Source: Methanococcoides sp. LMO-2 (GTDB lineage: Archaea > Halobacteriota > Methanosarcinia > Methanosarcinales > Methanosarcinaceae). From it: DNA of 64,000 nt. The notes beneath the pieces are model-generated. The model saw nothing but the letters and a program-made list of their open reading frames with translations, made no database searches and had not been told where the DNA came from. Made by a program: the position numbers and the translations under genes. Positions 1 through 64,000 of the stretch are shown piece by piece (the first letter of the stretch is position 1; the number at the start of each line of letters is the position of its first letter). The stretch lies in assembly GCF_038432375.1 (NCBI RefSeq), contig NZ_JBCAUS010000002.1:372001-436000 (forward strand). Reading direction: 5' to 3'.

Positions 1-663
1 GAGAGCTGTCCCTGCAGAGATGGATGTCCGAGCTGTATCCAGTCACCCAAATGTGGAAATAACAACAATCCTCTGGACAAGGATGCAGCGATCATGATCC
101 TCAGGAAGATGCTTGGCAAGCCAGAGTATATCCCGAAAACAAGGCACCTGTCCGAGGTATCAAAGCAGAGGTCCGGAGCTAACGGTATTAGCAGGCCTCA
201 GGAAAAGAAGGACAGTAACGATGCAGGCGAAGCATTGAACAGGGCCAGGAAGAAGCTCAAGCGCCAGGGCTCAAGAGGTGCTGAAGAATGGATCAAGCGA
301 GGAATCGCTGCCGGCAGGGAAGAGAAGGATCATAGAAAGGCATGCGATTGTTTTGATAAGGCCCTGCAGCTGGAGCCTGACAACAGTGTTGCACTCTCGA
401 ACAAAGGTATCACATACATCATGATGGGGAAGCATGCACAGGCTCTCCAGTGCTTTAACAGGCTCATTGACCTTGGTTATGTAAAGAGCGCTATGGTTTG
501 GAAGAACAAAGGGACTGCTTTACGGCTTCTGGGGGACCGTGCAGGCGCCATTGAGGCCTATAATGAAGCCCTCAGGATAAAACCGGATGATGTCAGGACG
601 AAGCAGATGAGGGATAAGTTAAGAGAAGCTGATAATGCTTTGTATGGACGTGATGACTTCTAA
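1..663 (+). CDS. Hrq1/MrfA-type DEAD/DEAH helicase, C-terminal end with TPR tail (5' truncated)
   Basis: The reading frame is open from base 1, so the gene begins before the window. Its first residues carry a four-cysteine cluster ([10 protein letters not shown], then [11 protein letters not shown]), the typical ending of the DUF1998 region of Hrq1/MrfA-family ATP-dependent DNA repair helicases. After about 60 residues of charged linker come tetratricopeptide repeats (about bases 270-620, for example [15 protein letters not shown] and [15 protein letters not shown]). An ATG at 94 lies inside the gene and is not its start. The helicase core is outside the window. The family call rests on the cysteine motif and is strong; the role of the TPR tail (a protein-interaction module) is inference. 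The gene ends TAA and converges on the DUF169 gene. Confidence 0.8.
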
Positions 664-759
664 TTAAAATATAATTTTAGATATGGATTGTACAATATAT
701 ACTTTAAAATATTTATATAACTTAGTGCATTTTAGATCAATTAAAACAGAATAAGATGT

Positions 760-1443
760 TCAACCGAACATCTCATTCACAGCTTCCACAAGGTCGTGGA
801 GTCTTTCTACAGGAATTCCAAGGATCATCTCATCGTCAGCAATGTTTGCGAATTTCCTGCTTCCACCGCATCCGACGGTTACACTGATCTTACCTTCCTT
901 GTATGGGAGTGCAACGCCATCGGCACAGACACTCTGGATTCCTGCAAAGCTTGCATCGACCCTTCCACCGAACTTGTAGAGAAGTGCCTGGGAAAGCTGC
1001 ATGACCTGTTTTGGTGACGTTACGATAACGACAACATCAGGGATGAATGTTGCATTTTCAAGTGGTCCGTAAACAACTGCTTTTGTAGCTCCGGGTGCTA
1101 CTTTTGTGACCTTTTCCATTGTTCTTCTTGCAGCATTGATAGTACTGAAGCGCTTGAGGTTGTAGTAGGTGTCACCTGTAGCCAGTTTGTGTGGCATTTC
1201 CTGCAATCCCATTACAGAAGATCCACCCTTACACATCTGGTCATCTGCTAAGGCATAGAACTGCTTTCCGGTCTTCCTGACATTATCGACCATCTGGCAG
1301 TGCCTGGTGCTCTCATCAATTCTTTCAATGCCCTCCGGGATGTCATGTCCTTCAGGGATAAGTGAGACCGCAACAGGTTTTGTCTTAAGGTTTAACTTCT
1401 CGGTAAGCTGTTTTCCAAATTCGTTTATTTCCTTGATATCCAT
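760..1443 (-). CDS. DUF169 family protein (paralog 1)
   Basis: A soluble protein of about 227 residues of the uncharacterised DUF169 family. Four cysteine positions are shared with the paralog just upstream: CQM near the N-terminus, CKGG, CAD in a GIQSxCAD motif, and GCGG near the C-terminus, which suggests metal, cluster or cofactor binding. I place the start at the ATG at 1443 because a GAGTGATC ribosome site precedes it; a GTG at 1452 is also in frame but overlaps that site. It lies head to tail with paralog 2 across 238 bases without a gene. Function is unknown. Its closeness to a NifX-like and an Fsr-like gene suggests a link to sulfur or metal-cofactor chemistry, which is inference only. 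Confidence 0.85.
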   Translation of the reverse strand: MDIKEINEFGKQLTEKLNLKTKPVAVSLIPEGHDIPEGIERIDESTRHCQMVDNVRKTGKQFYALADDQMCKGGSSVMGLQEMPHKLATGDTYYNLKRFSTINAARRTMEKVTKVAPGATKAVVYGPLENATFIPDVVVIVTSPKQVMQLSQALLYKFGGRVDASFAGIQSVCADGVALPYKEGKISVTVGCGGSRKFANIADDEMILGIPVERLHDLVEAVNEMFG

Positions 1444-1681
1444 ATTGATCACTCTGTGTTATGTAAGGTAAAATTTGTTCAGTTTAGAATTATTTGTTAA
1501 CAGTGTTGTAGCTACTGTTTATAACGGTTTGTTTCGGTTGTGTTATAAATGTACACAACTGATTTTATATAAGTTTTACCACTCGTTATCAAGAAAAAAA
1601 GCTTTAGCTACTTTCAGATGCCTCAAAATGAAAATTGATATAAAAAGGAAAAGAAAAAAGAAAAGAACAGGATCAAACCGT

Positions 1682-2383
1682 TTATGATCTCATCCAGTCG
1701 TTCCATGCACCTGCTTTTTCAGCAAGTATGTTGGTGATGTCCTCAAGCTGTTCTTCTGGGATACCAACGACCATTTCGTCGTCCTTGAGTCCTGCGTTCT
1801 TGGCAGCACCGTCACATCCGATAGAAATGTTTACTTCACCGGTGGTGTAAGGTGAGCCGGTAGCATCTGCACAGGTGGACTGGATACCTGCAAAGTTTGC
1901 GTTCATACGGCCTCCGCGCCTGTAGATAACGGAATGTGCGATCCTCCTTGCCACAAGTGTGTTACCGATCACTATAATGACATCCGGTTTTGCTGGTGTC
2001 TTATCAAGTGGAGCAACGATCGTTGCAACTGTGGATCCGGGTGCAGGTCTTGGCATGTTGTCAACAACACGTTTTGCAACACTCAGGGAGATCTCTTTTC
2101 CAAGCTTGTCGAAATAAAGCTCTCCGCTTTTGATCTTGTCAGGGTAGTCCTGTAATCCGATTGCTGCAGCACCGCCTTTGCAGGCATGCTCATCCATGGT
2201 AGCATAAGTGACCTTGTCATCGAACCTTGCATCCTGAAGCATCTGACAGTATCTTTTTGGTGTATCGATCTTTTCGAGACCTTCAGGGATGTCCTTTTCC
2301 CGCTTAAGTAATGATATTGCTACTGGTTTTCCATTAAGTTCCAGCGTCTCAATAAGCTTCTCACTTATTTTTGCATAATCCAT
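1682..2383 (-). CDS. DUF169 family protein (paralog 2)
   Basis: A 233-residue DUF169 protein, clearly paralogous to the downstream gene at 760-1443. Both keep the same order of motifs: KPVA(I/V)SL, CQM, CKGG, GRxxAxFAGIQSxCAD, (V/I)GC(G/D)G, and DDEM(V/I)xGIP. There is no signal peptide or membrane segment, so it is cytoplasmic. It starts at an ATG and is divergent from the NifX-like gene; the 179-base gap holds a perfect 9-bp-arm palindrome at 2414-2437 close to where its promoter should lie. The family assignment is firm. The biochemical role is unknown, and the duplication suggests two substrates or a heteromer (inference). Confidence 0.85.
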   Translation of the reverse strand: MDYAKISEKLIETLELNGKPVAISLLKREKDIPEGLEKIDTPKRYCQMLQDARFDDKVTYATMDEHACKGGAAAIGLQDYPDKIKSGELYFDKLGKEISLSVAKRVVDNMPRPAPGSTVATIVAPLDKTPAKPDVIIVIGNTLVARRIAHSVIYRRGGRMNANFAGIQSTCADATGSPYTTGEVNISIGCDGAAKNAGLKDDEMVVGIPEEQLEDITNILAEKAGAWNDWMRS

Positions 2384-2413
2384 TTCGATTTCTCCGTAAC
2401 TTTTAGTTTTTCT

Positions 2414-2437
2414 GAAGATAAAATTTCATTTATCTTC
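2414..2437. promoter_or_regulatory. perfect palindrome, candidate operator
   Basis: GAAGATAAA and TTTATCTTC are perfect 9-base inverted arms around a 6-base spacer. The site lies 30-55 bases upstream of the DUF169 start at 2383, in the divergent spacer with the NifX-like gene. An AT-rich box near 2450-2460 on the minus strand would put the transcription start at or near the palindrome. Repressor-operator is the simplest reading; a leader hairpin is the alternative. Confidence 0.45.
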
Positions 2438-2498
2438 AACGAAATTATTCAATATAATCTCTCATAGATGGGTAAATATATAGCCTTTTCCAGCAAGC

Positions 2499-2508
2499 TT
2501 TATATATT
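2499..2508 (+). promoter_or_regulatory. TATA box of the NifX-like gene
   Basis: A TTTATATATT run sits about 55 bases upstream of the ATG at 2563 and follows a purine-rich stretch compatible with a BRE. This spacing implies a 5' leader of roughly 30 bases carrying a GAGGA ribosome site. Confidence 0.5.
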
Positions 2509-2562
2509 TCCTCTCATCTGTGTGTTATACAACAAAAAGATAGATCAACATGAGGAATATAA

Positions 2563-3021
2563 ATGAAGATATGTGTAACAGCCACAGATAAAAATATTGA
2601 CGCAGCAATGGATTCACGTTTTGGAAGATGCCCTTACTTTGTCCTCGTAGATCCGGATTCCATGGAATTTAAAGCAGTTGCCAATGAAGCAGCCTCGGCC
2701 TCAGGAGGAGCAGGTATACAGGCTGCCCAGAACATTTCTGACAAGGGGATCGATGTTCTCCTTACCGGTAACGTCGGACCCAATGCTTTCCCGATCCTTT
2801 CAGCAGCCGGAATTAAAGTAATGACCGGAGCCAGTGGAACGGTCAAAGATGCCATTAATCAGTATAAAGAAGGTCAGTTGAAGGAAACCGCTGCTCCAAC
2901 AGCAGAGGCACATGCTTCTATGGCTGCGCCTGGAAGAGGCATGGGCGGAGGTAGAAGGTCTGGCGGAGCAGGTCGGGGAATGGGAGGCCGTAGCGGGGCA
3001 GGTAAAGGCATGAATCAATAA
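2563..3021 (+). CDS. NifX/NafY-family (dinitrogenase FeMo-cofactor domain) protein
   Basis: 152 residues. Residues 1-105 form a dinitrogenase iron-molybdenum cofactor (NifX/NifB C-terminal) fold, with the usual pattern of an N-terminal strand, SRFGRCPYF, the IQAAQ helix and the LLTGNVGPNAF loop. The last 35 residues are a low-complexity Gly/Arg/Met/Ser tail (GRGMGGGRRSGGAGRGMGG), possibly for nucleic-acid or metal contacts. Small proteins of this family are common in methanogens that do not fix nitrogen; they are thought to carry iron-sulfur or other metal clusters. No nitrogenase genes are visible nearby. The neighbours are DUF169 proteins and an Fsr-like oxidoreductase. Domain call is strong; the job is uncertain. 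Confidence 0.85.
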   Translation: MKICVTATDKNIDAAMDSRFGRCPYFVLVDPDSMEFKAVANEAASASGGAGIQAAQNISDKGIDVLLTGNVGPNAFPILSAAGIKVMTGASGTVKDAINQYKEGQLKETAAPTAEAHASMAAPGRGMGGGRRSGGAGRGMGGRSGAGKGMNQ

Positions 3022-3082
3022 ATTGCAGGCTACAATTAATTCAGATATTCTATGATCTCTTCTGAAAATTAAAATAGGAAAG

Positions 3083-3093
3083 CTTAAATATTT
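3083..3093 (+). promoter_or_regulatory. putative TATA box of the Fsr-like gene
   Basis: A CTTAAATATTT box lies about 85 bases upstream of the ATG at 3173 and suggests separate transcription of the Fsr-like gene with a leader of about 50 bases. Assigned by position and composition only. Confidence 0.35.
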
Positions 3094-3172
3094 GTAGATT
3101 TTGTTCGTTTATACCACAACCAAGCCAAACCATGCTTGCTTTAAATGTAATAAATAATACGAGATGAGAACA

Positions 3173-5092
3173 ATGTCAGAAGAATACAAGTGGTTTTTGA
3201 AAGACGCGGTCGTAGACACCGGAATGTGTACTATGTGCGGTGCCTGTGCTGCTGTTTGTCCCTATGAGATCATCGAATTCGATGAGAACGGGCCAAAATT
3301 AAAGGATGAGTGCTACAGGAACGGGCAGGGTGCCTGTAAGGATGTATGCCAGCGTGTCATGACAGATGCAGCCCGCATATCCATGAACGTGTTCAATTTC
3401 AAATCACTTCCTCCTACACCTGTGGGACAGTACCAGAAGATCGTCTCTGCCAGGGCTACTGATGCGGAGATCGCCGGGAAGGGGCAGGATGGCGGAGCTG
3501 TGACCGCTCTGTTAGGATACTGCTTTGACAATGGTCTCATCGATGGAGCTGTGACAACTGCAGGTTTCACAAAGCCTGATTCCTGCATCGTTGCAAGTAA
3601 AGAAGAACTTATGGACACTCAGGGAGCAAAATATTCAGCAGTTCCTGTGATGGCTGCACTGCGCCAGAACGATGCTGAAATGAAAAATGTTGCAATGGTG
3701 GGGGTTCCCTGCCAGACCTACGGTACCAGAAGGACACAGTTCTTTACAGGTCTGAACGTTCATCCGGTTGAGGTCGGAATGGACGGTGAAAAGGCCAACA
3801 TTCCTAATATCCCATATACCATCGGCCTGTTCTGCATGGAGAACTTCAACTACGAAAAGCTGTCCAATTATATGGAAAGCATAGGCATTGACCTTAACAA
3901 GGTCAGGAAATATTCCATCCATCTTGATGAAATGATCGTCACCACTGATGATGGTGAGATCGAGATCTCATTAAAGGATATCAAGGACTGCGTCTGGGAC
4001 GGATGCCGCATATGCAGGGACGCTGTCTCCAAAGTGGCAGACATATCAGCAGGACATGTGGGATCATCAACCGGATGGACAACCCTGATAGCCCGCAATG
4101 CCAAGGGCCTGGAACTTCTTGAAGCAGCTGAAAAAGCAGGTTACATTGAGACCATCGATGATGTTGATATCAGCATGTTGGAGGACTTTGCAGCCATCAA
4201 GATGAAAAAGTTCAGAAAGGAGCTTGACAACCGCCTTGAAGACGGGAAGAAGGTCAACTTCTACTGGGTACGCGACTATCCTGGTGTCAGGCCTGAGGTG
4301 AATGGTACTAACTTTGTAAAGATCAAGACCAATTCTGGTATCGCCCAGCACGATTACATTGCCAGGGTCGCGGAACTCGCAGAGAAGTACGGTGACGGTA
4401 GTCTTGAGCTTACAACAAGGAAGAGTGTTGAGATACAGGGTGTCAAAGGCGAAAATGTCGATGACCTTATGGCAGATGTCTATGGAAGTGGCTTAAAGAC
4501 CATTGGAATGGGATATGCCAATGCATGTCCGGGAATGGATTACTGCCCTGAGGGACTTGTCACCACCAAGGACCTTGCAAATGAGATCACCATGCAGTTC
4601 GCTCAGAAACTAACCCCGCACAAGATGAAGGTCGGTGTGGCAGGATGTCCGAACAGCTGTGTCAGGGCAGAAAGCAATGATATCGGTATCGTGGGACAGC
4701 TACGTCCTAAGATCGATACTGAAAAGTGTACCGGCTGCGGAAGGTGTACTGAACTCTGCAAACTGAACGCTATCACTGTGACTGCAGGAAAGGCTGTTAT
4801 CGACAGGGACCTGTGCATCAACTGTGGATGGTGTGTCAGGGGATGTCCGCATGAAGCGGCTGTTGAGGATGAGGTAGGCTATTCTGTCTGGATCGGCGGT
4901 AACGATGCAAGAAGGCCAACGAACGGCGTCCTTCTCAAGGCGTTCTGTACAAAGGAGGAGATCCCTGCTCTTATCGATAAGATAGGTAAGACATTTGTCA
5001 AGTACAGGACAAAACCCGGAAAGGAACGACTTGGTAACATCATTGAACTTGTAGGTCAGGGCCAGTTCATCAGTGAGGTCCTGAATGATTAA
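3173..5092 (+). CDS. F420-dependent sulfite reductase-like protein (FrhB/FpoF-type plus siroheme reductase)
   Basis: About 639 residues, matching the two-part build of coenzyme F420-dependent sulfite reductase (Fsr). An N-terminal [4Fe-4S] ferredoxin (CTMCGACAAVCP) leads into an FrhB/FdhB-type F420H2-oxidising module (to about residue 335). The C-terminal half is a nitrite/sulfite reductase domain with TTRKSVEIQGV and the siroheme-[4Fe-4S] ligands C-x5-C (ACPGMDYCPEG) and C-x3-C (GCPNSC). Two more [4Fe-4S] motifs are inserted after it (CTGCGRCTELC, CINCGWCVRGCP). All cluster ligands appear intact. Expected reaction: F420H2-driven reduction of sulfite or a related siroheme substrate, in the cytoplasm. 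The in-frame ATG at 3164 is possible, but a GAGATGA ribosome site favours 3173. A hairpin terminator follows. Confidence 0.85.
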   Translation: MSEEYKWFLKDAVVDTGMCTMCGACAAVCPYEIIEFDENGPKLKDECYRNGQGACKDVCQRVMTDAARISMNVFNFKSLPPTPVGQYQKIVSARATDAEIAGKGQDGGAVTALLGYCFDNGLIDGAVTTAGFTKPDSCIVASKEELMDTQGAKYSAVPVMAALRQNDAEMKNVAMVGVPCQTYGTRRTQFFTGLNVHPVEVGMDGEKANIPNIPYTIGLFCMENFNYEKLSNYMESIGIDLNKVRKYSIHLDEMIVTTDDGEIEISLKDIKDCVWDGCRICRDAVSKVADISAGHVGSSTGWTTLIARNAKGLELLEAAEKAGYIETIDDVDISMLEDFAAIKMKKFRKELDNRLEDGKKVNFYWVRDYPGVRPEVNGTNFVKIKTNSGIAQHDYIARVAELAEKYGDGSLELTTRKSVEIQGVKGENVDDLMADVYGSGLKTIGMGYANACPGMDYCPEGLVTTKDLANEITMQFAQKLTPHKMKVGVAGCPNSCVRAESNDIGIVGQLRPKIDTEKCTGCGRCTELCKLNAITVTAGKAVIDRDLCINCGWCVRGCPHEAAVEDEVGYSVWIGGNDARRPTNGVLLKAFCTKEEIPALIDKIGKTFVKYRTKPGKERLGNIIELVGQGQFISEVLND

Positions 5093-5103
5093 GTCCATAG
5101 AAA

Positions 5104-5134
5104 GATCCCTTTGAGGGATCGTTTTTTCTTTTTT
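5104..5134 (+). terminator. hairpin plus T-tract terminator
   Basis: GATCCCT-TTG-AGGGATC forms a perfect 7-bp stem followed by a T-rich tract (5122-5134), twelve bases after the Fsr-like stop codon. Confidence 0.75.
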
Positions 5135-5163
5135 AATGTTCATTATTTATTGGGGGATAAAGT

Positions 5164-6399
5164 GTGGCTGTAAAAGAAGAACTTAGGGCGGGTGCAAAGG
5201 CTTCAAGAAATTCTACTATTGCACTTATCTTTCTTGCAGCGATCAAAGGAACAGTTGGTTTCTATTCCGGAAGCTCTTCCCTGATAGCAGATGCTATCCA
5301 TACATCAATGGACATTTTTACTTCCCTGGCTGTCTGGGTCGGCCTGAAGCTGAGCCTGAAAAGCAGCGGAGAACACTTTCCTTACGGTTACTACAAAGCA
5401 GAGAACCTGGTTGCCCTCTTCGTATCGCTACTGATCATATTATCCGGTGTTGAACTTGTACGTGAGGCACTGTCAACTATACGGGACCCTGCTGAGATAG
5501 AGTTCCAGGGACTGGCACTTGGAGCGGCAGTCTTCTCGGTCATCACCATCTATGCGCTTTCACAGTACAAGTTCAGGGTAGGAAAAGAGATCGAATCACA
5601 GGCCTTGATCGCAGACGCTACCCATTCCTACACAGACGTGTTCAGTTCTATGGTCGTTGTTGTTGCCATCATTGGTTCGATGCTCGGAATGCCCTGTCTG
5701 GACAGCCTGGGTGTCCTTGTAATATCTGTTGTAATCTTCAAGCTTGGTATCAGCACAGCAAAGGAATCAGCACTCACTCTGATGGATGCATGGCTGGACA
5801 GGGATTCCATCGAAACAATTAGGGAGTCAGTGGAGCACATTCCAGGTGTTAACAGGGTTGATGATATAAGGCTCAGAAGATCCGGTCTTGTAGTGTTTGG
5901 TGAAATGCAGGTGGAAAGTGCAGGAGAGTGTGACCTGAAGCGGGTGGAAGTTCTTTCAGCTGAGATCGAAGAAGTGGTCAAAGGCGAGATCAAAAATCTA
6001 GAACATCTCTCAGTGGACGTAAAACCCGGTAAAATGTCAGAGCTCAGGATCGCGATCCCGGTGACCGGTTTGGAAGGATTGCAGTCAAAGCTTTCCCGGC
6101 ATATTGGCAAAACACCCTATTACATTTTTGTTGATATGGAGGACAACAAATTAAAAAGCTGGGATGTAGTTGAGAACCCGGCGGCTGATCTTGAAAGGAA
6201 AAGAGGTGTGAAGACAGCTGAATTCCTTGAGGAAAAGGGAGTTAATGTTATTATCGTGAAAGATATCGGTGAAGGCCCATTCCACAAATTCCACGACAGC
6301 TTCATCAGGATCCTGGGGATGCCGGACGATGTAGATGATGTTCAGGCATTGATTGAAATGATCCCGGAGTTGGATGTGATAATTTCTCCTACCGAGTGA
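5164..6399 (+). CDS. CDF-family cation exporter with C-terminal NifX-like domain
   Basis: 411 residues starting at GTG behind a GGGGGAT ribosome site. Residues 1-200 form the six-helix cation diffusion facilitator core. The metal-site motifs ADAIHTSMD and ADATHSYTD (HxxxD in TM2 and TM5) point to Zn2+/Fe2+/Mn2+ export against protons. A cytoplasmic dimerisation domain follows (about 205-285). The last 115 residues, from LRIAIPVTG, are a NifX/FeMo-cofactor-type domain with HIGKTPYYIFVD and a GVNVIIVKDIG loop, which is not part of a standard CDF protein. The fusion suggests the carrier senses or exchanges metal or metal cluster in the cytosol (inference). It lies just after the NifX-like and Fsr-like genes. 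Confidence 0.85.
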   Translation: MAVKEELRAGAKASRNSTIALIFLAAIKGTVGFYSGSSSLIADAIHTSMDIFTSLAVWVGLKLSLKSSGEHFPYGYYKAENLVALFVSLLIILSGVELVREALSTIRDPAEIEFQGLALGAAVFSVITIYALSQYKFRVGKEIESQALIADATHSYTDVFSSMVVVVAIIGSMLGMPCLDSLGVLVISVVIFKLGISTAKESALTLMDAWLDRDSIETIRESVEHIPGVNRVDDIRLRRSGLVVFGEMQVESAGECDLKRVEVLSAEIEEVVKGEIKNLEHLSVDVKPGKMSELRIAIPVTGLEGLQSKLSRHIGKTPYYIFVDMEDNKLKSWDVVENPAADLERKRGVKTAEFLEEKGVNVIIVKDIGEGPFHKFHDSFIRILGMPDDVDDVQALIEMIPELDVIISPTE

Positions 6400-6507
6400 C
6401 CATGCGAAATATCTGCTGATCTCTCCGATCGATTTTAATTATATTAAATTGAATATATTATATGGGGATCTAAGCTTGTTAGTATGGGCAGATCGGGGGA
6501 GACTAAT

Positions 6508-7233
6508 ATGAATAGAGACGAGGACACAAGTGGCTTTCTTACAGTCGCTGAACCCATAATTCGCAAGTTCGTAGAAAATATCGAGAATCCTTTTGTGTGG
6601 GCACCATTGGCTGGTTTTGTTCTGTGTGTTCTGGCCTATCCGCTTACCGGGCTTGAACTGTATCCATATATTGCCCTTGTATTATTGATCATTGCCCTTG
6701 CTACCGACTGGATAGGCCGCTTAAAAAACCGTCAGACTCCACCTGATCCGATACCGGAGACAGTTGAATACAGGGATGAGGTTTTCGAGTATCTGGCAAG
6801 TGTCCAGGCAAAAGCCGTAAAAATGCTGGGATCCGGGAAAGCAGATGCTGCCCGGGCATTGACCAATAAGAACCTGCAGGCGATTGATACAGCCCTCCGG
6901 AGTTTTCCGGAAGATGCGGATCTTCACGCATTGATGGGATATACGCTAAAGGATATCTACCAGAGTTCAAAGGATTTGCTTTCACCTGAGCAACGCAAAG
7001 AATATCTGGCTCGTGCACGGATCTTTTTTGAGAGATCCCTTAAGCTCGATCCGGAGAACGCCAGTGCTCACAATGGGATGGGAAATGTGCTTTTCTTTGA
7101 AGGGCGATTTGATGAGGCGATCAGGGAACATGACAGAGCGCTGGAGCTGGTGAATGGAAACTATCCTGCTGCTGAGCATGATAAAAGCATTGTAATGGCA
7201 GTTAAAGATGGCCGGATCGATTTTGACTTTTAA
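6508..7233 (+). CDS. TPR-containing membrane protein
   Basis: About 241 residues. Two adjacent hydrophobic segments (around residues 33-68, FVWAPLAGFVLCVLAYPL and YIALVLLIIALATDWI) would form a membrane hairpin. The rest is a cytoplasmic helical region ending in tetratricopeptide repeats (RARIFFERSLKLDPEN and GRFDEAIREHDRALEL). I choose the ATG at 6508, preceded by GGGGGAGA, over the in-frame ATG at 6484. It is probably a scaffold for a membrane complex; the partner is unknown. It lies alone between the CDF gene and convergent nadA. Confidence 0.75.
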   Translation: MNRDEDTSGFLTVAEPIIRKFVENIENPFVWAPLAGFVLCVLAYPLTGLELYPYIALVLLIIALATDWIGRLKNRQTPPDPIPETVEYRDEVFEYLASVQAKAVKMLGSGKADAARALTNKNLQAIDTALRSFPEDADLHALMGYTLKDIYQSSKDLLSPEQRKEYLARARIFFERSLKLDPENASAHNGMGNVLFFEGRFDEAIREHDRALELVNGNYPAAEHDKSIVMAVKDGRIDFDF

Positions 7234-7345
7234 CCGAGAACCAGAATCAACTGTTTAAAAACTGAATGAATAACAGAAGTAAAAACATATTGGATGCCTG
7301 AACTGATATATGATCAGCTTTCGTCTCGGCATCCATAGTTGAACT

Positions 7346-8266
7346 TTACATTGTGCGTTTTACCGCAAGCATCCTGTCAAGTGATTTTTTAGCTTTGAGC
7401 CTTGTCTCTTCAGGTACGGTGATCACATATTCCATGTTCTCAAGTGCATTCAGTACTGATTCGAGGGTTGTGATCTTCATGTTAGGGCAGATCGTGAACT
7501 CGGACAGGTAGTAGAACTTCTTATCAGGGTTCTCTTTACCTAACCTGTGGAGGAGGCCATTCTCAGTACCGATGATGAACTCTTTAGCATTAGAGCTTTT
7601 AGCATAGTTGAGTATGCCGGTAGTGCTTAATACCTCATCTGCAAGGTCAAGGACCTCTGTCCTGCATTCGGGATGTGCGAGGAAAAGGGCATCAGGGTGT
7701 TCTTCCTTTGCCTTAATGACATCATCTGCACGCATCTGGTGATGGGTCGGGCAGAAGCCTTCCCAGGTGATGACCTTCTTGTCGGTGAAATGTGAGACAT
7801 AGGTCCCGAGGTTCTTGTCAGGAACAAAGAGTATCTCATCCTCATCAAGGGATCTTACCACATCGATAGCGTTTGCTGATGTACAGCAAATGTCGCACTG
7901 GGCCTTTATCTCAGCAGAGGAGTTCACATAACAGACTACAGCTGCATTAGGGTACTCCTGCTTTACATCGGCAAGTGATATCACATCGACCATCTCGGCC
8001 ATCGGGCAGCCTGCGTCCTTTTCAGGGAGAAGCACAGTCTTTTCCGGACTGAGTATTGCAGCGCTTTCTGCCATGAAGTCTACACCACAGAATACGATTA
8101 CATCGGCATCGGTTTCCACGGCCTGCTGGCTGAGGCCAAGCGAATCGCCTGTGAAGTCTGCAATGTCCTGGACTTCAGGGCGCTGGTAATTGTGGGCAAG
8201 GATAACTGCATTGTGTTCGGCTTTCAGGGAGTTTATCCTGTCAATTATATCTTTCATGTCCTGCAT
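7346..8266 (-). CDS. nadA: quinolinate synthase NadA
   Basis: 306 residues, the normal length. NadA condenses iminoaspartate with dihydroxyacetone phosphate to quinolinate, the first committed precursor of NAD. Conserved blocks are present: [21 protein letters not shown] near the N-terminus, CCTSANA, GFCPTHH, HPEC and FTICPNMK; these contain the three [4Fe-4S] ligands. No nadB/aspartate dehydrogenase or nadC gene lies next to it. The start at 8266 follows GGTGG with a five-base spacer. It is divergent from the copper chaperone gene. Confidence 0.93.
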
Positions 8267-8384
8267 GTTCCCACCACATAATAATTTTCATAATATAACA
8301 TATAAAACATCTTTTATTTTAATATCGAGCTCTATAGCTAAGTATGCTTATTCGTTTTTATAAATATGGGTAGTATTTATGTAT

Positions 8385-8399
8385 GTTAACGGCGTTAAC
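8385..8399. promoter_or_regulatory. GTTAAC-GGC-GTTAAC inverted repeat, candidate operator
   Basis: Two self-complementary GTTAAC hexamers are separated by three bases, about 100 bases upstream of the copper chaperone start and just before an AATAAATACT TATA-like box. The location suggests a metal-responsive operator for the chaperone gene. No regulator gene is adjacent. Confidence 0.35.
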
Positions 8400-8493
8400 T
8401 TACCGGCTGACCGAATAAATACTTTTTGCTAACTGAAAATAATGGAAAAAGTATTAATCGCAGAATTTTTTATATATGTATGGGAGTGCAAAA

Positions 8494-8697
8494 ATGACTG
8501 ATACCACCATTAAAGTAGAAGGCATGTCCTGTGGACATTGCCAGATGGCCGTTACAAAAGCAATATCCGGACTAGAGGGTGTTTCTTCTGTTGACGTTGA
8601 TCTTGAGAAAGGAGAAGCTGCGGTTTCCTACGATCCTCAGTCAACAGATATTGAAGCTATCAAAAAGGCGGTCAATGATGCCGGATATAAGGCCTGA
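8494..8697 (+). CDS. copper chaperone (single HMA domain)
   Basis: 67 residues starting at the ATG at 8494 behind GGGAG; the upstream in-frame ATG at 8476 overlaps this ribosome site. It is one heavy-metal-associated domain with the Cu(I)-binding motif GMSCGHC at residues 10-16 and the closing DAGYKA. It is the CopZ/Atx1 type, delivering Cu(I) in the cytoplasm to a Cu-ATPase. The CopA gene follows 118 bases downstream, and the two share closely similar HMA sequences (AVTKAIS/RVTKAIS), so domain duplication is likely. Confidence 0.9.
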   Translation: MTDTTIKVEGMSCGHCQMAVTKAISGLEGVSSVDVDLEKGEAAVSYDPQSTDIEAIKKAVNDAGYKA

Positions 8698-8815
8698 ACT
8701 TATAGATTTAACTCTGGATTTATCTTTGCTGCCAGGTAACAATACACAATGAACGAACGTATTGTCAGCCATCACTTGTCCGATGAACCTTATTTCTTTA
8801 TTTTGATGTGATAAC

Positions 8816-11599
8816 ATGAAGATCACGATCGATGTCCACGGAATGACCTGCATGCATTGCCATGAGAGGGTCACAAAGGCTATTTCCTCCCTTGAAGGCG
8901 TGGAAAGTGTTGAAGTAAGTCTTGAGGAGAACAATGCTACTGTAAGTTTTGATCCTGATAAAGTGACCTCTGATGGCATCAAGCAGGCTGTTGAGGATGC
9001 CGGTTATGAGACAGGTGGAATCGGCTTCCCAGAAACTTCAGAGGAAAGCCCGGCAGAGAAAACTGAAGAAAATCCAGATGAAGCTACATCAGAGGAGATC
9101 CCCACAGAAGAACCTGTAGAAAAGGCAGAGGAACCAGCAGATTCCACCCTGAAAGTTACCGGTATGACGTGTGCTGCCTGTGCATTGCGTATAGAGGATG
9201 CTTTAAAGAAACAACCCGGTGTCCTTTCGGCAACTGTCAATCTTCCTCTTGAGAAGGCATCTGTGACCTATAATCCAAAACTGACAGACACCGGTAAGCT
9301 TGAAGAGACAGTTATAGACACCGGTTATGGAATTTTAAAAGATGAGATCAATTTTGATGTTGGTGGCATGTCCTGTGCAGCATGTGCGTCAAATATCGAG
9401 CGTGCTCTCAGGAAGCTCGAAGGGGTCAGCAATGCAAGCGTTAACTTCCCGATGTCTACTGCGCATGCAGAGTACGATTCCTCGAAGGTTTCCGTAGCTG
9501 AGATGCTTGAAGCGATAGAGAACATCGGTTATACAGCATCCGTAAAGAAAGAAGGCAGTCCTGCTGACCGGGAACAGGTGGCAAGGGATATGGAGATCAC
9601 CCGGCAGAGGAACAACCTGCTGATAGCTTTCGGGCTGATGGTACCGATCATGCTAGGTGGAATGAGTGGCGGATTCCCCCAGTACCTTTACTTTGTGCCA
9701 CCGATCCTTGCTGACAGGTTCGTACTATTCATTCTTACAACCATAGTCATGGCTTTCCCCGGAAGACAGTACTTCGTTGGTGCTTACAAAGGACTGCGCC
9801 ACGGTTCTGCTGATATGAACTTGCTGATAGCAACGGGTACAGGTGCTGCATACACCATTAGCGTTGTGACCGGTTTCATCGATCTCGGGCCGGGATACCA
9901 GCATACTTTCTTCGATTCGGCTGCCATGCTTATCACATTCATAACATTCGGTCGCTACCTTGAAGCAAAGGCAAGAGGCAGGACCTCCGAAGCTATCAGA
10001 AAGCTTATCGGCCTTCAGGCAAGGACAGCACGGGTCATCAGGAATAACGAGGAAACAGAGGTCGCTGTGGAAGACGTTGTCACAGGAGATATTGTTGTTG
10101 TCAGGCCTGGTGAGAAACTGCCGGTTGACGGTATCGTGACCGAAGGTTCATCCTCCATAGACGAGTCCATGATCACCGGTGAGAGCATCCCTGTTGAGAA
10201 GAATATCGGTGACCAGGTGATCGGCGCTACTGTGAACGGCACCGGTTCATTCAGGTTCAAGGCTACAAAAGTGGGTGCTGACACTGCCCTTTCGCAGATC
10301 ATCAAGCTTGTGGAAGATGCACAGACATCCAAAGCACCTATCCAGAGGATCGCTGATTATGTTGCCGGTCGTTTCATTGTTGCGGTTATCATAATAGCAA
10401 CCATCTCATTCCTGTTCTGGTTCCTTGTGGGATACAACCTGTTCGATGTTGCACAGTATTCCGTGATCACAAGCCCGTTTCTGTTCTCACTCCTGATAGG
10501 GATCACGGTCCTTGTGATATCCTGTCCCTGTGCTGTGGGGCTTGCAACTCCGGTGGCCATAATGGTTGGTACCGGAAAAGGAGCTGAGAATGGAATCCTT
10601 ATCAAGGGCGGTGAAGCTCTTGAGGTCAGCCGTAAGATCGATACCATCGTATTCGACAAGACAGGTACGCTTACAGAAGGAAAGCCTGTACTGACCGATG
10701 TGATCACTTCAGGAGAACACAGTGAAGATGAGGTCCTCTCCCTTGCAGCAACTGCTGAGAAGGGATCAGAGCATCCTCTTGGTGAAGCTATTGTGAACGG
10801 TGCTGTGGATGGGAATATTCCAATTCTTGATGTATCTTCCTTCGAGTCCATACCCGGACATGGTGTGAAGGCGATCATCAAAGAGCAGGAGATACTGCTT
10901 GGTACTCGTAAGCTCATGGTTGACAACAATATTGAAGTTTCTTCGCTTATCAGCAGGCTCGAGGAGCTTGAACATCAGGGAAAGACTGCCATGTTGGTTT
11001 CGGTCGATGGCAATGCTATCGGCATCGTAGCCGTTGCAGATACTCTCAAAGAGAACTCCATAGAGGCTGTTTCAAAGCTCAAGGAACTTGGACTTGAAGT
11101 TGTGATGATTACAGGAGACAACAGCCGGACAGCATCCGCTATTGCATCTCAGGCAAGCATCAGTCGCGTTCTTTCAGAGGTGTTGCCTGAAGACAAAGCC
11201 GCTGAGATCAAGAAGCTTCAGGGAGAAAGGCGTATCGTTGCAATGGTTGGTGATGGTATCAATGATGCTCCTGCACTTACACAGGCGGATGTCGGCATTG
11301 CCATGGGAGCAGGAACGGATGTTGCAATGGAGTCTGCAGAGATCGTGCTCATTAAGAATGACCTCCTCGATGTGGTGGCTTCCCTGCGCTTAAGCCGGCT
11401 TACCATGAGGAAGATCAAACAGAACCTGTTCTGGGCCTTCGGGTACAACAGCCTTGGTATTCCGATAGCTGCAGGTGTTCTCTATCCGGTGTTCCATCAG
11501 GTGCTTGTTACACCTGCCATGGCAGCGGCCTTCATGGCAATGAGCTCGGTGTCTGTTGTGACGAACTCACTGCTGATGAAAAGAAGCAGGATCAAATGA
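8816..11599 (+). CDS. copA: Cu(+)-exporting P1B-type ATPase CopA with three HMA domains
   Basis: 927 residues. Three N-terminal heavy-metal domains carry GMTCMHC (about residue 10), GMTCAAC (about 117) and GMSCAAC (about 183). An unusually acidic Glu/Pro/Thr linker of about 40 residues separates the first from the second. The membrane core has the transport CPC motif (about 570-572), the TGES actuator motif, the phosphorylated Asp in DKTGTLTEG (about 614), SEHPLGEAI and the hinge [10 protein letters not shown]. This is a complete Cu(I) exporter that drives copper out across the cytoplasmic membrane with ATP. It pairs with the chaperone gene upstream and ends at a hairpin terminator. Confidence 0.95.
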
Positions 11600-11627
11600 T
11601 GAATGTTTCATAATAAAATTAGTTCCA

Positions 11628-11662
11628 AGTGGTATGTTTTAAGCATACCACTGTTCTTTTTC
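11628..11662 (+). terminator. hairpin terminator after copA
   Basis: AGTGGTATG and CATACCACT form a perfect 9-bp stem with a 7-base loop, followed by a T-rich tract, 29 bases after the copA stop codon. Confidence 0.75.
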
Positions 11663-11812
11663 CTGGTTTGATAACTACGAATCGATTTGAAGTTTAGACA
11701 ATTCTTTAATAAGTCAACGACATATTGTAACATGTCGAAAGACGATGAGAATTACAAGATTCAAATTCAAAATTGAAAACATCAATATCACAAAAGCAAA
11801 GGAGAGATCCAT

Positions 11813-13141
11813 ATGAAGAAATACTTCACATTTGTTACACTCGGCATGTTATTGCTCAGTATGACAGCAGCAGGGGTTGCTGTTGCCATTTCTGAACCTG
11901 TGGCCGAGGAACCTGTACTGATAGCTGAAAAGATCGCTGCTGATGGATACTATCAGGACATGGTATATCCTGAATCTGCAAGAGAGGCCGTGCCACTCTA
12001 TGTTGATCCGGGATATTCCTACCTTACTATAAAACCTGGCGAGTCAGATGAAATTACTGTTACCCTCTATAACTATGGTGAAGATGCAATAACCGTTGAA
12101 CCACGTATTGCACCAAAGTTCTTCAGCGACAACAAACTCGACGAGGACTGGGTAAGTATCTCACCTTCAAAAGCTGAGATCAAAACCGAAGATACACAGG
12201 AATTCACCATCAAAGTGTCAGTCCCTGAGGATGCTGAACTCGGACATTATAATGCAAATATCTTCTTCAGTGGTCTTGAAGGAGACATTGCTGCCATGTA
12301 TCCTGGTTACAACGGAGCGCTTGATCTTTCAGTGAACGTATGGCTGCCACCAAATGTACAGGTATTCAATTCGTATATCAGTGACCGCGTGGAAGCTGGT
12401 TCTGAATATGAATATATCATCAGGATGAAGAACGTTGCAGATAAGCCGATATCCATTGATCCTGAGTTCGAAAAGGTAGAGGATGAATGGTACTATGATT
12501 CACAGGTCTCCCTTGATGAGAAAGATGTGATCATCACAGCACCTTCTGTTATAGAAGCAGGAGAGAAGGCTATTGTGAAGGTAAAGGTGAAGATCCCTGC
12601 TGATGCGGAAGGAAGTGTCAATGGAAGGATCAACCTGAACATTAAGGACAGGACGATCAGTGAATGGGGCCAGAAGGTCAGCATGAACTTCGATGTCTGG
12701 CAACAGCCGGATGAAGCATACAGGACAACTTTCACTGCAGCAACTGCCGATCCAATTACCATCAAGGTCTTCTCAGTTGACTACAATTATGGTACCGGCA
12801 GTATATCTTCCACAACACCTTCATTCGATGTAGTGATGAAGAACGCAAACGGTGAGGTAAAACCTGTACTGGTGAGCACAAGTTACACTGGCTCTGTAAG
12901 TCTGGGACAGCAATCCCCTGTTCTTTACAGGATGGCAATGGATGAAGCTGCAGGCAGCTACATGGAAGCCGAATCTCCGGTAAGTGAGGACATTGAACAG
13001 CTTGCTGTCTATCAGGAAGGTTCCACGGGATATACGGAGACCTATACTGTTGATGGTGCTGCTGGTGAGTGGACACTTGAGATCATGCCACACAACACAG
13101 AGAACTTTGAATATTCCATCAATATCGGTCCGGCAAAATAA
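11813..13141 (+). CDS. secreted beta-sandwich protein of unknown function
   Basis: 442 residues. A Sec signal peptide (KKYFTFVTLGMLLLS to about residue 26) is followed by an entirely extracytoplasmic region with no further membrane segment and no C-terminal sorting signal. Residues about 65-150 and 190-290 look like two NEW3/CARDB-like immunoglobulin folds: alternating strands, YLTIKPGESDEITVTLYN, and a second module with AGEKAIVKVKVKIPADAEGS. Such domains occur in archaeal envelope proteins. No catalytic residues are recognised. The start follows GGAGAGATC. It is monocistronic, with a strong terminator behind it; proximity to copA may be chance. Confidence 0.65.
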   Translation: MKKYFTFVTLGMLLLSMTAAGVAVAISEPVAEEPVLIAEKIAADGYYQDMVYPESAREAVPLYVDPGYSYLTIKPGESDEITVTLYNYGEDAITVEPRIAPKFFSDNKLDEDWVSISPSKAEIKTEDTQEFTIKVSVPEDAELGHYNANIFFSGLEGDIAAMYPGYNGALDLSVNVWLPPNVQVFNSYISDRVEAGSEYEYIIRMKNVADKPISIDPEFEKVEDEWYYDSQVSLDEKDVIITAPSVIEAGEKAIVKVKVKIPADAEGSVNGRINLNIKDRTISEWGQKVSMNFDVWQQPDEAYRTTFTAATADPITIKVFSVDYNYGTGSISSTTPSFDVVMKNANGEVKPVLVSTSYTGSVSLGQQSPVLYRMAMDEAAGSYMEAESPVSEDIEQLAVYQEGSTGYTETYTVDGAAGEWTLEIMPHNTENFEYSINIGPAK

Positions 13142-13156
13142 GTGCCTGGCCTACTA

Positions 13157-13202
13157 TACCGGGTAGTGTCATGTGTTAACATGGCACCCGGTACTTTTTT
13201 TA
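13157..13202 (+). terminator. long-stem hairpin terminator
   Basis: TACCGGGT pairs with ACCCGGTA, with an inner GTGTCATGT/ACATGGCAC stem (one mismatch) and a T-tract from 13195. It lies 16 bases after the secreted-protein stop. Confidence 0.8.
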
Positions 13203-13327
13203 ACTTCCTGTCTGTTAAAATACAGGAAAGGATCGCAATATCAAGCTAACTTGCCTGAATATTGTTCTTTCAAAATTCTATTTTATTTTGTAAGTATCTT
13301 CCTTATTAACCAATAAAAGTTGATATC

Positions 13328-13882
13328 ATGCAGGAAAAAATAAAGGAAATCTCATCACGCATCCATGAATTACGTGAACTGTCAGACATCACTGAAGAAG
13401 AAATAGCAAAATACCTGAACATACCTGTTGAAATCTACCAGCAGTATGACACAGGCGAGGCTGACATTCCTGCCAGCATCCTTTTTGAGATCGCACAGTT
13501 CCTGAAAGTGGACATGACATTGCTTTTGACCGGTGAAGAACCACGCATGCATATCTTTACTGTCACCAGAAAAGGTAAGGGGCCTACTGTCGAGAGAAGA
13601 CAAGCTTACAAGTACCAGAACCTCGGGCCAAATTTCATACACAAAAAGGCCGAGACATTCATTGTACTGGTAGAACCCGGATCAACAGATCCTGAACACT
13701 CCATGAGCTCACACCCGGGCCAGGAGTTCGATTTTGTGCTTGAAGGTACACTGAAGATAAAGATACATGACAATGAGATCATCCTTGAAGAAGGAGATTC
13801 CATCTACTTTGATTCCGGCTATGATCATGCAATGGAAGCCGTTGGGGACAAGCCTGCAAAATTCCTGGCCATGATAGTCTGA
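13328..13882 (+). CDS. XRE-family regulator with C-terminal cupin domain
   Basis: 184 residues. Residues 1-70 form a lambda-repressor-type helix-turn-helix ([30 protein letters not shown]). Residues about 100-184 form a cupin barrel ([18 protein letters not shown] and [19 protein letters not shown]) that would bind a small ligand or metal. Such XRE-cupin proteins usually control the operon they precede. The acyl-CoA ligase begins 75 bases downstream and the oxidoreductase genes follow, so the ligand is probably the acid or CoA thioester of that pathway (inference). Confidence 0.85.
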
Positions 13883-13957
13883 AATGCATCTACTGAATTT
13901 TATATTCGAACCCAGATTTGAGATCCGATCTATAAGACAATGGAAAACGGTGTAAAT

Positions 13958-15631
13958 ATGTCATCCTTTTTAGAAGAATATGTTTCACGTACAGAATTCG
14001 AATCGTATGATGAATTCAAGGAAAGCTTTAAGATAAAGGTCCCTGAGAACTTCAACTTCGCATACGATATCGTTGACAGGTACGCAAAGGAGCAGCCTGA
14101 AAAACGAGCTCTTGTATGGTGCAATGACGATGGTGAAGAACTCATCTACAATTTCGCAGACCTGAAGAAATACAGCGACAAAGCTGCAAATGTTTTCAGG
14201 AAATATGGCATCAAGAGGGGCGATGTGGTAATGCTGACCCTCAAGGGTAGATATGAGTTCTGGATATGCATCCTTGCACTCCACAAGATCGGAGCTGTCA
14301 CACTTCCTGCAACCCATATGCTGACGACCAAGGATATAACATACCGTATAGAGCTTGCAAATATCAAGATGGTAGTAAGTGCTGATGATGAAGGTCTCAT
14401 GGGATACATTGACGAAGCACACGAGGGTTACGAGGATATCCTGCTTCACAAGGCTGTGCTGAATGTTGAAAAAGAAGGATGGCTCAATTTCACAGAAGAG
14501 CTTGAAGCAGCTTCCGAGGACTTCAGCAGGCCAGAGGGCGTTGAAGCAACAAGGAACGATGACATCTCTCTCTTATACTTCTCATCCGGAACCACCGGCC
14601 TGCCAAAGATGGTACAGCATGATTTCAGCTATCCTCTTGGTCATATAATCACTGCGAATTACTGGCAGAACGTCATGGATGACGGACTGCACCTTACAGT
14701 CGCAGACTCCGGCTGGGCAAAATGTGTATGGGGAAAGCTCTACGGTCAGTGGATCTGCGGAACCGCGGTCTTTGTTTATGACTATGAGCGCTTCGATGCA
14801 AAGAACATGCTCGAAAAAGCAAGCAGTTATGGAGTAACAACCTTCTGTGCACCACCTACCATTTACAGGTTCCTTATTAAGGAAGACCTTTCACAGTATG
14901 ATTTCAGCAGTCTTGAGTACTGTGTGGTCGCCGGTGAACCGCTCAACCCTGAGGTCTATGAGAGGTTCCTTGAGTTCACAGGACTTAAGCTCATGGAAGG
15001 TTTCGGCCAGACCGAAAGCATCGTTACCATTGCAACCTATCCATGGATGGAGCCAAAACCGGGATCCATGGGCAAACCATCACCTGAATATGACATCCAG
15101 CTTATCAACCTTGACGGAAAGCTCTGTGATTCCGGAGAGGAAGGAGAGATCGTCATCAATACGACCAAAGGCAAGCCTGTAGGTCTTTTTGCAGGATACC
15201 GTGGAGATGAGAAGAAGACCGCTGAGACCTGGCATGACGGATATTACCACACAGGTGACATGGCATGGAAGGACGAGGACGGCTACTTCTGGTTCATCGG
15301 AAGGTCTGATGACATCATCAAGAGCTCCGGTTACAAGATCGGTCCGTTCGAGGTTGAAAGTGCACTCATTGAGCATCCTTCAGTACTTGAATGTGCTATT
15401 ACCGGTGTCCCTGATCCTGTCCGCGGACAGATCGTCAAGGCAACCATCGTGCTTGCAAAAGGCTATGAAGCAAGCGATGAGCTTAAGAAGGAGCTTCAGG
15501 AACATGTCAAGAAGGCCACTGCCCCTTACAAGTACCCAAGGGCCGTGGAATTCGTTGATGAGCTTCCAAAGACCATTAGTGGTAAGATCAGGCGTGTCGA
15601 GATCCGTGATCACGACAAGGAAGCAAACTAA
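13958..15631 (+). CDS. acyl-CoA synthetase (AMP-forming, ACSM-like)
   Basis: About 557 residues. Adenylate-forming family: P-loop [12 protein letters not shown], the [14 protein letters not shown] block typical of medium-chain acyl-CoA synthetases, GFGQTE, the hinge [23 protein letters not shown], and the C-terminal catalytic lysine in [10 protein letters not shown]. It activates a carboxylic acid with ATP to acyl-AMP and then acyl-CoA, in the cytoplasm. The next genes encode a 2-oxoacid:ferredoxin oxidoreductase, so the acyl-CoA may be reductively carboxylated; short branched-chain acids are plausible. I use the ATG at 13958 (GGTG five bases upstream); an in-frame ATG lies at 13940. The ligase at 55030-56904 is a paralog. 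Confidence 0.9.
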
Positions 15632-15770
15632 TAAATCCTGATAACATCATGTCAGGGAGCCGGAAGGTTTCCTGATCAAATCACTTTGAACATATCAAAA
15701 AGAGTTTGATCTAAAATATTTAACAATTGATAATTCCGGACCTTCGTGGTCCCTTCATTGAGTTGATATC

Positions 15771-16013
15771 ATGTCTGAAAATAATGAAAAGATGCAACCA
15801 TATCCGGAACTCAACATCATTGAGTGTAAAGGATGTGAAAGATGCGTAGCTGCATGTCCAAAGGATGTGCTCTTCATGAGCGAACAGATCAACGAACGCG
15901 GCTACCACTATGTTGAATATACGGGAGAAGGATGCATAGGCTGTGGAAACTGTTACTACACCTGTCCTGAGCCACTGGCAATTGCAGTGCACGTCCCGAT
16001 CAAGGAAAAATAA
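15771..16013 (+). CDS. 2-oxoacid:ferredoxin oxidoreductase delta subunit (2[4Fe-4S] ferredoxin)
   Basis: 80 residues with two [4Fe-4S] motifs, [12 protein letters not shown] and [12 protein letters not shown]. It is the separate ferredoxin-like delta subunit of the oxidoreductase whose alpha and fused beta-gamma genes follow at 16035 and 17099. It passes electrons from the thiamine-diphosphate site to soluble ferredoxin. An AAAATATTTAAC box near 15713-15724 may give the subunit genes their own promoter inside the larger operon. Subunit order delta-alpha-beta matches KorDAB/VorDAB systems. Confidence 0.9.
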
Positions 16014-16034
16014 GCCAAAAAAAGAGGTAATACT

Positions 16035-17096
16035 ATGGCTACACAATTGATTAAAGGCAACTCCGCAGTTGTCATTGGTGCTTTATACGCAGGTTGTGAC
16101 TGTTATTTCGGTTACCCGATCACACCTGCAAGTGAGATCCTCCACGAAGCTTCCCAGACATTCCCGAAGCTTGGAAGGAAGTTCGTACAGGCAGAGTCCG
16201 AAGAGGCTGCAATTAACATGGTTTATGGTGCAGCATCCGCTGGCCACAGGGTCTTGACCGCTTCATCCGGTCCTGGCATGAGCCTGAAACAGGAAGGTGT
16301 TTCATATCTTGCAGGAGCTGAACTCCCATGTGTCATCGTGGACATCATGAGAGCAGGTCCCGGTCTTGGTAACATCGGACCTGAACAGGGTGATTACGTG
16401 CAGGTCGTAAAGGGTGGCGGACACGGAAACTACCGCAATATCGTCGTCGCACCAAACTCCGTACAGGAGATGTGTGATTTCACAATAAAGGCATTCGAGC
16501 TTTCAACAAAGTACCGCAACCCTGTTGTTGTACTGGCAGACGGTGTGCTCGGCCAGATGATCGAGCCACTCCAGTTCCCTGAGGAAGCTGTGGAACCTGT
16601 CATTGATGAATCATGGGCTGTCTGTGGAACAAAGGAAACACGAGAGAATCTTGTAACATCCATCTTTCTGGACTTCGACCAGCTTGAGGACTTCAACTAT
16701 GAACTTCAGGAGAAGTATGAGACCGTCAAGAAGAACGAGGTCGAGTACGAAGAATACATGATGGACGATGCAGAGATCGTGCTTGTGGCCTACGGTATCA
16801 GCAGCAGGATCTGCCGTTCAGCTGTGGAGATCGCAAGAAGGGAAGGCATCAAGGTCGGTCTTTTCCGTCCTATAACATTGTTCCCGTTCCCAGAAGACCA
16901 GTTGAAGGCTCTTGCAGATGCAGGAGATAAGACCTTCGTATCCGTAGAGATGAGCAACGGCCAGCTAAGGGACGATATACGCCTTGCCACCGGTTGCAGC
17001 AAAAAGGTGGAACTCGTTAACCGCATGGGCGGAAACCTGATCACAATGGACCAGGTCATGGAAAAGATAAGAGACATTGCTGCAAGGGAGGAATGA
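16035..17096 (+). CDS. 2-oxoacid:ferredoxin oxidoreductase alpha subunit
   Basis: 353 residues. KorA/VorA-type pyrimidine-binding subunit: [28 protein letters not shown] at the N-terminus, [16 protein letters not shown], the SSGPGMSL motif, and a C-terminal transketolase-like domain ([21 protein letters not shown]). With the beta subunit it forms the thiamine-diphosphate active site that decarboxylates 2-oxoacids to acyl-CoA, or works in reverse. A GAGGT ribosome site precedes the ATG. Whether the substrate is 2-oxoglutarate or a branched-chain 2-oxoacid cannot be read from the sequence; the co-transcribed acyl-CoA ligase favours the latter. Confidence 0.9.
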
Positions 17097-17098
17097 AC

Positions 17099-18526
17099 AT
17101 GGCAGAAAAGATCATTGGAAGACCATCCGGAATCTATCCGGAATTCCCACGCAAAGGCGGAGCTGCTCCAGCTGCTACTCACTACTGTCCGGGATGCGGA
17201 CACGGTATTTTGCACAAGCTGATCGGAGAGGCTATGGAAGACCTTGAGATCCAGGATAGAAGCGTTATGATCAGTCCTGTAGGTTGTGCGGTTTTCGCTT
17301 ACTACTACTTTGATTGTGGAAACCTTCAGGTGGCACACGGACGTGCACCTGCTGTAGGTACAGGTATGTCAAGGGCACAGGACAACTCTGTTGTGATCGC
17401 ATACCAGGGTGATGGTGACCTTGCATCCATCGGTCTTAATGAGACCATGCAGGCAGCTAACCGTGGTGAAAAGATGGCAGTGTTCTTCGTGAACAACACC
17501 GTCTATGGTATGACCGGTGGCCAGATGGCACCAACAACACTGATCGGTGAGAAGACAGTCACATGTCCTGATGGAAGGGACCCACGCTTTGCAGGATACC
17601 CAATGCACATGTGCGAACTTCTTGACAACCTCAAAGCTCCTGTGTTCATTGAGCGTGTCTCAATATCTGATATTGCACACATCAGGAAGGCAAAGAAAGC
17701 TGTCAGAAGAGCTCTTGAGGTCCAGAAGGAAGGCAAAGGATACGCATTCGTTGAAGTGCTTTCCACATGTCCAACCAACCTCAGGCAGAACTCCGAGCAG
17801 AGCACTGAGTTCGTGAACGAGATGATGGAGAAGGAATTCCCTCTTGGAAACTTCAGGGACAACTTCGACGAGACCGAACCACTGCTGCGCTCAGATAGTG
17901 ATTTCTCCAAGCAGGCTATTGATGACCTTTACAGCCTTGAAAGCAGCGCATCCCCTGATTCGGTACCTGACCCTGAGTTTGGCCAGGCACTTGTTAAGAT
18001 CGCCGGTTTCGGTGGACAGGGTGTATTGAGCATGGGACTTACACTTGCACGTGCAGGATGCCGTGACCAGCGCTATGCTTCCTGGTATCCATCATACGGA
18101 CCGGAACAGCGCGGTGGAACATCCAACTGTTCAGTCGTCATTTCAGGAGAATCCATTGGTTCACCTGTTGTTTACGAGTCTGATGTGCTTGTGGCACTTA
18201 ACCAGCCATCCCTTGAGAAATTCGCAAATGATGTGAAGAAGGGAGGACTCATCCTTTATGACGATACCATTGGCGATTTCGATACTCCTGAAGGAGTAAG
18301 GGCAATTGCAGTACCATCCATGCAGATCGCAAAGGATGCTGGCTCAGTGAAAGCTGCAAATACCGTCATGCTCGGTGTGCTTATGGCACAGGGTGACACA
18401 CGTCTTCCGGAGAAGGTTTTCAGGGAAGCGATCGAGGATACTTTTGCAAGCAAGCCAAAGCTTATCCCGATGAACCTGGATATTCTTGAAGCCGGTGCAA
18501 AGTGGTCAAGAGAAAACATTAAATAA
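17099..18526 (+). CDS. 2-oxoacid:ferredoxin oxidoreductase, fused beta-gamma subunit
   Basis: About 475 residues from the ATG at 17099 (GGAGG six bases upstream; an ATG at 17093 overlaps the alpha stop). Residues 1-265 are the beta subunit: [29 protein letters not shown], and [12 protein letters not shown] with a downstream [16 protein letters not shown], which bind thiamine diphosphate, Mg2+ and a [4Fe-4S] cluster. A linker of about 30 residues leads to a gamma domain (from [22 protein letters not shown] to about 460). In most archaeal enzymes beta and gamma are separate proteins. The frame is continuous with no internal ribosome site seen. A hairpin terminator closes the operon. Confidence 0.9.
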
Positions 18527-18527
18527 G

Positions 18528-18560
18528 TTGCCGGTTAATTTCCGGCAAACTTTATTTTTG
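18528..18560 (+). terminator. hairpin terminator of the oxidoreductase operon
   Basis: TTGCCGG and CCGGCAA form a perfect 7-bp stem with a 7-base loop starting right after the stop codon, followed by a T-rich tract. Confidence 0.75.
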
Positions 18561-18566
18561 ACCAAC

Positions 18567-18743
18567 ATGATGAGAATAGTCCACTTTCTGATAGCTTTAA
18601 TTGTATTTGCTATAGTAACAATTGCCGTAACTGACCTTCTTCAGGAACGCATCTTCTTCTCCATATTCGTAGGACTCCCTGCAGGTACAATTGCAGGACT
18701 CATTACTCTGATCTACCTCAGGGTGAAAAGCAGAGGGGAATAA
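18567..18743 (+). CDS. small two-helix membrane protein
   Basis: 58 residues from the ATG at 18567. It holds two hydrophobic helices (IVHFLIALIVFAIVTIAV and FSIFVGLPAGTIAGLITLIYL) around a short charged turn, so it is an integral membrane protein. It has no visible ribosome site and begins just after a terminator hairpin. Its stop codon abuts the ATG of the GNAT gene, so the two are probably translated together. No family recognised. Confidence 0.55.
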   Translation: MMRIVHFLIALIVFAIVTIAVTDLLQERIFFSIFVGLPAGTIAGLITLIYLRVKSRGE

Positions 18744-19166
18744 ATGCAGGTCCGATGGACTACAGGCATGGAGGGCTTTGATGAAGCCTACAGTGTCCGG
18801 AAAGCTGTTTTCATTGATGAGCAGGCCATTCCTGAAGAGATAGAGATCGATGAGATAGATGAATATGCCACTCACCTCGTCCTGTTCTCAGAGAACGAAC
18901 CGATCGCAACCGGCAGGTTCTATGAAAAAGACAATAAGTCCTACATTGGGAGAATATGTGTCCTGAACACACACCGTGGGACCGGTCTTGGTCGAATCCT
19001 CATGGAACTGCTGCTTCAAAAAGCATCAGAATCTGGATATAATGATATCTATCTCAGCTCACAAATGTACGCAAGAGGTTTTTACCAGTCCTTTGGTTTT
19101 GAGGAATTTGGTGAGACCTTCGATGATGGCGGCATAGAGCATGTGTGGATGCTGAAGAAAAGATAA
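18744..19166 (+). CDS. GNAT family N-acetyltransferase
   Basis: 140 residues, the usual size of a single GNAT domain. The acetyl-CoA pyrophosphate loop is visible as VLNTHRGTGLGRILMELLLQ (RGxGxG/A type), followed by YARGFYQSFGFEEFGE near the end. The start region (QVRWTTGMEGFDEAYSVRKAVFIDEQ) is like the ElaA/GNAT proteins that acetylate small molecules or protein N-termini. A strong GAGGGGA ribosome site overlaps the end of the small membrane protein gene. Substrate unknown. Confidence 0.85.
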   Translation: MQVRWTTGMEGFDEAYSVRKAVFIDEQAIPEEIEIDEIDEYATHLVLFSENEPIATGRFYEKDNKSYIGRICVLNTHRGTGLGRILMELLLQKASESGYNDIYLSSQMYARGFYQSFGFEEFGETFDDGGIEHVWMLKKR

Positions 19167-19196
19167 GATAAGACAAATAAATCATCTATTAAAAAA

Positions 19197-19240
19197 GGAA
19201 GGAGTACTCATTTAAAAAATGAGAGTTAACTCCTTTTATT
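19197..19240. terminator. bidirectional terminator between convergent genes
   Basis: AAGGAGT-ACTCATT and AATGAG-AGTTAACTCCTT form an imperfect hairpin with A-rich and T-rich flanks, sitting between the GNAT gene and the convergent amt gene. Confidence 0.6.
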
Positions 19241-19250
19241 ACTTTTTTCA

Positions 19251-19274
19251 TCAATCAATCAATCAATCAATCAA
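19251..19274. repeat. TCAA tetranucleotide repeat (six units)
   Basis: Six perfect TCAA units overlap the 3' end and stop codon of amt. Read on the minus strand, the first units already contain the stop (TTT GAT TGA), so unit gain or loss would not alter the protein. Confidence 0.9.
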
Positions 19275-20493
19275 ATGATAGGTCATAGTCGTATGCATTT
19301 TCCCCATGGATCATTTCATCAAGTCCTTTTATTTCAAACTCTTCTGAAACTTTCACAGGAGTTACAAATTCAATTATTCTAAGCATTCCAAAGGTGAATA
19401 TGAATGCATAGACTGATGCTCCAATGACTGCAGCTACTTCTGTTATGAAAAACATAAGTTCTCCGCCAAAGAACAGACCGTCTGTTGCAGCCGGATTAAT
19501 TGCTGATGAACCAAAAATACCCAGCATCATCATTCCCAGAACTCCACCTACTCCGTGCAGCCCCCATACATCCAGTGCATCATCCCATTCCATCTTATTC
19601 TTGAACTGGATAGCAAAGTAACATACTGAACCTCCTACGATACCATAAAGGGCAGCAACTGGCATGGATACAAATGCTGCTGCAGGTGTTATTGTCACAA
19701 GTCCGGCAAGAGCACCTGTTAATAAGCCTACAAATTTTGGCTTTCCTTCTCTTGCCCATTCGATCATGAGCCATGAAATTGCTGCGAAAGAAGCTGCAAT
19801 ATCAGTATTCAGGAGCGCCAGTGCAGTAAACTGGTCAAGATTAAGTTGACTTCCTGCATTGAATCCATACCATCCGAACCAGAGAAGACCTGCTCCAATA
19901 GCTATTAGCGGAATGCTATGAGGTTGTTCATCTTTTTCTCTCCTTGCACCTACATAAGAGACCGCTCCTAATGCACCAAATCCGGCTATTGCGTGCACCG
20001 GGATGCCTCCCGCGAAATCAAGAACACCAATGGAAGCAAAAAAGCCACCTCCCCATACCATGTGAACAAATGGGTAGTACACAAAGAACTGCCAGAGGAC
20101 CAGGAAAATAAGGAATGCCTTGAAGGTCACGCGGTTGACAAATGCACCGGTTATCAATACAGGAGTGATGATAGCGAACATCATCTGGTAGGATATGAAT
20201 ACCAGTTCAGGGATCTTATCATTACCTGAGAACACTGAATCTACTACAACTCCCTGTAAAAATGCTTTGTCCAGATTCCCCAGAATAGCTCCGTCACCAC
20301 TGAAACACAAGGAGTAACCTACACATAGCCAGAGGATACTTGTTATTCCCAATGATACAAATGTTTGCATCATTATTCCAACTATATTTTTCCTGTTTGC
20401 AAGTCCTCCATAGAAAAACGCCAGTCCCGGTGTCATTAACATTACAAGACTGGTCGCAACTATCATAAAAGCTGTAGTTCCTGAATCAAACAT
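19267..20493 (-). CDS. amt: ammonium transporter Amt
   Basis: 408 residues with about eleven membrane helices. Amt/MEP/Rh family blocks are intact: MLMTPGLAFFYGGLANRKNIVG, the first pore histidine in GIPVHAIAGFGALGA, WFGWYGFNAGS, and the second in VWGLHGVGGVLG. It moves ammonium/ammonia across the cytoplasmic membrane. Methanogen amt genes are usually followed by a glnK gene; none is present here, so a GlnK from elsewhere must regulate it or control is different. I see no GGAA-N6-TTCC or GGTA-N6-TACC NrpR-type site upstream. The C-terminal tail is short and acidic. Confidence 0.95.
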   Translation of the reverse strand: MFDSGTTAFMIVATSLVMLMTPGLAFFYGGLANRKNIVGIMMQTFVSLGITSILWLCVGYSLCFSGDGAILGNLDKAFLQGVVVDSVFSGNDKIPELVFISYQMMFAIITPVLITGAFVNRVTFKAFLIFLVLWQFFVYYPFVHMVWGGGFFASIGVLDFAGGIPVHAIAGFGALGAVSYVGARREKDEQPHSIPLIAIGAGLLWFGWYGFNAGSQLNLDQFTALALLNTDIAASFAAISWLMIEWAREGKPKFVGLLTGALAGLVTITPAAAFVSMPVAALYGIVGGSVCYFAIQFKNKMEWDDALDVWGLHGVGGVLGMMMLGIFGSSAINPAATDGLFFGGELMFFITEVAAVIGASVYAFIFTFGMLRIIEFVTPVKVSEEFEIKGLDEMIHGENAYDYDLSFD

Positions 20494-20693
20494 AATTGTT
20501 CTCCAAATTATAATACGGTAATATGCAGCAGCTTTCCGCTTTATATTATTTAAGACTAACGTATTTAAGATTAAAAATCAGTATCAGAAAAAGAAATAGA
20601 TAAAAGAATCTCCGCATAAATCATAGTATATAATATTATGGGTGGAGAGTTATGTAAGTTTACAGATGCATGTATTTCCAGGTATCCTGACAA

Positions 20694-20715
20694 TATAGTT
20701 GCATCGACAACTATA
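20694..20715. promoter_or_regulatory. palindromic operator 1 of the flavoprotein-MarR-MFS operon
   Basis: TATAGTTG-N6-CAACTATA has perfect 8-base arms. It is upstream of the iron-sulfur flavoprotein gene and is repeated at 20743-20764. Dimeric MarR repressors bind this kind of site, and a MarR gene is second in the operon, so autoregulation is likely. Confidence 0.7.
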
Positions 20716-20720
20716 TAACA

Positions 20721-20742
20721 AATAGATGCGTCTGCAACTGCA
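20721..20742. promoter_or_regulatory. degenerate palindromic operator (middle copy)
   Basis: AATAGATG-N6-CAACTGCA fits the same 8-6-8 layout as its two neighbours, with two mismatches in each arm. It abuts operator 3 directly and may be a low-affinity site that helps cooperative binding. Confidence 0.4.
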
Positions 20743-20764
20743 TATGGTTGTGTCCACAACTATA
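20743..20764. promoter_or_regulatory. palindromic operator 3 of the flavoprotein-MarR-MFS operon
   Basis: TATGGTTG-N6-CAACTATA differs from operator 1 by one arm base and lies 49 bases from it, close to five helical turns. It ends 27 bases before the flavoprotein ATG, whose ribosome site GGAGGA is at 20780-20785, so a bound repressor would block transcription start. Confidence 0.7.
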
Positions 20765-20791
20765 TTTTTTGGACTATTTGGAGGATAAAAA

Positions 20792-21340
20792 ATGAAGATA
20801 ATCGGACTCAATGGAAGCCCCCGTGCTGACGGAAACACAGCAAAACTTGTAAAAGAAATTCTCTCAGGTGCATCCGATAATGGTGCAGATGTGCAGATAT
20901 TCAATCTGGCAAAAATGAATGTTGCACCATGCATCGGTTGCTATGCATGTAAGAAGGATGGCACATGCATACTCGATGACGATATGCAGAAGCTCTATGA
21001 TGAGATTCAGGCCTCAGATGTCATTGTGCTTGGCTCACCGATCTACATGTGGGAGATGACCGCTCAGGCTAAGTCATTTGTTGACAGGCTGTGCGCTTTT
21101 ATAAAGCCGGATTTCAGTACCCGATTAAATGGGGAAAAGAAGCTTATCCTTGCTTTTACCCAGGGCAACCCTGATTCCGAGATGTTCAATTTCTATTTTG
21201 AATATCTTGCAAAAATGTTTGGTTTCCTTGCATTTAACGTAGAGGAGACTATTGTGGTAACCGGAACAGTAGAAAGATCAGACATTCTTTCTCAGGAATT
21301 CATACTGGAAACTGCAAGGCAGATGGGGAAAGATCTATGA
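20792..21340 (+). CDS. iron-sulfur flavoprotein (NADPH-dependent FMN reductase fold)
   Basis: 182 residues. Flavodoxin-like fold with the FMN phosphate loop GLNGSPRADGNTAKL and the GSPIYMWEMTAQAKSFVDR block. A compact cysteine motif C-x2-C-x2-C-x5-C (CIGCYACKKDGTC) marks the Methanosarcina-type Isf family, which carries one [4Fe-4S] cluster and FMN and moves electrons from ferredoxin to O2, peroxide or quinone-like acceptors. It heads an operon with a MarR regulator and an MFS exporter under palindromic operators, so detoxification of a redox-active or toxic compound is plausible (inference). Confidence 0.88.
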   Translation: MKIIGLNGSPRADGNTAKLVKEILSGASDNGADVQIFNLAKMNVAPCIGCYACKKDGTCILDDDMQKLYDEIQASDVIVLGSPIYMWEMTAQAKSFVDRLCAFIKPDFSTRLNGEKKLILAFTQGNPDSEMFNFYFEYLAKMFGFLAFNVEETIVVTGTVERSDILSQEFILETARQMGKDL

Positions 21341-21350
21341 AATTATCATA

Positions 21351-21383
21351 AAAGCTGTAGATAAATATTATACAGCTTTTTTT
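21351..21383 (+). terminator. hairpin with T-tract between flavoprotein and marR
   Basis: AAAGCTGTA and TACAGCTTT form a perfect 9-bp stem with an 11-base loop, followed by T's. In the middle of the apparent operon it could act as a partial terminator that lowers marR and MFS expression. Confidence 0.6.
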
Positions 21384-21417
21384 GATGTTGAACTGTGTTT
21401 TTAAAAAAGGCGTAAGA

Positions 21418-21846
21418 ATGGACGATAAAGAATTCATTGGAAAATATATTTCATACCTCCACAGATATGCTATGATATACCTTGAAAAAGAGCTGAAACC
21501 CTATGATATTGGAAGCGGACAGTTCAGTTTTTTGATGCACCTTTACAGAATGAATGGCGTTAATCAGGAATCTCTTTCCCAGAGCATAAAAGTGGATAAG
21601 GCCACAGCTACAAGGGCCATAAAAAGACTGGTTGATGAAGACTATGTTTTCAGACAGAGGGACGAAGAAGACAGACGTTCATACCGGGTTTTTCTGACTG
21701 AGAAAGGAAGATCAATCGAACCTGATATGAAAAAAATAGCTGCAGAGTGGCAAAATGTCCTTTTATCCGATTTTGATGAAGGTCAAAGAAAAGATATTAT
21801 GAACTCACTTGAAACGATGTTCAAGAATGTATCTAAATTAATGTAA
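21418..21846 (+). CDS. MarR family transcriptional regulator
   Basis: 142 residues from the ATG at 21418; an upstream TTG-ATG pair in frame (21382) lies within the terminator T-tract and is unlikely. Winged helix-turn-helix: QESLSQSIKVDKATATRAIKRLVDEDYV is the recognition region, followed by the wing with DEEDRRSYRVFLTEKG. MarR dimers release DNA on binding phenolic or other lipophilic ligands. The operator repeats at 20694-20764 are the expected target. The MFS transporter starts 17 bases after its stop codon. Confidence 0.88.
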   Translation: MDDKEFIGKYISYLHRYAMIYLEKELKPYDIGSGQFSFLMHLYRMNGVNQESLSQSIKVDKATATRAIKRLVDEDYVFRQRDEEDRRSYRVFLTEKGRSIEPDMKKIAAEWQNVLLSDFDEGQRKDIMNSLETMFKNVSKLM

Positions 21847-21863
21847 GATTGATAGGCAAAATT

Positions 21864-23099
21864 ATGGATTTTAGAAACACTCATCTTCTAATGCTTTGTA
21901 TAATTGCCTTCTTTGCAATGGCAGGAGGTGCAATTTTAGCACCTGTATTGCCAGAGATGGTGGAACCTCTTCAGACAACGCCACATGAAGTAGGACTGTT
22001 GATGTCGGTGTATACTATCTCAACGGCTATTTTCACACTAATTATAGGACATTTTATTGACCGTGTAAACCGTAAAAAGATACTTGTTCCCTGCCTTATG
22101 ATCTATGGTTTAATGGGACTTATAAGTTATTTTGTCTCTGATCTGCAATCACTTCTTATCCTGAGATTCATACAGGGAATTGGAGTAGCAGGCATGATGT
22201 CCCTGGCTATGCTGGTCATAGGTGATGTATATAAAAGTCTTGAAAGTGTGCAAGCCATGAGTAAGATTAGTATAGCGATTGCTATTGGGTCGATATCTGC
22301 TCCTCTTATAGGCGGAGGACTGGCAATTTTAGGATGGAACTACCCATTCCTATTCTATGCAATAGCACTACCATTTGCTTTTGTTGTTATAACATTTCTT
22401 CCAGAGACAAGGGTTCAGAAAGGGAATGTTAATCACAAAGGCATATTTGATGTACTTACAACACTCAAAGAATTTCGACTAATATATACGGTGTTCCTGA
22501 GCTTTGCTATTTTCTTTTTATTATATTCCCTTGTCATCTACGTACCATTCATGCTTAAAGATGTATTCGGTTATACAGCAAAAGAAGCTGGACTTATGTT
22601 GGCTTTTCAAGGAATAGCTGTTATCTTAATGGCATCCCGTGTGAAGAAACTAGCTGGTAAATACTCAATGACAAGAGTTATTGCCGTTGGTTTTCTACTT
22701 GTTGGATTAGCAATAATATCCATTTCATTTGCACATTCGATTGCCACAGTTCTTGTTCTATTGTTGCTATTCGGGGCAGGGTTCGGGCTTGCTCAAACGG
22801 CAAATGATGCACAGATAATTCAAATCTCCCCTTCAGAGTCAAGAGGTGGTGTACTGTCCATTCACAACACCATGAAGTATGTTGGTCAGAGTCTTTCACC
22901 CATAGTGCTTGGTATAGTCCTCTTGAATTTTGATCTTGATACGGTCTTTATAGCATCAGGATCCTTTGGGTTGCTTGTTGCTTTGATGACATATTTTATG
23001 AAGAAACACTTTGAAAACTCAGTTGATGTTACCATTAAAGATACGGAAATATCGTTGTCAGATTCATCATTGTGTGACTCTTTAGATGATGTTTTATAA
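21864..23099 (+). CDS. MFS transporter (drug-efflux type)
   Basis: 411 residues with twelve predicted helices and the MFS loop motif GHFIDRVNRKK after helix 2. The antiporter-type helix LRFIQGIGVAGMMSLAMLVIGD is present. It probably exports a lipophilic compound in exchange for protons, under control of the MarR protein encoded just upstream. I prefer the ATG at 21864 to the in-frame TTG at 21849. Base composition is more AT-rich than the core genes in the window, which fits horizontal acquisition of the three-gene operon, but this was judged by eye. Confidence 0.85.
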   Translation: MDFRNTHLLMLCIIAFFAMAGGAILAPVLPEMVEPLQTTPHEVGLLMSVYTISTAIFTLIIGHFIDRVNRKKILVPCLMIYGLMGLISYFVSDLQSLLILRFIQGIGVAGMMSLAMLVIGDVYKSLESVQAMSKISIAIAIGSISAPLIGGGLAILGWNYPFLFYAIALPFAFVVITFLPETRVQKGNVNHKGIFDVLTTLKEFRLIYTVFLSFAIFFLLYSLVIYVPFMLKDVFGYTAKEAGLMLAFQGIAVILMASRVKKLAGKYSMTRVIAVGFLLVGLAIISISFAHSIATVLVLLLLFGAGFGLAQTANDAQIIQISPSESRGGVLSIHNTMKYVGQSLSPIVLGIVLLNFDLDTVFIASGSFGLLVALMTYFMKKHFENSVDVTIKDTEISLSDSSLCDSLDDVL

Positions 23100-23243
23100 A
23101 TAAAAAATATAGAACTCGAAGTAATTTCATCATCACCATATGGAATTTTGTTGAAATAATAGAATTTTTATTTATTTTCTTTTTTGCTTTTAGATTGCTC
23201 ATCCCTCCAATTTATTTACTAGAACAAAACATACATTATATCA

Positions 23244-24869
23244 ATGTTCAAGAAGACAAGACGTTATTTCTCCATTGCAAAGGTCTTTTTCAAATATAAC
23301 CTGTTCAGCCTTCTGTACAAGGACATACAGCAGAACTATGTTTCCAACAGAAAAGGAACCTGTTATATTGATGTTGAGAGGCAAAAAAATGCCAGGAAGC
23401 TCAGGCTTGCATTTGAAGATCTCGGAGTAACGTTCATAAAATTAGGACAGATCATGAGCAAGCGTCCGGACCTTCTTCCCATAGATTACGTCCGGGAACT
23501 ATCACAGCTTCAGAACAAGGTCCGCCCTCTTGAACTTGAAGAAATGTCAGATTCGCTTGAAGGATTTCGTGCAGGGTGCTCTATTGCAGAAGCAGACAAC
23601 GAGACGACCGTATCAGAATTCCTTTCTAATTTTGATGACTTTAAGAGAAAGCCAATTGCAAGTGCTTCCATAGCTCAGGTATATGAAGCCAGGATCAACG
23701 GTAAAAAGGTAGCAGTAAAAATAGCAAAACCCGGGCTTATAGACCAGATCAACGTAGACCTTGCAATTATCAATGACCTCAAACCCATTATGAAAAAAGT
23801 TGGTGGTTTTGGGAACAATATAGATATTGATGATTTTCTTGATGAATTTCAGGATATGCTAAACAAAGAGGTCAATCTCCTCAACGAAGCACGTAACATA
23901 AAAAGATTTGAGGAGATATTCGAAAGCGAAAAGGAAATTCATATACCTAAAGTATATGATGAATATTGTACCGAGAGTATCCTTGTGATGGATTACATGG
24001 AAGGTATTCTTGTAAAGGACCTTGATACAACCGATCAAAAGACCAGGACAAAATATGCTCATATCATCAGTTCAAGTTACCTGAACCAGGTATATGTGCA
24101 TGGATTCTACCATGCGGATCCGCATTCCGGAAATATCCTTCTTCGTGATGATGGCATCGCTTACATCGACTTCGGGGCTGTGGGGCTTATCGATTCCGAT
24201 CTCCGAAGGAACATGTTGAATCTCTTCTATGGAATATACAAAAAGAATGTCGATATCGCTTTTGATGCTTTCCTGAAAATTGCCAATATCAACAAGGATG
24301 AGATCAATGTACATAAGTTCAAGGTTGATCTTGATACACTTATATCAATACAAAACTTCGCTCTCGGAGAACGGCAGAACGACAGTTATGCAAATCTTGC
24401 TTTAAAGTACAACCTATCTCTTCCGAGCGATTTCTCTACACTTGAACGTTCTCTGGTTCTTGTAGAAGGGGTCTGCCTGGAACTTGATCCAAGGTTCAAC
24501 ATTATCGAAGATGCCAAGAGACTCATCGCCATGGTCATGATGAAAAGATATTCACCATTCAGGGCAGCTGAATACTTCCTGCTGGAAGGCGACAGGTATC
24601 TTGAGATATTCAAGAATCTTCCACAGGGCGTAAATGATGTTATCGAGACGATAAGGGGATATCGTATCGAGAAACTGGAAGAAAAGACCCGGGAGATCAA
24701 GCATGACAAAATGATCGAGAACCTCGCGAAGTATGTTTTCCTGTCTATTATCCTGGTGGCTTCAGCCTATATGGCATCACAGTCGGAAGGCAGCCTTGCA
24801 ACCCTTGGAGTAGCAGGATTCGTTGTAGGTATCTTTATGTTTGGAGTGTTGTTCCTGCGAAGCCAGTAA
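23244..24869 (+). CDS. ABC1/UbiB family atypical kinase
   Basis: 541 residues. ADCK/UbiB signatures: FIKLGQIMSKRPDLLP (the KxGQ motif, about residue 75), an alanine-type nucleotide loop in ASIAQVYEARINGKKVAVKI, the catalytic HADPHSGNILL and the metal-binding YIDFGAVG. Two C-terminal hydrophobic helices (about 495-538) anchor it in the membrane. UbiB homologs act as ATPases that help extract or handle isoprenoid lipids; in this archaeon methanophenazine or other prenyl lipids would be candidate clients (inference). It is single-gene, with 144 bases before it and a PaaK-like gene 81 bases after it. Confidence 0.9.
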   Translation: MFKKTRRYFSIAKVFFKYNLFSLLYKDIQQNYVSNRKGTCYIDVERQKNARKLRLAFEDLGVTFIKLGQIMSKRPDLLPIDYVRELSQLQNKVRPLELEEMSDSLEGFRAGCSIAEADNETTVSEFLSNFDDFKRKPIASASIAQVYEARINGKKVAVKIAKPGLIDQINVDLAIINDLKPIMKKVGGFGNNIDIDDFLDEFQDMLNKEVNLLNEARNIKRFEEIFESEKEIHIPKVYDEYCTESILVMDYMEGILVKDLDTTDQKTRTKYAHIISSSYLNQVYVHGFYHADPHSGNILLRDDGIAYIDFGAVGLIDSDLRRNMLNLFYGIYKKNVDIAFDAFLKIANINKDEINVHKFKVDLDTLISIQNFALGERQNDSYANLALKYNLSLPSDFSTLERSLVLVEGVCLELDPRFNIIEDAKRLIAMVMMKRYSPFRAAEYFLLEGDRYLEIFKNLPQGVNDVIETIRGYRIEKLEEKTREIKHDKMIENLAKYVFLSIILVASAYMASQSEGSLATLGVAGFVVGIFMFGVLFLRSQ

Positions 24870-24950
24870 AATTAATAGCATCAACTAAACAAAAATTCAA
24901 GAAAAATCAATAATACAGAATTGCCTTATTAAAGGCAAGGGGTGAAGAAT

Positions 24951-26300
24951 TTGAGTGGGGAATATTACAATGAAGAAATAGAGACCATGGAGCGGGGGGA
25001 CCTTGATGCCCTGGTCGAAGAGAAATTGAGATATACCATAGACTACGCTGTAAAACATTCTTCCTTTTACAGGAAATGGTTTGAACAAAACAATGTCTCA
25101 CCTTCGAGCATCAGGGATCATGAAGACCTGTTGGAAATGCCACTGGTCTCAGGCGAACTAATAAGGAACAACCAGCCTCCAAAGATCAACGATTTTAATT
25201 TTATGAGTACCAGCTGGGAAGATATTTTTACGATACATGAGACCAGCGGCACAAGCGGAACTCCCAAAGCATTCTTCCTCACATGGGATGACTGGCTGCG
25301 TTTTGCCGAAAAATACAGCCGAAGTTTCACATCTCAGGGATTTGGAACAGGAGATAGGATGATAATGTGTGCTTCCTACGGAATGAATGTGGGAGCCAAT
25401 ACAATGACACTTTCTGCACGTGACGTTGGCATGGCAGTCATACCGGAAGGTAAATGTGTCTTTCCCACACGCGTCCTGGAAAGCTATCAGCCTACAGGGA
25501 TCGTTGCAAGTGTCTTCAAGCTTTTAAGGCTTGCAAGAAGGCTGGAAACCGAAGGCATTGACCCAAAGGAAACCAGTATCGAAAAGCTGGTTGTGGGGGG
25601 AGAGAGCTTTGCAGAGGAAAGCAGAAGCTATCTGGAAGAGATCTGGGACTGTCCTGTATACAACACCTATGGAAGTACCGAAGGAACGATGTGCGGGGAG
25701 TGTACGGAGCAAAGTGGACTCCATGTCCCGGAGGATCTCGTTCACCTGGACATCTATGATCCGCACCGGAAGGAGTTCCTAGAGGATGGAGAATGTGGCA
25801 GGATAGTTCTGACGACCCTCCTGAGCCCCGGTGAAAAGTGCGGAAGTCTCCTTATCAACTATGATACTGAGGATACAACTGTTGTACTATCAAGGAAAAA
25901 ATGTGCATGTGGCAGGACACACATGCGTATCTTCACTCCCGAACGAGAGGCTGAGACCTTCTGGGTATCAGGTTCCCCATTCAATCGGGTGGATGTCGAA
26001 AGAGGTGTTTTTCAGAGGGAGAACATGGATTATCTGACAGGGGAGTACGAAGCTTTCCTGTACGAGGATGAGGAAGGAGTTTCTATTCTTAAGGTAAGTT
26101 TGGAATGCATCGATCCGGAAAAATGTGACAGGTCTGTTATTGAGGAGAATTTCCTGAAAGGTTTCCTTTCTACTATAACAGGAACCAGAGGGCTTTATAA
26201 TGACGGGAATCTCGATGTTGATATCAAACTGATGGGATCTAGAGAGCTTGAATTGTACAAGCTGAAAGGAAGGGCGAAGAGAGTGATCGATCGAAGATGA
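24951..26300 (+). CDS. phenylacetate-CoA ligase-like (PaaK) adenylate-forming enzyme
   Basis: About 449 residues. PaaK family: an N-terminal LVEEKLRYTIDYAVKHSSFYRKWF helix, the ATP-binding ETSGTSGTPKAFFLTWDDW, NTYGSTEGTMCGEC, and a zinc-ribbon-like CACGRTHMRIF before the C-terminal domain. It should activate an aryl acid with ATP to aryl-CoA. A second PaaK gene begins at 63842 beside iorAB. The best start is the TTG at 24951, six bases after GGGGTGA; the in-frame GTG at 24942 is part of that ribosome site. The substrate is not readable. A hairpin terminator overlaps the 3' end. Confidence 0.82.
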   Translation: MSGEYYNEEIETMERGDLDALVEEKLRYTIDYAVKHSSFYRKWFEQNNVSPSSIRDHEDLLEMPLVSGELIRNNQPPKINDFNFMSTSWEDIFTIHETSGTSGTPKAFFLTWDDWLRFAEKYSRSFTSQGFGTGDRMIMCASYGMNVGANTMTLSARDVGMAVIPEGKCVFPTRVLESYQPTGIVASVFKLLRLARRLETEGIDPKETSIEKLVVGGESFAEESRSYLEEIWDCPVYNTYGSTEGTMCGECTEQSGLHVPEDLVHLDIYDPHRKEFLEDGECGRIVLTTLLSPGEKCGSLLINYDTEDTTVVLSRKKCACGRTHMRIFTPEREAETFWVSGSPFNRVDVERGVFQRENMDYLTGEYEAFLYEDEEGVSILKVSLECIDPEKCDRSVIEENFLKGFLSTITGTRGLYNDGNLDVDIKLMGSRELELYKLKGRAKRVIDRR

Positions 26301-26328
26301 TTCGATCACTTCGTTTTATTTTATTTTT
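26283..26328 (+). terminator. hairpin terminator after the PaaK-like gene
   Basis: GTGATCGA and TCGATCAC form an 8-bp stem spanning the stop codon, followed by a T-rich tract to 26328. Confidence 0.7.
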
Positions 26329-26473
26329 GATCTGCTTACATGTAGATGAATTTGCATGTGGTGTTTGCTGATCTCAGCGAAGTAATTAAATTAACTTATT
26401 TATTTTGTTAAATTATTGTTAAATAAATATTTGGATCAACCACAAGCCGTTTTTAGTACGAACCCGATACATT

Positions 26474-26586
26474 CTATGGGAGTGAAAGCGAAGAAAATTC
26501 TTTGCCACTCCAATCCGACTTCGGTCTGACAAAGTACCTCCCCTTAAAAGTTTTACACCTCGCTTCGCTTATGCTCCCACATATAG
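26474..26586. ncRNA. possible structured RNA or small mobile-element relic
   Basis: A stretch of about 113 bases without a reading frame has long imperfect terminal arms: CTAT-GGGAG-AAGCGAAG at the left pairs with CTTCGCTT-CTCCC-ATAG at the right. Inside is a small stem with a TTCG tetraloop (near 26515-26528). It lies between the PaaK terminator and the tRNA-Asp gene in a 580-base region without protein genes. Either strand could be transcribed. No known RNA family recognised; a MITE-like relic is the alternative. Confidence 0.4.
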
Positions 26587-26633
26587 AGCAGTAGCTTCTG
26601 GTTTCCAAGTTTTTGTTCTTAGTTTAAAATTGC

Positions 26634-26667
26634 AAAAAAAGATTGATTTACCGGCGAAAATGCCGGT
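26634..26667 (-). terminator. terminator of the tRNA-Asp transcript
   Basis: On the minus strand, ACCGGC and GCCGGT make a 6-bp stem just downstream of the tRNA, followed after nine bases by a run of seven T's. Confidence 0.6.
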
Positions 26668-26678
26668 AATCTCAGAAA

Positions 26679-26751
26679 CGCCCGAACCGGGATTCGAACC
26701 CGGGTCGGAGCCTCGACAGGGCTCCATGATAGGCCTCTACACTATTCGGAC
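26679..26751 (-). tRNA. tRNA-Asp (anticodon GTC)
   Basis: On the minus strand a 73-base cloverleaf is complete. The acceptor arm is GTCCGAA/TTCGGGC with discriminator G73. The D arm is GTGTAGAGGCCTATCA, typical of archaeal Asp/Glu tRNAs. The anticodon stem GAGCC/GGCTC has loop CTGTCGA (anticodon GTC). The T arm is CCGGGTTCGAATCCCGG. CCA is not encoded and no intron is seen. Confidence 0.97.
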
Positions 26752-26883
26752 ATTGCGACTGATTGCTGTTATGAGCACACCTACAATGCTTCTAAACATA
26801 TAAACATATCGCATCTTTGGACTGTTCAGTTCATTTTTCGATCAATTTTTTGCTTTTTATTGTTTATTTGCTGTTGTCTTCAC

Positions 26884-27462
26884 TTATTTATTAGCCAATT
26901 TCCTGCATTCTTCGTACCTGAAGCATTCGACCTGATGATCATTGACGATTCCAACTGCCTGCATGAATGCATAGACTATGGTAGGGCCAACAAATGAAAA
27001 GCCCCTTTTCTTCAGGTCCTTGCTTATATTTTCAGAGAGCTCGGTCTTTGCCGGAATTTCACTGATAGAATTGAAAGAATTCTGTATAGGTATGTGGTTT
27101 ACAAAACCCCAAATATAATTGTCAAAGGATCCGAATTCATCTATTATTTCGATAAACGCCCTGGCATTTTTTATTGAAGACAGGATCTTTCTCCTGTTGC
27201 GTATGATACCACTGTTTTGTATCAGTTCCTCGACCTTTTCTTCATCATATCCAGCAACTTTATTGAAATTAAAATCATCAAAGGCATCTTTATAAGCGTC
27301 TCTTCTTTTCAAAATGGTATCCCAGCTCAAACCTGCCTGTGCACCTTCAAGTATCAGAAACTCGAAAAGGATCCGGTCATCATGCACGGGCATTCCCCAT
27401 TGAGTATCGTGATACTCTTTTTCAAGGTCATTTGCATTTGCCCACTCGCAACGAACTTTCAT
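26884..27462 (-). CDS. tag: DNA-3-methyladenine glycosylase I (Tag)
   Basis: 192 residues from the ATG at 27462. The open frame runs 85 codons further upstream, but that part overlaps the divergent HhH gene and has no Tag homology. Tag blocks are clear: RCEWANANDLEKEYHDTQWGMP (N-terminal zinc Cys and a catalytic-site Trp), FEFLILEGAQAGLSWDTILKRRDAY (the helix-hairpin-helix entry), and the C-terminal GFSFVGPTIVYAFMQAVGIVNDH with the last zinc ligands. It removes 3-methyladenine from DNA. Single gene, divergent from the Cdd1-like gene with an 82-base gap. Confidence 0.92.
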   Translation of the reverse strand: MKVRCEWANANDLEKEYHDTQWGMPVHDDRILFEFLILEGAQAGLSWDTILKRRDAYKDAFDDFNFNKVAGYDEEKVEELIQNSGIIRNRRKILSSIKNARAFIEIIDEFGSFDNYIWGFVNHIPIQNSFNSISEIPAKTELSENISKDLKKRGFSFVGPTIVYAFMQAVGIVNDHQVECFRYEECRKLANK

Positions 27463-27544
27463 ACATTTTAGAAATACATCAATGTTTTTATACTTTCTTT
27501 TAGAAAATTCTATAATAGCTCTATGTCCTAATGGGGGGTAAAAG

Positions 27545-27859
27545 ATGAATAAATCGAAGAGGGAAGAAGTATTGAGAGATCTGATGCAGATGCCTGGTTT
27601 TGGCAGGAAATCCGCTGAGCAGTTATGGGATCTTGGGATACGTTCCATCTCCGATCTCAAAGATAAGGATCCTGAGCTGATGTATTTTGAATTGACCGAA
27701 CTAAGAGGCAGACACATTGACAGATGTGTATTGTACGGTTTCAGGGAAGCGATCTATTATGCATCAAACCGGGATCACGATCCAGAACTGTTAAAATGGT
27801 GGAACTGGTCCGATAAAAATATGGAAAAAAGAGAAAAGGGGAAAAAAGAAAAAAGATAA
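27545..27859 (+). CDS. helix-hairpin-helix protein of the Cdd1 (pathogenicity locus) family
   Basis: 104 residues. The N-terminal half carries a helix-hairpin-helix DNA-binding pair, LMQMPGFGRKSAEQLWDLGI, and the rest (LYGFREAIYYASN and ELLKWWNWSDK) matches the small Cdd1 family found in many bacteria and archaea. The end is highly basic (KREKGKKEKR). It probably binds nucleic acid in the cytoplasm; the exact role is unknown. Being divergent from tag suggests a DNA-repair setting, which is weak inference. Its 3' end converges on the flavin-binding protein gene with only 10 bases between. Confidence 0.8.
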   Translation: MNKSKREEVLRDLMQMPGFGRKSAEQLWDLGIRSISDLKDKDPELMYFELTELRGRHIDRCVLYGFREAIYYASNRDHDPELLKWWNWSDKNMEKREKGKKEKR

Positions 27860-27869
27860 GATTTTGTGC

Positions 27870-28274
27870 TCAGAGGAGCTTCTTTCCGGCATCGTCACCG
27901 GATTTGCATTCGAAGACCTCAGTGATATTCATAACCATGAGTGCCTTTGCAGGGAATCTGTCACCCTTTGCTTTGGCATCTGCATAGGCTTTGTCGTAGT
28001 CCTCGCCACTGGTCTTGACCTCGACATCTCCCTTTATCTGGAAGCAGGCACCAACCTCAGGACCCCACACAAAGACAGATGCTACAGGGTTCTCATCAAG
28101 GTTCTCACGTGTCTTCAGGAAATAGTTGTCAGTGATCCAGATAGTTTCATCATCCATCAGCTGGCACATGCCAATAGGGATCACATTTGGCATTCCTGCC
28201 TTTGATGCTGTTGCGAATGGGAATATCTTTACCTTTGAAAATGCTTCCTTCATATCTTCTGTAAGTTTAACCAT
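27870..28274 (-). CDS. pyridoxamine 5'-phosphate oxidase-family flavin protein
   Basis: 134 residues, a single split-barrel FMN-binding domain: FPFATASKAGMPNVIPIGMCQLMDDETIWITDNYFLKT at the N-terminus and GACFQIKGDVEVKTSGEDYD after it. Small proteins of this fold in archaea are flavin or F420 binding reductases of unknown substrate rather than true PdxH. The gene is not in an operon with pdxST; 237 bases separate it from pdxT. Its upstream region contains a short motif that is also found before the Kef-linked flavoprotein gene. Confidence 0.82.
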   Translation of the reverse strand: MVKLTEDMKEAFSKVKIFPFATASKAGMPNVIPIGMCQLMDDETIWITDNYFLKTRENLDENPVASVFVWGPEVGACFQIKGDVEVKTSGEDYDKAYADAKAKGDRFPAKALMVMNITEVFECKSGDDAGKKLL

Positions 28275-28511
28275 CTAAATCACCATATATCGTAGAATAA
28301 TCATGATCTCTTTCAAGACCTAAAAGTAAAAACACGCTATACCTTAATAAGAATTTCTTATTTGTTCCATGTTGCCGTTATCAGAACATATTTTAGCTAA
28401 AAATTCTTATCGGCTTTTGCATTATTAGATGAAACAATAAAGAAAAAAAGAATGAAAATATTTTGTGAAACAGCAAATTATGCTGTTCCGATCCAATCTA
28501 TTTTGCGTGTT

Positions 28512-29108
28512 TTAATTGAACAGCTTGTCAAGGAAATACTGGTGTATCCTCATATCCTCGGTAAGCTCGGGGTGGAATGCCAGTGCCAGAACATTGTCCT
28601 GCTCTGCAGCAACGATCTTGTCATCAATTGATGCAAGGACATTCACATCCTCTCCTGCTTCAAGAATTGCCGGTGCCCTGATGAAGACAGCGTTGTATGG
28701 TGAATCCAGTACGGATACATCAAGGTCTACCTCGAAGGACTGGAACTGCCTTCCAAAGGAGTTCCTGTTGACCTTAATATCCATCAGTCCAAGCAGGTAC
28801 TGGTGTGTCTTCTCAACCTGTGAATCTCCTCTTGTTGCAAGAAGGATGAGGCCTGCACAGGTACCAAGTATTGGAATACCTTTGTCTTTTGCTTCCTTGA
28901 TCTCTTCGGCAATGCCTTCCCTGAGGATCAGGCGTCCAAGGGTTGTGCTCTCCCCGCCCGGGAACACGAGACCATCACATGTAGGAACGATTCCCTTGTG
29001 CTTGATGGTGACAACTTCGGCAGTCTCCCCGCGTTCGGCAAGTGCTCTCTCGACAGATTCAACATGTTCAGAAACATCGCCCTGAATAGCGATAACACCT
29101 ATACGCAT
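28512..29108 (-). CDS. pdxT: pyridoxal 5'-phosphate synthase glutaminase subunit PdxT
   Basis: 198 residues. Class I glutaminase: RIGVIAIQGDVSEHVES start, oxyanion region LVFPGGESTT, nucleophile Cys in ILGTCAGLILLA, RNSFGRQFQSFE, and the catalytic His-Glu pair in ALAFHPELTED. It supplies ammonia from glutamine to PdxS for vitamin B6 synthesis. I set the start at the ATG at 29108, six bases after GGTG; the in-frame GTG at 29117 belongs to that ribosome site. It follows pdxS by 38 bases in the same direction, forming a pdxST operon. Confidence 0.95.
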   Translation of the reverse strand: MRIGVIAIQGDVSEHVESVERALAERGETAEVVTIKHKGIVPTCDGLVFPGGESTTLGRLILREGIAEEIKEAKDKGIPILGTCAGLILLATRGDSQVEKTHQYLLGLMDIKVNRNSFGRQFQSFEVDLDVSVLDSPYNAVFIRAPAILEAGEDVNVLASIDDKIVAAEQDNVLALAFHPELTEDMRIHQYFLDKLFN

Positions 29109-29146
29109 AATTAACACCGTAAAAAAAGAAAGAAAAGGAAAAAAGG

Positions 29147-30043
29147 TTACCAGCCACGTGTCTGGAGAACCTGATCCTCTGGAATGGAATCTACGCTGAT
29201 TCCTTTCATGCCTGCGCCGATTCCCTTTGAGATCTCTGCGAGCACTTCAGGGTTGTCGTAATTGTTGACAGCCTCTACGATAGCTTTTGCCATGAGTGGT
29301 GGATTCTCTGCCTTGAAGATACCTGATCCGACGAAAACACCGTCTGAGCCAAGTCTCATCATGAGAGCTGCATCAGCAGGAGTTGCAACACCACCAGCTG
29401 CGAAGTTCACAACAGGAAGACGCTCCATCTCTGCGGTCTCCATAACAAGCTCGATAGGTGCTTCGATCTCTCTTGCGTACATGATAAGCTCTTCCTTGGT
29501 CATGCCCTTGAGGGTCCTGATCTCGCCCATGATCTGCTTCATGTGGCGTACAGCTTCCCTGACATCACCTGTACCAGCTTCTCCTTTTGTACGGATCATA
29601 GCTGCACCCTCGTTGATCCTTCTGAGTGCTTCTCCAAGGTTACGTGCACCACATACGAAAGGAACTGTGAACTCGGTCTTGTCGATGTGGAAGTGCTCGT
29701 CAGCAGGTGTTAGTACTTCTGACTCATCGATCATGTCAGCACCAAGTGACTGAAGGATCTCAGCTTCAACGAAGTGGCCGATTCTTGCCTTTGCCATTAC
29801 AGGGATTGTTACTGCTTCAATGATGTCAGCGGTGACCTGTGGGTCTGCCATCCTTGCAACGCCGCCTGCCTTCCTGATATCGGAAGGTACAGCGTGAAGT
29901 GCCATAACTGCAACAGCTCCTGCTTCCTCAGCGATCCTAGCTTCTTCAGCAGTTGTAACGTCCATAATAACGCCGCCTTTCTGCATCTTTGCAAAACCGC
30001 GCTTGATAAGTTCGGTACCATGTCGTAATTTTTCAAGTTCCAT
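29147..30043 (-). CDS. pdxS: pyridoxal 5'-phosphate synthase lyase subunit PdxS
   Basis: 298 residues, full length. (beta-alpha)8 barrel that makes pyridoxal 5'-phosphate from ribose 5-phosphate, glyceraldehyde 3-phosphate and ammonia. Motifs: [37 protein letters not shown], the lysine in [25 protein letters not shown], and the phosphate-binding [12 protein letters not shown]. It forms a dodecamer that binds PdxT, encoded just downstream. The start follows a GATGATC ribosome site. RpiA (ribose 5-phosphate isomerase) is encoded 10 kb away. Confidence 0.97.
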
Positions 30044-30099
30044 ATGATCATCCTTCTGTTGAATTTAGAGTACTAAATATAGTCAATGGTTAAAAGTGT

Positions 30100-32604
30100 T
30101 TAGTTCGTGTCATCCTCTTTCTTAATTCTTGCAACACCAACGACCTTGTCGCCGGCCTTCACGTTCATAATTTTAACACCCTGTGTATTCCTTCCCTGTG
30201 CCCTGATATCTTTAACAGGGATCCTTATGATAATTCCATCAGAGCTGGTAATAATGACCTCGTCGTCCTCTTGAACGGCCTTCACATTTATCACAGGACC
30301 GTTACGCAGGCTGGTTACTATGGTTATAACACCCTGTCCGCCTCTTCTCATTCCACGATACTCATCAAATGAAGTACGCTTTCCGTATCCGTTCTCGGTT
30401 ATTGTGAGAAGTTTGCTCTCAGGGTCTACAATATCCAGGCTTACAACGATATCATCGCCTGCAAGCTTCATACCACGTACACCTCTTGCAGCCCTTCCCA
30501 TTGAACGTACATCGTCCTCAGAGAACCTTATGGCCTTACCGTGTCGTGAGACCATCATGATCTCCCTTGAGCCGTCAGTGAGTGCCACATTGACCAGTTC
30601 ATCGCCTTCGTCAAGCTTGATGGCAATGATACCGGCCTTCCTGACATTGCTGAAATCAGACAGGCTGCTCTTCTTTACCGTACCGGACCTGGTCGCCATG
30701 AACAGGTACTGATCCTCATCGAATTCCTTTACAGGGATCATCGCAGTAACGGATTCGTTCTCTGCAAGTTCCAGAAGGTTGACGATAGCCTTACCTTTGG
30801 ACTGTCTGCTTCCCTGTGGGATTCCATAGACCTTCTGCCAGTGTACTTTTCCACGGTTTGTGAAGAACATGAGATAATCATGGGTTGAAGCCACGAAGAT
30901 ATCTTCTACGAAGTCCTCTTCCTTGGTATCCATACCAATGACACCTTTTCCACCCCTGTGTTGCTGGCTGTAAGTATCGATCGGCATTCTCTTGATGTAA
31001 CCGTGGTTCGTGATGGTCACAACGACATCTTCCTCAGGAATAAGATCCTCGTCCTCTATCTCAACATGGGAGCCTGTGATCTTTGACCTGCGTTCATCAG
31101 CGAACCTGTCACGGATATCCTGCAGCTCTTCCCTGATAATATCATATTTTCTCTCATCGCTGGCGATGATGTCCTTCAGGTCCTCGATGACCTTGAGAAG
31201 TTCTTCGTGCTCATCAACGACCTTCTGCCTTTCAAGTCCGGTCAGCTTCTGGAGACGCATGTCAAGGATTGCCTTTGCCTGTATCTCATCCAGGCCGAAC
31301 TTGTCCATCAGGCCGTTCCTTGCATCTTCCACTGTCTTTGAAGCACGAATAAGAGCGATGACCTCATCAATGTGATCAAGTGCTATCAGCAGACCCTTGA
31401 GTATGTGTGCCCTTTCCTCGGCTTTCCTGAGGTCGAACTGACTGCGTTTTAGAATTACCTCGATCCTGTGTTTCAGGTAGATCTGGAGGATCTCCTTGAG
31501 GGTCAGTTCCCTTGGCACACCATCCACCAGTGCGAGATTGATGATACCAAAGGTTGTCTGCATCTGGGTATGCTTGTAAAGCTGGTTCAGGATAACTTCA
31601 GGATTGGTGTTCCTTGTAAGCTCAATTGCTATACGGATACCATCTCTGTCGGACTCATCACGCAGATCAGAAATTCCGACTATCCTCTTTTCCCTGACAA
31701 GCGCAGCGATGTTCTCGATAAGTTTGGCCTTGTTGACCTGATACGGAAGTTCTGTCACAACAATACGGTTCTTGTCGTTCTTCATCTCCTCTATAGAGGT
31801 CACAGCACGCAGCTTGATGGGACCTCTTCCGGTCTCGTATGCAGACCTGATGCCCTGTTTTCCCAGGATAGTAGCACCTGTCGGGAAGTCCGGTCCTTTC
31901 ACGATCTCCATAAGTTCCTGGATCGTGGTCTCAGGATCATCAATGAGCTTCAGTGTTGCATCGATGACCTCTCCGAGATTGTGTGGTGCCATGTTGGTGG
32001 CCATTCCCACCGCAATACCGGTGGAACCGTTAATAAGAAGGTTTGGTAACTTTGCAGGAAGCACAGAAGGCTCTTTGAGGGAACCATCGTAGTTCGGTTT
32101 GTATTCCACAGTCTCTTTGTCGATGTCTGAGAGCATCTCATTGGATACACGGTCCATACGGACCTCGGTGTATCGCATTGCTGCTGCGGAATCACCGTCA
32201 ATTGAACCGAAGTTACCCTGACCGTCAATAAGCGGATACCTTAAGGAGAAGTCCTGTACCATCCTGACAAGGGAATCGTAAACAGCGGAATCACCGTGAG
32301 GGTGGTATTTACCAAGAACGTCTCCCACTACACGGGCGGACTTCTTGTATGCCTTGTCATATGTGATACCGGCTTCCTTCATGGAATACAGGATACGCCT
32401 GTGGACAGGCTTGAGACCGTCACGTGCATCAGGCAATGCCCTTCCCACAATGACGCTCATTGCATAATCGATATAGGAGTTCTTCATCTCTTCCTGTATA
32501 AGGACAGGAACGATCCTTTCGCCTGTATCAGTAGGCTGGATATCCAGAGGTGCTTCTTCTTCCGTCCTTTCATCTGCTGGACCATTATTAGTATTATCTG
32601 CCAT
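30100..32604 (-). CDS. gyrA: DNA gyrase subunit A
   Basis: 834 residues. Breakage-reunion domain with the active-site tyrosine in [14 protein letters not shown] (about residue 145), preceded by [19 protein letters not shown]. The C-terminal beta-pinwheel carries a GyrA box (QQHRGGKGV), which distinguishes gyrase from topoisomerase IV, followed by repeated blades (RGGQGVITI and others). It introduces negative supercoils together with GyrB, whose gene lies 11 bases upstream. The first 30 residues are an acidic extension. Gyrase of bacterial origin is usual in Methanosarcinales. Confidence 0.97.
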
Positions 32605-32615
32605 CTTAACTCACC

Positions 32616-34568
<1,953 letters not shown>

Positions 34569-34828
34569 TTATCGTGTAAATGATATTTGTAGTTAAAACA
34601 CATAATGAATTTATTAATTTTCAATTTAGCAGATATTGATTTTTATGTCAAATAATCTGCTCTTAGTATGCATTACAGGTATATTAAAGATATGATTACA
34701 AACCACATTTACTGAAGGATACATCGCAAAATCAAAATATCGGCTGTGTCGAAAAATAGCCGATACCGATACATGCCCGGAGAAGTTAGATAGGACATAA
34801 GAATACGTTCATCAATGCGAGAGGAACA

Positions 34829-35434
34829 TCAAACCGTTTGTCGGATGATCTCGGTATCTGCCAGGCTCCAGACTACCTCGCCATTGAACCTGTAGTCCAC
34901 AGGTTCGATCTTCCTGGGTGACTTGAACAACCATCCTTTTATGTTGCTTGAATAGCCCTCCTCGGGGATCAGATGGCGACTCTGGTCCAGCTTGAAATGA
35001 TAATCAGATTCATATTCCTTGCATTCAACGAGATTTACAGTCCCGATAATCTTTCCTGTGGGAAGGTCATGGAGATGTTCAGGAGGAATTTCATAGTTCT
35101 CGCTAACCCATTTCAGGTCTTTCTTCCTGATAGGAGCCCTGCTTGCATAGATAGCGATAGTGCCCCGAATGAATGTGTTCTTTGAACGTAGTTCTACGTC
35201 CTTCAGGCCACGTATGACCAGTGATGCCCAGGGTTGTTTTATTGCAAGGACGTGGATCTTGGGGTATGGCAATGCGTATTCATCACCTGAGTCGATACCA
35301 CATTCAGCAAGTGTGGTCTGCTGATGGGTATTGGGTAAGAAACGATCAAAATATGTTGGTTCTTTTGGAGTAACGACGACATCCCAGCTTCCGGAAACTT
35401 TTATGTCTGTTGTTGAATCCTGCCCATGAGCCAT
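34829..35434 (-). CDS. ASCH domain protein
   Basis: 201 residues. The central part has the ASCH fold signature (VLAIKQPWASLVIRGLKDVELRS, then RGTIAIYASRAP and GKIIGTVNLVECKEY), a PUA-like beta-barrel proposed to bind RNA or modified nucleotides. The first 55 residues are an extension without recognised domain. It ends 308 bases after the gyrB start region and runs in the same direction. Function unknown beyond probable nucleic-acid binding. Confidence 0.8.
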   Translation of the reverse strand: MAHGQDSTTDIKVSGSWDVVVTPKEPTYFDRFLPNTHQQTTLAECGIDSGDEYALPYPKIHVLAIKQPWASLVIRGLKDVELRSKNTFIRGTIAIYASRAPIRKKDLKWVSENYEIPPEHLHDLPTGKIIGTVNLVECKEYESDYHFKLDQSRHLIPEEGYSSNIKGWLFKSPRKIEPVDYRFNGEVVWSLADTEIIRQTV

Positions 35435-35809
35435 CTTATCACCGTTACGCTGTATTAACCTGTTCTGTTGCTTGCTGTCTTTTCCGACAGTTTGTCCTGA
35501 CAGATGTCAGTAAATATATTGAATATATATTCTTTAGTTAAACCATCATCTACCCGGTTTTATATATAATTTATGATTATCGTGATGAAGAGCCCTTAGG
35601 AAAATATGCGCCTGATATCCGGGCAGGCAATGGGAATTGCTTCTTTTTTTGAACATCTCCAATAGAAGAAAAAGCAAAAATATTGAAAATATAGAAAAAG
35701 GTATGTAATCCCCCCCCTGAAATCAATTTCATGAGACTGCTTCAATTCCAGAGGGAAGTTAATACGATCCGGGTGATTTACCAAATATTCCTGATTTCTT
35801 TATATCGCA
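35435..35809. other. 375-base intergenic region, no gene seen
   Basis: The part near 35500-35580 is AT-rich and holds TATA-like runs for the ASCH gene. A run of eight C's at 35709-35716 stands out. A 62-codon minus-strand frame (35596-35784) is hydrophobic, lacks a ribosome site and is not credited. Confidence 0.5.
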
Positions 35810-37666
35810 TTATGTATCCGGGTTTTCAGCAGTCCAGGCTTTGTCGATCTCTTTCATGTCCAGATTAAGGTCGAGTGTCATCAATTTCTCAAGGTCTGCA
35901 TTATGTTTCTTATACATTGAGATGTAGCTGTCTTCATCTTTACGACATTTTGTGTGCAGTTCAGGCATCATCTCTTCATCCTTTTTCTTAAAAATGAGCA
36001 TCAACTTGTGTGCTTCATAAGGATCGAAACCAAGAAGTTGCAAGGAATCCTGACCAAGTGCAAGGGAAGTACCGAAAGTCTCCCTTCGTATGTTAGTGAC
36101 TCCCATATCCATGAGCTCATGGACTGAAGGACGATCAAAGGCATTAACGGCTATTTTAAGGTGTGGATAGTGCTTGCCTGCCAATTCGATCAACTTTCTT
36201 GATTTGTCTATATCACCTATAGTGATTATTAAGAGTTCAGCCTCAGAAGCTCCGGCGGCTTCAAGAAGATCAAGTCGTGTAATATCACCATAATAAACCT
36301 CAAATCCGAATTTTCTCAGAACATCCACATTGGCTTCATCATTATCGATAATGACAGGTTTAACACCGGCAGAAATAAGGAAACGACCAAGATCGGTCCC
36401 AATACGACCAAATCCAGCAAGAATTACCTTGTGTCCAGTGTGATCGATCATGTCTGGATCACGTCTGGCCTCCTCATCATCCTGACCACTTTTACTGAAC
36501 TTTTCATGTGCCAGGAATAGAAGAGGTGTCAGGAACATGGAGATCGCAACTGCAGAAATAAGAGGCTCTATGGTTTGAGCTGGTAATACTCCGTTTACTC
36601 TGGAAAACTGGAAAAGAACAAATGCAAATTCACCACCCTGAGCAAGGGCAATTGCAAAAAATGAGCGCTCTTTTGTTGGCATCTTAAAGATGAAAGCAGT
36701 AATAGAGAGGACTAGCCATTTGAAAGCCAGCAGACCTGCTGTAAGTCCTGCGATCAGCATTATCTGTTCTCCGATCAGTATGAAATTGAGACTGGCACCT
36801 ATAGAGATAAAGAATATACCAAGCAAGAGGCCCTTGAATGGTTCTATATCGCTTTCAATCTCATGACGATATTCGCTGTCTGCAAGGACAACACCTGCAA
36901 GGAATGCTCCAAGGGCAGGAGAAAGACCAACTGTCATCATGAGTAAGGATATGCCAACTACAAGGGCAAGGGCAGCAGCAACAAAGATCTCACGAACCCG
37001 TGTAGCTGCAATGGTCCTAAATATTGGCCTGCTTGCATATTTACCAAGGAACAAAATGGATAGAATCGCAAGTAGCGTAATAATAATTTGCATGTATTCC
37101 GGCAGTGAGCTGATATCAAAAAGTGCTGACTCAAGATGGCCATCATCGTGCATAGCAATCGTTGCCAGGAAAGGTAGAACTGCAAGCATAGGAATGACTG
37201 CCAGATCCTGAAAAAGGAGAACTGAGAAGACCGATCTTCCGGAAGAGGTATTCATCAATCCTTTTTCACGCAGGGTTTGCAAAATTATAGCTGTAGAGGA
37301 AAGTGAAAGGATAAGACCGATGGCTATTGCCTGTTGCCAGGGCAGAAAGATAAGGGCTATACCAGCAATGATAATGCTCGAAAGAATGACCTGTACTCCG
37401 CCCATTCCCAATATGGGGGTGCGCATCTGCCAGAGCAGTGATGGTTTTAGTTCAAGACCGACCAGGAAAAGCATCATTACTACGCCAAACTCCGTGAAAT
37501 GCATGACCTCTTCAATATCAGCGATCAGAGAGAGACCGAAAGGTCCAATGATGATACCTGCTATTAGATATCCAAGAACTGAGCCAAGACCGAATCTCTT
37601 TGCAATAGGAACGGCAATGGCTGCTGCGATCAGAAATACAAAGAGCTGAAATAAGAAATTCTCCAC
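35810..37666 (-). CDS. Kef-type (CPA2) cation:proton antiporter with RCK_N domain
   Basis: 618 residues. About 390 residues form the twelve-helix Na+/H+ exchanger fold (for example [21 protein letters not shown] and [35 protein letters not shown], which is KefB/KefC-like). From about residue 415 comes a Rossmann RCK_N/TrkA_N domain with [17 protein letters not shown]. It probably exports K+ (or Na+) in exchange for protons under redox or electrophile control. The gene for its flavoprotein partner starts upstream and ends two bases before this start codon, so the pair are co-translated like kefF-kefC. Confidence 0.9.
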
Positions 37667-37668
37667 TT

Positions 37669-38277
37669 TTACGATCTCCTGATAATTGAATTTAGATCAC
37701 TGTTAAGGTATTTCTCCTGCTGGGCTTTCTCAATATCCAGTGTTCCATCCCGCAAGGCAATGATGGTACGGCGATAGTCCTCTACATGAGCATTTACTTT
37801 TTCTTTGGACAAGCCTCCATGAATACCCAGAACTGCAAACGGTGGAAGCCATTTCATTCTACATACCTTTGCCATAGCGTAATATGGAGATATTAGCTCT
37901 CTGATCGTAAAGATGTTACAACCACCTTCCTGATAGGTACTGTCGTCACCACCTGCAGTAATAGATTGCAGGAAAATCTTTCCTTCGAGTGCATTGCCTT
38001 TCAAACCATAGGCCCAGCCATGCTCAAGTACCAGATCAAGCCACTCTTTCATGATCGACGGAGTTGAGAACCAATAGAAAGGATGCTGGAAAATAATCAC
38101 ATCATGATCTTCACAGAGGGATTGTTCTCTTTTGATATCGATCATAAAATCCGGATAGTTTGCATAAAGATCATTGATAGTTACATTTTCAAGATCTTCA
38201 ACAGCAGCACGCAGGGCATTATTGAACTTTGAGCGTGGCCTTGACGGATGAGCAAAATTAATGAGAATTCTGTTCAT
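37669..38277 (-). CDS. KefF/KefG-like flavodoxin-fold ancillary protein
   Basis: 202 residues, NAD(P)H:quinone oxidoreductase fold. [17 protein letters not shown] binds FMN phosphate; [29 protein letters not shown] is the KefF/KefG/MdaB block. In bacteria KefF/KefG bind Kef antiporters and are required for full activity, linking transport to electrophile stress. The antiporter gene follows directly, which supports the same role here. Methanogens lack glutathione, so the triggering ligand must differ (inference). Confidence 0.88.
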
Positions 38278-38706
38278 GGTTTTCTTTCCTGAATGGATGA
38301 TAGTTTTAACAATTGCTAAAAATGTGGAGGAAACTTAAACTATGCTTCCTTCTTGACCCTAAAAGTACAAAACACGTCTGTTATTTTTACGTAACAGGCG
38401 TCATGGATAATATTTTAGATAATACTTTCGCTCATACAATAGTATCACAAAGATCATTCATCCTGCAATGGATACACGTATCGATAAAGGATTTTCAGCG
38501 TATAATATGATCTATCGTTTCTGATCTATAGTGAAAGATCATTAATATGGTAATTCATGTGATCCCACCTAAAAAGAAGTGGTACAGTAAGATATATTTA
38601 CATTAATGCATTTTAGACTACAAGAATAGTTTATATACTAACAGGCTTATCAAAAGCGTCATAAAGCGCGATACATATCATTTTGATAACTTTATAAGGT
38701 GAACAA
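38278..38706. other. 429-base divergent intergenic region (promoters of kef pair and aspS)
   Basis: A TTTATATACT box near 38630 probably drives aspS. An imperfect hairpin lies at 38374-38401 (ACGTCTGTTA/TAACAGGCGT, one mismatch). A GACCCTAAAAGTACAAAACACG-like string at 38356-38377 resembles one at 28316-28335. A 65-codon frame at 38313-38510 is cysteine- and phenylalanine-rich, has no ribosome site and is not credited. Confidence 0.5.
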
Positions 38707-40038
38707 ATGGCATTAGAAAACCCGAGAACACATTATACTTCACAGATCAACCCGGAAACGATCGGTGATGAGAAGGTCACCGTCTGCGGATGGGTACATG
38801 AAGTCAGGGACCTTGGCGGTATCTGCTTCCTGGTGGTCCGTGACCGCGACGGAAGGGCACAGGTCACACTTGTCAAGAAGAAGATCGACAAGGAACTCTT
38901 CGATACTGCAAGAAAGCTGGTACGTGAGTCAGTTGTGGCTGTTACCGGTACTGCAAAACCTGAAGGCAAGGCTCCAAACGGATATGAGATCATCCCTGAT
39001 GAGGTCGTACTCCTCAACGAGGCAGAATCACCACTTCCAATGGACACCACCGGAAAGGTAGATGCTGAGCTTGACACACGTCTTGACTCAAGGTTCATTG
39101 ACTTAAGACGTGAGAAGACCACAGCTATCTTCAAGATACGCCATGAGGTCCTCCGTGCAGTGAGGAACTTCCTTTCAACCGAGGGCTTCATCGAGACATC
39201 AAGTCCTAAGGTCGTGGCAACAGCTACCGAAGGTGGTACATCACTCTTCCCGATCACATACTTCGACAGGGAAGCATTCCTTAACCAAAGCCCTCAGCTC
39301 TTCAAGCAGATCCTGATGTCAGGAGGACTTGACAGGGTATTCGAGATCGGTCCTATTTTCAGGGCAGAGGAACACGACACCCGCAGGCACCTTAATGAAG
39401 CTACATCCATCGATATCGAGGCAAGCTTCGTGGACCACTTCCAGGTCATGGAGATCCTCGAGAATATGATCGCTTACGTCTATGGACAGGTCATTGAGAA
39501 CGAATCCGCTTCCCTTGAGGCTCTTGGTGTTGAGCTTAAGGTACCGGAGACACCTTTCATGAAGGTCCCATACAGCGAGGCTGTAGATATCGTCAACGCA
39601 AAGGGCGATGAAATGCTCGAGTGGGGAGATGACCTTGGTACACAGGCAGAGCACACCATCGGTGAGCACGTCTTCAAGGAGACCGGCGAATCACACTACT
39701 TCATTACTGACTGGCCAACCGAGATCAAGCCGTTCTACGCTATGCCATACGAGAACGACCCACTTATCTCCAAGTCATTCGATATGATGCACAGGACAAT
39801 GGAGCTTTCCTCCGGTGCACAGCGTATCCACCTGCATGACATGCTCAAGGAGAGGATCGAATCACAGGGTCTCAATCCTGATGGTTTTGACTTCTACCTA
39901 CGTGCATTCAAGTATGGTATGCCACCTCACTCCGGATGGGGTGTCGGCTGTGAGCGTCTTGTTATGACAATGCTCGGTGTAGAGAACATCCGTGACACTG
40001 TCCTGTTCCCAAGGGACAGGAGGCGACTGTCACCTTAA
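38707..40038 (+). CDS. aspS: aspartyl-tRNA synthetase, archaeal type
   Basis: 443 residues, the short archaeal/eukaryal form without the bacterial GAD insert. The N-terminal OB-fold anticodon domain ([24 protein letters not shown]) is followed by class II motifs: motif 2 region [24 protein letters not shown], and motif 3 [28 protein letters not shown] at the end. It charges tRNA-Asp; the tRNA-Asp gene is 12 kb upstream in this window. Whether it also charges tRNA-Asn cannot be decided by eye. An ATAAGGTGAACAA ribosome site precedes the ATG, and rpiA follows in the same direction. Confidence 0.96.
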
Positions 40039-40084
40039 TGGTGGCATCGTTCATCATTTATTTTCCGCTAAGAAGGGAATTAAG

Positions 40085-40780
40085 ATGAAAGAAAGAAATG
40101 CAAGTGCATCCAGTGCTGAAAAACAGGCAGCAGGAATTGCAGCTGCAAAACTTGTGGAAGACGGCATGGTGATCGGTCTTGGTACCGGCTCCACCACAGC
40201 CTTTGCTATTGCAGAGGTTGGAAGACGTGTGCGTGAAGAACACCTGGACGTTCTCGCAGTGGTCACATCCTACCAGGCAGAGATGCTTGCAATCGAAGCA
40301 GGTGTGCCACTAACAAGCCTTGCAGAGCATCCTGTGCTCGACCTTGCAATCGATGGTGCAGACCAGGTCGATGCTAAGATGAACGTCATCAAGGGCGGCG
40401 GTGCAGCACATACCCGCGAGAAGGTCGTTGCAAATTCAGCAATTCGCTTCATTGTGGTTGCAGATGACTCCAAGATGAGCGAAGAGCTCAACCACTTCGT
40501 GCCTGTGGAAGTCCTTCCATACGCAAGGGAGCTTGTGAAAAAGCAGATGATCGAACTTGGCGGTGTCCCTGCAATAAGGATGGCATCCAGAAAGGACGGT
40601 CCTGTCATCACAGACAACGGCAATGTCATCATGGACGTGGAATTCGGAACCATTGACGACCCTGCAGAGCTCTACCAGAGGCTTTCCGCATGCGTGGGAG
40701 TTGTAGAGCACGGCATTTTCCTGAACACGGACGAGGTCTATGTTGGCAGGAAAGGCGGCGCTGTTGAGATCATCAAATAA
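40085..40780 (+). CDS. rpiA: ribose-5-phosphate isomerase A
   Basis: 231 residues from the ATG at 40085; the frame stays open upstream into aspS, but RpiA homology starts at about [18 protein letters not shown]. Signatures: [14 protein letters not shown] (phosphate loop), [11 protein letters not shown] (catalytic Asp region), [14 protein letters not shown], and [10 protein letters not shown] near the end. It interconverts ribose 5-phosphate and ribulose 5-phosphate, supplying nucleotide synthesis, the ribulose monophosphate route and PdxS. It follows aspS by 46 bases and is probably co-transcribed. Confidence 0.96.
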
Positions 40781-40890
40781 CCGTCATATTAAATTTCCAA
40801 TGCGTGGCCCTTTAAGATAAATTCAGGACCTGCATTGTACTTTTTTAATTTTTAGATTTTGATCGATAATTTATTGGCATATAAGATTGA

Positions 40891-42162
40891 TCAAAAACTT
40901 TTGATCACCATTTCTTTGAGTGATTCTTCGATGTTAAAGATCTCAGCCATATTCTCGGCTAAGAGTATAACAGCAAAATCTCCGGATAACGGCAATGTAT
41001 CACAACTAAAAGGAAATACGGAATTTAATTTTTTGCCATCGTAAAGTACTGGCTCAATACGTTCAGTTAGCTCAAGAAATGAGCATGCTTCTGTCCTTAT
41101 CTTGATAAATTTCCAGAATGGAATAGGGGAAAATGATTCTTCAATGTTATCTACGATCATGCTCACATAAGAGGAACCGTTAAAACGAGCATTATTTTCA
41201 ACAGGAAATATACCATCATCCGATACAATATAATCTATACCGATTATACCCCGATATCCGAATTCAGCCATATTAGTTACAATTTTTACAGATGTTTTTG
41301 TAATGCAATTTAAAGTATCTGCTGATGCATCTGCTTCTTTGAGAGTGCCAACGTGTACCATCCCCCTTTCGCATATTTGATCTCGCATGCCAAGTGAATT
41401 TATATTTCCATCTCTGCTGATCGCCCACTGATCATTCGGAGAAGAAGAAACATTCATAAAAGGTTCAATGATAATTGATCTTTCACCACTAGCTGCAATT
41501 TCGTTATAGATTTCAGAAATATCATTGCCTTTCGTTTTGTATAACGACATGCCGGCTTCACCCAAAGTACCGCGAATAATAACAGTTTCGCAGGTTGACA
41601 GATATTCGTTAATGATGTTTTCCATATCTGTACAATTATTATTGTCTTCAGGATGCATGTCAAATGAAGTACCTTCAACAACAGCAATGCCTAATTCTTG
41701 ACATACGGTCTTAAAAGCTGACTTATCATTATACTTTAGTGTTGCAGTTTCAGTTGCTCCAAAAAGATCAGCTCCAAGAACTTTTGCAGCTTCAGTTTCC
41801 ATACGACCTGAAAACCATGGCACATATACAGGTTTTTTCCCGATCTGCCTGATGATCTTTTTAACTGGTTCAGGATCATTAACGATAAGTTCTGAGAGCG
41901 ACATTTCTCCTGAATAAGCATTATATTCTACAATATGATCAGACCCCAGACCATGGGAACGCAGCCATTTATGATACTCGGAGTCCAGCTTTCCGCGTAG
42001 AACTACCACATCATCAGAACGTGCTACCGGAAGCACTCGGTCACATTTTGAATTAACGGATGCATCACGGCACGGAAACTGTGAAAAACGATCTGCCCCG
42101 AAAATTATTAGCTCATTGTCATTGTTTGAGATGCATTTTCTGAGTGATTGATATTCATACAT
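40891..42162 (-). CDS. ATP-grasp ligase of the PGM1/pre-ATP-grasp type
   Basis: 423 residues. The order of blocks fits an ATP-grasp enzyme: an N-terminal pre-ATP-grasp Rossmann-like part, a lysine strand around KYNDKSAFKTVCQELGI, IIRGTLGEAGMSLYK (glycine-rich loop), ERSIIIEPFM (hinge), and the metal site GIDYIVSDDGIFPVENNARFNGSSY. Such enzymes join a carboxylate to an amine with ATP. It is last in a cluster with nucleotidyltransferase, aminotransferase and CDP-alcohol phosphatidyltransferase genes, 41 bases after the latter, so it may add an amino acid or acid to the head group (inference). Relatively AT-rich. Confidence 0.65.
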   Translation of the reverse strand: MYEYQSLRKCISNNDNELIIFGADRFSQFPCRDASVNSKCDRVLPVARSDDVVVLRGKLDSEYHKWLRSHGLGSDHIVEYNAYSGEMSLSELIVNDPEPVKKIIRQIGKKPVYVPWFSGRMETEAAKVLGADLFGATETATLKYNDKSAFKTVCQELGIAVVEGTSFDMHPEDNNNCTDMENIINEYLSTCETVIIRGTLGEAGMSLYKTKGNDISEIYNEIAASGERSIIIEPFMNVSSSPNDQWAISRDGNINSLGMRDQICERGMVHVGTLKEADASADTLNCITKTSVKIVTNMAEFGYRGIIGIDYIVSDDGIFPVENNARFNGSSYVSMIVDNIEESFSPIPFWKFIKIRTEACSFLELTERIEPVLYDGKKLNSVFPFSCDTLPLSGDFAVILLAENMAEIFNIEESLKEMVIKSF

Positions 42163-42203
42163 TAAATCTTCCTTTTTTTAGATAAGTAGTTTCCATTTTA
42201 TTG

Positions 42204-42854
42204 TTACTTGCTCCACAGCATCCAGCTATAGATGACTGTTAACAGCAGGACATAAACCAGGAGAACAGAAAACCACCTGCCGGAAAACTTGGGCGTTCGG
42301 ATTGGTGCTAAATTAAAGACAGCCATAAACATAAACAATGAATATATAGCGACTGAAAAGGTCGGATGGCTGAAAAAACTGTCAAACAGGAAGATAAAAG
42401 CAAGAATCAGTACATTGTTGTCAAGTGCTAATCCCATATATGTCGAATCATCGACCAGGCCGAAAACATTGAAATAACTCAACCGTATTGCACTGACGGC
42501 GACGATCACGAACGCTCCGGGTAGGAACCATGGGCTGAATTCTCCATAGCTCAAGAGAAATACAGCGGGGCAAATTCCAAAACTTACAATATCTATCAAT
42601 GAATCAAGCTGTCCCCCGAAAGCTCGATATTCATCAGTTCGTCCCTTCATCCTGCGAGCAATGAGACCATCACCCCAGTCAAAAACAACAGCCCACATCA
42701 TACCAATTATCGCGATCGACAAATTACCTAATATGGCATAGTATATGCTAAGGACCGCACATAACAGTCCTGCAAGCGAACAGATATTTGGAAGATCACG
42801 GGTGAAAGCAAGCATTCCTGTCTGATGCGATCGCTGACGTTCTGAATTATTCAT
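42204..42854 (-). CDS. CDP-alcohol phosphatidyltransferase
   Basis: 216 residues, about six membrane helices. The family motif reads DWGDGLIARR...GGQLDSLID, that is DG-x2-AR-x(n)-G-x3-D-x3-D, with all acidic metal ligands present. These enzymes transfer a phospho-group from a CDP-linked substrate to an alcohol, or the reverse. Its ATG overlaps the stop codon of the aminotransferase gene (ATGA), which ties it to that gene and the nucleotidyltransferase. It probably attaches a CDP-activated head group to a membrane lipid or polyol. Confidence 0.88.
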   Translation of the reverse strand: MNNSERQRSHQTGMLAFTRDLPNICSLAGLLCAVLSIYYAILGNLSIAIIGMMWAVVFDWGDGLIARRMKGRTDEYRAFGGQLDSLIDIVSFGICPAVFLLSYGEFSPWFLPGAFVIVAVSAIRLSYFNVFGLVDDSTYMGLALDNNVLILAFIFLFDSFFSHPTFSVAIYSLFMFMAVFNLAPIRTPKFSGRWFSVLLVYVLLLTVIYSWMLWSK

Positions 42855-43972
42855 CAGAATACTTCCACCTTGTTGGAGTCAATAACATCTACTAATGCTT
42901 CAACTAATTTGCAATTTTCTGCTTCAGTACGGCTGGCGATACGAACATAGCGGTCAGAATCAGGCAGGGTCTTGTCTTGGCAGTGTTTTATGTACATATT
43001 ATGCTCAATGAACAACTTCCGTGTGACTTCAGGACCACTTTGTGCATGATCAGGGAGGCGGCAGAAAATAAAGTTTGCATCGGGTTTGTAAACAGTCATT
43101 CCCGGGATCGCACACAGGCTTTTGTACAGATTGTACCTGTCGATCCGTACCTGCTTGCAGCTTTCAACAAATTCCTGTCTGTAATCGGGCAATATCCGCA
43201 GAAACTCTTCGGCAAATCCGTTAATGTTCCATATATGTACACCTTTTCTTACAGATTCAGCAAATGCTAAATTTGCAGTTAGCAGATAACCGATCCTGAT
43301 ACCGCAGATGCCATAGGCTTTGCTCATACTTTTAATGATGGCTATGTTCGGATAACGTTCGAGTTCATGTTCCAGAGTTGCCTTATCCTTATCATGTGCA
43401 AAATCTATGAATGATTCATCGATGATCAGCATACAGTCATGGTCTGCAAGTTTTTGGGCAAGAGATATTAGATCAGACTTTGGAACCAGGATCGATGTTG
43501 GGTTATTAGGTGTTACCACGACAGCAACATCTGCTTTAACCTTGATCGCTTCAGCAGCAAACTTGTCTACATCCAATTGAAAAGATGGAAATTCAAGAGG
43601 AAATTCAACTACTTTGTCTACTGGTGCTGCATTCACATATTCATTAAAAGATGGTACTGGAACAATCAACTTGCTGGATATGTGGCCGGATATGATCTTG
43701 ATAAGCTCGGCAGCGCCGTTTCCTACAACGATCCTTTCAGCAGGCTGATCGATCAGATCACCTATGAGATCGTCAAGAGCATCCTGTGCAATCGGGTAGT
43801 TAAGGACAAGGTCGTGAATTTTATCTTTAAAGCTTGTAAAAACTTCTTCTGGCGGGAAATATAGATTGTAAAGATAAGCATGATCAATAAAATCATGGCG
43901 ATAGTAACCGCCATGCTGTCCGGAAATAAATTCATATTTTTCAGATTGAGTCTCATAATTTTGTTGCATCAT
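42854..43972 (-). CDS. PLP-dependent aminotransferase (class I/II, HisC/CobD-like)
   Basis: 372 residues. Fold-type I PLP enzyme: VVGNGAAELIKII, VVVTPNNPTSILV, LIIDESFIDFA, the Schiff-base lysine in KSMSKAYGICGIRIGY, and a C-terminal VRIASRTEAENCKL. The closest families are histidinol-phosphate aminotransferase and threonine-phosphate decarboxylase (CobD). In some bacteria a nucleotidyltransferase is fused to an aminotransferase of this kind for aminophosphonate head groups; here the two are separate neighbours. No other histidine or cobamide gene is near, so a role in the head-group cluster is more likely than HisC. Confidence 0.8.
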   Translation of the reverse strand: MMQQNYETQSEKYEFISGQHGGYYRHDFIDHAYLYNLYFPPEEVFTSFKDKIHDLVLNYPIAQDALDDLIGDLIDQPAERIVVGNGAAELIKIISGHISSKLIVPVPSFNEYVNAAPVDKVVEFPLEFPSFQLDVDKFAAEAIKVKADVAVVVTPNNPTSILVPKSDLISLAQKLADHDCMLIIDESFIDFAHDKDKATLEHELERYPNIAIIKSMSKAYGICGIRIGYLLTANLAFAESVRKGVHIWNINGFAEEFLRILPDYRQEFVESCKQVRIDRYNLYKSLCAIPGMTVYKPDANFIFCRLPDHAQSGPEVTRKLFIEHNMYIKHCQDKTLPDSDRYVRIASRTEAENCKLVEALVDVIDSNKVEVF

Positions 43973-44039
43973 GCATCCCCTCCATAGAACTTTTTTGATG
44001 TGATACTTTATTTTTTAATTTGTTAGCCTCAAGAAGTGG

Positions 44040-44086
44040 TTTCAGGTTTAAAGAGCAGGGCTTAGGTAATGGTTTTAAACCTGAAA
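44040..44086. repeat. 13-bp perfect inverted repeat, possible IS605-type relic
   Basis: TTTCAGGTTTAAA and TTTAAACCTGAAA flank a 21-base loop. Immediately to the right comes GAGGAATCCCCACCTTC, which is reminiscent of the right end of IS200/IS605-family (TnpB) elements. No transposase is left. It sits between the nucleotidyltransferase and aminotransferase genes; an mRNA hairpin is the alternative. Confidence 0.4.
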
Positions 44087-44201
44087 GTGAACGAGGAATC
44101 CCCACCTTCACCCCACATTTTGATTGCTGGAAAAACGGCCTTGGTATTCCAGAAGTATGTGGCTTGGTTTCGTAAGGAATTATTGTTTCGTATTTATCCG
44201 C

Positions 44202-44951
44202 CTAAAATAGTGTTTCAGCCTTTGCCAGGTCTGCAACTGTATCAATCTCATACCATCGCTTGCTGTCAAAAGAGACTGTTTTAAGGTCGAGACTGCCATC
44301 AGCCACCATTTCTGCAAATACGGTTTCATAATAGTCATTTACTTTGCCGGCTGAAATGTACTGGTCAAGTCTTTCTGTAATACGATGCCATGAAGATAGT
44401 GAAAAACTGTAGATATTAACAGTCTTGTATCTGGCCTCATCAAACGTCCCGGCAATACCATTTTGGAATTTCTTAACATTTTGGGATCGGTTGATCGTAA
44501 CAGTTGAACCATTCATCCACGGTTGCATGCGTGCAACAGCAATTCTGTCAGGAGAGCACATGTCATCCAGAAGAGATCCATCAAAAACAAGATCACTTTC
44601 AACAAGCAAAAACGGCTCATTGATGATATTACGTGCCATCCAGAGTGAATATATGTTATTGGTGGTCGCGTAAAGGGGGCTTATAATAAAGTCGATCTCC
44701 ATTCCGCAAGCCCGCGTTTCTAAAAAATCACGAATGCATTTTTCCTGATATCCTGTGACTACAACAAGACGTTTGAAGCCTTGCTTTTTTAAATTGATGA
44801 CAAGTCGTTCAAGAATAGACGCCTCGTGAACCATTGTGAGGCATTTCGGTGTGTCGCGTGTCAGAGGATAAAGACGGCTGCCCTTTCCGGCTGCCAATAA
44901 TAATGCTGTAGTTATGGGTCCATTACCACGATTACTGTGGTCTGAGTTCAT
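44202..44951 (-). CDS. sugar-phosphate/choline-type nucleotidyltransferase
   Basis: 249 residues. Nucleotidyltransferase A fold: TALLLAAGKGSRLYPLTRDTPKCLTMV (the GxGxRLxPLTxxxPK loop), VVVTGYQEKCI, NIYSLWMARN and LVESDLVF (metal-binding Asp), ending in RWYEIDTVADLAKAE. Size and motifs fit LicC/PntC-like cytidylyltransferases that make CDP-choline or CDP-aminophosphonates. It is first in the head-group cluster. Its stop codon is TAG, the only TAG stop found in the window; beyond it the frame stays open for 82 codons to a TGA at 43953-43955 overlapping the start of the next gene. The domain looks complete without that extension. Confidence 0.82.
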   Translation of the reverse strand: MNSDHSNRGNGPITTALLLAAGKGSRLYPLTRDTPKCLTMVHEASILERLVINLKKQGFKRLVVVTGYQEKCIRDFLETRACGMEIDFIISPLYATTNNIYSLWMARNIINEPFLLVESDLVFDGSLLDDMCSPDRIAVARMQPWMNGSTVTINRSQNVKKFQNGIAGTFDEARYKTVNIYSFSLSSWHRITERLDQYISAGKVNDYYETVFAEMVADGSLDLKTVSFDSKRWYEIDTVADLAKAETLF

Positions 44952-45175
44952 TGTATATCCGATTGTGTTTTTTCCATCATATATAAAGGAGTTGTTAGTA
45001 CTTAAGGAGGATGGTAGTAATATCGGTCAATTCTGCCTCAGCTGCTAAATTAATTTAAAGATGAAGATGCTGAAATCATTAAGTCATTTCAACTTGCTGA
45101 ACTGATCTTACAAAAAAGAGGGAGAAAGACCTGCAATGATCATTTGGCTTATACACAGGTGTTTTCTACGATTTT

Positions 45176-45631
45176 TTAAAATTCTGCCCAGAAATTATAG
45201 ATGGTCTCTGTTGAAGATATGTTGTATCCTATGATGGTTATTTCAGTTGCATCAAAAATCTCTTCTTTTGATAGACCGGTGGTATTCAATTCCACCTGAC
45301 CGCTAATCTCTGCCGAAGAGTTTCCGTTTATAGTTCTGTCCACAACTATAGTATTGTTTTCGGTCACTACCATTTTTGAGATGTTCTCACCGAAAATTGG
45401 TTCTACCGAATTTACGTATACATCTTCATCTCCTGAATTATACAAAAAGAGATTGTAACTAAGTCTGTGACTGTCAGTATTGTTCTCATCAATGGAGCCC
45501 AAGCCGACTGACATTTCCGGTACTTTCATTCCACCGGGAACCTCTTCGATAGTTGCCATGTCATTGATGCTGTACCCAATTGCGATTCCTAAAAAAAGTA
45601 TAAGCAGGCCGTATACAACTGCTTTATCCAT
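45176..45631 (-). CDS. membrane-anchored exported protein, unknown
   Basis: 151 residues. One N-terminal hydrophobic segment (VVYGLLILFLGIAIGYSI) without a clear cleavage site, then about 125 residues that should face outside. The outer part has several NxT/NxS sequons (NNT, NGNSS, NTT, NIS), which suggests N-glycosylation, and a beta-rich pattern. No domain recognised. It stands alone. Confidence 0.6.
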   Translation of the reverse strand: MDKAVVYGLLILFLGIAIGYSINDMATIEEVPGGMKVPEMSVGLGSIDENNTDSHRLSYNLFLYNSGDEDVYVNSVEPIFGENISKMVVTENNTIVVDRTINGNSSAEISGQVELNTTGLSKEEIFDATEITIIGYNISSTETIYNFWAEF

Positions 45632-46075
45632 TTAGCAAAAACCCCCGCTACTAAAGATCAGGCTCTGTGGAAATCCATCTTTTCGTTTCATTTTCTCACT
45701 TCATTTCATATACAACAGAGGCAAAATCACAAAAGCTTTAGACTAAATTAAGACAAATATGATCGTACCTTTTTGTTGTAGGGTTTAGCTGTTGCTGCTA
45801 AACTTTGCCGAACCCATACATTACAATAAATTAACTGATGTTTTATAAATATTTTGATTAGTTTATGCAGAATTTGTTCATATCAATTGCAATCTGGCCT
45901 AAAATGTACATAGACATTGCTATTGCAATTCTGAAAAAAGATCATAAAGAGAATTATTATGCAAAGAAGTACGAAAATCAAGTGAAAGAAGTGAAATTAA
46001 AGATATTAATACACAACCTCGATGGGATATCAAGGCCATGTATTTAGCTTAGTTGACAATTCTACAGAGCTAAAA
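45632..46075. other. 444-base intergenic region
   Basis: No credible gene. A hairpin-prone stretch lies near 45780-45815 (GTTTAGC/GCTAAAC inside GGGTTTAG...GAACCC). A 60-codon plus-strand frame at 45865-46047 has no ribosome site and an AT-driven composition and is not credited. Confidence 0.5.
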
Positions 46076-47281
46076 TCACTCATCTGCTCTTGTGGGACAG
46101 GCGCACATCTCGAGAAGTGCTTCCTCGCTGGTCTGTGAACCACGGCCTATGAGGATATCTCCTTCCCTGACCATTGTGCGTGGGACAGGACTGTAGACCC
46201 AGCGCTCATCACGCTTGATAGCCATTATGTGGATTCCGGTCTCGGTCTCAAGCTTCAGCTCCCTGAGGCTCTTGCCGATGATAGGTGAGCAGCCGTCAAC
46301 CTGCATTTTGATCATGACCTCATCGGATTCACGTACAGCGATGGTGATGATGGGGTGCAGATCGATGTCACGGAGGACGATATCTGCAATTCCGTATGCG
46401 GCGTCAGAGATGAACTCTGATGCATTGGCCAGTTGAAGCAGGCCACGAAGCTGGTTCACGTCAGGAACGTGTTTTGCGGTCTCAAGGACCCAGTGCTGGA
46501 GATCGGATTTCTTTTTGTCCATCTCGGCCTCAAGGGCCTTTACTTCTTCAGCGATATCGGTATTGTCAAAGAGCAAGGCTGAATATGCGAGTCCTACGGA
46601 CAGTTCAGCGGTGTTCTTCATGTCAACTATAAGATCCACTGCCTTTTCGAGGTCCTTTAAGACGCTCTCGTGTTCGAACTTGCGCGGGACATATTTTTTC
46701 ATGGTGGCAAGCTCAACAAATAGAGGTACGCCTTCGTCATGACCTCTTGCGAAGATCACGTCATTGGGACGGACGCGGGTGTCGTGGTGCGGGTCATAGA
46801 TCCAGTCATCGCTCCTGCGGATGGCGATGACCCACATGCCGGTCTCGACCTCAAGTTCGAGGTCACCAAGAGTACGTCCGCACATGTCGGAGTTCTCATT
46901 GACAGTGGCCCTTACGATGGTCTCTTCGGCTTCCCTGAGACCAAGTTTGAGCTCAAGAGGAATTCCGATGTCCATGTCGATGATCTTTGCAATGTCACCG
47001 GCTGCGTTGGCGATGGTCTCGGCGGATGCTGCCACCTGGAGAACGCCTACCATGTCCTCAGCCTCGTCAATACGGCGTGTGCTAAGCATTGCGGCCATTT
47101 TCATGTGGTAGTGAAGCGTGTCCATCCTTTCTTCAAGATGAAGCACTTCCTCGGCAATGTCCTCGTCATCATATACCATTGCAGAATAGGCAAGATCGAC
47201 CATCAGCTCCGAAGTGTCCTTCATTTCAATGAGAAGGTCTTTTAGATTCCTCGGAATATACTTGATTTCTTTGGGACTCAT
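46076..47281 (-). CDS. tandem PhoU/RCK_C (TrkA_C) regulator of the MgtE-like transporter
   Basis: 401 residues made of two copies of the same module. Each has a PhoU-like helical part (KDTSELMVDLAYSAMVYDDEDIAEEV; KNTAELSVGLAYSALLFDNTDIAEEV) and an RCK_C ligand-binding part (DMCGRTLGDLELEVETGMWVIAIRR; SPIIGKSLRELKLETETGIHIMAIKR). RCK_C domains bind nucleotides or ions and gate K+ and other transporters. The gene lies 67 bases after the second of two MgtE-like membrane genes, which themselves lack the MgtE-N and CBS sensor domains. It very likely acts as their cytoplasmic gate or sensor (inference from context). Confidence 0.85.
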   Translation of the reverse strand: MSPKEIKYIPRNLKDLLIEMKDTSELMVDLAYSAMVYDDEDIAEEVLHLEERMDTLHYHMKMAAMLSTRRIDEAEDMVGVLQVAASAETIANAAGDIAKIIDMDIGIPLELKLGLREAEETIVRATVNENSDMCGRTLGDLELEVETGMWVIAIRRSDDWIYDPHHDTRVRPNDVIFARGHDEGVPLFVELATMKKYVPRKFEHESVLKDLEKAVDLIVDMKNTAELSVGLAYSALLFDNTDIAEEVKALEAEMDKKKSDLQHWVLETAKHVPDVNQLRGLLQLANASEFISDAAYGIADIVLRDIDLHPIITIAVRESDEVMIKMQVDGCSPIIGKSLRELKLETETGIHIMAIKRDERWVYSPVPRTMVREGDILIGRGSQTSEEALLEMCACPTRADE

Positions 47282-47348
47282 GTTATTAATACCAGCTATT
47301 AGCTATGATTTTCTAATTATTTATATATAATCGTTTTTCATGACGTTT

Positions 47349-47909
47349 TTAGATGATGTGCATTAGATGTAATGTTGAGAAGATAGCAATGATCCCCACG
47401 ATATCCCCCAGTGTTGCGATGATGGGAATTACGGTATCATCCGGATCGATCCCGAACCTGTGGGATGCGAATGCTATCGCAATGGTGGCTGAGAAGACAG
47501 CTATCAGCTCAAAGAAGCTGGAGATGATGCATATGGTAAAGATCTTGAAGAAACCAAAATCACTTTCCCCGAAACAGCATATCATCCAGGCGATGATGCT
47601 AAGGAACACCGAAGCTGATATTCCGACTATGAACGCTGCAATGACGCTGTTCTTGACCACCGGGTTCTTCTGAATATGCGTGGTACCGATACCCATATGG
47701 AATGCCGAGGACAGCCTTGCGCCCAGCATGCTCCCGGTGTCGCCACCTATCTTGATCAGCGCGGGTATCAGTAGAAGTATGGTTGGAATGGCTACGAGAT
47801 TGTCGATCTGGGAGTTCATCAGCTGTCCTGCAGTAAGCCCGAGCAGTGATGTGAGCAAAAGGATAGGCAATCCCCTGCGAACGATGCTGTCGATGGTATA
47901 GTAGGTCAT
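47349..47909 (-). CDS. MgtE-like (SLC41) divalent cation transporter, second half-protein
   Basis: 186 residues, about five helices. MgtE membrane-domain motifs: IPALIKIGGDTGSMLGARLSSAFHMG (corresponding to PMxGGNxGxQ) and FGIDPDDTVIPIIATLGDIVGI (the Asp-rich last-helix motif). It has no MgtE-N or CBS domain. It pairs with the preceding gene, whose stop codon overlaps its start (ATGA). MgtE works as a dimer of five-helix units, so a heterodimer of the two half-proteins is likely, carrying Mg2+ or another divalent ion. Confidence 0.88.
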   Translation of the reverse strand: MTYYTIDSIVRRGLPILLLTSLLGLTAGQLMNSQIDNLVAIPTILLLIPALIKIGGDTGSMLGARLSSAFHMGIGTTHIQKNPVVKNSVIAAFIVGISASVFLSIIAWMICCFGESDFGFFKIFTICIISSFFELIAVFSATIAIAFASHRFGIDPDDTVIPIIATLGDIVGIIAIFSTLHLMHII

Positions 47910-48526
47910 AACATCAGCACCACCTTTGCAGCCATTAACAGCATGAACATGGATACGATGTCACCAATGGTGGCAATTGCAGGCGTCACAACGTTGTCAG
48001 GATCAAATCCGAACCTGAACATACCCAGCGCAAGGAACACAGCAATAACCGCAAGAATGAGCCCTGAGGACACCCCTGCAAGCACAGCGATCACCGTAAG
48101 TGCTACAACACCAGCACTCTCAAGCCCCAGCAGGGCTGTCATGCCATGCCCCAGTATACCAAGAGCCACAGAAAGAATAAAACCGAGTATCAAAGACCCC
48201 AGGATATTATTGGTAAGCTCCGGATTCCTCTCGATCTTAGTAATAAGACCCATATGAATAGCACTCCCAAGCCGTGACCCCAGAGTACACGAAATATTCC
48301 CACGCATCCCCAGGACCGCCGGATAAATAACGATCAGCCCCGGAATAAGCTCAAGCTCCTCCGTCATCCCCGTGAGTATAAGCCCGGCCACAGCTCCTCC
48401 TAACGTAGCAATAAGCTGGAACGGCAATGCCTCCTTCACAATAGACCGAACACTGGCATAATCTCCCAGGTATTCCTCTTCGATCTCAACATCGTCGTCC
48501 TCTTCAGCATAGGAGCTGTGAGACAT
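47906..48526 (-). CDS. MgtE-like (SLC41) divalent cation transporter, first half-protein
   Basis: 206 residues. An acidic N-terminus (YAEEDDDVEIEEEYLGDY) precedes about five helices with MgtE motifs VIYPAVLGMRGNISCTLGSRLGSAIHMG and FGFDPDNVVTPAIATIGDIVSMF. The overall pattern matches the neighbouring half-protein, so the two arose by duplication. It is the first gene of a three-gene operon with the second half and the PhoU/RCK_C regulator. A TAATACTAAA sequence lies just before the start codon, so the leader is short. Confidence 0.88.
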   Translation of the reverse strand: MSHSSYAEEDDDVEIEEEYLGDYASVRSIVKEALPFQLIATLGGAVAGLILTGMTEELELIPGLIVIYPAVLGMRGNISCTLGSRLGSAIHMGLITKIERNPELTNNILGSLILGFILSVALGILGHGMTALLGLESAGVVALTVIAVLAGVSSGLILAVIAVFLALGMFRFGFDPDNVVTPAIATIGDIVSMFMLLMAAKVVLML

Positions 48527-48775
48527 AGTCTGCTATTTGTACTTTTAGTATTAAACGATTTGTGAGAGGTTTGGTGGGAATAAACCGATGAATTATTGGG
48601 GAAAAGGATTTTCGATTTTTATTAATAGATACCTCTCTAGCTTAGCTTACAAGATAGATCGTCAAAAAAAAGGACAAAGAAAAAGTATATCAGACAGATA
48701 CTGATCAATCGGGACGATTACAGTGTATCTGTCTTTTATAAAAATATGTCAGAATTGAATTATATCAAGATATAA

Positions 48776-48967
48776 TTAGTATCTGGCTGGTCTGTGCTTC
48801 TGGAAACATTCCCTGCAGTATACAGGTCTGTCACCAGATGGCTTGAAAGGTACTTCAGTCTCCTGTTTGCAGTCTGAGCATGTTGCCTTGTGCATTTCTC
48901 TTGGACCATTGTTTGATCTAAAGCCACCGCCGCCTCTACTGTTTCCGCCTCTGTCATTGTATCCCAT
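48776..48967 (-). CDS. small Gly/Arg-rich zinc-ribbon protein
   Basis: 63 residues. An N-terminal RGG-like segment (NDRGGNSRGGGGFRSNNG) is followed by a zinc ribbon of two pairs: CSDC and CREC, the second in the typical setting GDRPVYCRECFQKHRP. Proteins like this are abundant in Methanosarcinales and are taken to be nucleic-acid binding, perhaps RNA chaperones. An AGGAG ribosome site precedes the ATG, and a TATATAAATATTT promoter box lies just beyond (48979-48992, minus strand). The start and function class are well supported; the target is unknown. Confidence 0.85.
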   Translation of the reverse strand: MGYNDRGGNSRGGGGFRSNNGPREMHKATCSDCKQETEVPFKPSGDRPVYCRECFQKHRPARY

Positions 48968-49555
48968 TTGTTTTATCTCCTAAATATTTATATAGTCCGT
49001 ACAGCAGAACCGAGACTGAGAATTATCGCATGACCAGTTTTACCTTGTCTTAACCAAATCGCTCATTCCGATACGACTACTTCTTACTATCAGCAATTGT
49101 TAAAAGAAGCACACGAAAATAGAGTAATCCTTTATAAAATCGTTGAGCAATCGAACTAGCACTTAACAGCATCGTATAATATAAATAACCTCTGCTATCA
49201 AATTTTATATTTACAAAAAAAATGACAATTGTACGACAAAATACATCAAAAAACTTCAAGCAATTTCACTATCCTTAGGGACAATTGCACGTTGTGATGA
49301 GCATTGAGAGTAAATGGTTTATCACTCCTCGCATTCTGCTTCATGTAGTGCAAAGTACCTTTAGAGAATCTTATCTTTTTCCATTCAGTATAAGGCAGTT
49401 GCAAGCTCGCCATTCTTCGTGATTGATTTCAAGAAGTATCTGTATAAAAGAAAAAGAGATCATTAAAAAAAGAGCTTAAGGAATGAATAATTGAAAATTG
49501 TTATCCAAATATCCATCCTATTTACATTTTCAGTTGTTCCGCAATACCAACGCTC
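48968..49555. other. 588-base intergenic region
   Basis: AT-rich, with the zinc-ribbon gene promoter at its left end. A 60-codon minus-strand frame (49077-49259) is not credited because it has no ribosome site and an AT-driven composition. A 26-base string at 49301-49326 recurs in diverged form at 53408-53433 (21 of 26 positions), the main structure seen here. Confidence 0.5.
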
Positions 49556-51532
49556 TCATCGCTTCCTCAGTATATATGCGATCGATAGCAAACCAATGAT
49601 CGCAAATATAGCTTCGAATCCTGGTGTTCCCTTATCTTCGGGCGGAGCTGAAGCCTCTATGACTTCTTGCAGGTCTTCCTGCATTAGAAGAGAAACACCC
49701 AGGAATGCCGGATCTTCAGAGTAGTAGGCGTATAGGCTATTCAACAATTCATTGACTTTTGCATCATCAGATTCTTCGCTAACGACAACTGTGATCAGGG
49801 CATATTCTTCAGCCCCTCGGATCTCTCCCATTTTTGAAGCAACGGAATCCTCTATTTCTTCAGCTGTCAGATCGACCTCATCCATGTCATGGGCCATTAG
49901 AACAAAGAGATCAACATTGGATGTAATGTTCTCTATAGCTGATCTGTCATAAGCTGCCGGAATTCCTGCAACCAGTAATACATTTCCAGCTGTTCTTTCA
50001 TGGATGGCTTCCAAAAGCAGTGCATTTTCCAGACACACCTGTTCCAGTTCAGCAGGATCACAGGTTTTCAGGCTTATGTATATGCCATCAAATCCTGCAA
50101 GTGATTTCGTGTTGTAATCAAGGACTGCCTCGACCGCCTCAATTGAACTTTCACCACTTCCATCCACGAAATCCTTCTTTTCATCAAGGATCATTGCGTG
50201 GACTGTTATGTCATTTTCATGGGCCGATTTTATGAATCTCTCAGAGCTCCAGATATTGTCGATATCCGTCCTCAGGAACACTGTATTTATGCCACTGTCC
50301 TTCAGATCGTTTATAACAGAAATCGATCTGTCGTCAGAATAAGGCTCAAAGATAAATATCGCTTGTTTTCCAGCCTCAGAGGCAGGCATATTAATATCTT
50401 TTAAAATGGGCTGAGGTACCTGTACATCACTTTCCGGCAAGGACTCAGGCTCTTGCGTAACGATCTCTCCAGGCATGAAAACGGTTGGTTCCTGTGGTGT
50501 ATATTTACGTACAATTGCATAATCCACAGCCATATAGCCCATATTATTTATGGTGCTGGCTGTACTTGAATACAGGTATAATTTCAATTCATTGTCCGGG
50601 ATGTGGTCAATTATAGTTTCATCTTCATTTTCAATGTAATAGGAATAATCCATCCTTGTATCTCTTACCCCATTCTTGAACCATGAAACGTTTTTGAAAT
50701 CACCATCCTGATACCATGCAATACCTGATGTATACCATGTTCCCTCTGCAATACCAAGGTTTGTCAGATCCCATGACTTGAACCTATCGTCATCCCTGGT
50801 CAGAGTCCATGAAACCTTACTCTCATTGGCGAGTTCTGTACGAAGGATTATCCTATTTTCGGTTTCATCTTGCGGATCAAGAAGTCCCTGCTCCAGTACC
50901 GGACCTATTGGTTCGGACCCTGTGGTAACCTTCATTCTCTTGACAACGAACATTGAGTTTATCCCAAATGCATCCTTGGAAGTTATTTTTGCAAAATCCG
51001 TGGGGTGTTTTACTGGGTTTACCAGGCGGAGGATCCCATTGCTAATCTCAATCTCTCCTCCTGCATTTGTATCAGATCTCCAGTTCGCAATACCCAGGCG
51101 CGATTCGACAAAATCATCAAAGAAATCGAACGTGGAAGCACCATTGCTAATGTCAGTTGCAGCTGGATTTCCATAATGCATTGTCACATCTGTCATTCCA
51201 TTAGCAGGAATAAATGGGACATTGATCCATATAATAGCACTCTCTGATCCAGCATCCCACTCTTCGATCCAATGATACAATTGCCTGTCATTTATGGAAA
51301 ATCTGATATCTGACCCATCCGGATTTGCTTTTGAGAAATCGAAATTTGAAGGATCCAGCAGAACCTGTACCTGGTAATTGGTTAGATCCTTACCAGAGTT
51401 CTCTTTTATTGTCAGTTCTTCAGAGAAATCCCATTCTCCTCCCCCTGTATTGGATAAAGCCAGGCCTGTACCCATCATTCCGGTCAAAAGAGCTATGGAA
51501 ATGAGCAGAACTAAGATAATGTTTCTTTTCAT
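49556..51532 (-). CDS. DUF2341 surface protein with TIM-barrel-like domain and PGF-CTERM anchor
   Basis: About 658 residues from the ATG at 51532 (AGGTGAG ribosome site; an in-frame GTG lies at 51541). Order: Sec signal peptide (KRNIILVLLISIALLTGMMG), DUF2341 beta-sandwich with WIEEWDAGSESAIIWINVPFI and MHYGNP (to about 115), a concanavalin-like region (to about 350), then an alpha/beta region resembling a glycosidase-type barrel (INTVFLRTDIDNIW; TVHAMILDEKK; VLLVAGIPAAYD). The last 25 residues, GTPGFEAIFAIIGLLSIAYILRKR, are a PGF-CTERM signal processed by archaeosortase and lipid-anchored. It is therefore a cell-surface protein; a carbohydrate-related activity is possible but unproven. Confidence 0.85.
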   Translation of the reverse strand: MKRNIILVLLISIALLTGMMGTGLALSNTGGGEWDFSEELTIKENSGKDLTNYQVQVLLDPSNFDFSKANPDGSDIRFSINDRQLYHWIEEWDAGSESAIIWINVPFIPANGMTDVTMHYGNPAATDISNGASTFDFFDDFVESRLGIANWRSDTNAGGEIEISNGILRLVNPVKHPTDFAKITSKDAFGINSMFVVKRMKVTTGSEPIGPVLEQGLLDPQDETENRIILRTELANESKVSWTLTRDDDRFKSWDLTNLGIAEGTWYTSGIAWYQDGDFKNVSWFKNGVRDTRMDYSYYIENEDETIIDHIPDNELKLYLYSSTASTINNMGYMAVDYAIVRKYTPQEPTVFMPGEIVTQEPESLPESDVQVPQPILKDINMPASEAGKQAIFIFEPYSDDRSISVINDLKDSGINTVFLRTDIDNIWSSERFIKSAHENDITVHAMILDEKKDFVDGSGESSIEAVEAVLDYNTKSLAGFDGIYISLKTCDPAELEQVCLENALLLEAIHERTAGNVLLVAGIPAAYDRSAIENITSNVDLFVLMAHDMDEVDLTAEEIEDSVASKMGEIRGAEEYALITVVVSEESDDAKVNELLNSLYAYYSEDPAFLGVSLLMQEDLQEVIEASAPPEDKGTPGFEAIFAIIGLLSIAYILRKR

Positions 51533-51541
51533 ACAACTCAC

Positions 51542-51853
51542 CTATCTATTAATTGCTCTATCTTCATTTATATTATATGTGCTACTTCTGGCCCTGGATG
51601 AAGCCATGGTAAGAGAATCTGGAGCTGTTCATTCTCAGGAAGGTAGGCATTGCTTACAGAGGAACTATTAAGAGGATACAGGACATAATTAGGTTAGCTG
51701 GGGGGCAATAACCCTTTCTTTAATCTTTCTTTAACTCCCTACAAACCCGATATTTATTGCTTCCAGGAACGCAATTATAAACTAAGAACTCAAAATGAAT
51801 CTTAAAGGATTCACCAACATAATGATGGAGGTATTACATTTACCGATGTTACA
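51542..51853. other. 312-base divergent intergenic region
   Basis: It contains the AT-rich promoter of the surface-protein gene near 51560-51590 and the leader of the MsrA-like gene. A strong GGAGGT ribosome site at 51828-51833 is unusually far (about 20 bases) from the MsrA-like ATG at 51854 and better serves an out-of-frame ATG at 51846. Confidence 0.45.
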
Positions 51854-52360
51854 ATGGAGCTTTTTGAGAAGCTAAGGAGCGAAGGATATGAGGTCGCCAC
51901 TTTTGCTGCGGGAAGTTTCTGGATAGCAGAAGCCATCTTTCGCAGGGTTCAGGGCGTTGTCGCGACTGCAGTAGGTTACATGGGAGGAGAACTTGAATAT
52001 CCTACCTATGAAGAAGTAAGCGTGGGAGATACCGGACACTTTGAAGTTGTCCAGATCGTTTATGATCCGAATGTTGTGCCTTATGTAAAGCTCCTGGAAT
52101 TGTTCTGGGAACTGCATAACCCAACGGCTCCTGATGAAAAAGGGGAAAAAGTGCCAGGTCAATATGGTTCAGTTATTTTTTACCATAACGATGAGCAGAA
52201 GTCACTTGCAATACTTTCAAAAAGGGAGATCGAGAGTTCCGGGAAATTCAGGAAGGACATTATCACCGAGATACGTCCTGCTGCAAGATTTTTCAGGGCA
52301 AAGGAATATCACCAGCAATATTTTGAAAAAACTGCCTCTGGCGGACATATCATAAAATGA
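51854..52360 (+). CDS. MsrA paralog lacking the catalytic cysteine
   Basis: 168 residues, nearly full length for peptide methionine sulfoxide reductase A. Family blocks are clear: EVATFAAGSFWIAEAIFRR, AVGYMGGELEYPTYEEV, GHFEVVQIVYDP, FWELHNPTA, QYGSVIFYH and EYHQQYFEK. The universal GCFWG motif reads GSFWI here (Cys to Ser, codon AGT). HDPT is HNPT, and QYR is QYG. The protein contains no cysteine at all. It therefore cannot use the known MsrA sulfenic-acid mechanism and may be a binding protein or a decaying copy. The frame is intact. The nearest strong ribosome site is about 20 bases upstream, so start and expression are uncertain. Confidence 0.85.
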   Translation: MELFEKLRSEGYEVATFAAGSFWIAEAIFRRVQGVVATAVGYMGGELEYPTYEEVSVGDTGHFEVVQIVYDPNVVPYVKLLELFWELHNPTAPDEKGEKVPGQYGSVIFYHNDEQKSLAILSKREIESSGKFRKDIITEIRPAARFFRAKEYHQQYFEKTASGGHIIK

Positions 52361-52897
52361 TCATTGGTAAGAGGGAAGCTGACAAATGTTTATTTTTTGA
52401 TCTCTATCTTTTTCCTGTGTAATATGTAAGAGCAAATAGTAATAGGTTTTGTAGAAATACTTTTTCTAAATTCAAATGAACTGCTAAAATTTTAAGAATA
52501 CTCTTCCTAACTCCCCAATCTTTCCAGATAAGGAGCATTGAAAGGAAAAGAGATCTTATCTTCAGAATTATTCCTTTACAAATATAGAAAGCAGCATTAC
52601 AGTATTCTTACTTACCCGAATTGATTCTACTAAATTTGTATTTATCCAGATAATTTCATAAAGTATTTCATCTTAAGAATTTTAAATAATTAACTATAAA
52701 CATACATGTTACAAATAAAAAAATGTGGATTGAATAATGTCTTCTCAAAAGTGCTTACCTACTGGTGTGAAGGAGTTATTTTAATCAGACACGAAGCATA
52801 GACGAAAAACTATGCTACAACGTTGTTATTGATCTCCGCAAAGTAACAGCGTGCTTCACTGATATACTAAATATTAAACATAGGGAGATGGGATACA
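52361..52897. other. 537-base intergenic region
   Basis: AT-rich with no credible gene. A 7-bp hairpin (AGCATAG/CTATGCT) is at 52795-52816. TGATCTCCGCAAAGTAA at 52830-52846 resembles a string at 26369-26385 (15 of 17 bases). Confidence 0.45.
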
Positions 52898-53308
52898 ATG
52901 GAAGCTATAATCTGGGTTGCAGTTATAGGAGCTTTTACATCAATTATCGTTTATTTAGTTGATCGTCGCCGAGAGCATAAACTGAAAGAATTGGAGTTTC
53001 GTCTGGATATATATTCGGAGTTCCTCTCAGGTATCTCTGATCTTGGATCAGAGTCTAAGACACACGAAGCCCATCTGAAGGTGGCTCAGTCAATAAGCAA
53101 GATGAATCTTATCGCAAGCCCTGAAGTTTTAAGCAATGTGAACAAGCTCCTTGATTACATTAATGCTGCTCGCAATGGAGCACCTTATACTCAAGCAGAA
53201 CAAGATAAGATTCTTAGGCAGATAATTATAGCAATCCGAAAGGACATTAAACAGGAAGAATCAAATCTTCGTGATTTCGATTTCCGTATAATTTCGCCAG
53301 GCACATAA
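52898..53308 (+). CDS. membrane-anchored helical protein, unknown
   Basis: 136 residues. One N-terminal membrane helix (AIIWVAVIGAFTSIIVYLV) is followed by a strongly charged cytoplasmic stretch with long amphipathic helices (RRREHKLKELEFRLDIYSEFLSGI; EQDKILRQIIIAIRKDIKQEESNL), probably a coiled coil. A GGGAGATGGG ribosome site precedes the ATG. No domain recognised. Confidence 0.6.
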   Translation: MEAIIWVAVIGAFTSIIVYLVDRRREHKLKELEFRLDIYSEFLSGISDLGSESKTHEAHLKVAQSISKMNLIASPEVLSNVNKLLDYINAARNGAPYTQAEQDKILRQIIIAIRKDIKQEESNLRDFDFRIISPGT

Positions 53309-53525
53309 CTAATAGTAAAGAGGAGGATTAATGGAAATAAAGGCAACTGTAGTTGCGACAATCTGCAGCTTAGTTTCATCATGCAGTGAAATCCTTCCCG
53401 AACATTACCATTAAGAGTAAACGGCTTTTCACTTTGGAACTTCGTAGAAATCTCCCAATATTTTACGGAGAAAAATAAGACCTGTTTAAAACAGAGTTTC
53501 AACAGCGATATACCGTTTATGGTTA

Positions 53526-53771
53526 TTATTCTTTTTTAGGAATTACAGCATATATAGCAATGTTTTCCCTTGATAAATAACGGATTACCTCTGGTATTTG
53601 TTGTATTGCGATTTTTACTTCAAAGCCATGTTCCAGATCTTTAATGCTGTCTATAAAAGACATATTATCCATAATTTCTTTTGTGCTTTGTTTATCAGCG
53701 ATCTCAAAATAGACAGTTACTTTGTCATCGCTATAATCAAATGGAGTTCCTTTAACATGCTCTGATTTCAT
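53526..53771 (-). CDS. small protein resembling an ABC-ATPase C-terminal domain
   Basis: 81 residues. The pattern VTVYFEIADKQ ... FEVKIAIQQIPEVIRYLSRENIAIYAVIPKKE resembles the extension that follows the nucleotide-binding domain in ABC-2 type transporter ATPases (DUF4162-like). No Walker motifs are present, and an upstream in-frame stop precludes a longer frame. It may be a stand-alone regulatory domain or a gene remnant. Without comparison this remains a suggestion. Confidence 0.4.
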   Translation of the reverse strand: MKSEHVKGTPFDYSDDKVTVYFEIADKQSTKEIMDNMSFIDSIKDLEHGFEVKIAIQQIPEVIRYLSRENIAIYAVIPKKE

Positions 53772-53926
53772 AAACGCATAGTCTTCTTTTTAGCATTATA
53801 TCTTTTTTGTCAATACCATAAGACAAAAAGTAGCTGCCAACAAGAATCAACATACTCCCAACAATATTCCAAAAACCAAAAATAGCAGATATTGAGGATT
53901 ACCAGGATCCCCAATACCATCCCTCA

Positions 53927-54232
53927 TCACCCATGGATCACATCACGATGCGGTAAGCGCATCATTTCATCGTTCTTAGCAGTCTCAAATCCACGCACGT
54001 AGAAGAATGAATCAATATCTTCGAACACGTTCGCATTTACCACGACCTGATTATACTTGTCATCGCTTGGATAATCTGAATACCCTTGGGCAAAACTTTC
54101 GCTGTTCTTCATCTGGTGATTAAGCTCTGCTGCAGCTGCCAGGAATGTAAAGCCACCTATGATCGTACAAAATACAATTGCAATTATTATTGTATCCTTT
54201 AATGTTCTGTTTGTTGTACCCCTTTGTTCCAT
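53927..54232 (-). CDS. small membrane protein, unknown
   Basis: 101 residues. An N-terminal cytoplasmic basic segment (EQRGTTNRTLKD) and one membrane helix (TIIIAIVFCTIIGGFTFLAAAA) are followed by about 60 polar residues likely outside the cell. No domain recognised. Confidence 0.5.
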   Translation of the reverse strand: MEQRGTTNRTLKDTIIIAIVFCTIIGGFTFLAAAAELNHQMKNSESFAQGYSDYPSDDKYNQVVVNANVFEDIDSFFYVRGFETAKNDEMMRLPHRDVIHG

Positions 54233-54634
54233 ATTACATCACTTTGTCATGTTATAGTCGGTTTCAGACATTTGCATGATGTAAGGAGTGTTAGCGCCTG
54301 GTATACAGTACCTGTAGCTACTTTTTTTATCTACTACCTGTATATATTGTCTGGTATCTGCTATCTTTCATGAAAACAATGATATCGACAGATCAAGATT
54401 TAGATATGTCTGCATCATCATGTTTGTGCCATTACCGGATAGTATGGATGCAACAAGACCAGGGGACCCCTTTCCCTGTCTGCAAGTTGCAGATGATCAC
54501 GCATTGCCTGACTGATGCCAGTAATATTGCATTCTATATAAATTCTTTTATTTTATCGCGATTATTTGTCTAAAGTTATAAATATGGGAGAGAAGAGAAA
54601 GGACAGAAAGTGAGGAAGGGAGTTGGAGAAAAAA
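54233..54634. other. about 400 bases without a credited gene
   Basis: Short ACCTGTA/CTGGTAT strings repeat near 54297-54370 (CTGGTATACAGTACCTGTAGCTAC, then CTACCTGTATATATTGTCTGGTAT, each given in part). A plus-strand frame at 54370-54573 has no ribosome site and is not credited. Confidence 0.4.
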
Positions 54635-54808
54635 ATGAACAAAAGTTATGGATTGATGGCATCATTAATCGATAAAATCAAAGAGATACCCTGGGAAGCA
54701 TCTCTTTTCTTTATAGCATGGATCTGGCTGGTATTTTCTGTATTCGGAATGACCCTGGCCAACATTTCGATGCTTTCATGGCACTGGAACTCAATGACGG
54801 AAGCCTGA
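54635..54808 (+). CDS. small membrane protein, possibly frameshifted
   Basis: 57 residues from the ATG at 54635, which has GGAG seven bases upstream (an in-frame TTG at 54623 is an alternative). It holds one strong membrane helix (ASLFFIAWIWLVFSVFGMTL). A second frame running to 54924 continues with a plausible charged protein tail (NEVSGKFFASNSFEVTEEFEKEFPYKKKH), so a single frameshift near 54760-54790 may have split one longer gene. No family recognised. Confidence 0.4.
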   Translation: MNKSYGLMASLIDKIKEIPWEASLFFIAWIWLVFSVFGMTLANISMLSWHWNSMTEA

Positions 54809-55029
54809 ATGAGGTATCCGGGAAATTCTTCGCATCAAATTCCTTTGAGGTCACTGAGGAATTCGAAAAGGAGTTTCCTTATAAAAAAAAGCATGTTACG
54901 AACACCCAGCTATTCAGTGAATGAACATAACCTCAGAGCTGTACATTTTTGAAGCTTTTTGCTTGCTTGCCTGAATCTAATGAAAAAAATGTGGGGAACA
55001 ATCCCCACGAAAATAAAATAACCGAAAGA

Positions 55030-56904
55030 TCACTCGCAACCAGCTTTCTCAGATTCCATGTGCCTGAGCTCTTTTCGCTTGATCTTGCCACCAATGGTCT
55101 TTGGCAGGTCCTTCACGAATTCAACGGCTCTCGGGTACTTGTATGGGGCTGTTGTGTGCTTCACATGGTCCTGAAGCTCTTTTATCAGGTTCTCCGATGG
55201 CTCGACCCCGTCATGAAGTACTATGAAAGCCTTGACGATCATACCCCTGATGTTGTCCGGAACACCGATCACAGCGGATTCCTGCACAGCAGGATGTTCA
55301 AGGAGTGCACTTTCCACCTCGAACGGGCCGATACGGTATCCTGAGCTCTTAATAACGTCGTCATCGCGGCCCACGAACCAGAAGTAACCGTCCTCGTCCC
55401 TGTATGCCTTGTCACCGGTGTAGTAGAAGCCGTTCTGGAATGACTTTTCGTTCTCTTCATCGTTGTTGACATATTTCACAAGAAGGCCCGGTGGGCGTGG
55501 GTCAAGTGAGATCGCGATCCTTCCTTCCTCGAAGTTGTCCACCGGATTGCCGTCATCATCGTGCAGTTCGATATTCCATCCCGGAGATGGTTTTCCCATT
55601 GAGCCGGGCTTGTTCTCCAGGCAGGCGAAGGATGCGATAGCACAGCAGGTTTCTGTCTGGCCGTAGCCTTCGTAGATGTTAAGACCTGTTCCTTCCTTCC
55701 ACACCTTGATGACCTCAGGATTCAGCGGCTCGCCTGCACTACAGCAGTGACGGAGCTGGGTGAGGTCGAACTTGCTCAGGTCTGCAAGGATGAGCATCCT
55801 GTAGATAGTTGGAGGACAGCAGAAGGATGTGACCTCATACTTCTCGATAAGCGGAAGAAGTTCTGTTGCCTTGAACTTGCCTCTGATGTCATACACGAAA
55901 ACGCATGCTCCGGCAATCCACTGGCCGAAGATCTTTCCCCATGCACATTTTGCCCAACCGGTGTCCGAGTAGGTGAAATGCAGGTCGTTCTCGGTCAGAT
56001 CCTGCCACAACTCTGCAGTCACCCTGTGACCCAGCGGGTATGCATGGTTGTGAAGCACCATCTTTCCCTTGCCGGTAGTCCCTGATGTGAAGTATATCAG
56101 CAACGGGTCGGTGGAGCTGGTAAGTGCAGGCATGGACACCGAATGATGTGACACAGGTGCAGGATATAGCAGCTCATACTGGAAGCTGATCCAGTCTTCT
56201 CTTTCCCCGTCAACCACCATGCATTCCTTAAGGGATGCACATTCCTCGCGGACCTCATCGAACTTCGGAGCATTTTCCAGATCGGTAACTGCCATCTTGA
56301 ACTTGCCGGCATTGATCCTGTACTGGAGATCGCTTGGCGTAAGAAGTGTAGGACACGGGCACACAATAGCACCAAGCTTTGCCAGTGCGATCACAAAGAT
56401 CCACCATTCAGGCACGCGGTGGAGCATCAGCATGACCCTGTCACCCTTGTTGATACCGTATTTAAGAAGAATGTTCGCTGCCTGGTTGGATAGTTTCATC
56501 AGGTCCCTGAAGGTGTACTTTTTCTCCTCACCCTTCTGGTTCACCCAGATCATTGCAAGCTTGTTGCGGTCTTCCTTTGCCCAGGCATCAATGATGTCAT
56601 AACCGAAATTAAAGAACTCAGGCATCTCATTGTTCCACTCTTCCCTGGTCCTGTCGTAATCACACATATTACGAGGGAACTCTTTAGTACTCAATTTGTC
56701 TGCGTTCTTCATGAAAGAATTATCATCCACCTGCTCCAGCTGGGTTCGCGGGATCCTCCAGAGTCTTCCCACATTCAGGCCGTCCATGGTTCCTTCCTCA
56801 AGCCATGCATGGATCGTCTTTGTCTCAACCCTCAGATGTTTGGCCACTTCCTGTGGCGTCAGATAATGTTGCTTTTGCGCCGTCATTGGGCATTTTGGAA
56901 GCAT
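55030..56904 (-). CDS. acyl-CoA synthetase with N-terminal excisionase/MerR-type HTH domain
   Basis: 624 residues. Residues about 13-58 (YLTPQEVAKHLRVETKTIHAWLEEGTMDGLNVGRLWRIPR) form an excisionase-family (HTH_17) winged helix. After a linker the rest is an ACSM-like AMP-forming acyl-CoA synthetase: [59 protein letters not shown], and the lysine in PKTIGGKIKR. It is paralogous to the ligase at 13958. The fusion of a DNA-binding domain to a complete ligase is unusual; the enzyme might sense its substrate and regulate its own gene (inference). In-frame ATGs at 56904 and 56886 are both possible starts. Confidence 0.88.
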   Translation of the reverse strand: MLPKCPMTAQKQHYLTPQEVAKHLRVETKTIHAWLEEGTMDGLNVGRLWRIPRTQLEQVDDNSFMKNADKLSTKEFPRNMCDYDRTREEWNNEMPEFFNFGYDIIDAWAKEDRNKLAMIWVNQKGEEKKYTFRDLMKLSNQAANILLKYGINKGDRVMLMLHRVPEWWIFVIALAKLGAIVCPCPTLLTPSDLQYRINAGKFKMAVTDLENAPKFDEVREECASLKECMVVDGEREDWISFQYELLYPAPVSHHSVSMPALTSSTDPLLIYFTSGTTGKGKMVLHNHAYPLGHRVTAELWQDLTENDLHFTYSDTGWAKCAWGKIFGQWIAGACVFVYDIRGKFKATELLPLIEKYEVTSFCCPPTIYRMLILADLSKFDLTQLRHCCSAGEPLNPEVIKVWKEGTGLNIYEGYGQTETCCAIASFACLENKPGSMGKPSPGWNIELHDDDGNPVDNFEEGRIAISLDPRPPGLLVKYVNNDEENEKSFQNGFYYTGDKAYRDEDGYFWFVGRDDDVIKSSGYRIGPFEVESALLEHPAVQESAVIGVPDNIRGMIVKAFIVLHDGVEPSENLIKELQDHVKHTTAPYKYPRAVEFVKDLPKTIGGKIKRKELRHMESEKAGCE

Positions 56905-57104
56905 TCAAACTATTTTAATGCTTTTTTTTAATTTTGCTACTGAAGTACTATCATCTCTAAAAAGATCAAATCATAGCATTATATATACAACCATAAATTA
57001 TACTAATTTAGCACATTAAATCACATAATCTGCTCAACAGTGTATATGGGAAGACGGAGGGGCCATATCTGAATGAAAGTAACATAATTCAACGTGAATT
57101 TGCC

Positions 57105-58697
57105 TTGGAAGGATCCTGTAAGGATCATGCTGAATTCTTTATAGATCCTGATATCCTAAATCCCATTTTTGAGGATATTCCTATGATCATCATCCTTGTG
57201 GATCAGGAAGGGAGAGTTAAATACCTCAATCGGACTGCCTCTATTGAACTAGGGAACGAAAAACAGGATAGCATTGGTCTTCTTGGTGGTGAACTGTTCG
57301 GTTGCGTAAATTCGATAAATGGAGACGGTTGCGGGAAGAACAGGGAATGCTCAGAATGTGCTGTAAGAAACTCTGTTATGCACACCTTTGAAACAGGTGA
57401 AAGCATTTACAAAAAAGAAGGCGAATTGGAGATCACAACCAATGATAAGTCTGTGACACTCAATTTTATAATCTCAACAAAATTAATACAACAAAATAGT
57501 GAACCACTTGTATTACTAACTGTAGATGATGTAACTGAAAAGAAGAACAATGATCTCGCCTTTGAAAAAGCAATTAAAAGACAGAGAGCCCTGGAAGATA
57601 TCATAAACAACAGCTCTACAATGGTCTTCCTGTGGAAGGCAGAAGAACTCTGGCCTGCGGAATATGCTTCGGAGAATGTTGCAAAACTTGGTTATTCAGC
57701 TGAAGATTTCATACATGGTCACATTAATTATGGTAACCTTGTCCATCCCGACGACTATCAAAAAGTATGGGACACTCTTGCTGCAAAGTGCGATGATGGT
57801 AGTGACAACTTCACCTCGGAATATCGTTTGATAACAAAGGATGGAAAGTTGCTATGGGTAAGTGAGAAGACCTTCATCCTGAGGGACGAGAATGGAAAAG
57901 CAACTCACTACCAGGGGATAGTCGAGGATATCACCGAGCGAAAACAGGCAGAAGAGGCAATGCTTCAGGCCAAACTTGCTGCGGAAGATTCGAACCGGGC
58001 CAAGACCGAATTCATCTCAAACATCAACCATGAGCTGAGAACTCCCCTTACTTTGATCATCGGGTTCTCGGACCTGCTTTGCAGTGAAGATTACGGTTGT
58101 CTGAACGAACAGCAGAAGAGTTACATATCCACGATCCTCAACAATGGGAATCACCTTTTAAAGCTCATCAATGATCTCCTGGACTTTTCTAACATTGAAA
58201 CAGGGGAGATGGAACTGCATGTCAACGAATTCCGCGTATCTGATGCTATTGATGAGATCGAAGCATTGATGATGCCTCTTTCAAAGAAGAAGGGAATCGA
58301 CCTGACATGCAACATCGAGATCGAGAAACCTGTAATTAAAGCTGACCTTTTGAAATTCAAGCAAATACTTTACAATTTGGTTAACAACTCCATCAAGTTC
58401 ACAGAAAAAGGTGGTGCAGTGACCATCGGCGGTAAGATCTCCGATAAGGCCGTTGATTTCTTCGTAAAGGACATCGGAATCGGAATCGCACCGGAGGATC
58501 AGGAAAAACTGTTCAAGCCTTTCTTCCAGGTGGATTCCTCGAGCTCAAGAGAATTTGGAGGAACCGGGCTCGGGCTTACTCTTGTCAAGAAATTTGTTGA
58601 AATGCATGGCGGCAAGGTCTGGGTGGAAAGCGAACCCGGAAAAGGAAGCACCTTTGGATTCAGCATACCGGCTGAGCCCGGGAACATGCATTGCTGA
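57105..58697 (+). CDS. soluble PAS-domain sensor histidine kinase
   Basis: 530 residues, no membrane helix. PAS1 (about 15-150) contains a cysteine group, GDGCGKNRECSECAVR, that could bind metal or sense redox. PAS2/PAC follows (about 165-285). The HisKA H-box is FISNINHELRTPLTLIIGFS with His309. The HATPase domain shows LVNNSIKFTEKGG, VKDIGIGIAPEDQEKLFKPF and EFGGTGLGLTLVKKFVEMHGG. It autophosphorylates in response to a cytoplasmic signal; no response regulator lies beside it. The start is uncertain: TTG at 57105 has no ribosome site, while a CTG at 57069 lies eight bases after GGAGG in the same frame. Confidence 0.88.
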   Translation: MEGSCKDHAEFFIDPDILNPIFEDIPMIIILVDQEGRVKYLNRTASIELGNEKQDSIGLLGGELFGCVNSINGDGCGKNRECSECAVRNSVMHTFETGESIYKKEGELEITTNDKSVTLNFIISTKLIQQNSEPLVLLTVDDVTEKKNNDLAFEKAIKRQRALEDIINNSSTMVFLWKAEELWPAEYASENVAKLGYSAEDFIHGHINYGNLVHPDDYQKVWDTLAAKCDDGSDNFTSEYRLITKDGKLLWVSEKTFILRDENGKATHYQGIVEDITERKQAEEAMLQAKLAAEDSNRAKTEFISNINHELRTPLTLIIGFSDLLCSEDYGCLNEQQKSYISTILNNGNHLLKLINDLLDFSNIETGEMELHVNEFRVSDAIDEIEALMMPLSKKKGIDLTCNIEIEKPVIKADLLKFKQILYNLVNNSIKFTEKGGAVTIGGKISDKAVDFFVKDIGIGIAPEDQEKLFKPFFQVDSSSSREFGGTGLGLTLVKKFVEMHGGKVWVESEPGKGSTFGFSIPAEPGNMHC

Positions 58698-58775
58698 ACT
58701 TTGATAGATTGGCTAAAAGGAAACCTGCTATTAGAAAACATTTCTATAGCATCTTCGGCCGACAAGTGAAAGCGA

Positions 58776-59132
58776 TCAGATATGATACTCAACATGCAGC
58801 CTATAGATCACCCTTATCTCATCCATCTCAGCAGCATCCACATCAAAATCACCTGAGCCTTCAACGTATGTGAGACCATCGAGCTCCTTGAAGGTAACCG
58901 CACAACTGATGTTCTCAGGGAGAAATGAGCTGAAGTGGTCACATTTGCCGGTGATCTCTCCAATCATCCTTTTTGTCCGGTCCGCATCAAAAGAATCGCC
59001 CTCTAGCGGACTGTAAAGTATTTCTGTTGTTAGTGTTTCCCTGTCCACCAGAGTCATCCAGAATCCATTGATCAGGGAATTATCTATGGCATAATCCTTA
59101 ATTTCGAAGCTCTTGCTGATCACATTCTTCAA
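58776..59132 (-). CDS. conserved-looking hypothetical protein
   Basis: 118 residues, soluble and acidic. Alternating strands (GFWMTLVDRETLTTEILYSPLEGDSF; ISCAVTFKELDGLTYVEGSGDFDVD) suggest a small beta-rich fold. No motif or family recognised. It converges on the histidine kinase gene, with 78 bases between the two stop codons. Confidence 0.55.
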   Translation of the reverse strand: MKNVISKSFEIKDYAIDNSLINGFWMTLVDRETLTTEILYSPLEGDSFDADRTKRMIGEITGKCDHFSSFLPENISCAVTFKELDGLTYVEGSGDFDVDAAEMDEIRVIYRLHVEYHI

Positions 59133-59365
59133 TTTTGAACACCCTGTCGGTTTATTGATATTGATAAGTTAAATCATTTTTGTGAGAGGAATGAATAGAT
59201 ATTCATCATATTGCATCACTTCAAACATAATATCAGACAACAAAACAGAATCGGATTTCCATAAAGATGAACTGCATTCATCTTAAAATAAACACTTGGC
59301 TGAAGAAGAAGTGGTGCTGAAGTTTTGTTTTCAGCACCGAATCAGGTATTGAAGACCTTTATACA

Positions 59366-60778
59366 TTATTCCATTTCTACTACAGGAGCCGGACGGGGAC
59401 TTGCCAGACTTCCTCCCAGGTATGCCACGGTACCGCAGATCAAACCGATGAACACGGGGTGGATGAGAGGATTTCCAAGGAACTGCCACAGTACCACAGA
59501 ACCAAAGCTTGCCACAAGGCTTGCGACAAATCCGGTGGAAGTACCACGGTCCCAGTAAAGTCCAAAGATAAGGGGTATAAAGACGCAGCAAGCGATCACA
59601 CCCATACTTACGGATACCAGAGGCACTATCATCTGTGGCACATCCATTGCGAAGAATGCAGATACTATGATGATGAGAACACCTACTACCCTTGTTATGC
59701 GTAGCACCTTATCATCCGGGGTTGCCGGACGCAGGTATCTCAGGATATCCGAAGTAAGGGCGGTTGTCGTGACCAATACAATGGCACTCATGGTTGACAT
59801 GGCAGCGGAAATTGCGGCCAGCAGTACGATACTGTCAAATCCACGAGGCAGCAGTGATGTTGCCAGGAAAGGTATCAGACCATCCGGGTTTGTCATGAAA
59901 GGTGCCAGTTGTTCTGAACTGAATACCCCGTGAACCATGACTCCCAGAGAGAAAATGCATATTGCATAAATGGTGATGGATATGGGGCCATAGATACCTG
60001 CAAAACGTACTACTCTCTTGTCCTTTGCAGAGAACAGCATGATCAGCAGATCAGGTAATGCCAGAAGTCCGAGACTGATAGCAAATGCCATTCCAAAGGT
60101 CTTTTGCCATGGTACTGCTGCACCTGTCATACTCAGTATGTCGGCCGGGACCATATCCCATATTGCCAGGCCCCCTCCACTTGAAATAAGACCTGTGTAA
60201 AGCAGCACTGCACCCACAAGCATGATCAAACCCTGCAAAAAGCTTATCCAGATAATTGCCGGCAGTCCTCCTATCACATAGTAGAGTGCCACGATGGCAA
60301 CAGCTATGAGGAGACCCTGAACATATGTTATTCCCAGCAGTCCCTGGAAAAGGTTGGCACAACCCTTGAAAATGGCAACCAGGTATATTGTGTACATCAA
60401 CAGCATGATCCCTGCAAGCAGCACTTTTCCTCCCTGTGAATCGTACCTGCGTTCCAGTAGCTGTGGTACTGTCTTTGCATCGTACTTCTGGGAGAACATC
60501 CATATCTTCGGTGCAATGATGAATGCCAGGCAGGCAAAAGCAACATGGAAGAATACACCCCAGATGACCCATGGAAGCCCGGCAATGAGGCCGTAGCCTC
60601 CGCCCCCGAGGAAAGAGGCAGCACTAAAGTAGGCAGCCATGTAAGCAATGCCTATTACCGCAGGGTGCATCACATTTCTGTCCGAGACCACAAATCCTGA
60701 AAAGGTTCCCTGCCTGAGCTTCAGGGAAAGTAAAAGTATCCCAAGTATATATAAAACCAGAAGAACCTGATTAATCAT
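59366..60778 (-). CDS. sodium:solute symporter (SSF family)
   Basis: 470 residues with about twelve or thirteen helices. SSF blocks: GTFSGFVVSDRNVMHPAVIGIAYMAAYFSAASFLGGGGYGLI at the N-terminus (Na+ site region), YAKTVPQLLERRYDSQGG type loop, and LAAISAAMSTMSAIVLVTTTAL (Na2-site serines). It takes up an organic solute with Na+, perhaps a carboxylate, proline or betaine; the substrate is not readable. A 29-residue membrane peptide gene overlaps its start by eight bases. Confidence 0.9.
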   Translation of the reverse strand: MINQVLLVLYILGILLLSLKLRQGTFSGFVVSDRNVMHPAVIGIAYMAAYFSAASFLGGGGYGLIAGLPWVIWGVFFHVAFACLAFIIAPKIWMFSQKYDAKTVPQLLERRYDSQGGKVLLAGIMLLMYTIYLVAIFKGCANLFQGLLGITYVQGLLIAVAIVALYYVIGGLPAIIWISFLQGLIMLVGAVLLYTGLISSGGGLAIWDMVPADILSMTGAAVPWQKTFGMAFAISLGLLALPDLLIMLFSAKDKRVVRFAGIYGPISITIYAICIFSLGVMVHGVFSSEQLAPFMTNPDGLIPFLATSLLPRGFDSIVLLAAISAAMSTMSAIVLVTTTALTSDILRYLRPATPDDKVLRITRVVGVLIIIVSAFFAMDVPQMIVPLVSVSMGVIACCVFIPLIFGLYWDRGTSTGFVASLVASFGSVVLWQFLGNPLIHPVFIGLICGTVAYLGGSLASPRPAPVVEME

Positions 60779-60860
60779 GGTCTTGCCTCAATACGATAAA
60801 GAATGTTGTGGCCAGCATTATCATGACGGCGATCATCAGGTAAATGTAGGGTAGAGGCAT
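60771..60860 (-). CDS. 29-residue symporter small accessory peptide
   Basis: The frame reads MPLPYIYLMIAVMIMLA... and ends RQDHD: a single membrane helix of about 20 residues with a charged C-terminal tail. It overlaps the start of the SSF symporter gene by eight bases, and GGAGGA lies 11 bases upstream of its ATG. Tiny one-helix proteins directly upstream of SSF genes are known as symporter small accessory proteins. Confidence 0.75.
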   Translation of the reverse strand: MPLPYIYLMIAVMIMLATTFFIVLRQDHD

Positions 60861-61362
60861 CAGGAGCTCATCCTCCTATTCTGGTTTTCATTCTTAGTGA
60901 TGGTTATTTTTAATGTGTTGTGTTTCAATACCAATTCCTATCCTCCTCTTCATTGGGCTACTATGTACTATGATGCGCGGAATAGCACATTATAGATTAA
61001 AAACATTATTGTTTGTTCCCAATGACAGAACCTTTCTAAAAGAGTCTCATAACCATCATATTCAGAGAAAGCATAGCAATCTGGAACCTGTTCTCGGACT
61101 TTCTGCCAAAGTCAGAAAAGTCATAACAAAACGTTTATATTTCATTAAATAAGTGCATATGATCACATCAATGTATAAATATATGCAATGTTATAGCTCT
61201 GCCTAATTAAATGGCCCTACAATTCCATTATGGTTAAAATGTGCGGACTTTCCAGACATCTGCTTAAACAACATGATGGCTCATATCTGAATTACTACTG
61301 AAACATCCGTAGGAGTAATTCAAATTACCTATTTTCACCTATCAAATACAAGAGGAACGATA
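60861..61362. other. 502-base region: promoter and long leader of iorA
   Basis: TATA-like boxes lie at about 61131-61142 (GTTTATATTTC) and 61171-61185 (GTATAAATATATGC); either gives iorA a leader of 150-200 bases. The 79-codon plus-strand frame at 60913-61152 is not credited: no ribosome site, AT-biased content. Confidence 0.5.
61289..61321 (+). promoter_or_regulatory. leader hairpin before iorA
   Basis: GAATTACT and AGTAATTC are perfect 8-base arms around a 17-base loop, about 40 bases before the iorA start. There is no T-tract, so a regulatory leader structure or operator is more likely than a terminator. Confidence 0.45.
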
Positions 61363-63246
61363 TTGACCGCTAAACGTATATTAATGGGAAACGAAGCGAT
61401 CGCCTTTGGGGCGATGAAGGCCGGTCTTCAGGTAGCAAGCGGCTATCCTGGAACACCTTCTACCGAAGTTATGGAGACCATCGCCTCTCATGCGAGCAAA
61501 TATGGCATATATGCCGAATGGGCAACCAATGAGAAGGTAGCCCTTGAAACAGCAGTCGGAGCCGCATACTCAGGTGCCAATACTTTGGTCACCATGAAGC
61601 AGGTCGGACTCAACGTAGCCTCTGATCCCCTCATGAGCCTCTCCTATATAGGAGTAAAGGGCTCCCTTGTTATCCTCGTATCTGATGACCCCGGACCACA
61701 TTCATCCCAGACCGAACAGGACACAAGAGCCTTTGGTCACTTCTCGAACATTCCGGTCCTTGACCCTTCCACACCTCAGGAAGCCTATGATATGGCTAAA
61801 CTGGCCTTCAAACTGTCACATGAGATGGAAATCCCTGTGATACTCAGGACCACCACCCGTGTCTCCCATGGCTGTGCTGACGTGATCACCGAAGATATCG
61901 AGCAGGCAGGTCGTGACATCGAAGGCTACGTAAAGGAGCCACGCTGGACCATATTCCCAAAACTGACAGCACAAAGGCACCCCTAGCTTGAAGATCTTCA
62001 GGTAAGGCTTTCGGACCGTTTCTCAGATCTTTTCAGTGAAAACACATTCAACTCAATAACAAAAGGAAACAGCAGGATAGGTATTGCATCATCCGGTGTG
62101 TCCTCCCTGTACGCCAAGGAGGCCATAAAGGATCACTCCGATAGATATTCTCATTTCAAGGTCGCAACAGTCCACCCATTCCCTGAAAAAGCAGCTCTTG
62201 AGTTCCTCAGCGACATTACAGACCTTATAGTCATCGAAGAGCTTGACCCATACCTCGAGGAGCAGTTCCTGCAACTGATAGGCAGGCATCATCTCGATGT
62301 GAACGTGTATGGAAAGAAGAACGGCCACTTCCCTGTAAGTGGAGAATATGATGTGGATGCCGTTATAGATGGAGTTAACAGCTCACTTCAGGCCATGAAT
62401 GCAGACGTCCCTCTCCTGACACATTCAACTCCTGCGGTCGCCAGGGAGAACATACCTGCACTTCCTGTAAGGCCACCCACGTTCTGTGCAGGATGCATGC
62501 ACCGAAATGTTTTCTATGCTTTCAAGAAAGCAGCAGCGAAGCTGAAGAAAGAGAACGGAAAAGGCACCGTATTCTCAGGTGACATCGGTTGCTACACCCT
62601 CGGAAATGCCCAGCCTCTCAACATGGTGGACACCTGCCTCTGTATGGGTGCGGGTATCAGTATGGCAGCAGGCCTTTCCCACACACAACAATACCAGAAT
62701 GGAAATTATGCTAAACAGGTGGCCTTCATCGGGGACTCCACTTTCTTCCATTCCGGAATCGCTGCAATGATCAGCGCCGTTTACAATAATGCTGACATCA
62801 CACTGGCAGTCCTTGACAACCGAACCACTGCCATGACAGGACATCAGCCACATCCGGGGATCGGACTGACAGCTATGGGCAATCCTACAAAAGCGATCGA
62901 TATTGCCGAAGTGCTCCGAAGCTGTGGCGTGGACCTTGTTGAGACCATCGGGGCGGATGACCTTGGTGAATGCATCGACATGGCAAAAAAAGCAATTGAG
63001 TACGAAGGACCCTCTGCTGTGGTCTTCAAAGGAAAATGTGTGGGCATCACAAAAGCAACCGGACAATACGTGATCGATGAAGAGAAATGCACAGGTTGCA
63101 ACTTCTGTGTCTCACAGCTTGGATGTCCTGCAATCTTCTCGATGTCTTCCGGAATACCGCAGATACAGGACAACTGCACTGGTTGCAGTCTCTGTGCACA
63201 GGTCTGTCCGTCGGATGCTATCGTCCTCAGGGAGGTACTACAATGA
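61363..63246 (+). CDS. iorA: indolepyruvate:ferredoxin oxidoreductase alpha subunit with in-frame TAG
   Basis: 627 codons if the in-frame TAG at 61984-61986 (codon 208) is read through. Without it the gene is two pieces, 61363-61983 and 62098 (internal GTG)-63246. Both pieces are in the same frame with no other stop, and joined they give a normal IorA length. The N-terminal part has LMGNEAIAFGAMKAGLQVASGYPGTPSTEV and SDDPGPHSSQTEQDTR. The C-terminal part has the TPP site FCAGCMHRNVFYAF, GDIGCYTLG, and two [4Fe-4S] motifs CTGCNFCVSQLGCP and CTGCSLCAQVCP. It converts aryl-pyruvates to aryl-CoA or the reverse. The start is a TTG after GAGGA. Either TAG codes pyrrolysine or this is a recent nonsense mutation. 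Confidence 0.85.
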
Positions 63247-63839
63247 AATTCGATATTCTTATTGCAGGTGTGGGAGGCCAGGGAGTTGTACTTGCATCCC
63301 GCCTGCTGGCAACGGCTGCCATAGATGCCGGCTACCATGTGGCCACCGCTGAGACCATCGGTATGGCCCAGAGAGAAGGCTCTGTTACCAGCCACGTCAG
63401 GATCGGAGATGAGGTCTGTGGATCACTCATCCCTGCCGGGAATGCAGACCTGATAATCGGTCTTGAGCCTGCGGAAGCCGCAAGGAACATCCATTTCCTG
63501 AGCAAGGACGGCAGCATCGTAGTAAATGAACACGCTGTGATCCCTTCAGCTTCAGCCATCAATACTGAATACATCCCGGAACAGGTCATCGAATTCCTGA
63601 AAGAGAACTGCCAGGAAACAATAAACGTGGATTTCACACAACTTGCAAAAGAAGCAGGAACCTACAGGGCAGCGAACGTTGCCATGCTGGCCGCTGCTGC
63701 AGGTGCGGATCTGCTTCCTTTCAATCCGGACGAATTGTGGAGCGTGCTTGAGAAGATGGTACCGGAGAAGTACAGGGAACTGAACAGAAAGGCATTCGAC
63801 ATGTCCCTCGAAAAGGTCTCAGACATCCGGAGGGCATGA
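63243..63839 (+). CDS. iorB: indolepyruvate:ferredoxin oxidoreductase beta subunit
   Basis: 198 residues, the normal length of IorB. The gamma-type domain begins KFDILIAGVGGQGVVLASRLLATAAI, followed by ETIGMAQREGSVTSHVRIG and GLEPAEAARN, all family-typical. It overlaps the iorA stop codon (ATGA), so it is translationally coupled to the downstream part of iorA. With IorA it oxidises indolepyruvate, phenylpyruvate and hydroxyphenylpyruvate to aryl-CoA with ferredoxin, or makes aryl-pyruvates from aryl-CoA for aromatic amino acid synthesis. Confidence 0.93.
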   Translation: MKFDILIAGVGGQGVVLASRLLATAAIDAGYHVATAETIGMAQREGSVTSHVRIGDEVCGSLIPAGNADLIIGLEPAEAARNIHFLSKDGSIVVNEHAVIPSASAINTEYIPEQVIEFLKENCQETINVDFTQLAKEAGTYRAANVAMLAAAAGADLLPFNPDELWSVLEKMVPEKYRELNRKAFDMSLEKVSDIRRA

Positions 63840-63841
63840 AT

Positions 63842-64000
63842 ATGTGCAATGATTCCAGGAACAATGAAATGGACCAAAACAACCCCTGTCAGAAAGAAGA
63901 GTTCCCCGGACTTTCTGAGGAAGATCAGCTGGCAAAGCTCAAAGACCTCCTCAAAAGAGTGGTATCAGGAAGTCCCTTCTACCAGAAAAAGTTAGAGGAG
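63842..64000 (+). CDS. phenylacetate-CoA ligase (PaaK), N-terminal part (cut by window end)
   Basis: The first 53 codons are visible. After a short polar extension the sequence LAKLKDLLKRVVSGSPFYQKKLEE matches the helical start of PaaK-family aryl-CoA ligases. The ATG at 63842 has GGAGGG seven bases upstream; an in-frame ATG at 63836 overlaps the iorB stop. Third gene of an iorAB-paaK operon, the usual arrangement in methanogens that use aryl acids for aromatic amino acids. The ATP-binding motif lies beyond the window. Confidence 0.8.
   Translation, partial: MCNDSRNNEMDQNNPCQKEEFPGLSEEDQLAKLKDLLKRVVSGSPFYQKKLEE

Follow-up and report, generated by a model that had tools for sequence, protein, structure and literature searches.

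The window analysed here, a stretch of 64,000 nucleotides from Methanococcoides sp. LMO-2, encodes a protein of the MsrA family in which the catalytic Cys is replaced by Ser. The essential catalytic residue has been lost and the rest of the protein is under purifying selection, the combination that characterises a pseudoenzyme. With somewhat better than even confidence, we propose that this protein (Ser-MsrA) is a conserved MsrA-family pseudoenzyme, maintained by selection after loss of the Cys and working by non-catalytic binding of sulfoxide. Its features, all on the forward (+) strand, are as follows.

51738..51853 (+), conserved upstream region, from an alignment of four same-genus orthologues
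51854..52360 (+), Ser-MsrA paralogue gene, 168 aa with Ser21 at the catalytic Cys position, from the ORF list, PF01625/TIGR00401 matches and orthologues in 13 further genomes
51914..51916 (+), Ser21 codon AGT at the catalytic Cys position; AGT/AGC in 14/14 orthologues
51923..51925 (+), Ile24, replacing the near-invariant Gly of GCFWG; the clade has Arg, Ile or Val
52043..52045 (+), Glu64, equivalent to E. coli MsrA Glu94 (sulfoxide oxygen) in the 7ot4 alignment; kept and invariant in the Ser clade
52082..52117 (+), helix 77-88 (YVKLLELFWELH), conserved more strongly than any other stretch in both the Ser clade and the degenerate branch beside it, from alignment and model
52127..52159 (+), altered loop standing for canonical RQGPDIG; Asp129 equivalent gone, low model confidence
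52160..52168 (+), Gln103-Tyr104-Gly105 (canonical QYR); Tyr104 equals E. coli Tyr134 and is kept, Gly in the window's genus only

The initial annotation had described an intact frame of 168 codons with the motifs GSFWI, HNPT and QYGS and with no Cys, and both coordinates and residues were correct. The complete absence of Cys is real but not remarkable in itself: the catalytic Cys is the only one in the canonical MsrA of this genome, so one replacement suffices to leave the protein Cys-free. The change from QYR to QYG is present in the window protein but confined to the four same-genus orthologues, the ten others having QYR (nine) or QYK (one). HNPT in place of HDPT is fixed across the Ser clade without being exclusive to it, as one Cys-containing MsrA (L070) has it too. 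A further change had been overlooked: positions 92-101 (canonical T..NRQGPDIG), which are invariant or nearly so among 40 canonical relatives, are either released from constraint or substituted, the Asp that corresponds to E. coli Asp129 among them. Upstream of the gene lies an AT-rich, promoter-like block at about 51750-51759. GGAGGT is found at 51827-51832, 21 bases 5' of the ATG, and this spacing makes the start codon uncertain.

The protein matches PF01625 (PMSR) with 178.8 bits (E 1.1e-52, profile positions 2-149 of 153) and the NCBIfam model TIGR00401 (msrA) with 171.8 bits against a cut-off of 108.1, and exceeds the curated cut-offs of both. Because it passes that of TIGR00401, automatic annotation labels it an active MsrA. 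Modelling, suggested at the outset as a check, predicts an intact MsrA fold: the AlphaFold model has a pLDDT of 89.6, falling to about 70 in the loop block, and a fold search with it returned 45 matches at E ≤ 0.001. These are MsrA structures, except for entry 7c13, which is titled as a glutaredoxin complex and contains a chain named MsrA; they include 3bqf and the C. oremlandii U16S structure 4lwk.

Residues were mapped by aligning the window protein to E. coli MsrA chain 7ot4, which pairs Ser21 with Cys51, Tyr42 with Tyr82, Glu64 with Glu94, Lys99 with Asp129 and Tyr104 with Tyr134. Two features of active enzymes are missing. The catalytic Cys or Sec of GCFWG is Ser in 14/14 orthologues, and in the RQGxDxG loop Gln96, Asp99 and Gly101, invariant in the 40 canonical relatives, are substituted in the Ser orthologues. 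The sulfoxide pocket, which in E. coli comprises Glu94, Tyr82, Tyr134, Trp53 and Phe52 (PMC8417374), is complete in the window protein (Glu64, Tyr42, Tyr104, Trp23 and Phe22) and invariant over the 14 Ser genes, bar position 42 (11 Tyr, 3 Phe). Set against those 40 canonical relatives, the Ser genes retain as invariant Phe22, Trp23, Glu26, Gly41, the Gly pair 44-45, Thr60-Gly61-His62, Glu64, His88, Gln103-Tyr104, Ser106 and Tyr152, while Cys21, Gly24, Asp89 and loop 92-101 are altered. Positions 89-102 have a mean entropy of 1.28 bits in the Ser genes and 0.56 in canonical MsrA; for helix 77-88 the corresponding values are 0.15 and 1.02 bits.

A search of 112 Methanosarcinaceae genomes identified 14 GSFW genes. 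Ten of these belong to genus g10, which includes records named Methanolobus and is referred to below by that name, and four to the window's genus. The same Ser is thus found in 13 further genomes from two genera, always as an AGY codon. Across 238 genomes of the class, a profile of the Ser clade gave these 14 genes 329-361 bits and no other MsrA more than 246. No Ser orthologues were found outside the two genera among 393 sampled genomes of the phylum, and among the best 80 matches of a scan of genome contigs, GSFW appeared only in three Methanosarcinaceae loci; beyond these matches, the Cys may have been lost independently in other lineages. This distribution bears on the possibility of a sequencing error that turned TGT into AGT. 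The two codons are one base apart, but AGT or AGC is present in 13 other assemblies, which leaves an error with a negligible probability, and it was ruled out.

Selection was assessed with single-ratio codon models, which gave an omega of 0.105 for the Ser genes, in line with pairwise dN/dS values of 0.05-0.24. For canonical MsrA of the same two genera omega is 0.147 and 0.056, and the Ser genes are constrained as strictly as these. Together with the conserved non-coding upstream region, this indicates that the gene is under selection. The presence of Ser-MsrA is patchy (4/11 genomes of the window's genus and 10/27 of Methanolobus), as might be expected of a decaying duplicate that has remained intact by chance. 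Against such decay, which we regard as very improbable and reject on the selection result, stand whole frames in 14/14 genomes, the low omega and the upstream conservation; the earlier argument that an intact frame speaks against simple decay is borne out. Both outcomes that had been named as fatal to the initial annotation, a lack of orthologues with relaxed selection and a sequencing error, are therefore excluded.

In two trees the Ser genes form one clade with five genes of genus g11 (L058-L062), with support of 100/96 and 100/98. Separation of the Ser genes from the g11 genes as a clade of their own received low support (55/59 and 46/12). The g11 branch is long, and its placement beside the Ser genes could be an artefact. 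Its members carry GASW, GACW, GTTW or GSSW, with Ala, Thr or Ser at the Ser21 position; Glu64 is Gln in 4/5, Phe22 and Tyr104 are lost and EYHQQY is mostly gone. Although both the Cys and the greater part of the pocket are gone, omega in this branch is 0.170, so purifying selection still acts on it. As the pocket is mostly lost in a branch that is still selected, sulfoxide binding may not be common to all members. The shared codon class, taken together with the tree, leads us to infer a single loss of the Cys, through TGY to AGY, in Methanosarcinaceae. Within the Ser clade, the genes of the window's genus group with the Methanolobus-type G057 (99/94). The Ser genes of the window's genus and G057 share 75% identity but their canonical genes 65%, a difference suggestive of horizontal transfer from one genus to another.

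Other MsrA variants were encountered among the relatives. A separate, Cys-containing paralogue in genera g10 and g11 (L051-L057, at about position 5000 of each) has an insertion after HDPT that resembles a repeated IHDP segment and usually a Cys-bearing C-terminal tail. In genus g12, three MsrA proteins (L038, L047, L049) have HDSE or HDSK for HDPT and an insertion before HYRS or HYQS, with GCFWG intact. The canonical MsrA of genome G023 (L036:1706-2186) is split across two frames, as a frameshift or an assembly error would leave it.

A canonical MsrA is also present in the LMO-2 genome, directly behind MsrB. The genome holds two PF01625 genes, Ser-MsrA and this canonical copy (L001), which has the motifs GCFWG, HDPT and QYRS; it begins 18 bases downstream of an MsrB-like gene (recognised by eye). 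Ser-MsrA stands alone in the window, divergent from a DUF2341 surface protein with a PGF-CTERM anchor (49556-51541, -); the same arrangement occurs at L034 and L035, and not at L033. In Methanolobus, the divergent neighbour is a hexapeptide-repeat protein (gamma-carbonic-anhydrase-like by eye) at 10/10 loci, and beyond it most loci have a winged-helix gene and a TIR-domain gene. For example, a TIR_2-domain gene at L044:3549-4106 lies with a small winged-helix gene. At four of the ten Methanolobus loci (L039, L042, L043, L048), Ser-MsrA is followed on the same strand by related PAS histidine kinase genes, and the neighbours of the g11 relatives are ABC transporter genes. Comparison of the window with the Methanolobus and g11 loci found no operon partner or arrangement common to all genera, so no function was inferred from gene context. 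Elsewhere in the window (55030-56904, -), an acyl-CoA synthetase-like AMP-binding enzyme is fused in one frame to an N-terminal excisionase-type HTH_17 domain; its orthologue at L034 matches it in length and at the N-terminus, and that at L033 retains an HTH-type N-terminus.

MsrA chemistry depends on a thiol that attacks the sulfoxide sulfur (PMC6210582). With the pocket intact and Ser at the Cys site, Ser-MsrA would be expected to bind its ligand without reducing it. Ser-MsrA presumably descends from a duplicated MsrA whose nucleophilic Cys gave way to Ser in that single TGY-to-AGY step; the alignment shows that constraint on the RQGxDxG loop was then lost and the sulfoxide pocket retained. 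By the known mechanism, the lack of a thiol means no sulfenic intermediate and no thiol-dependent reductase. Selection keeps the protein alongside active MsrA. Ser-MsrA would most probably hold its ligand, either the S-methionine sulfoxide of an oxidised protein or a small sulfoxide, in the Phe22/Trp23/Tyr42/Glu64/Tyr104 pocket without catalysis, and would pass on a signal or protect the site by way of a surface to which helix 77-88 contributes. A more specific form of this proposal, which we put forward tentatively and consider unlikely, is a natural sulfoxide receptor that reads methionine-S-sulfoxide or DMSO-like sulfoxides, possibly feeding the adjacent PAS histidine kinase in some Methanolobus.

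The pocket may instead be incidental, with the MsrA fold kept for protein-protein contact, for instance with active MsrA or another oxidised-protein factor. We keep such a scaffold or partner role as a strong rival, clearly less probable than sulfoxide binding, because the g11 genes lack the pocket and are nevertheless selected. Helix 77-88 is conserved in both branches (mean entropy 0.18 bits versus 1.02 in canonical MsrA) and holds four of seven newly fixed positions (hypergeometric p 0.0008, uncorrected for relatedness). However, its LELFWELH motif is not confined to these branches: at least one Methanolobus MsrA that has the Cys (L021) carries it too, so it may be partly ancestral. The pocket residues of the 14 Ser genes are moreover nearly as invariant as those of active enzymes. 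A new catalytic activity that uses Ser, Glu64, His62 and the tyrosines, for instance with a different sulfur compound or a methylated one as substrate, seems quite improbable. Ser has remained unreplaced in 14 genes over a codon tree length of 8.36, although reversion to Cys takes one base, and His62, Glu64 and Tyr104 are invariant. Yet we know of no Ser-based chemistry in the MsrA fold, and the g11 genes vary at the Ser21 position and mostly have Gln for Glu64. The initial annotation had offered two possible functions, binding of methionine sulfoxide that is not followed by reduction, or a new activity. Dismantling of the g11 pocket under persisting selection speaks for binding or scaffolding rather than new chemistry, and we infer that the former is the more likely function of Ser-MsrA.

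A naturally fixed Cys-to-Ser MsrA would provide a test case for whether methionine sulfoxide serves as a signal, beyond its repair. It may also offer a ready-made, non-reducing binder of S-methionine sulfoxide. No earlier description of an MsrA pseudoenzyme was found among the openly available papers searched.

Among known systems, canonical MsrA (PF01625, TIGR00401) shares with Ser-MsrA its fold, length, sulfoxide-binding residues and EYHQQY segment. Ser-MsrA differs in the Cys-to-Ser replacement, the loss of the Gly after the motif, the loss of the RQGxDxG loop with its Asp129 equivalent, and HNPT for HDPT. The g11 relatives belong to the same clade (100/96), have likewise lost the Cys and have helix 77-88 and Gln67 in common with the Ser genes; unlike these, they have also lost the sulfoxide pocket and the C-terminal EYHQQY. 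In the archaeon Haloferax volcanii, MsrA does more than reduce methionine sulfoxide, as it moonlights in ubiquitin-like modification; its C13S change abolishes reductase activity and this second role alike (PMC5587910). Since C13S abolishes it, a role of this kind is unlikely for Ser-MsrA. Engineered variants offer a further parallel: Haloferax C13S, C. oremlandii U16S (4lwk) and N. meningitidis C51S, the last solved as a substrate-bound MsrA domain (3bqf; PMC6210582), carry Cys or Sec to Ser at the identical site. Whereas these are laboratory mutants, Ser-MsrA represents a natural lineage that has been kept for a long time and in which the loop before QYR has changed as well.
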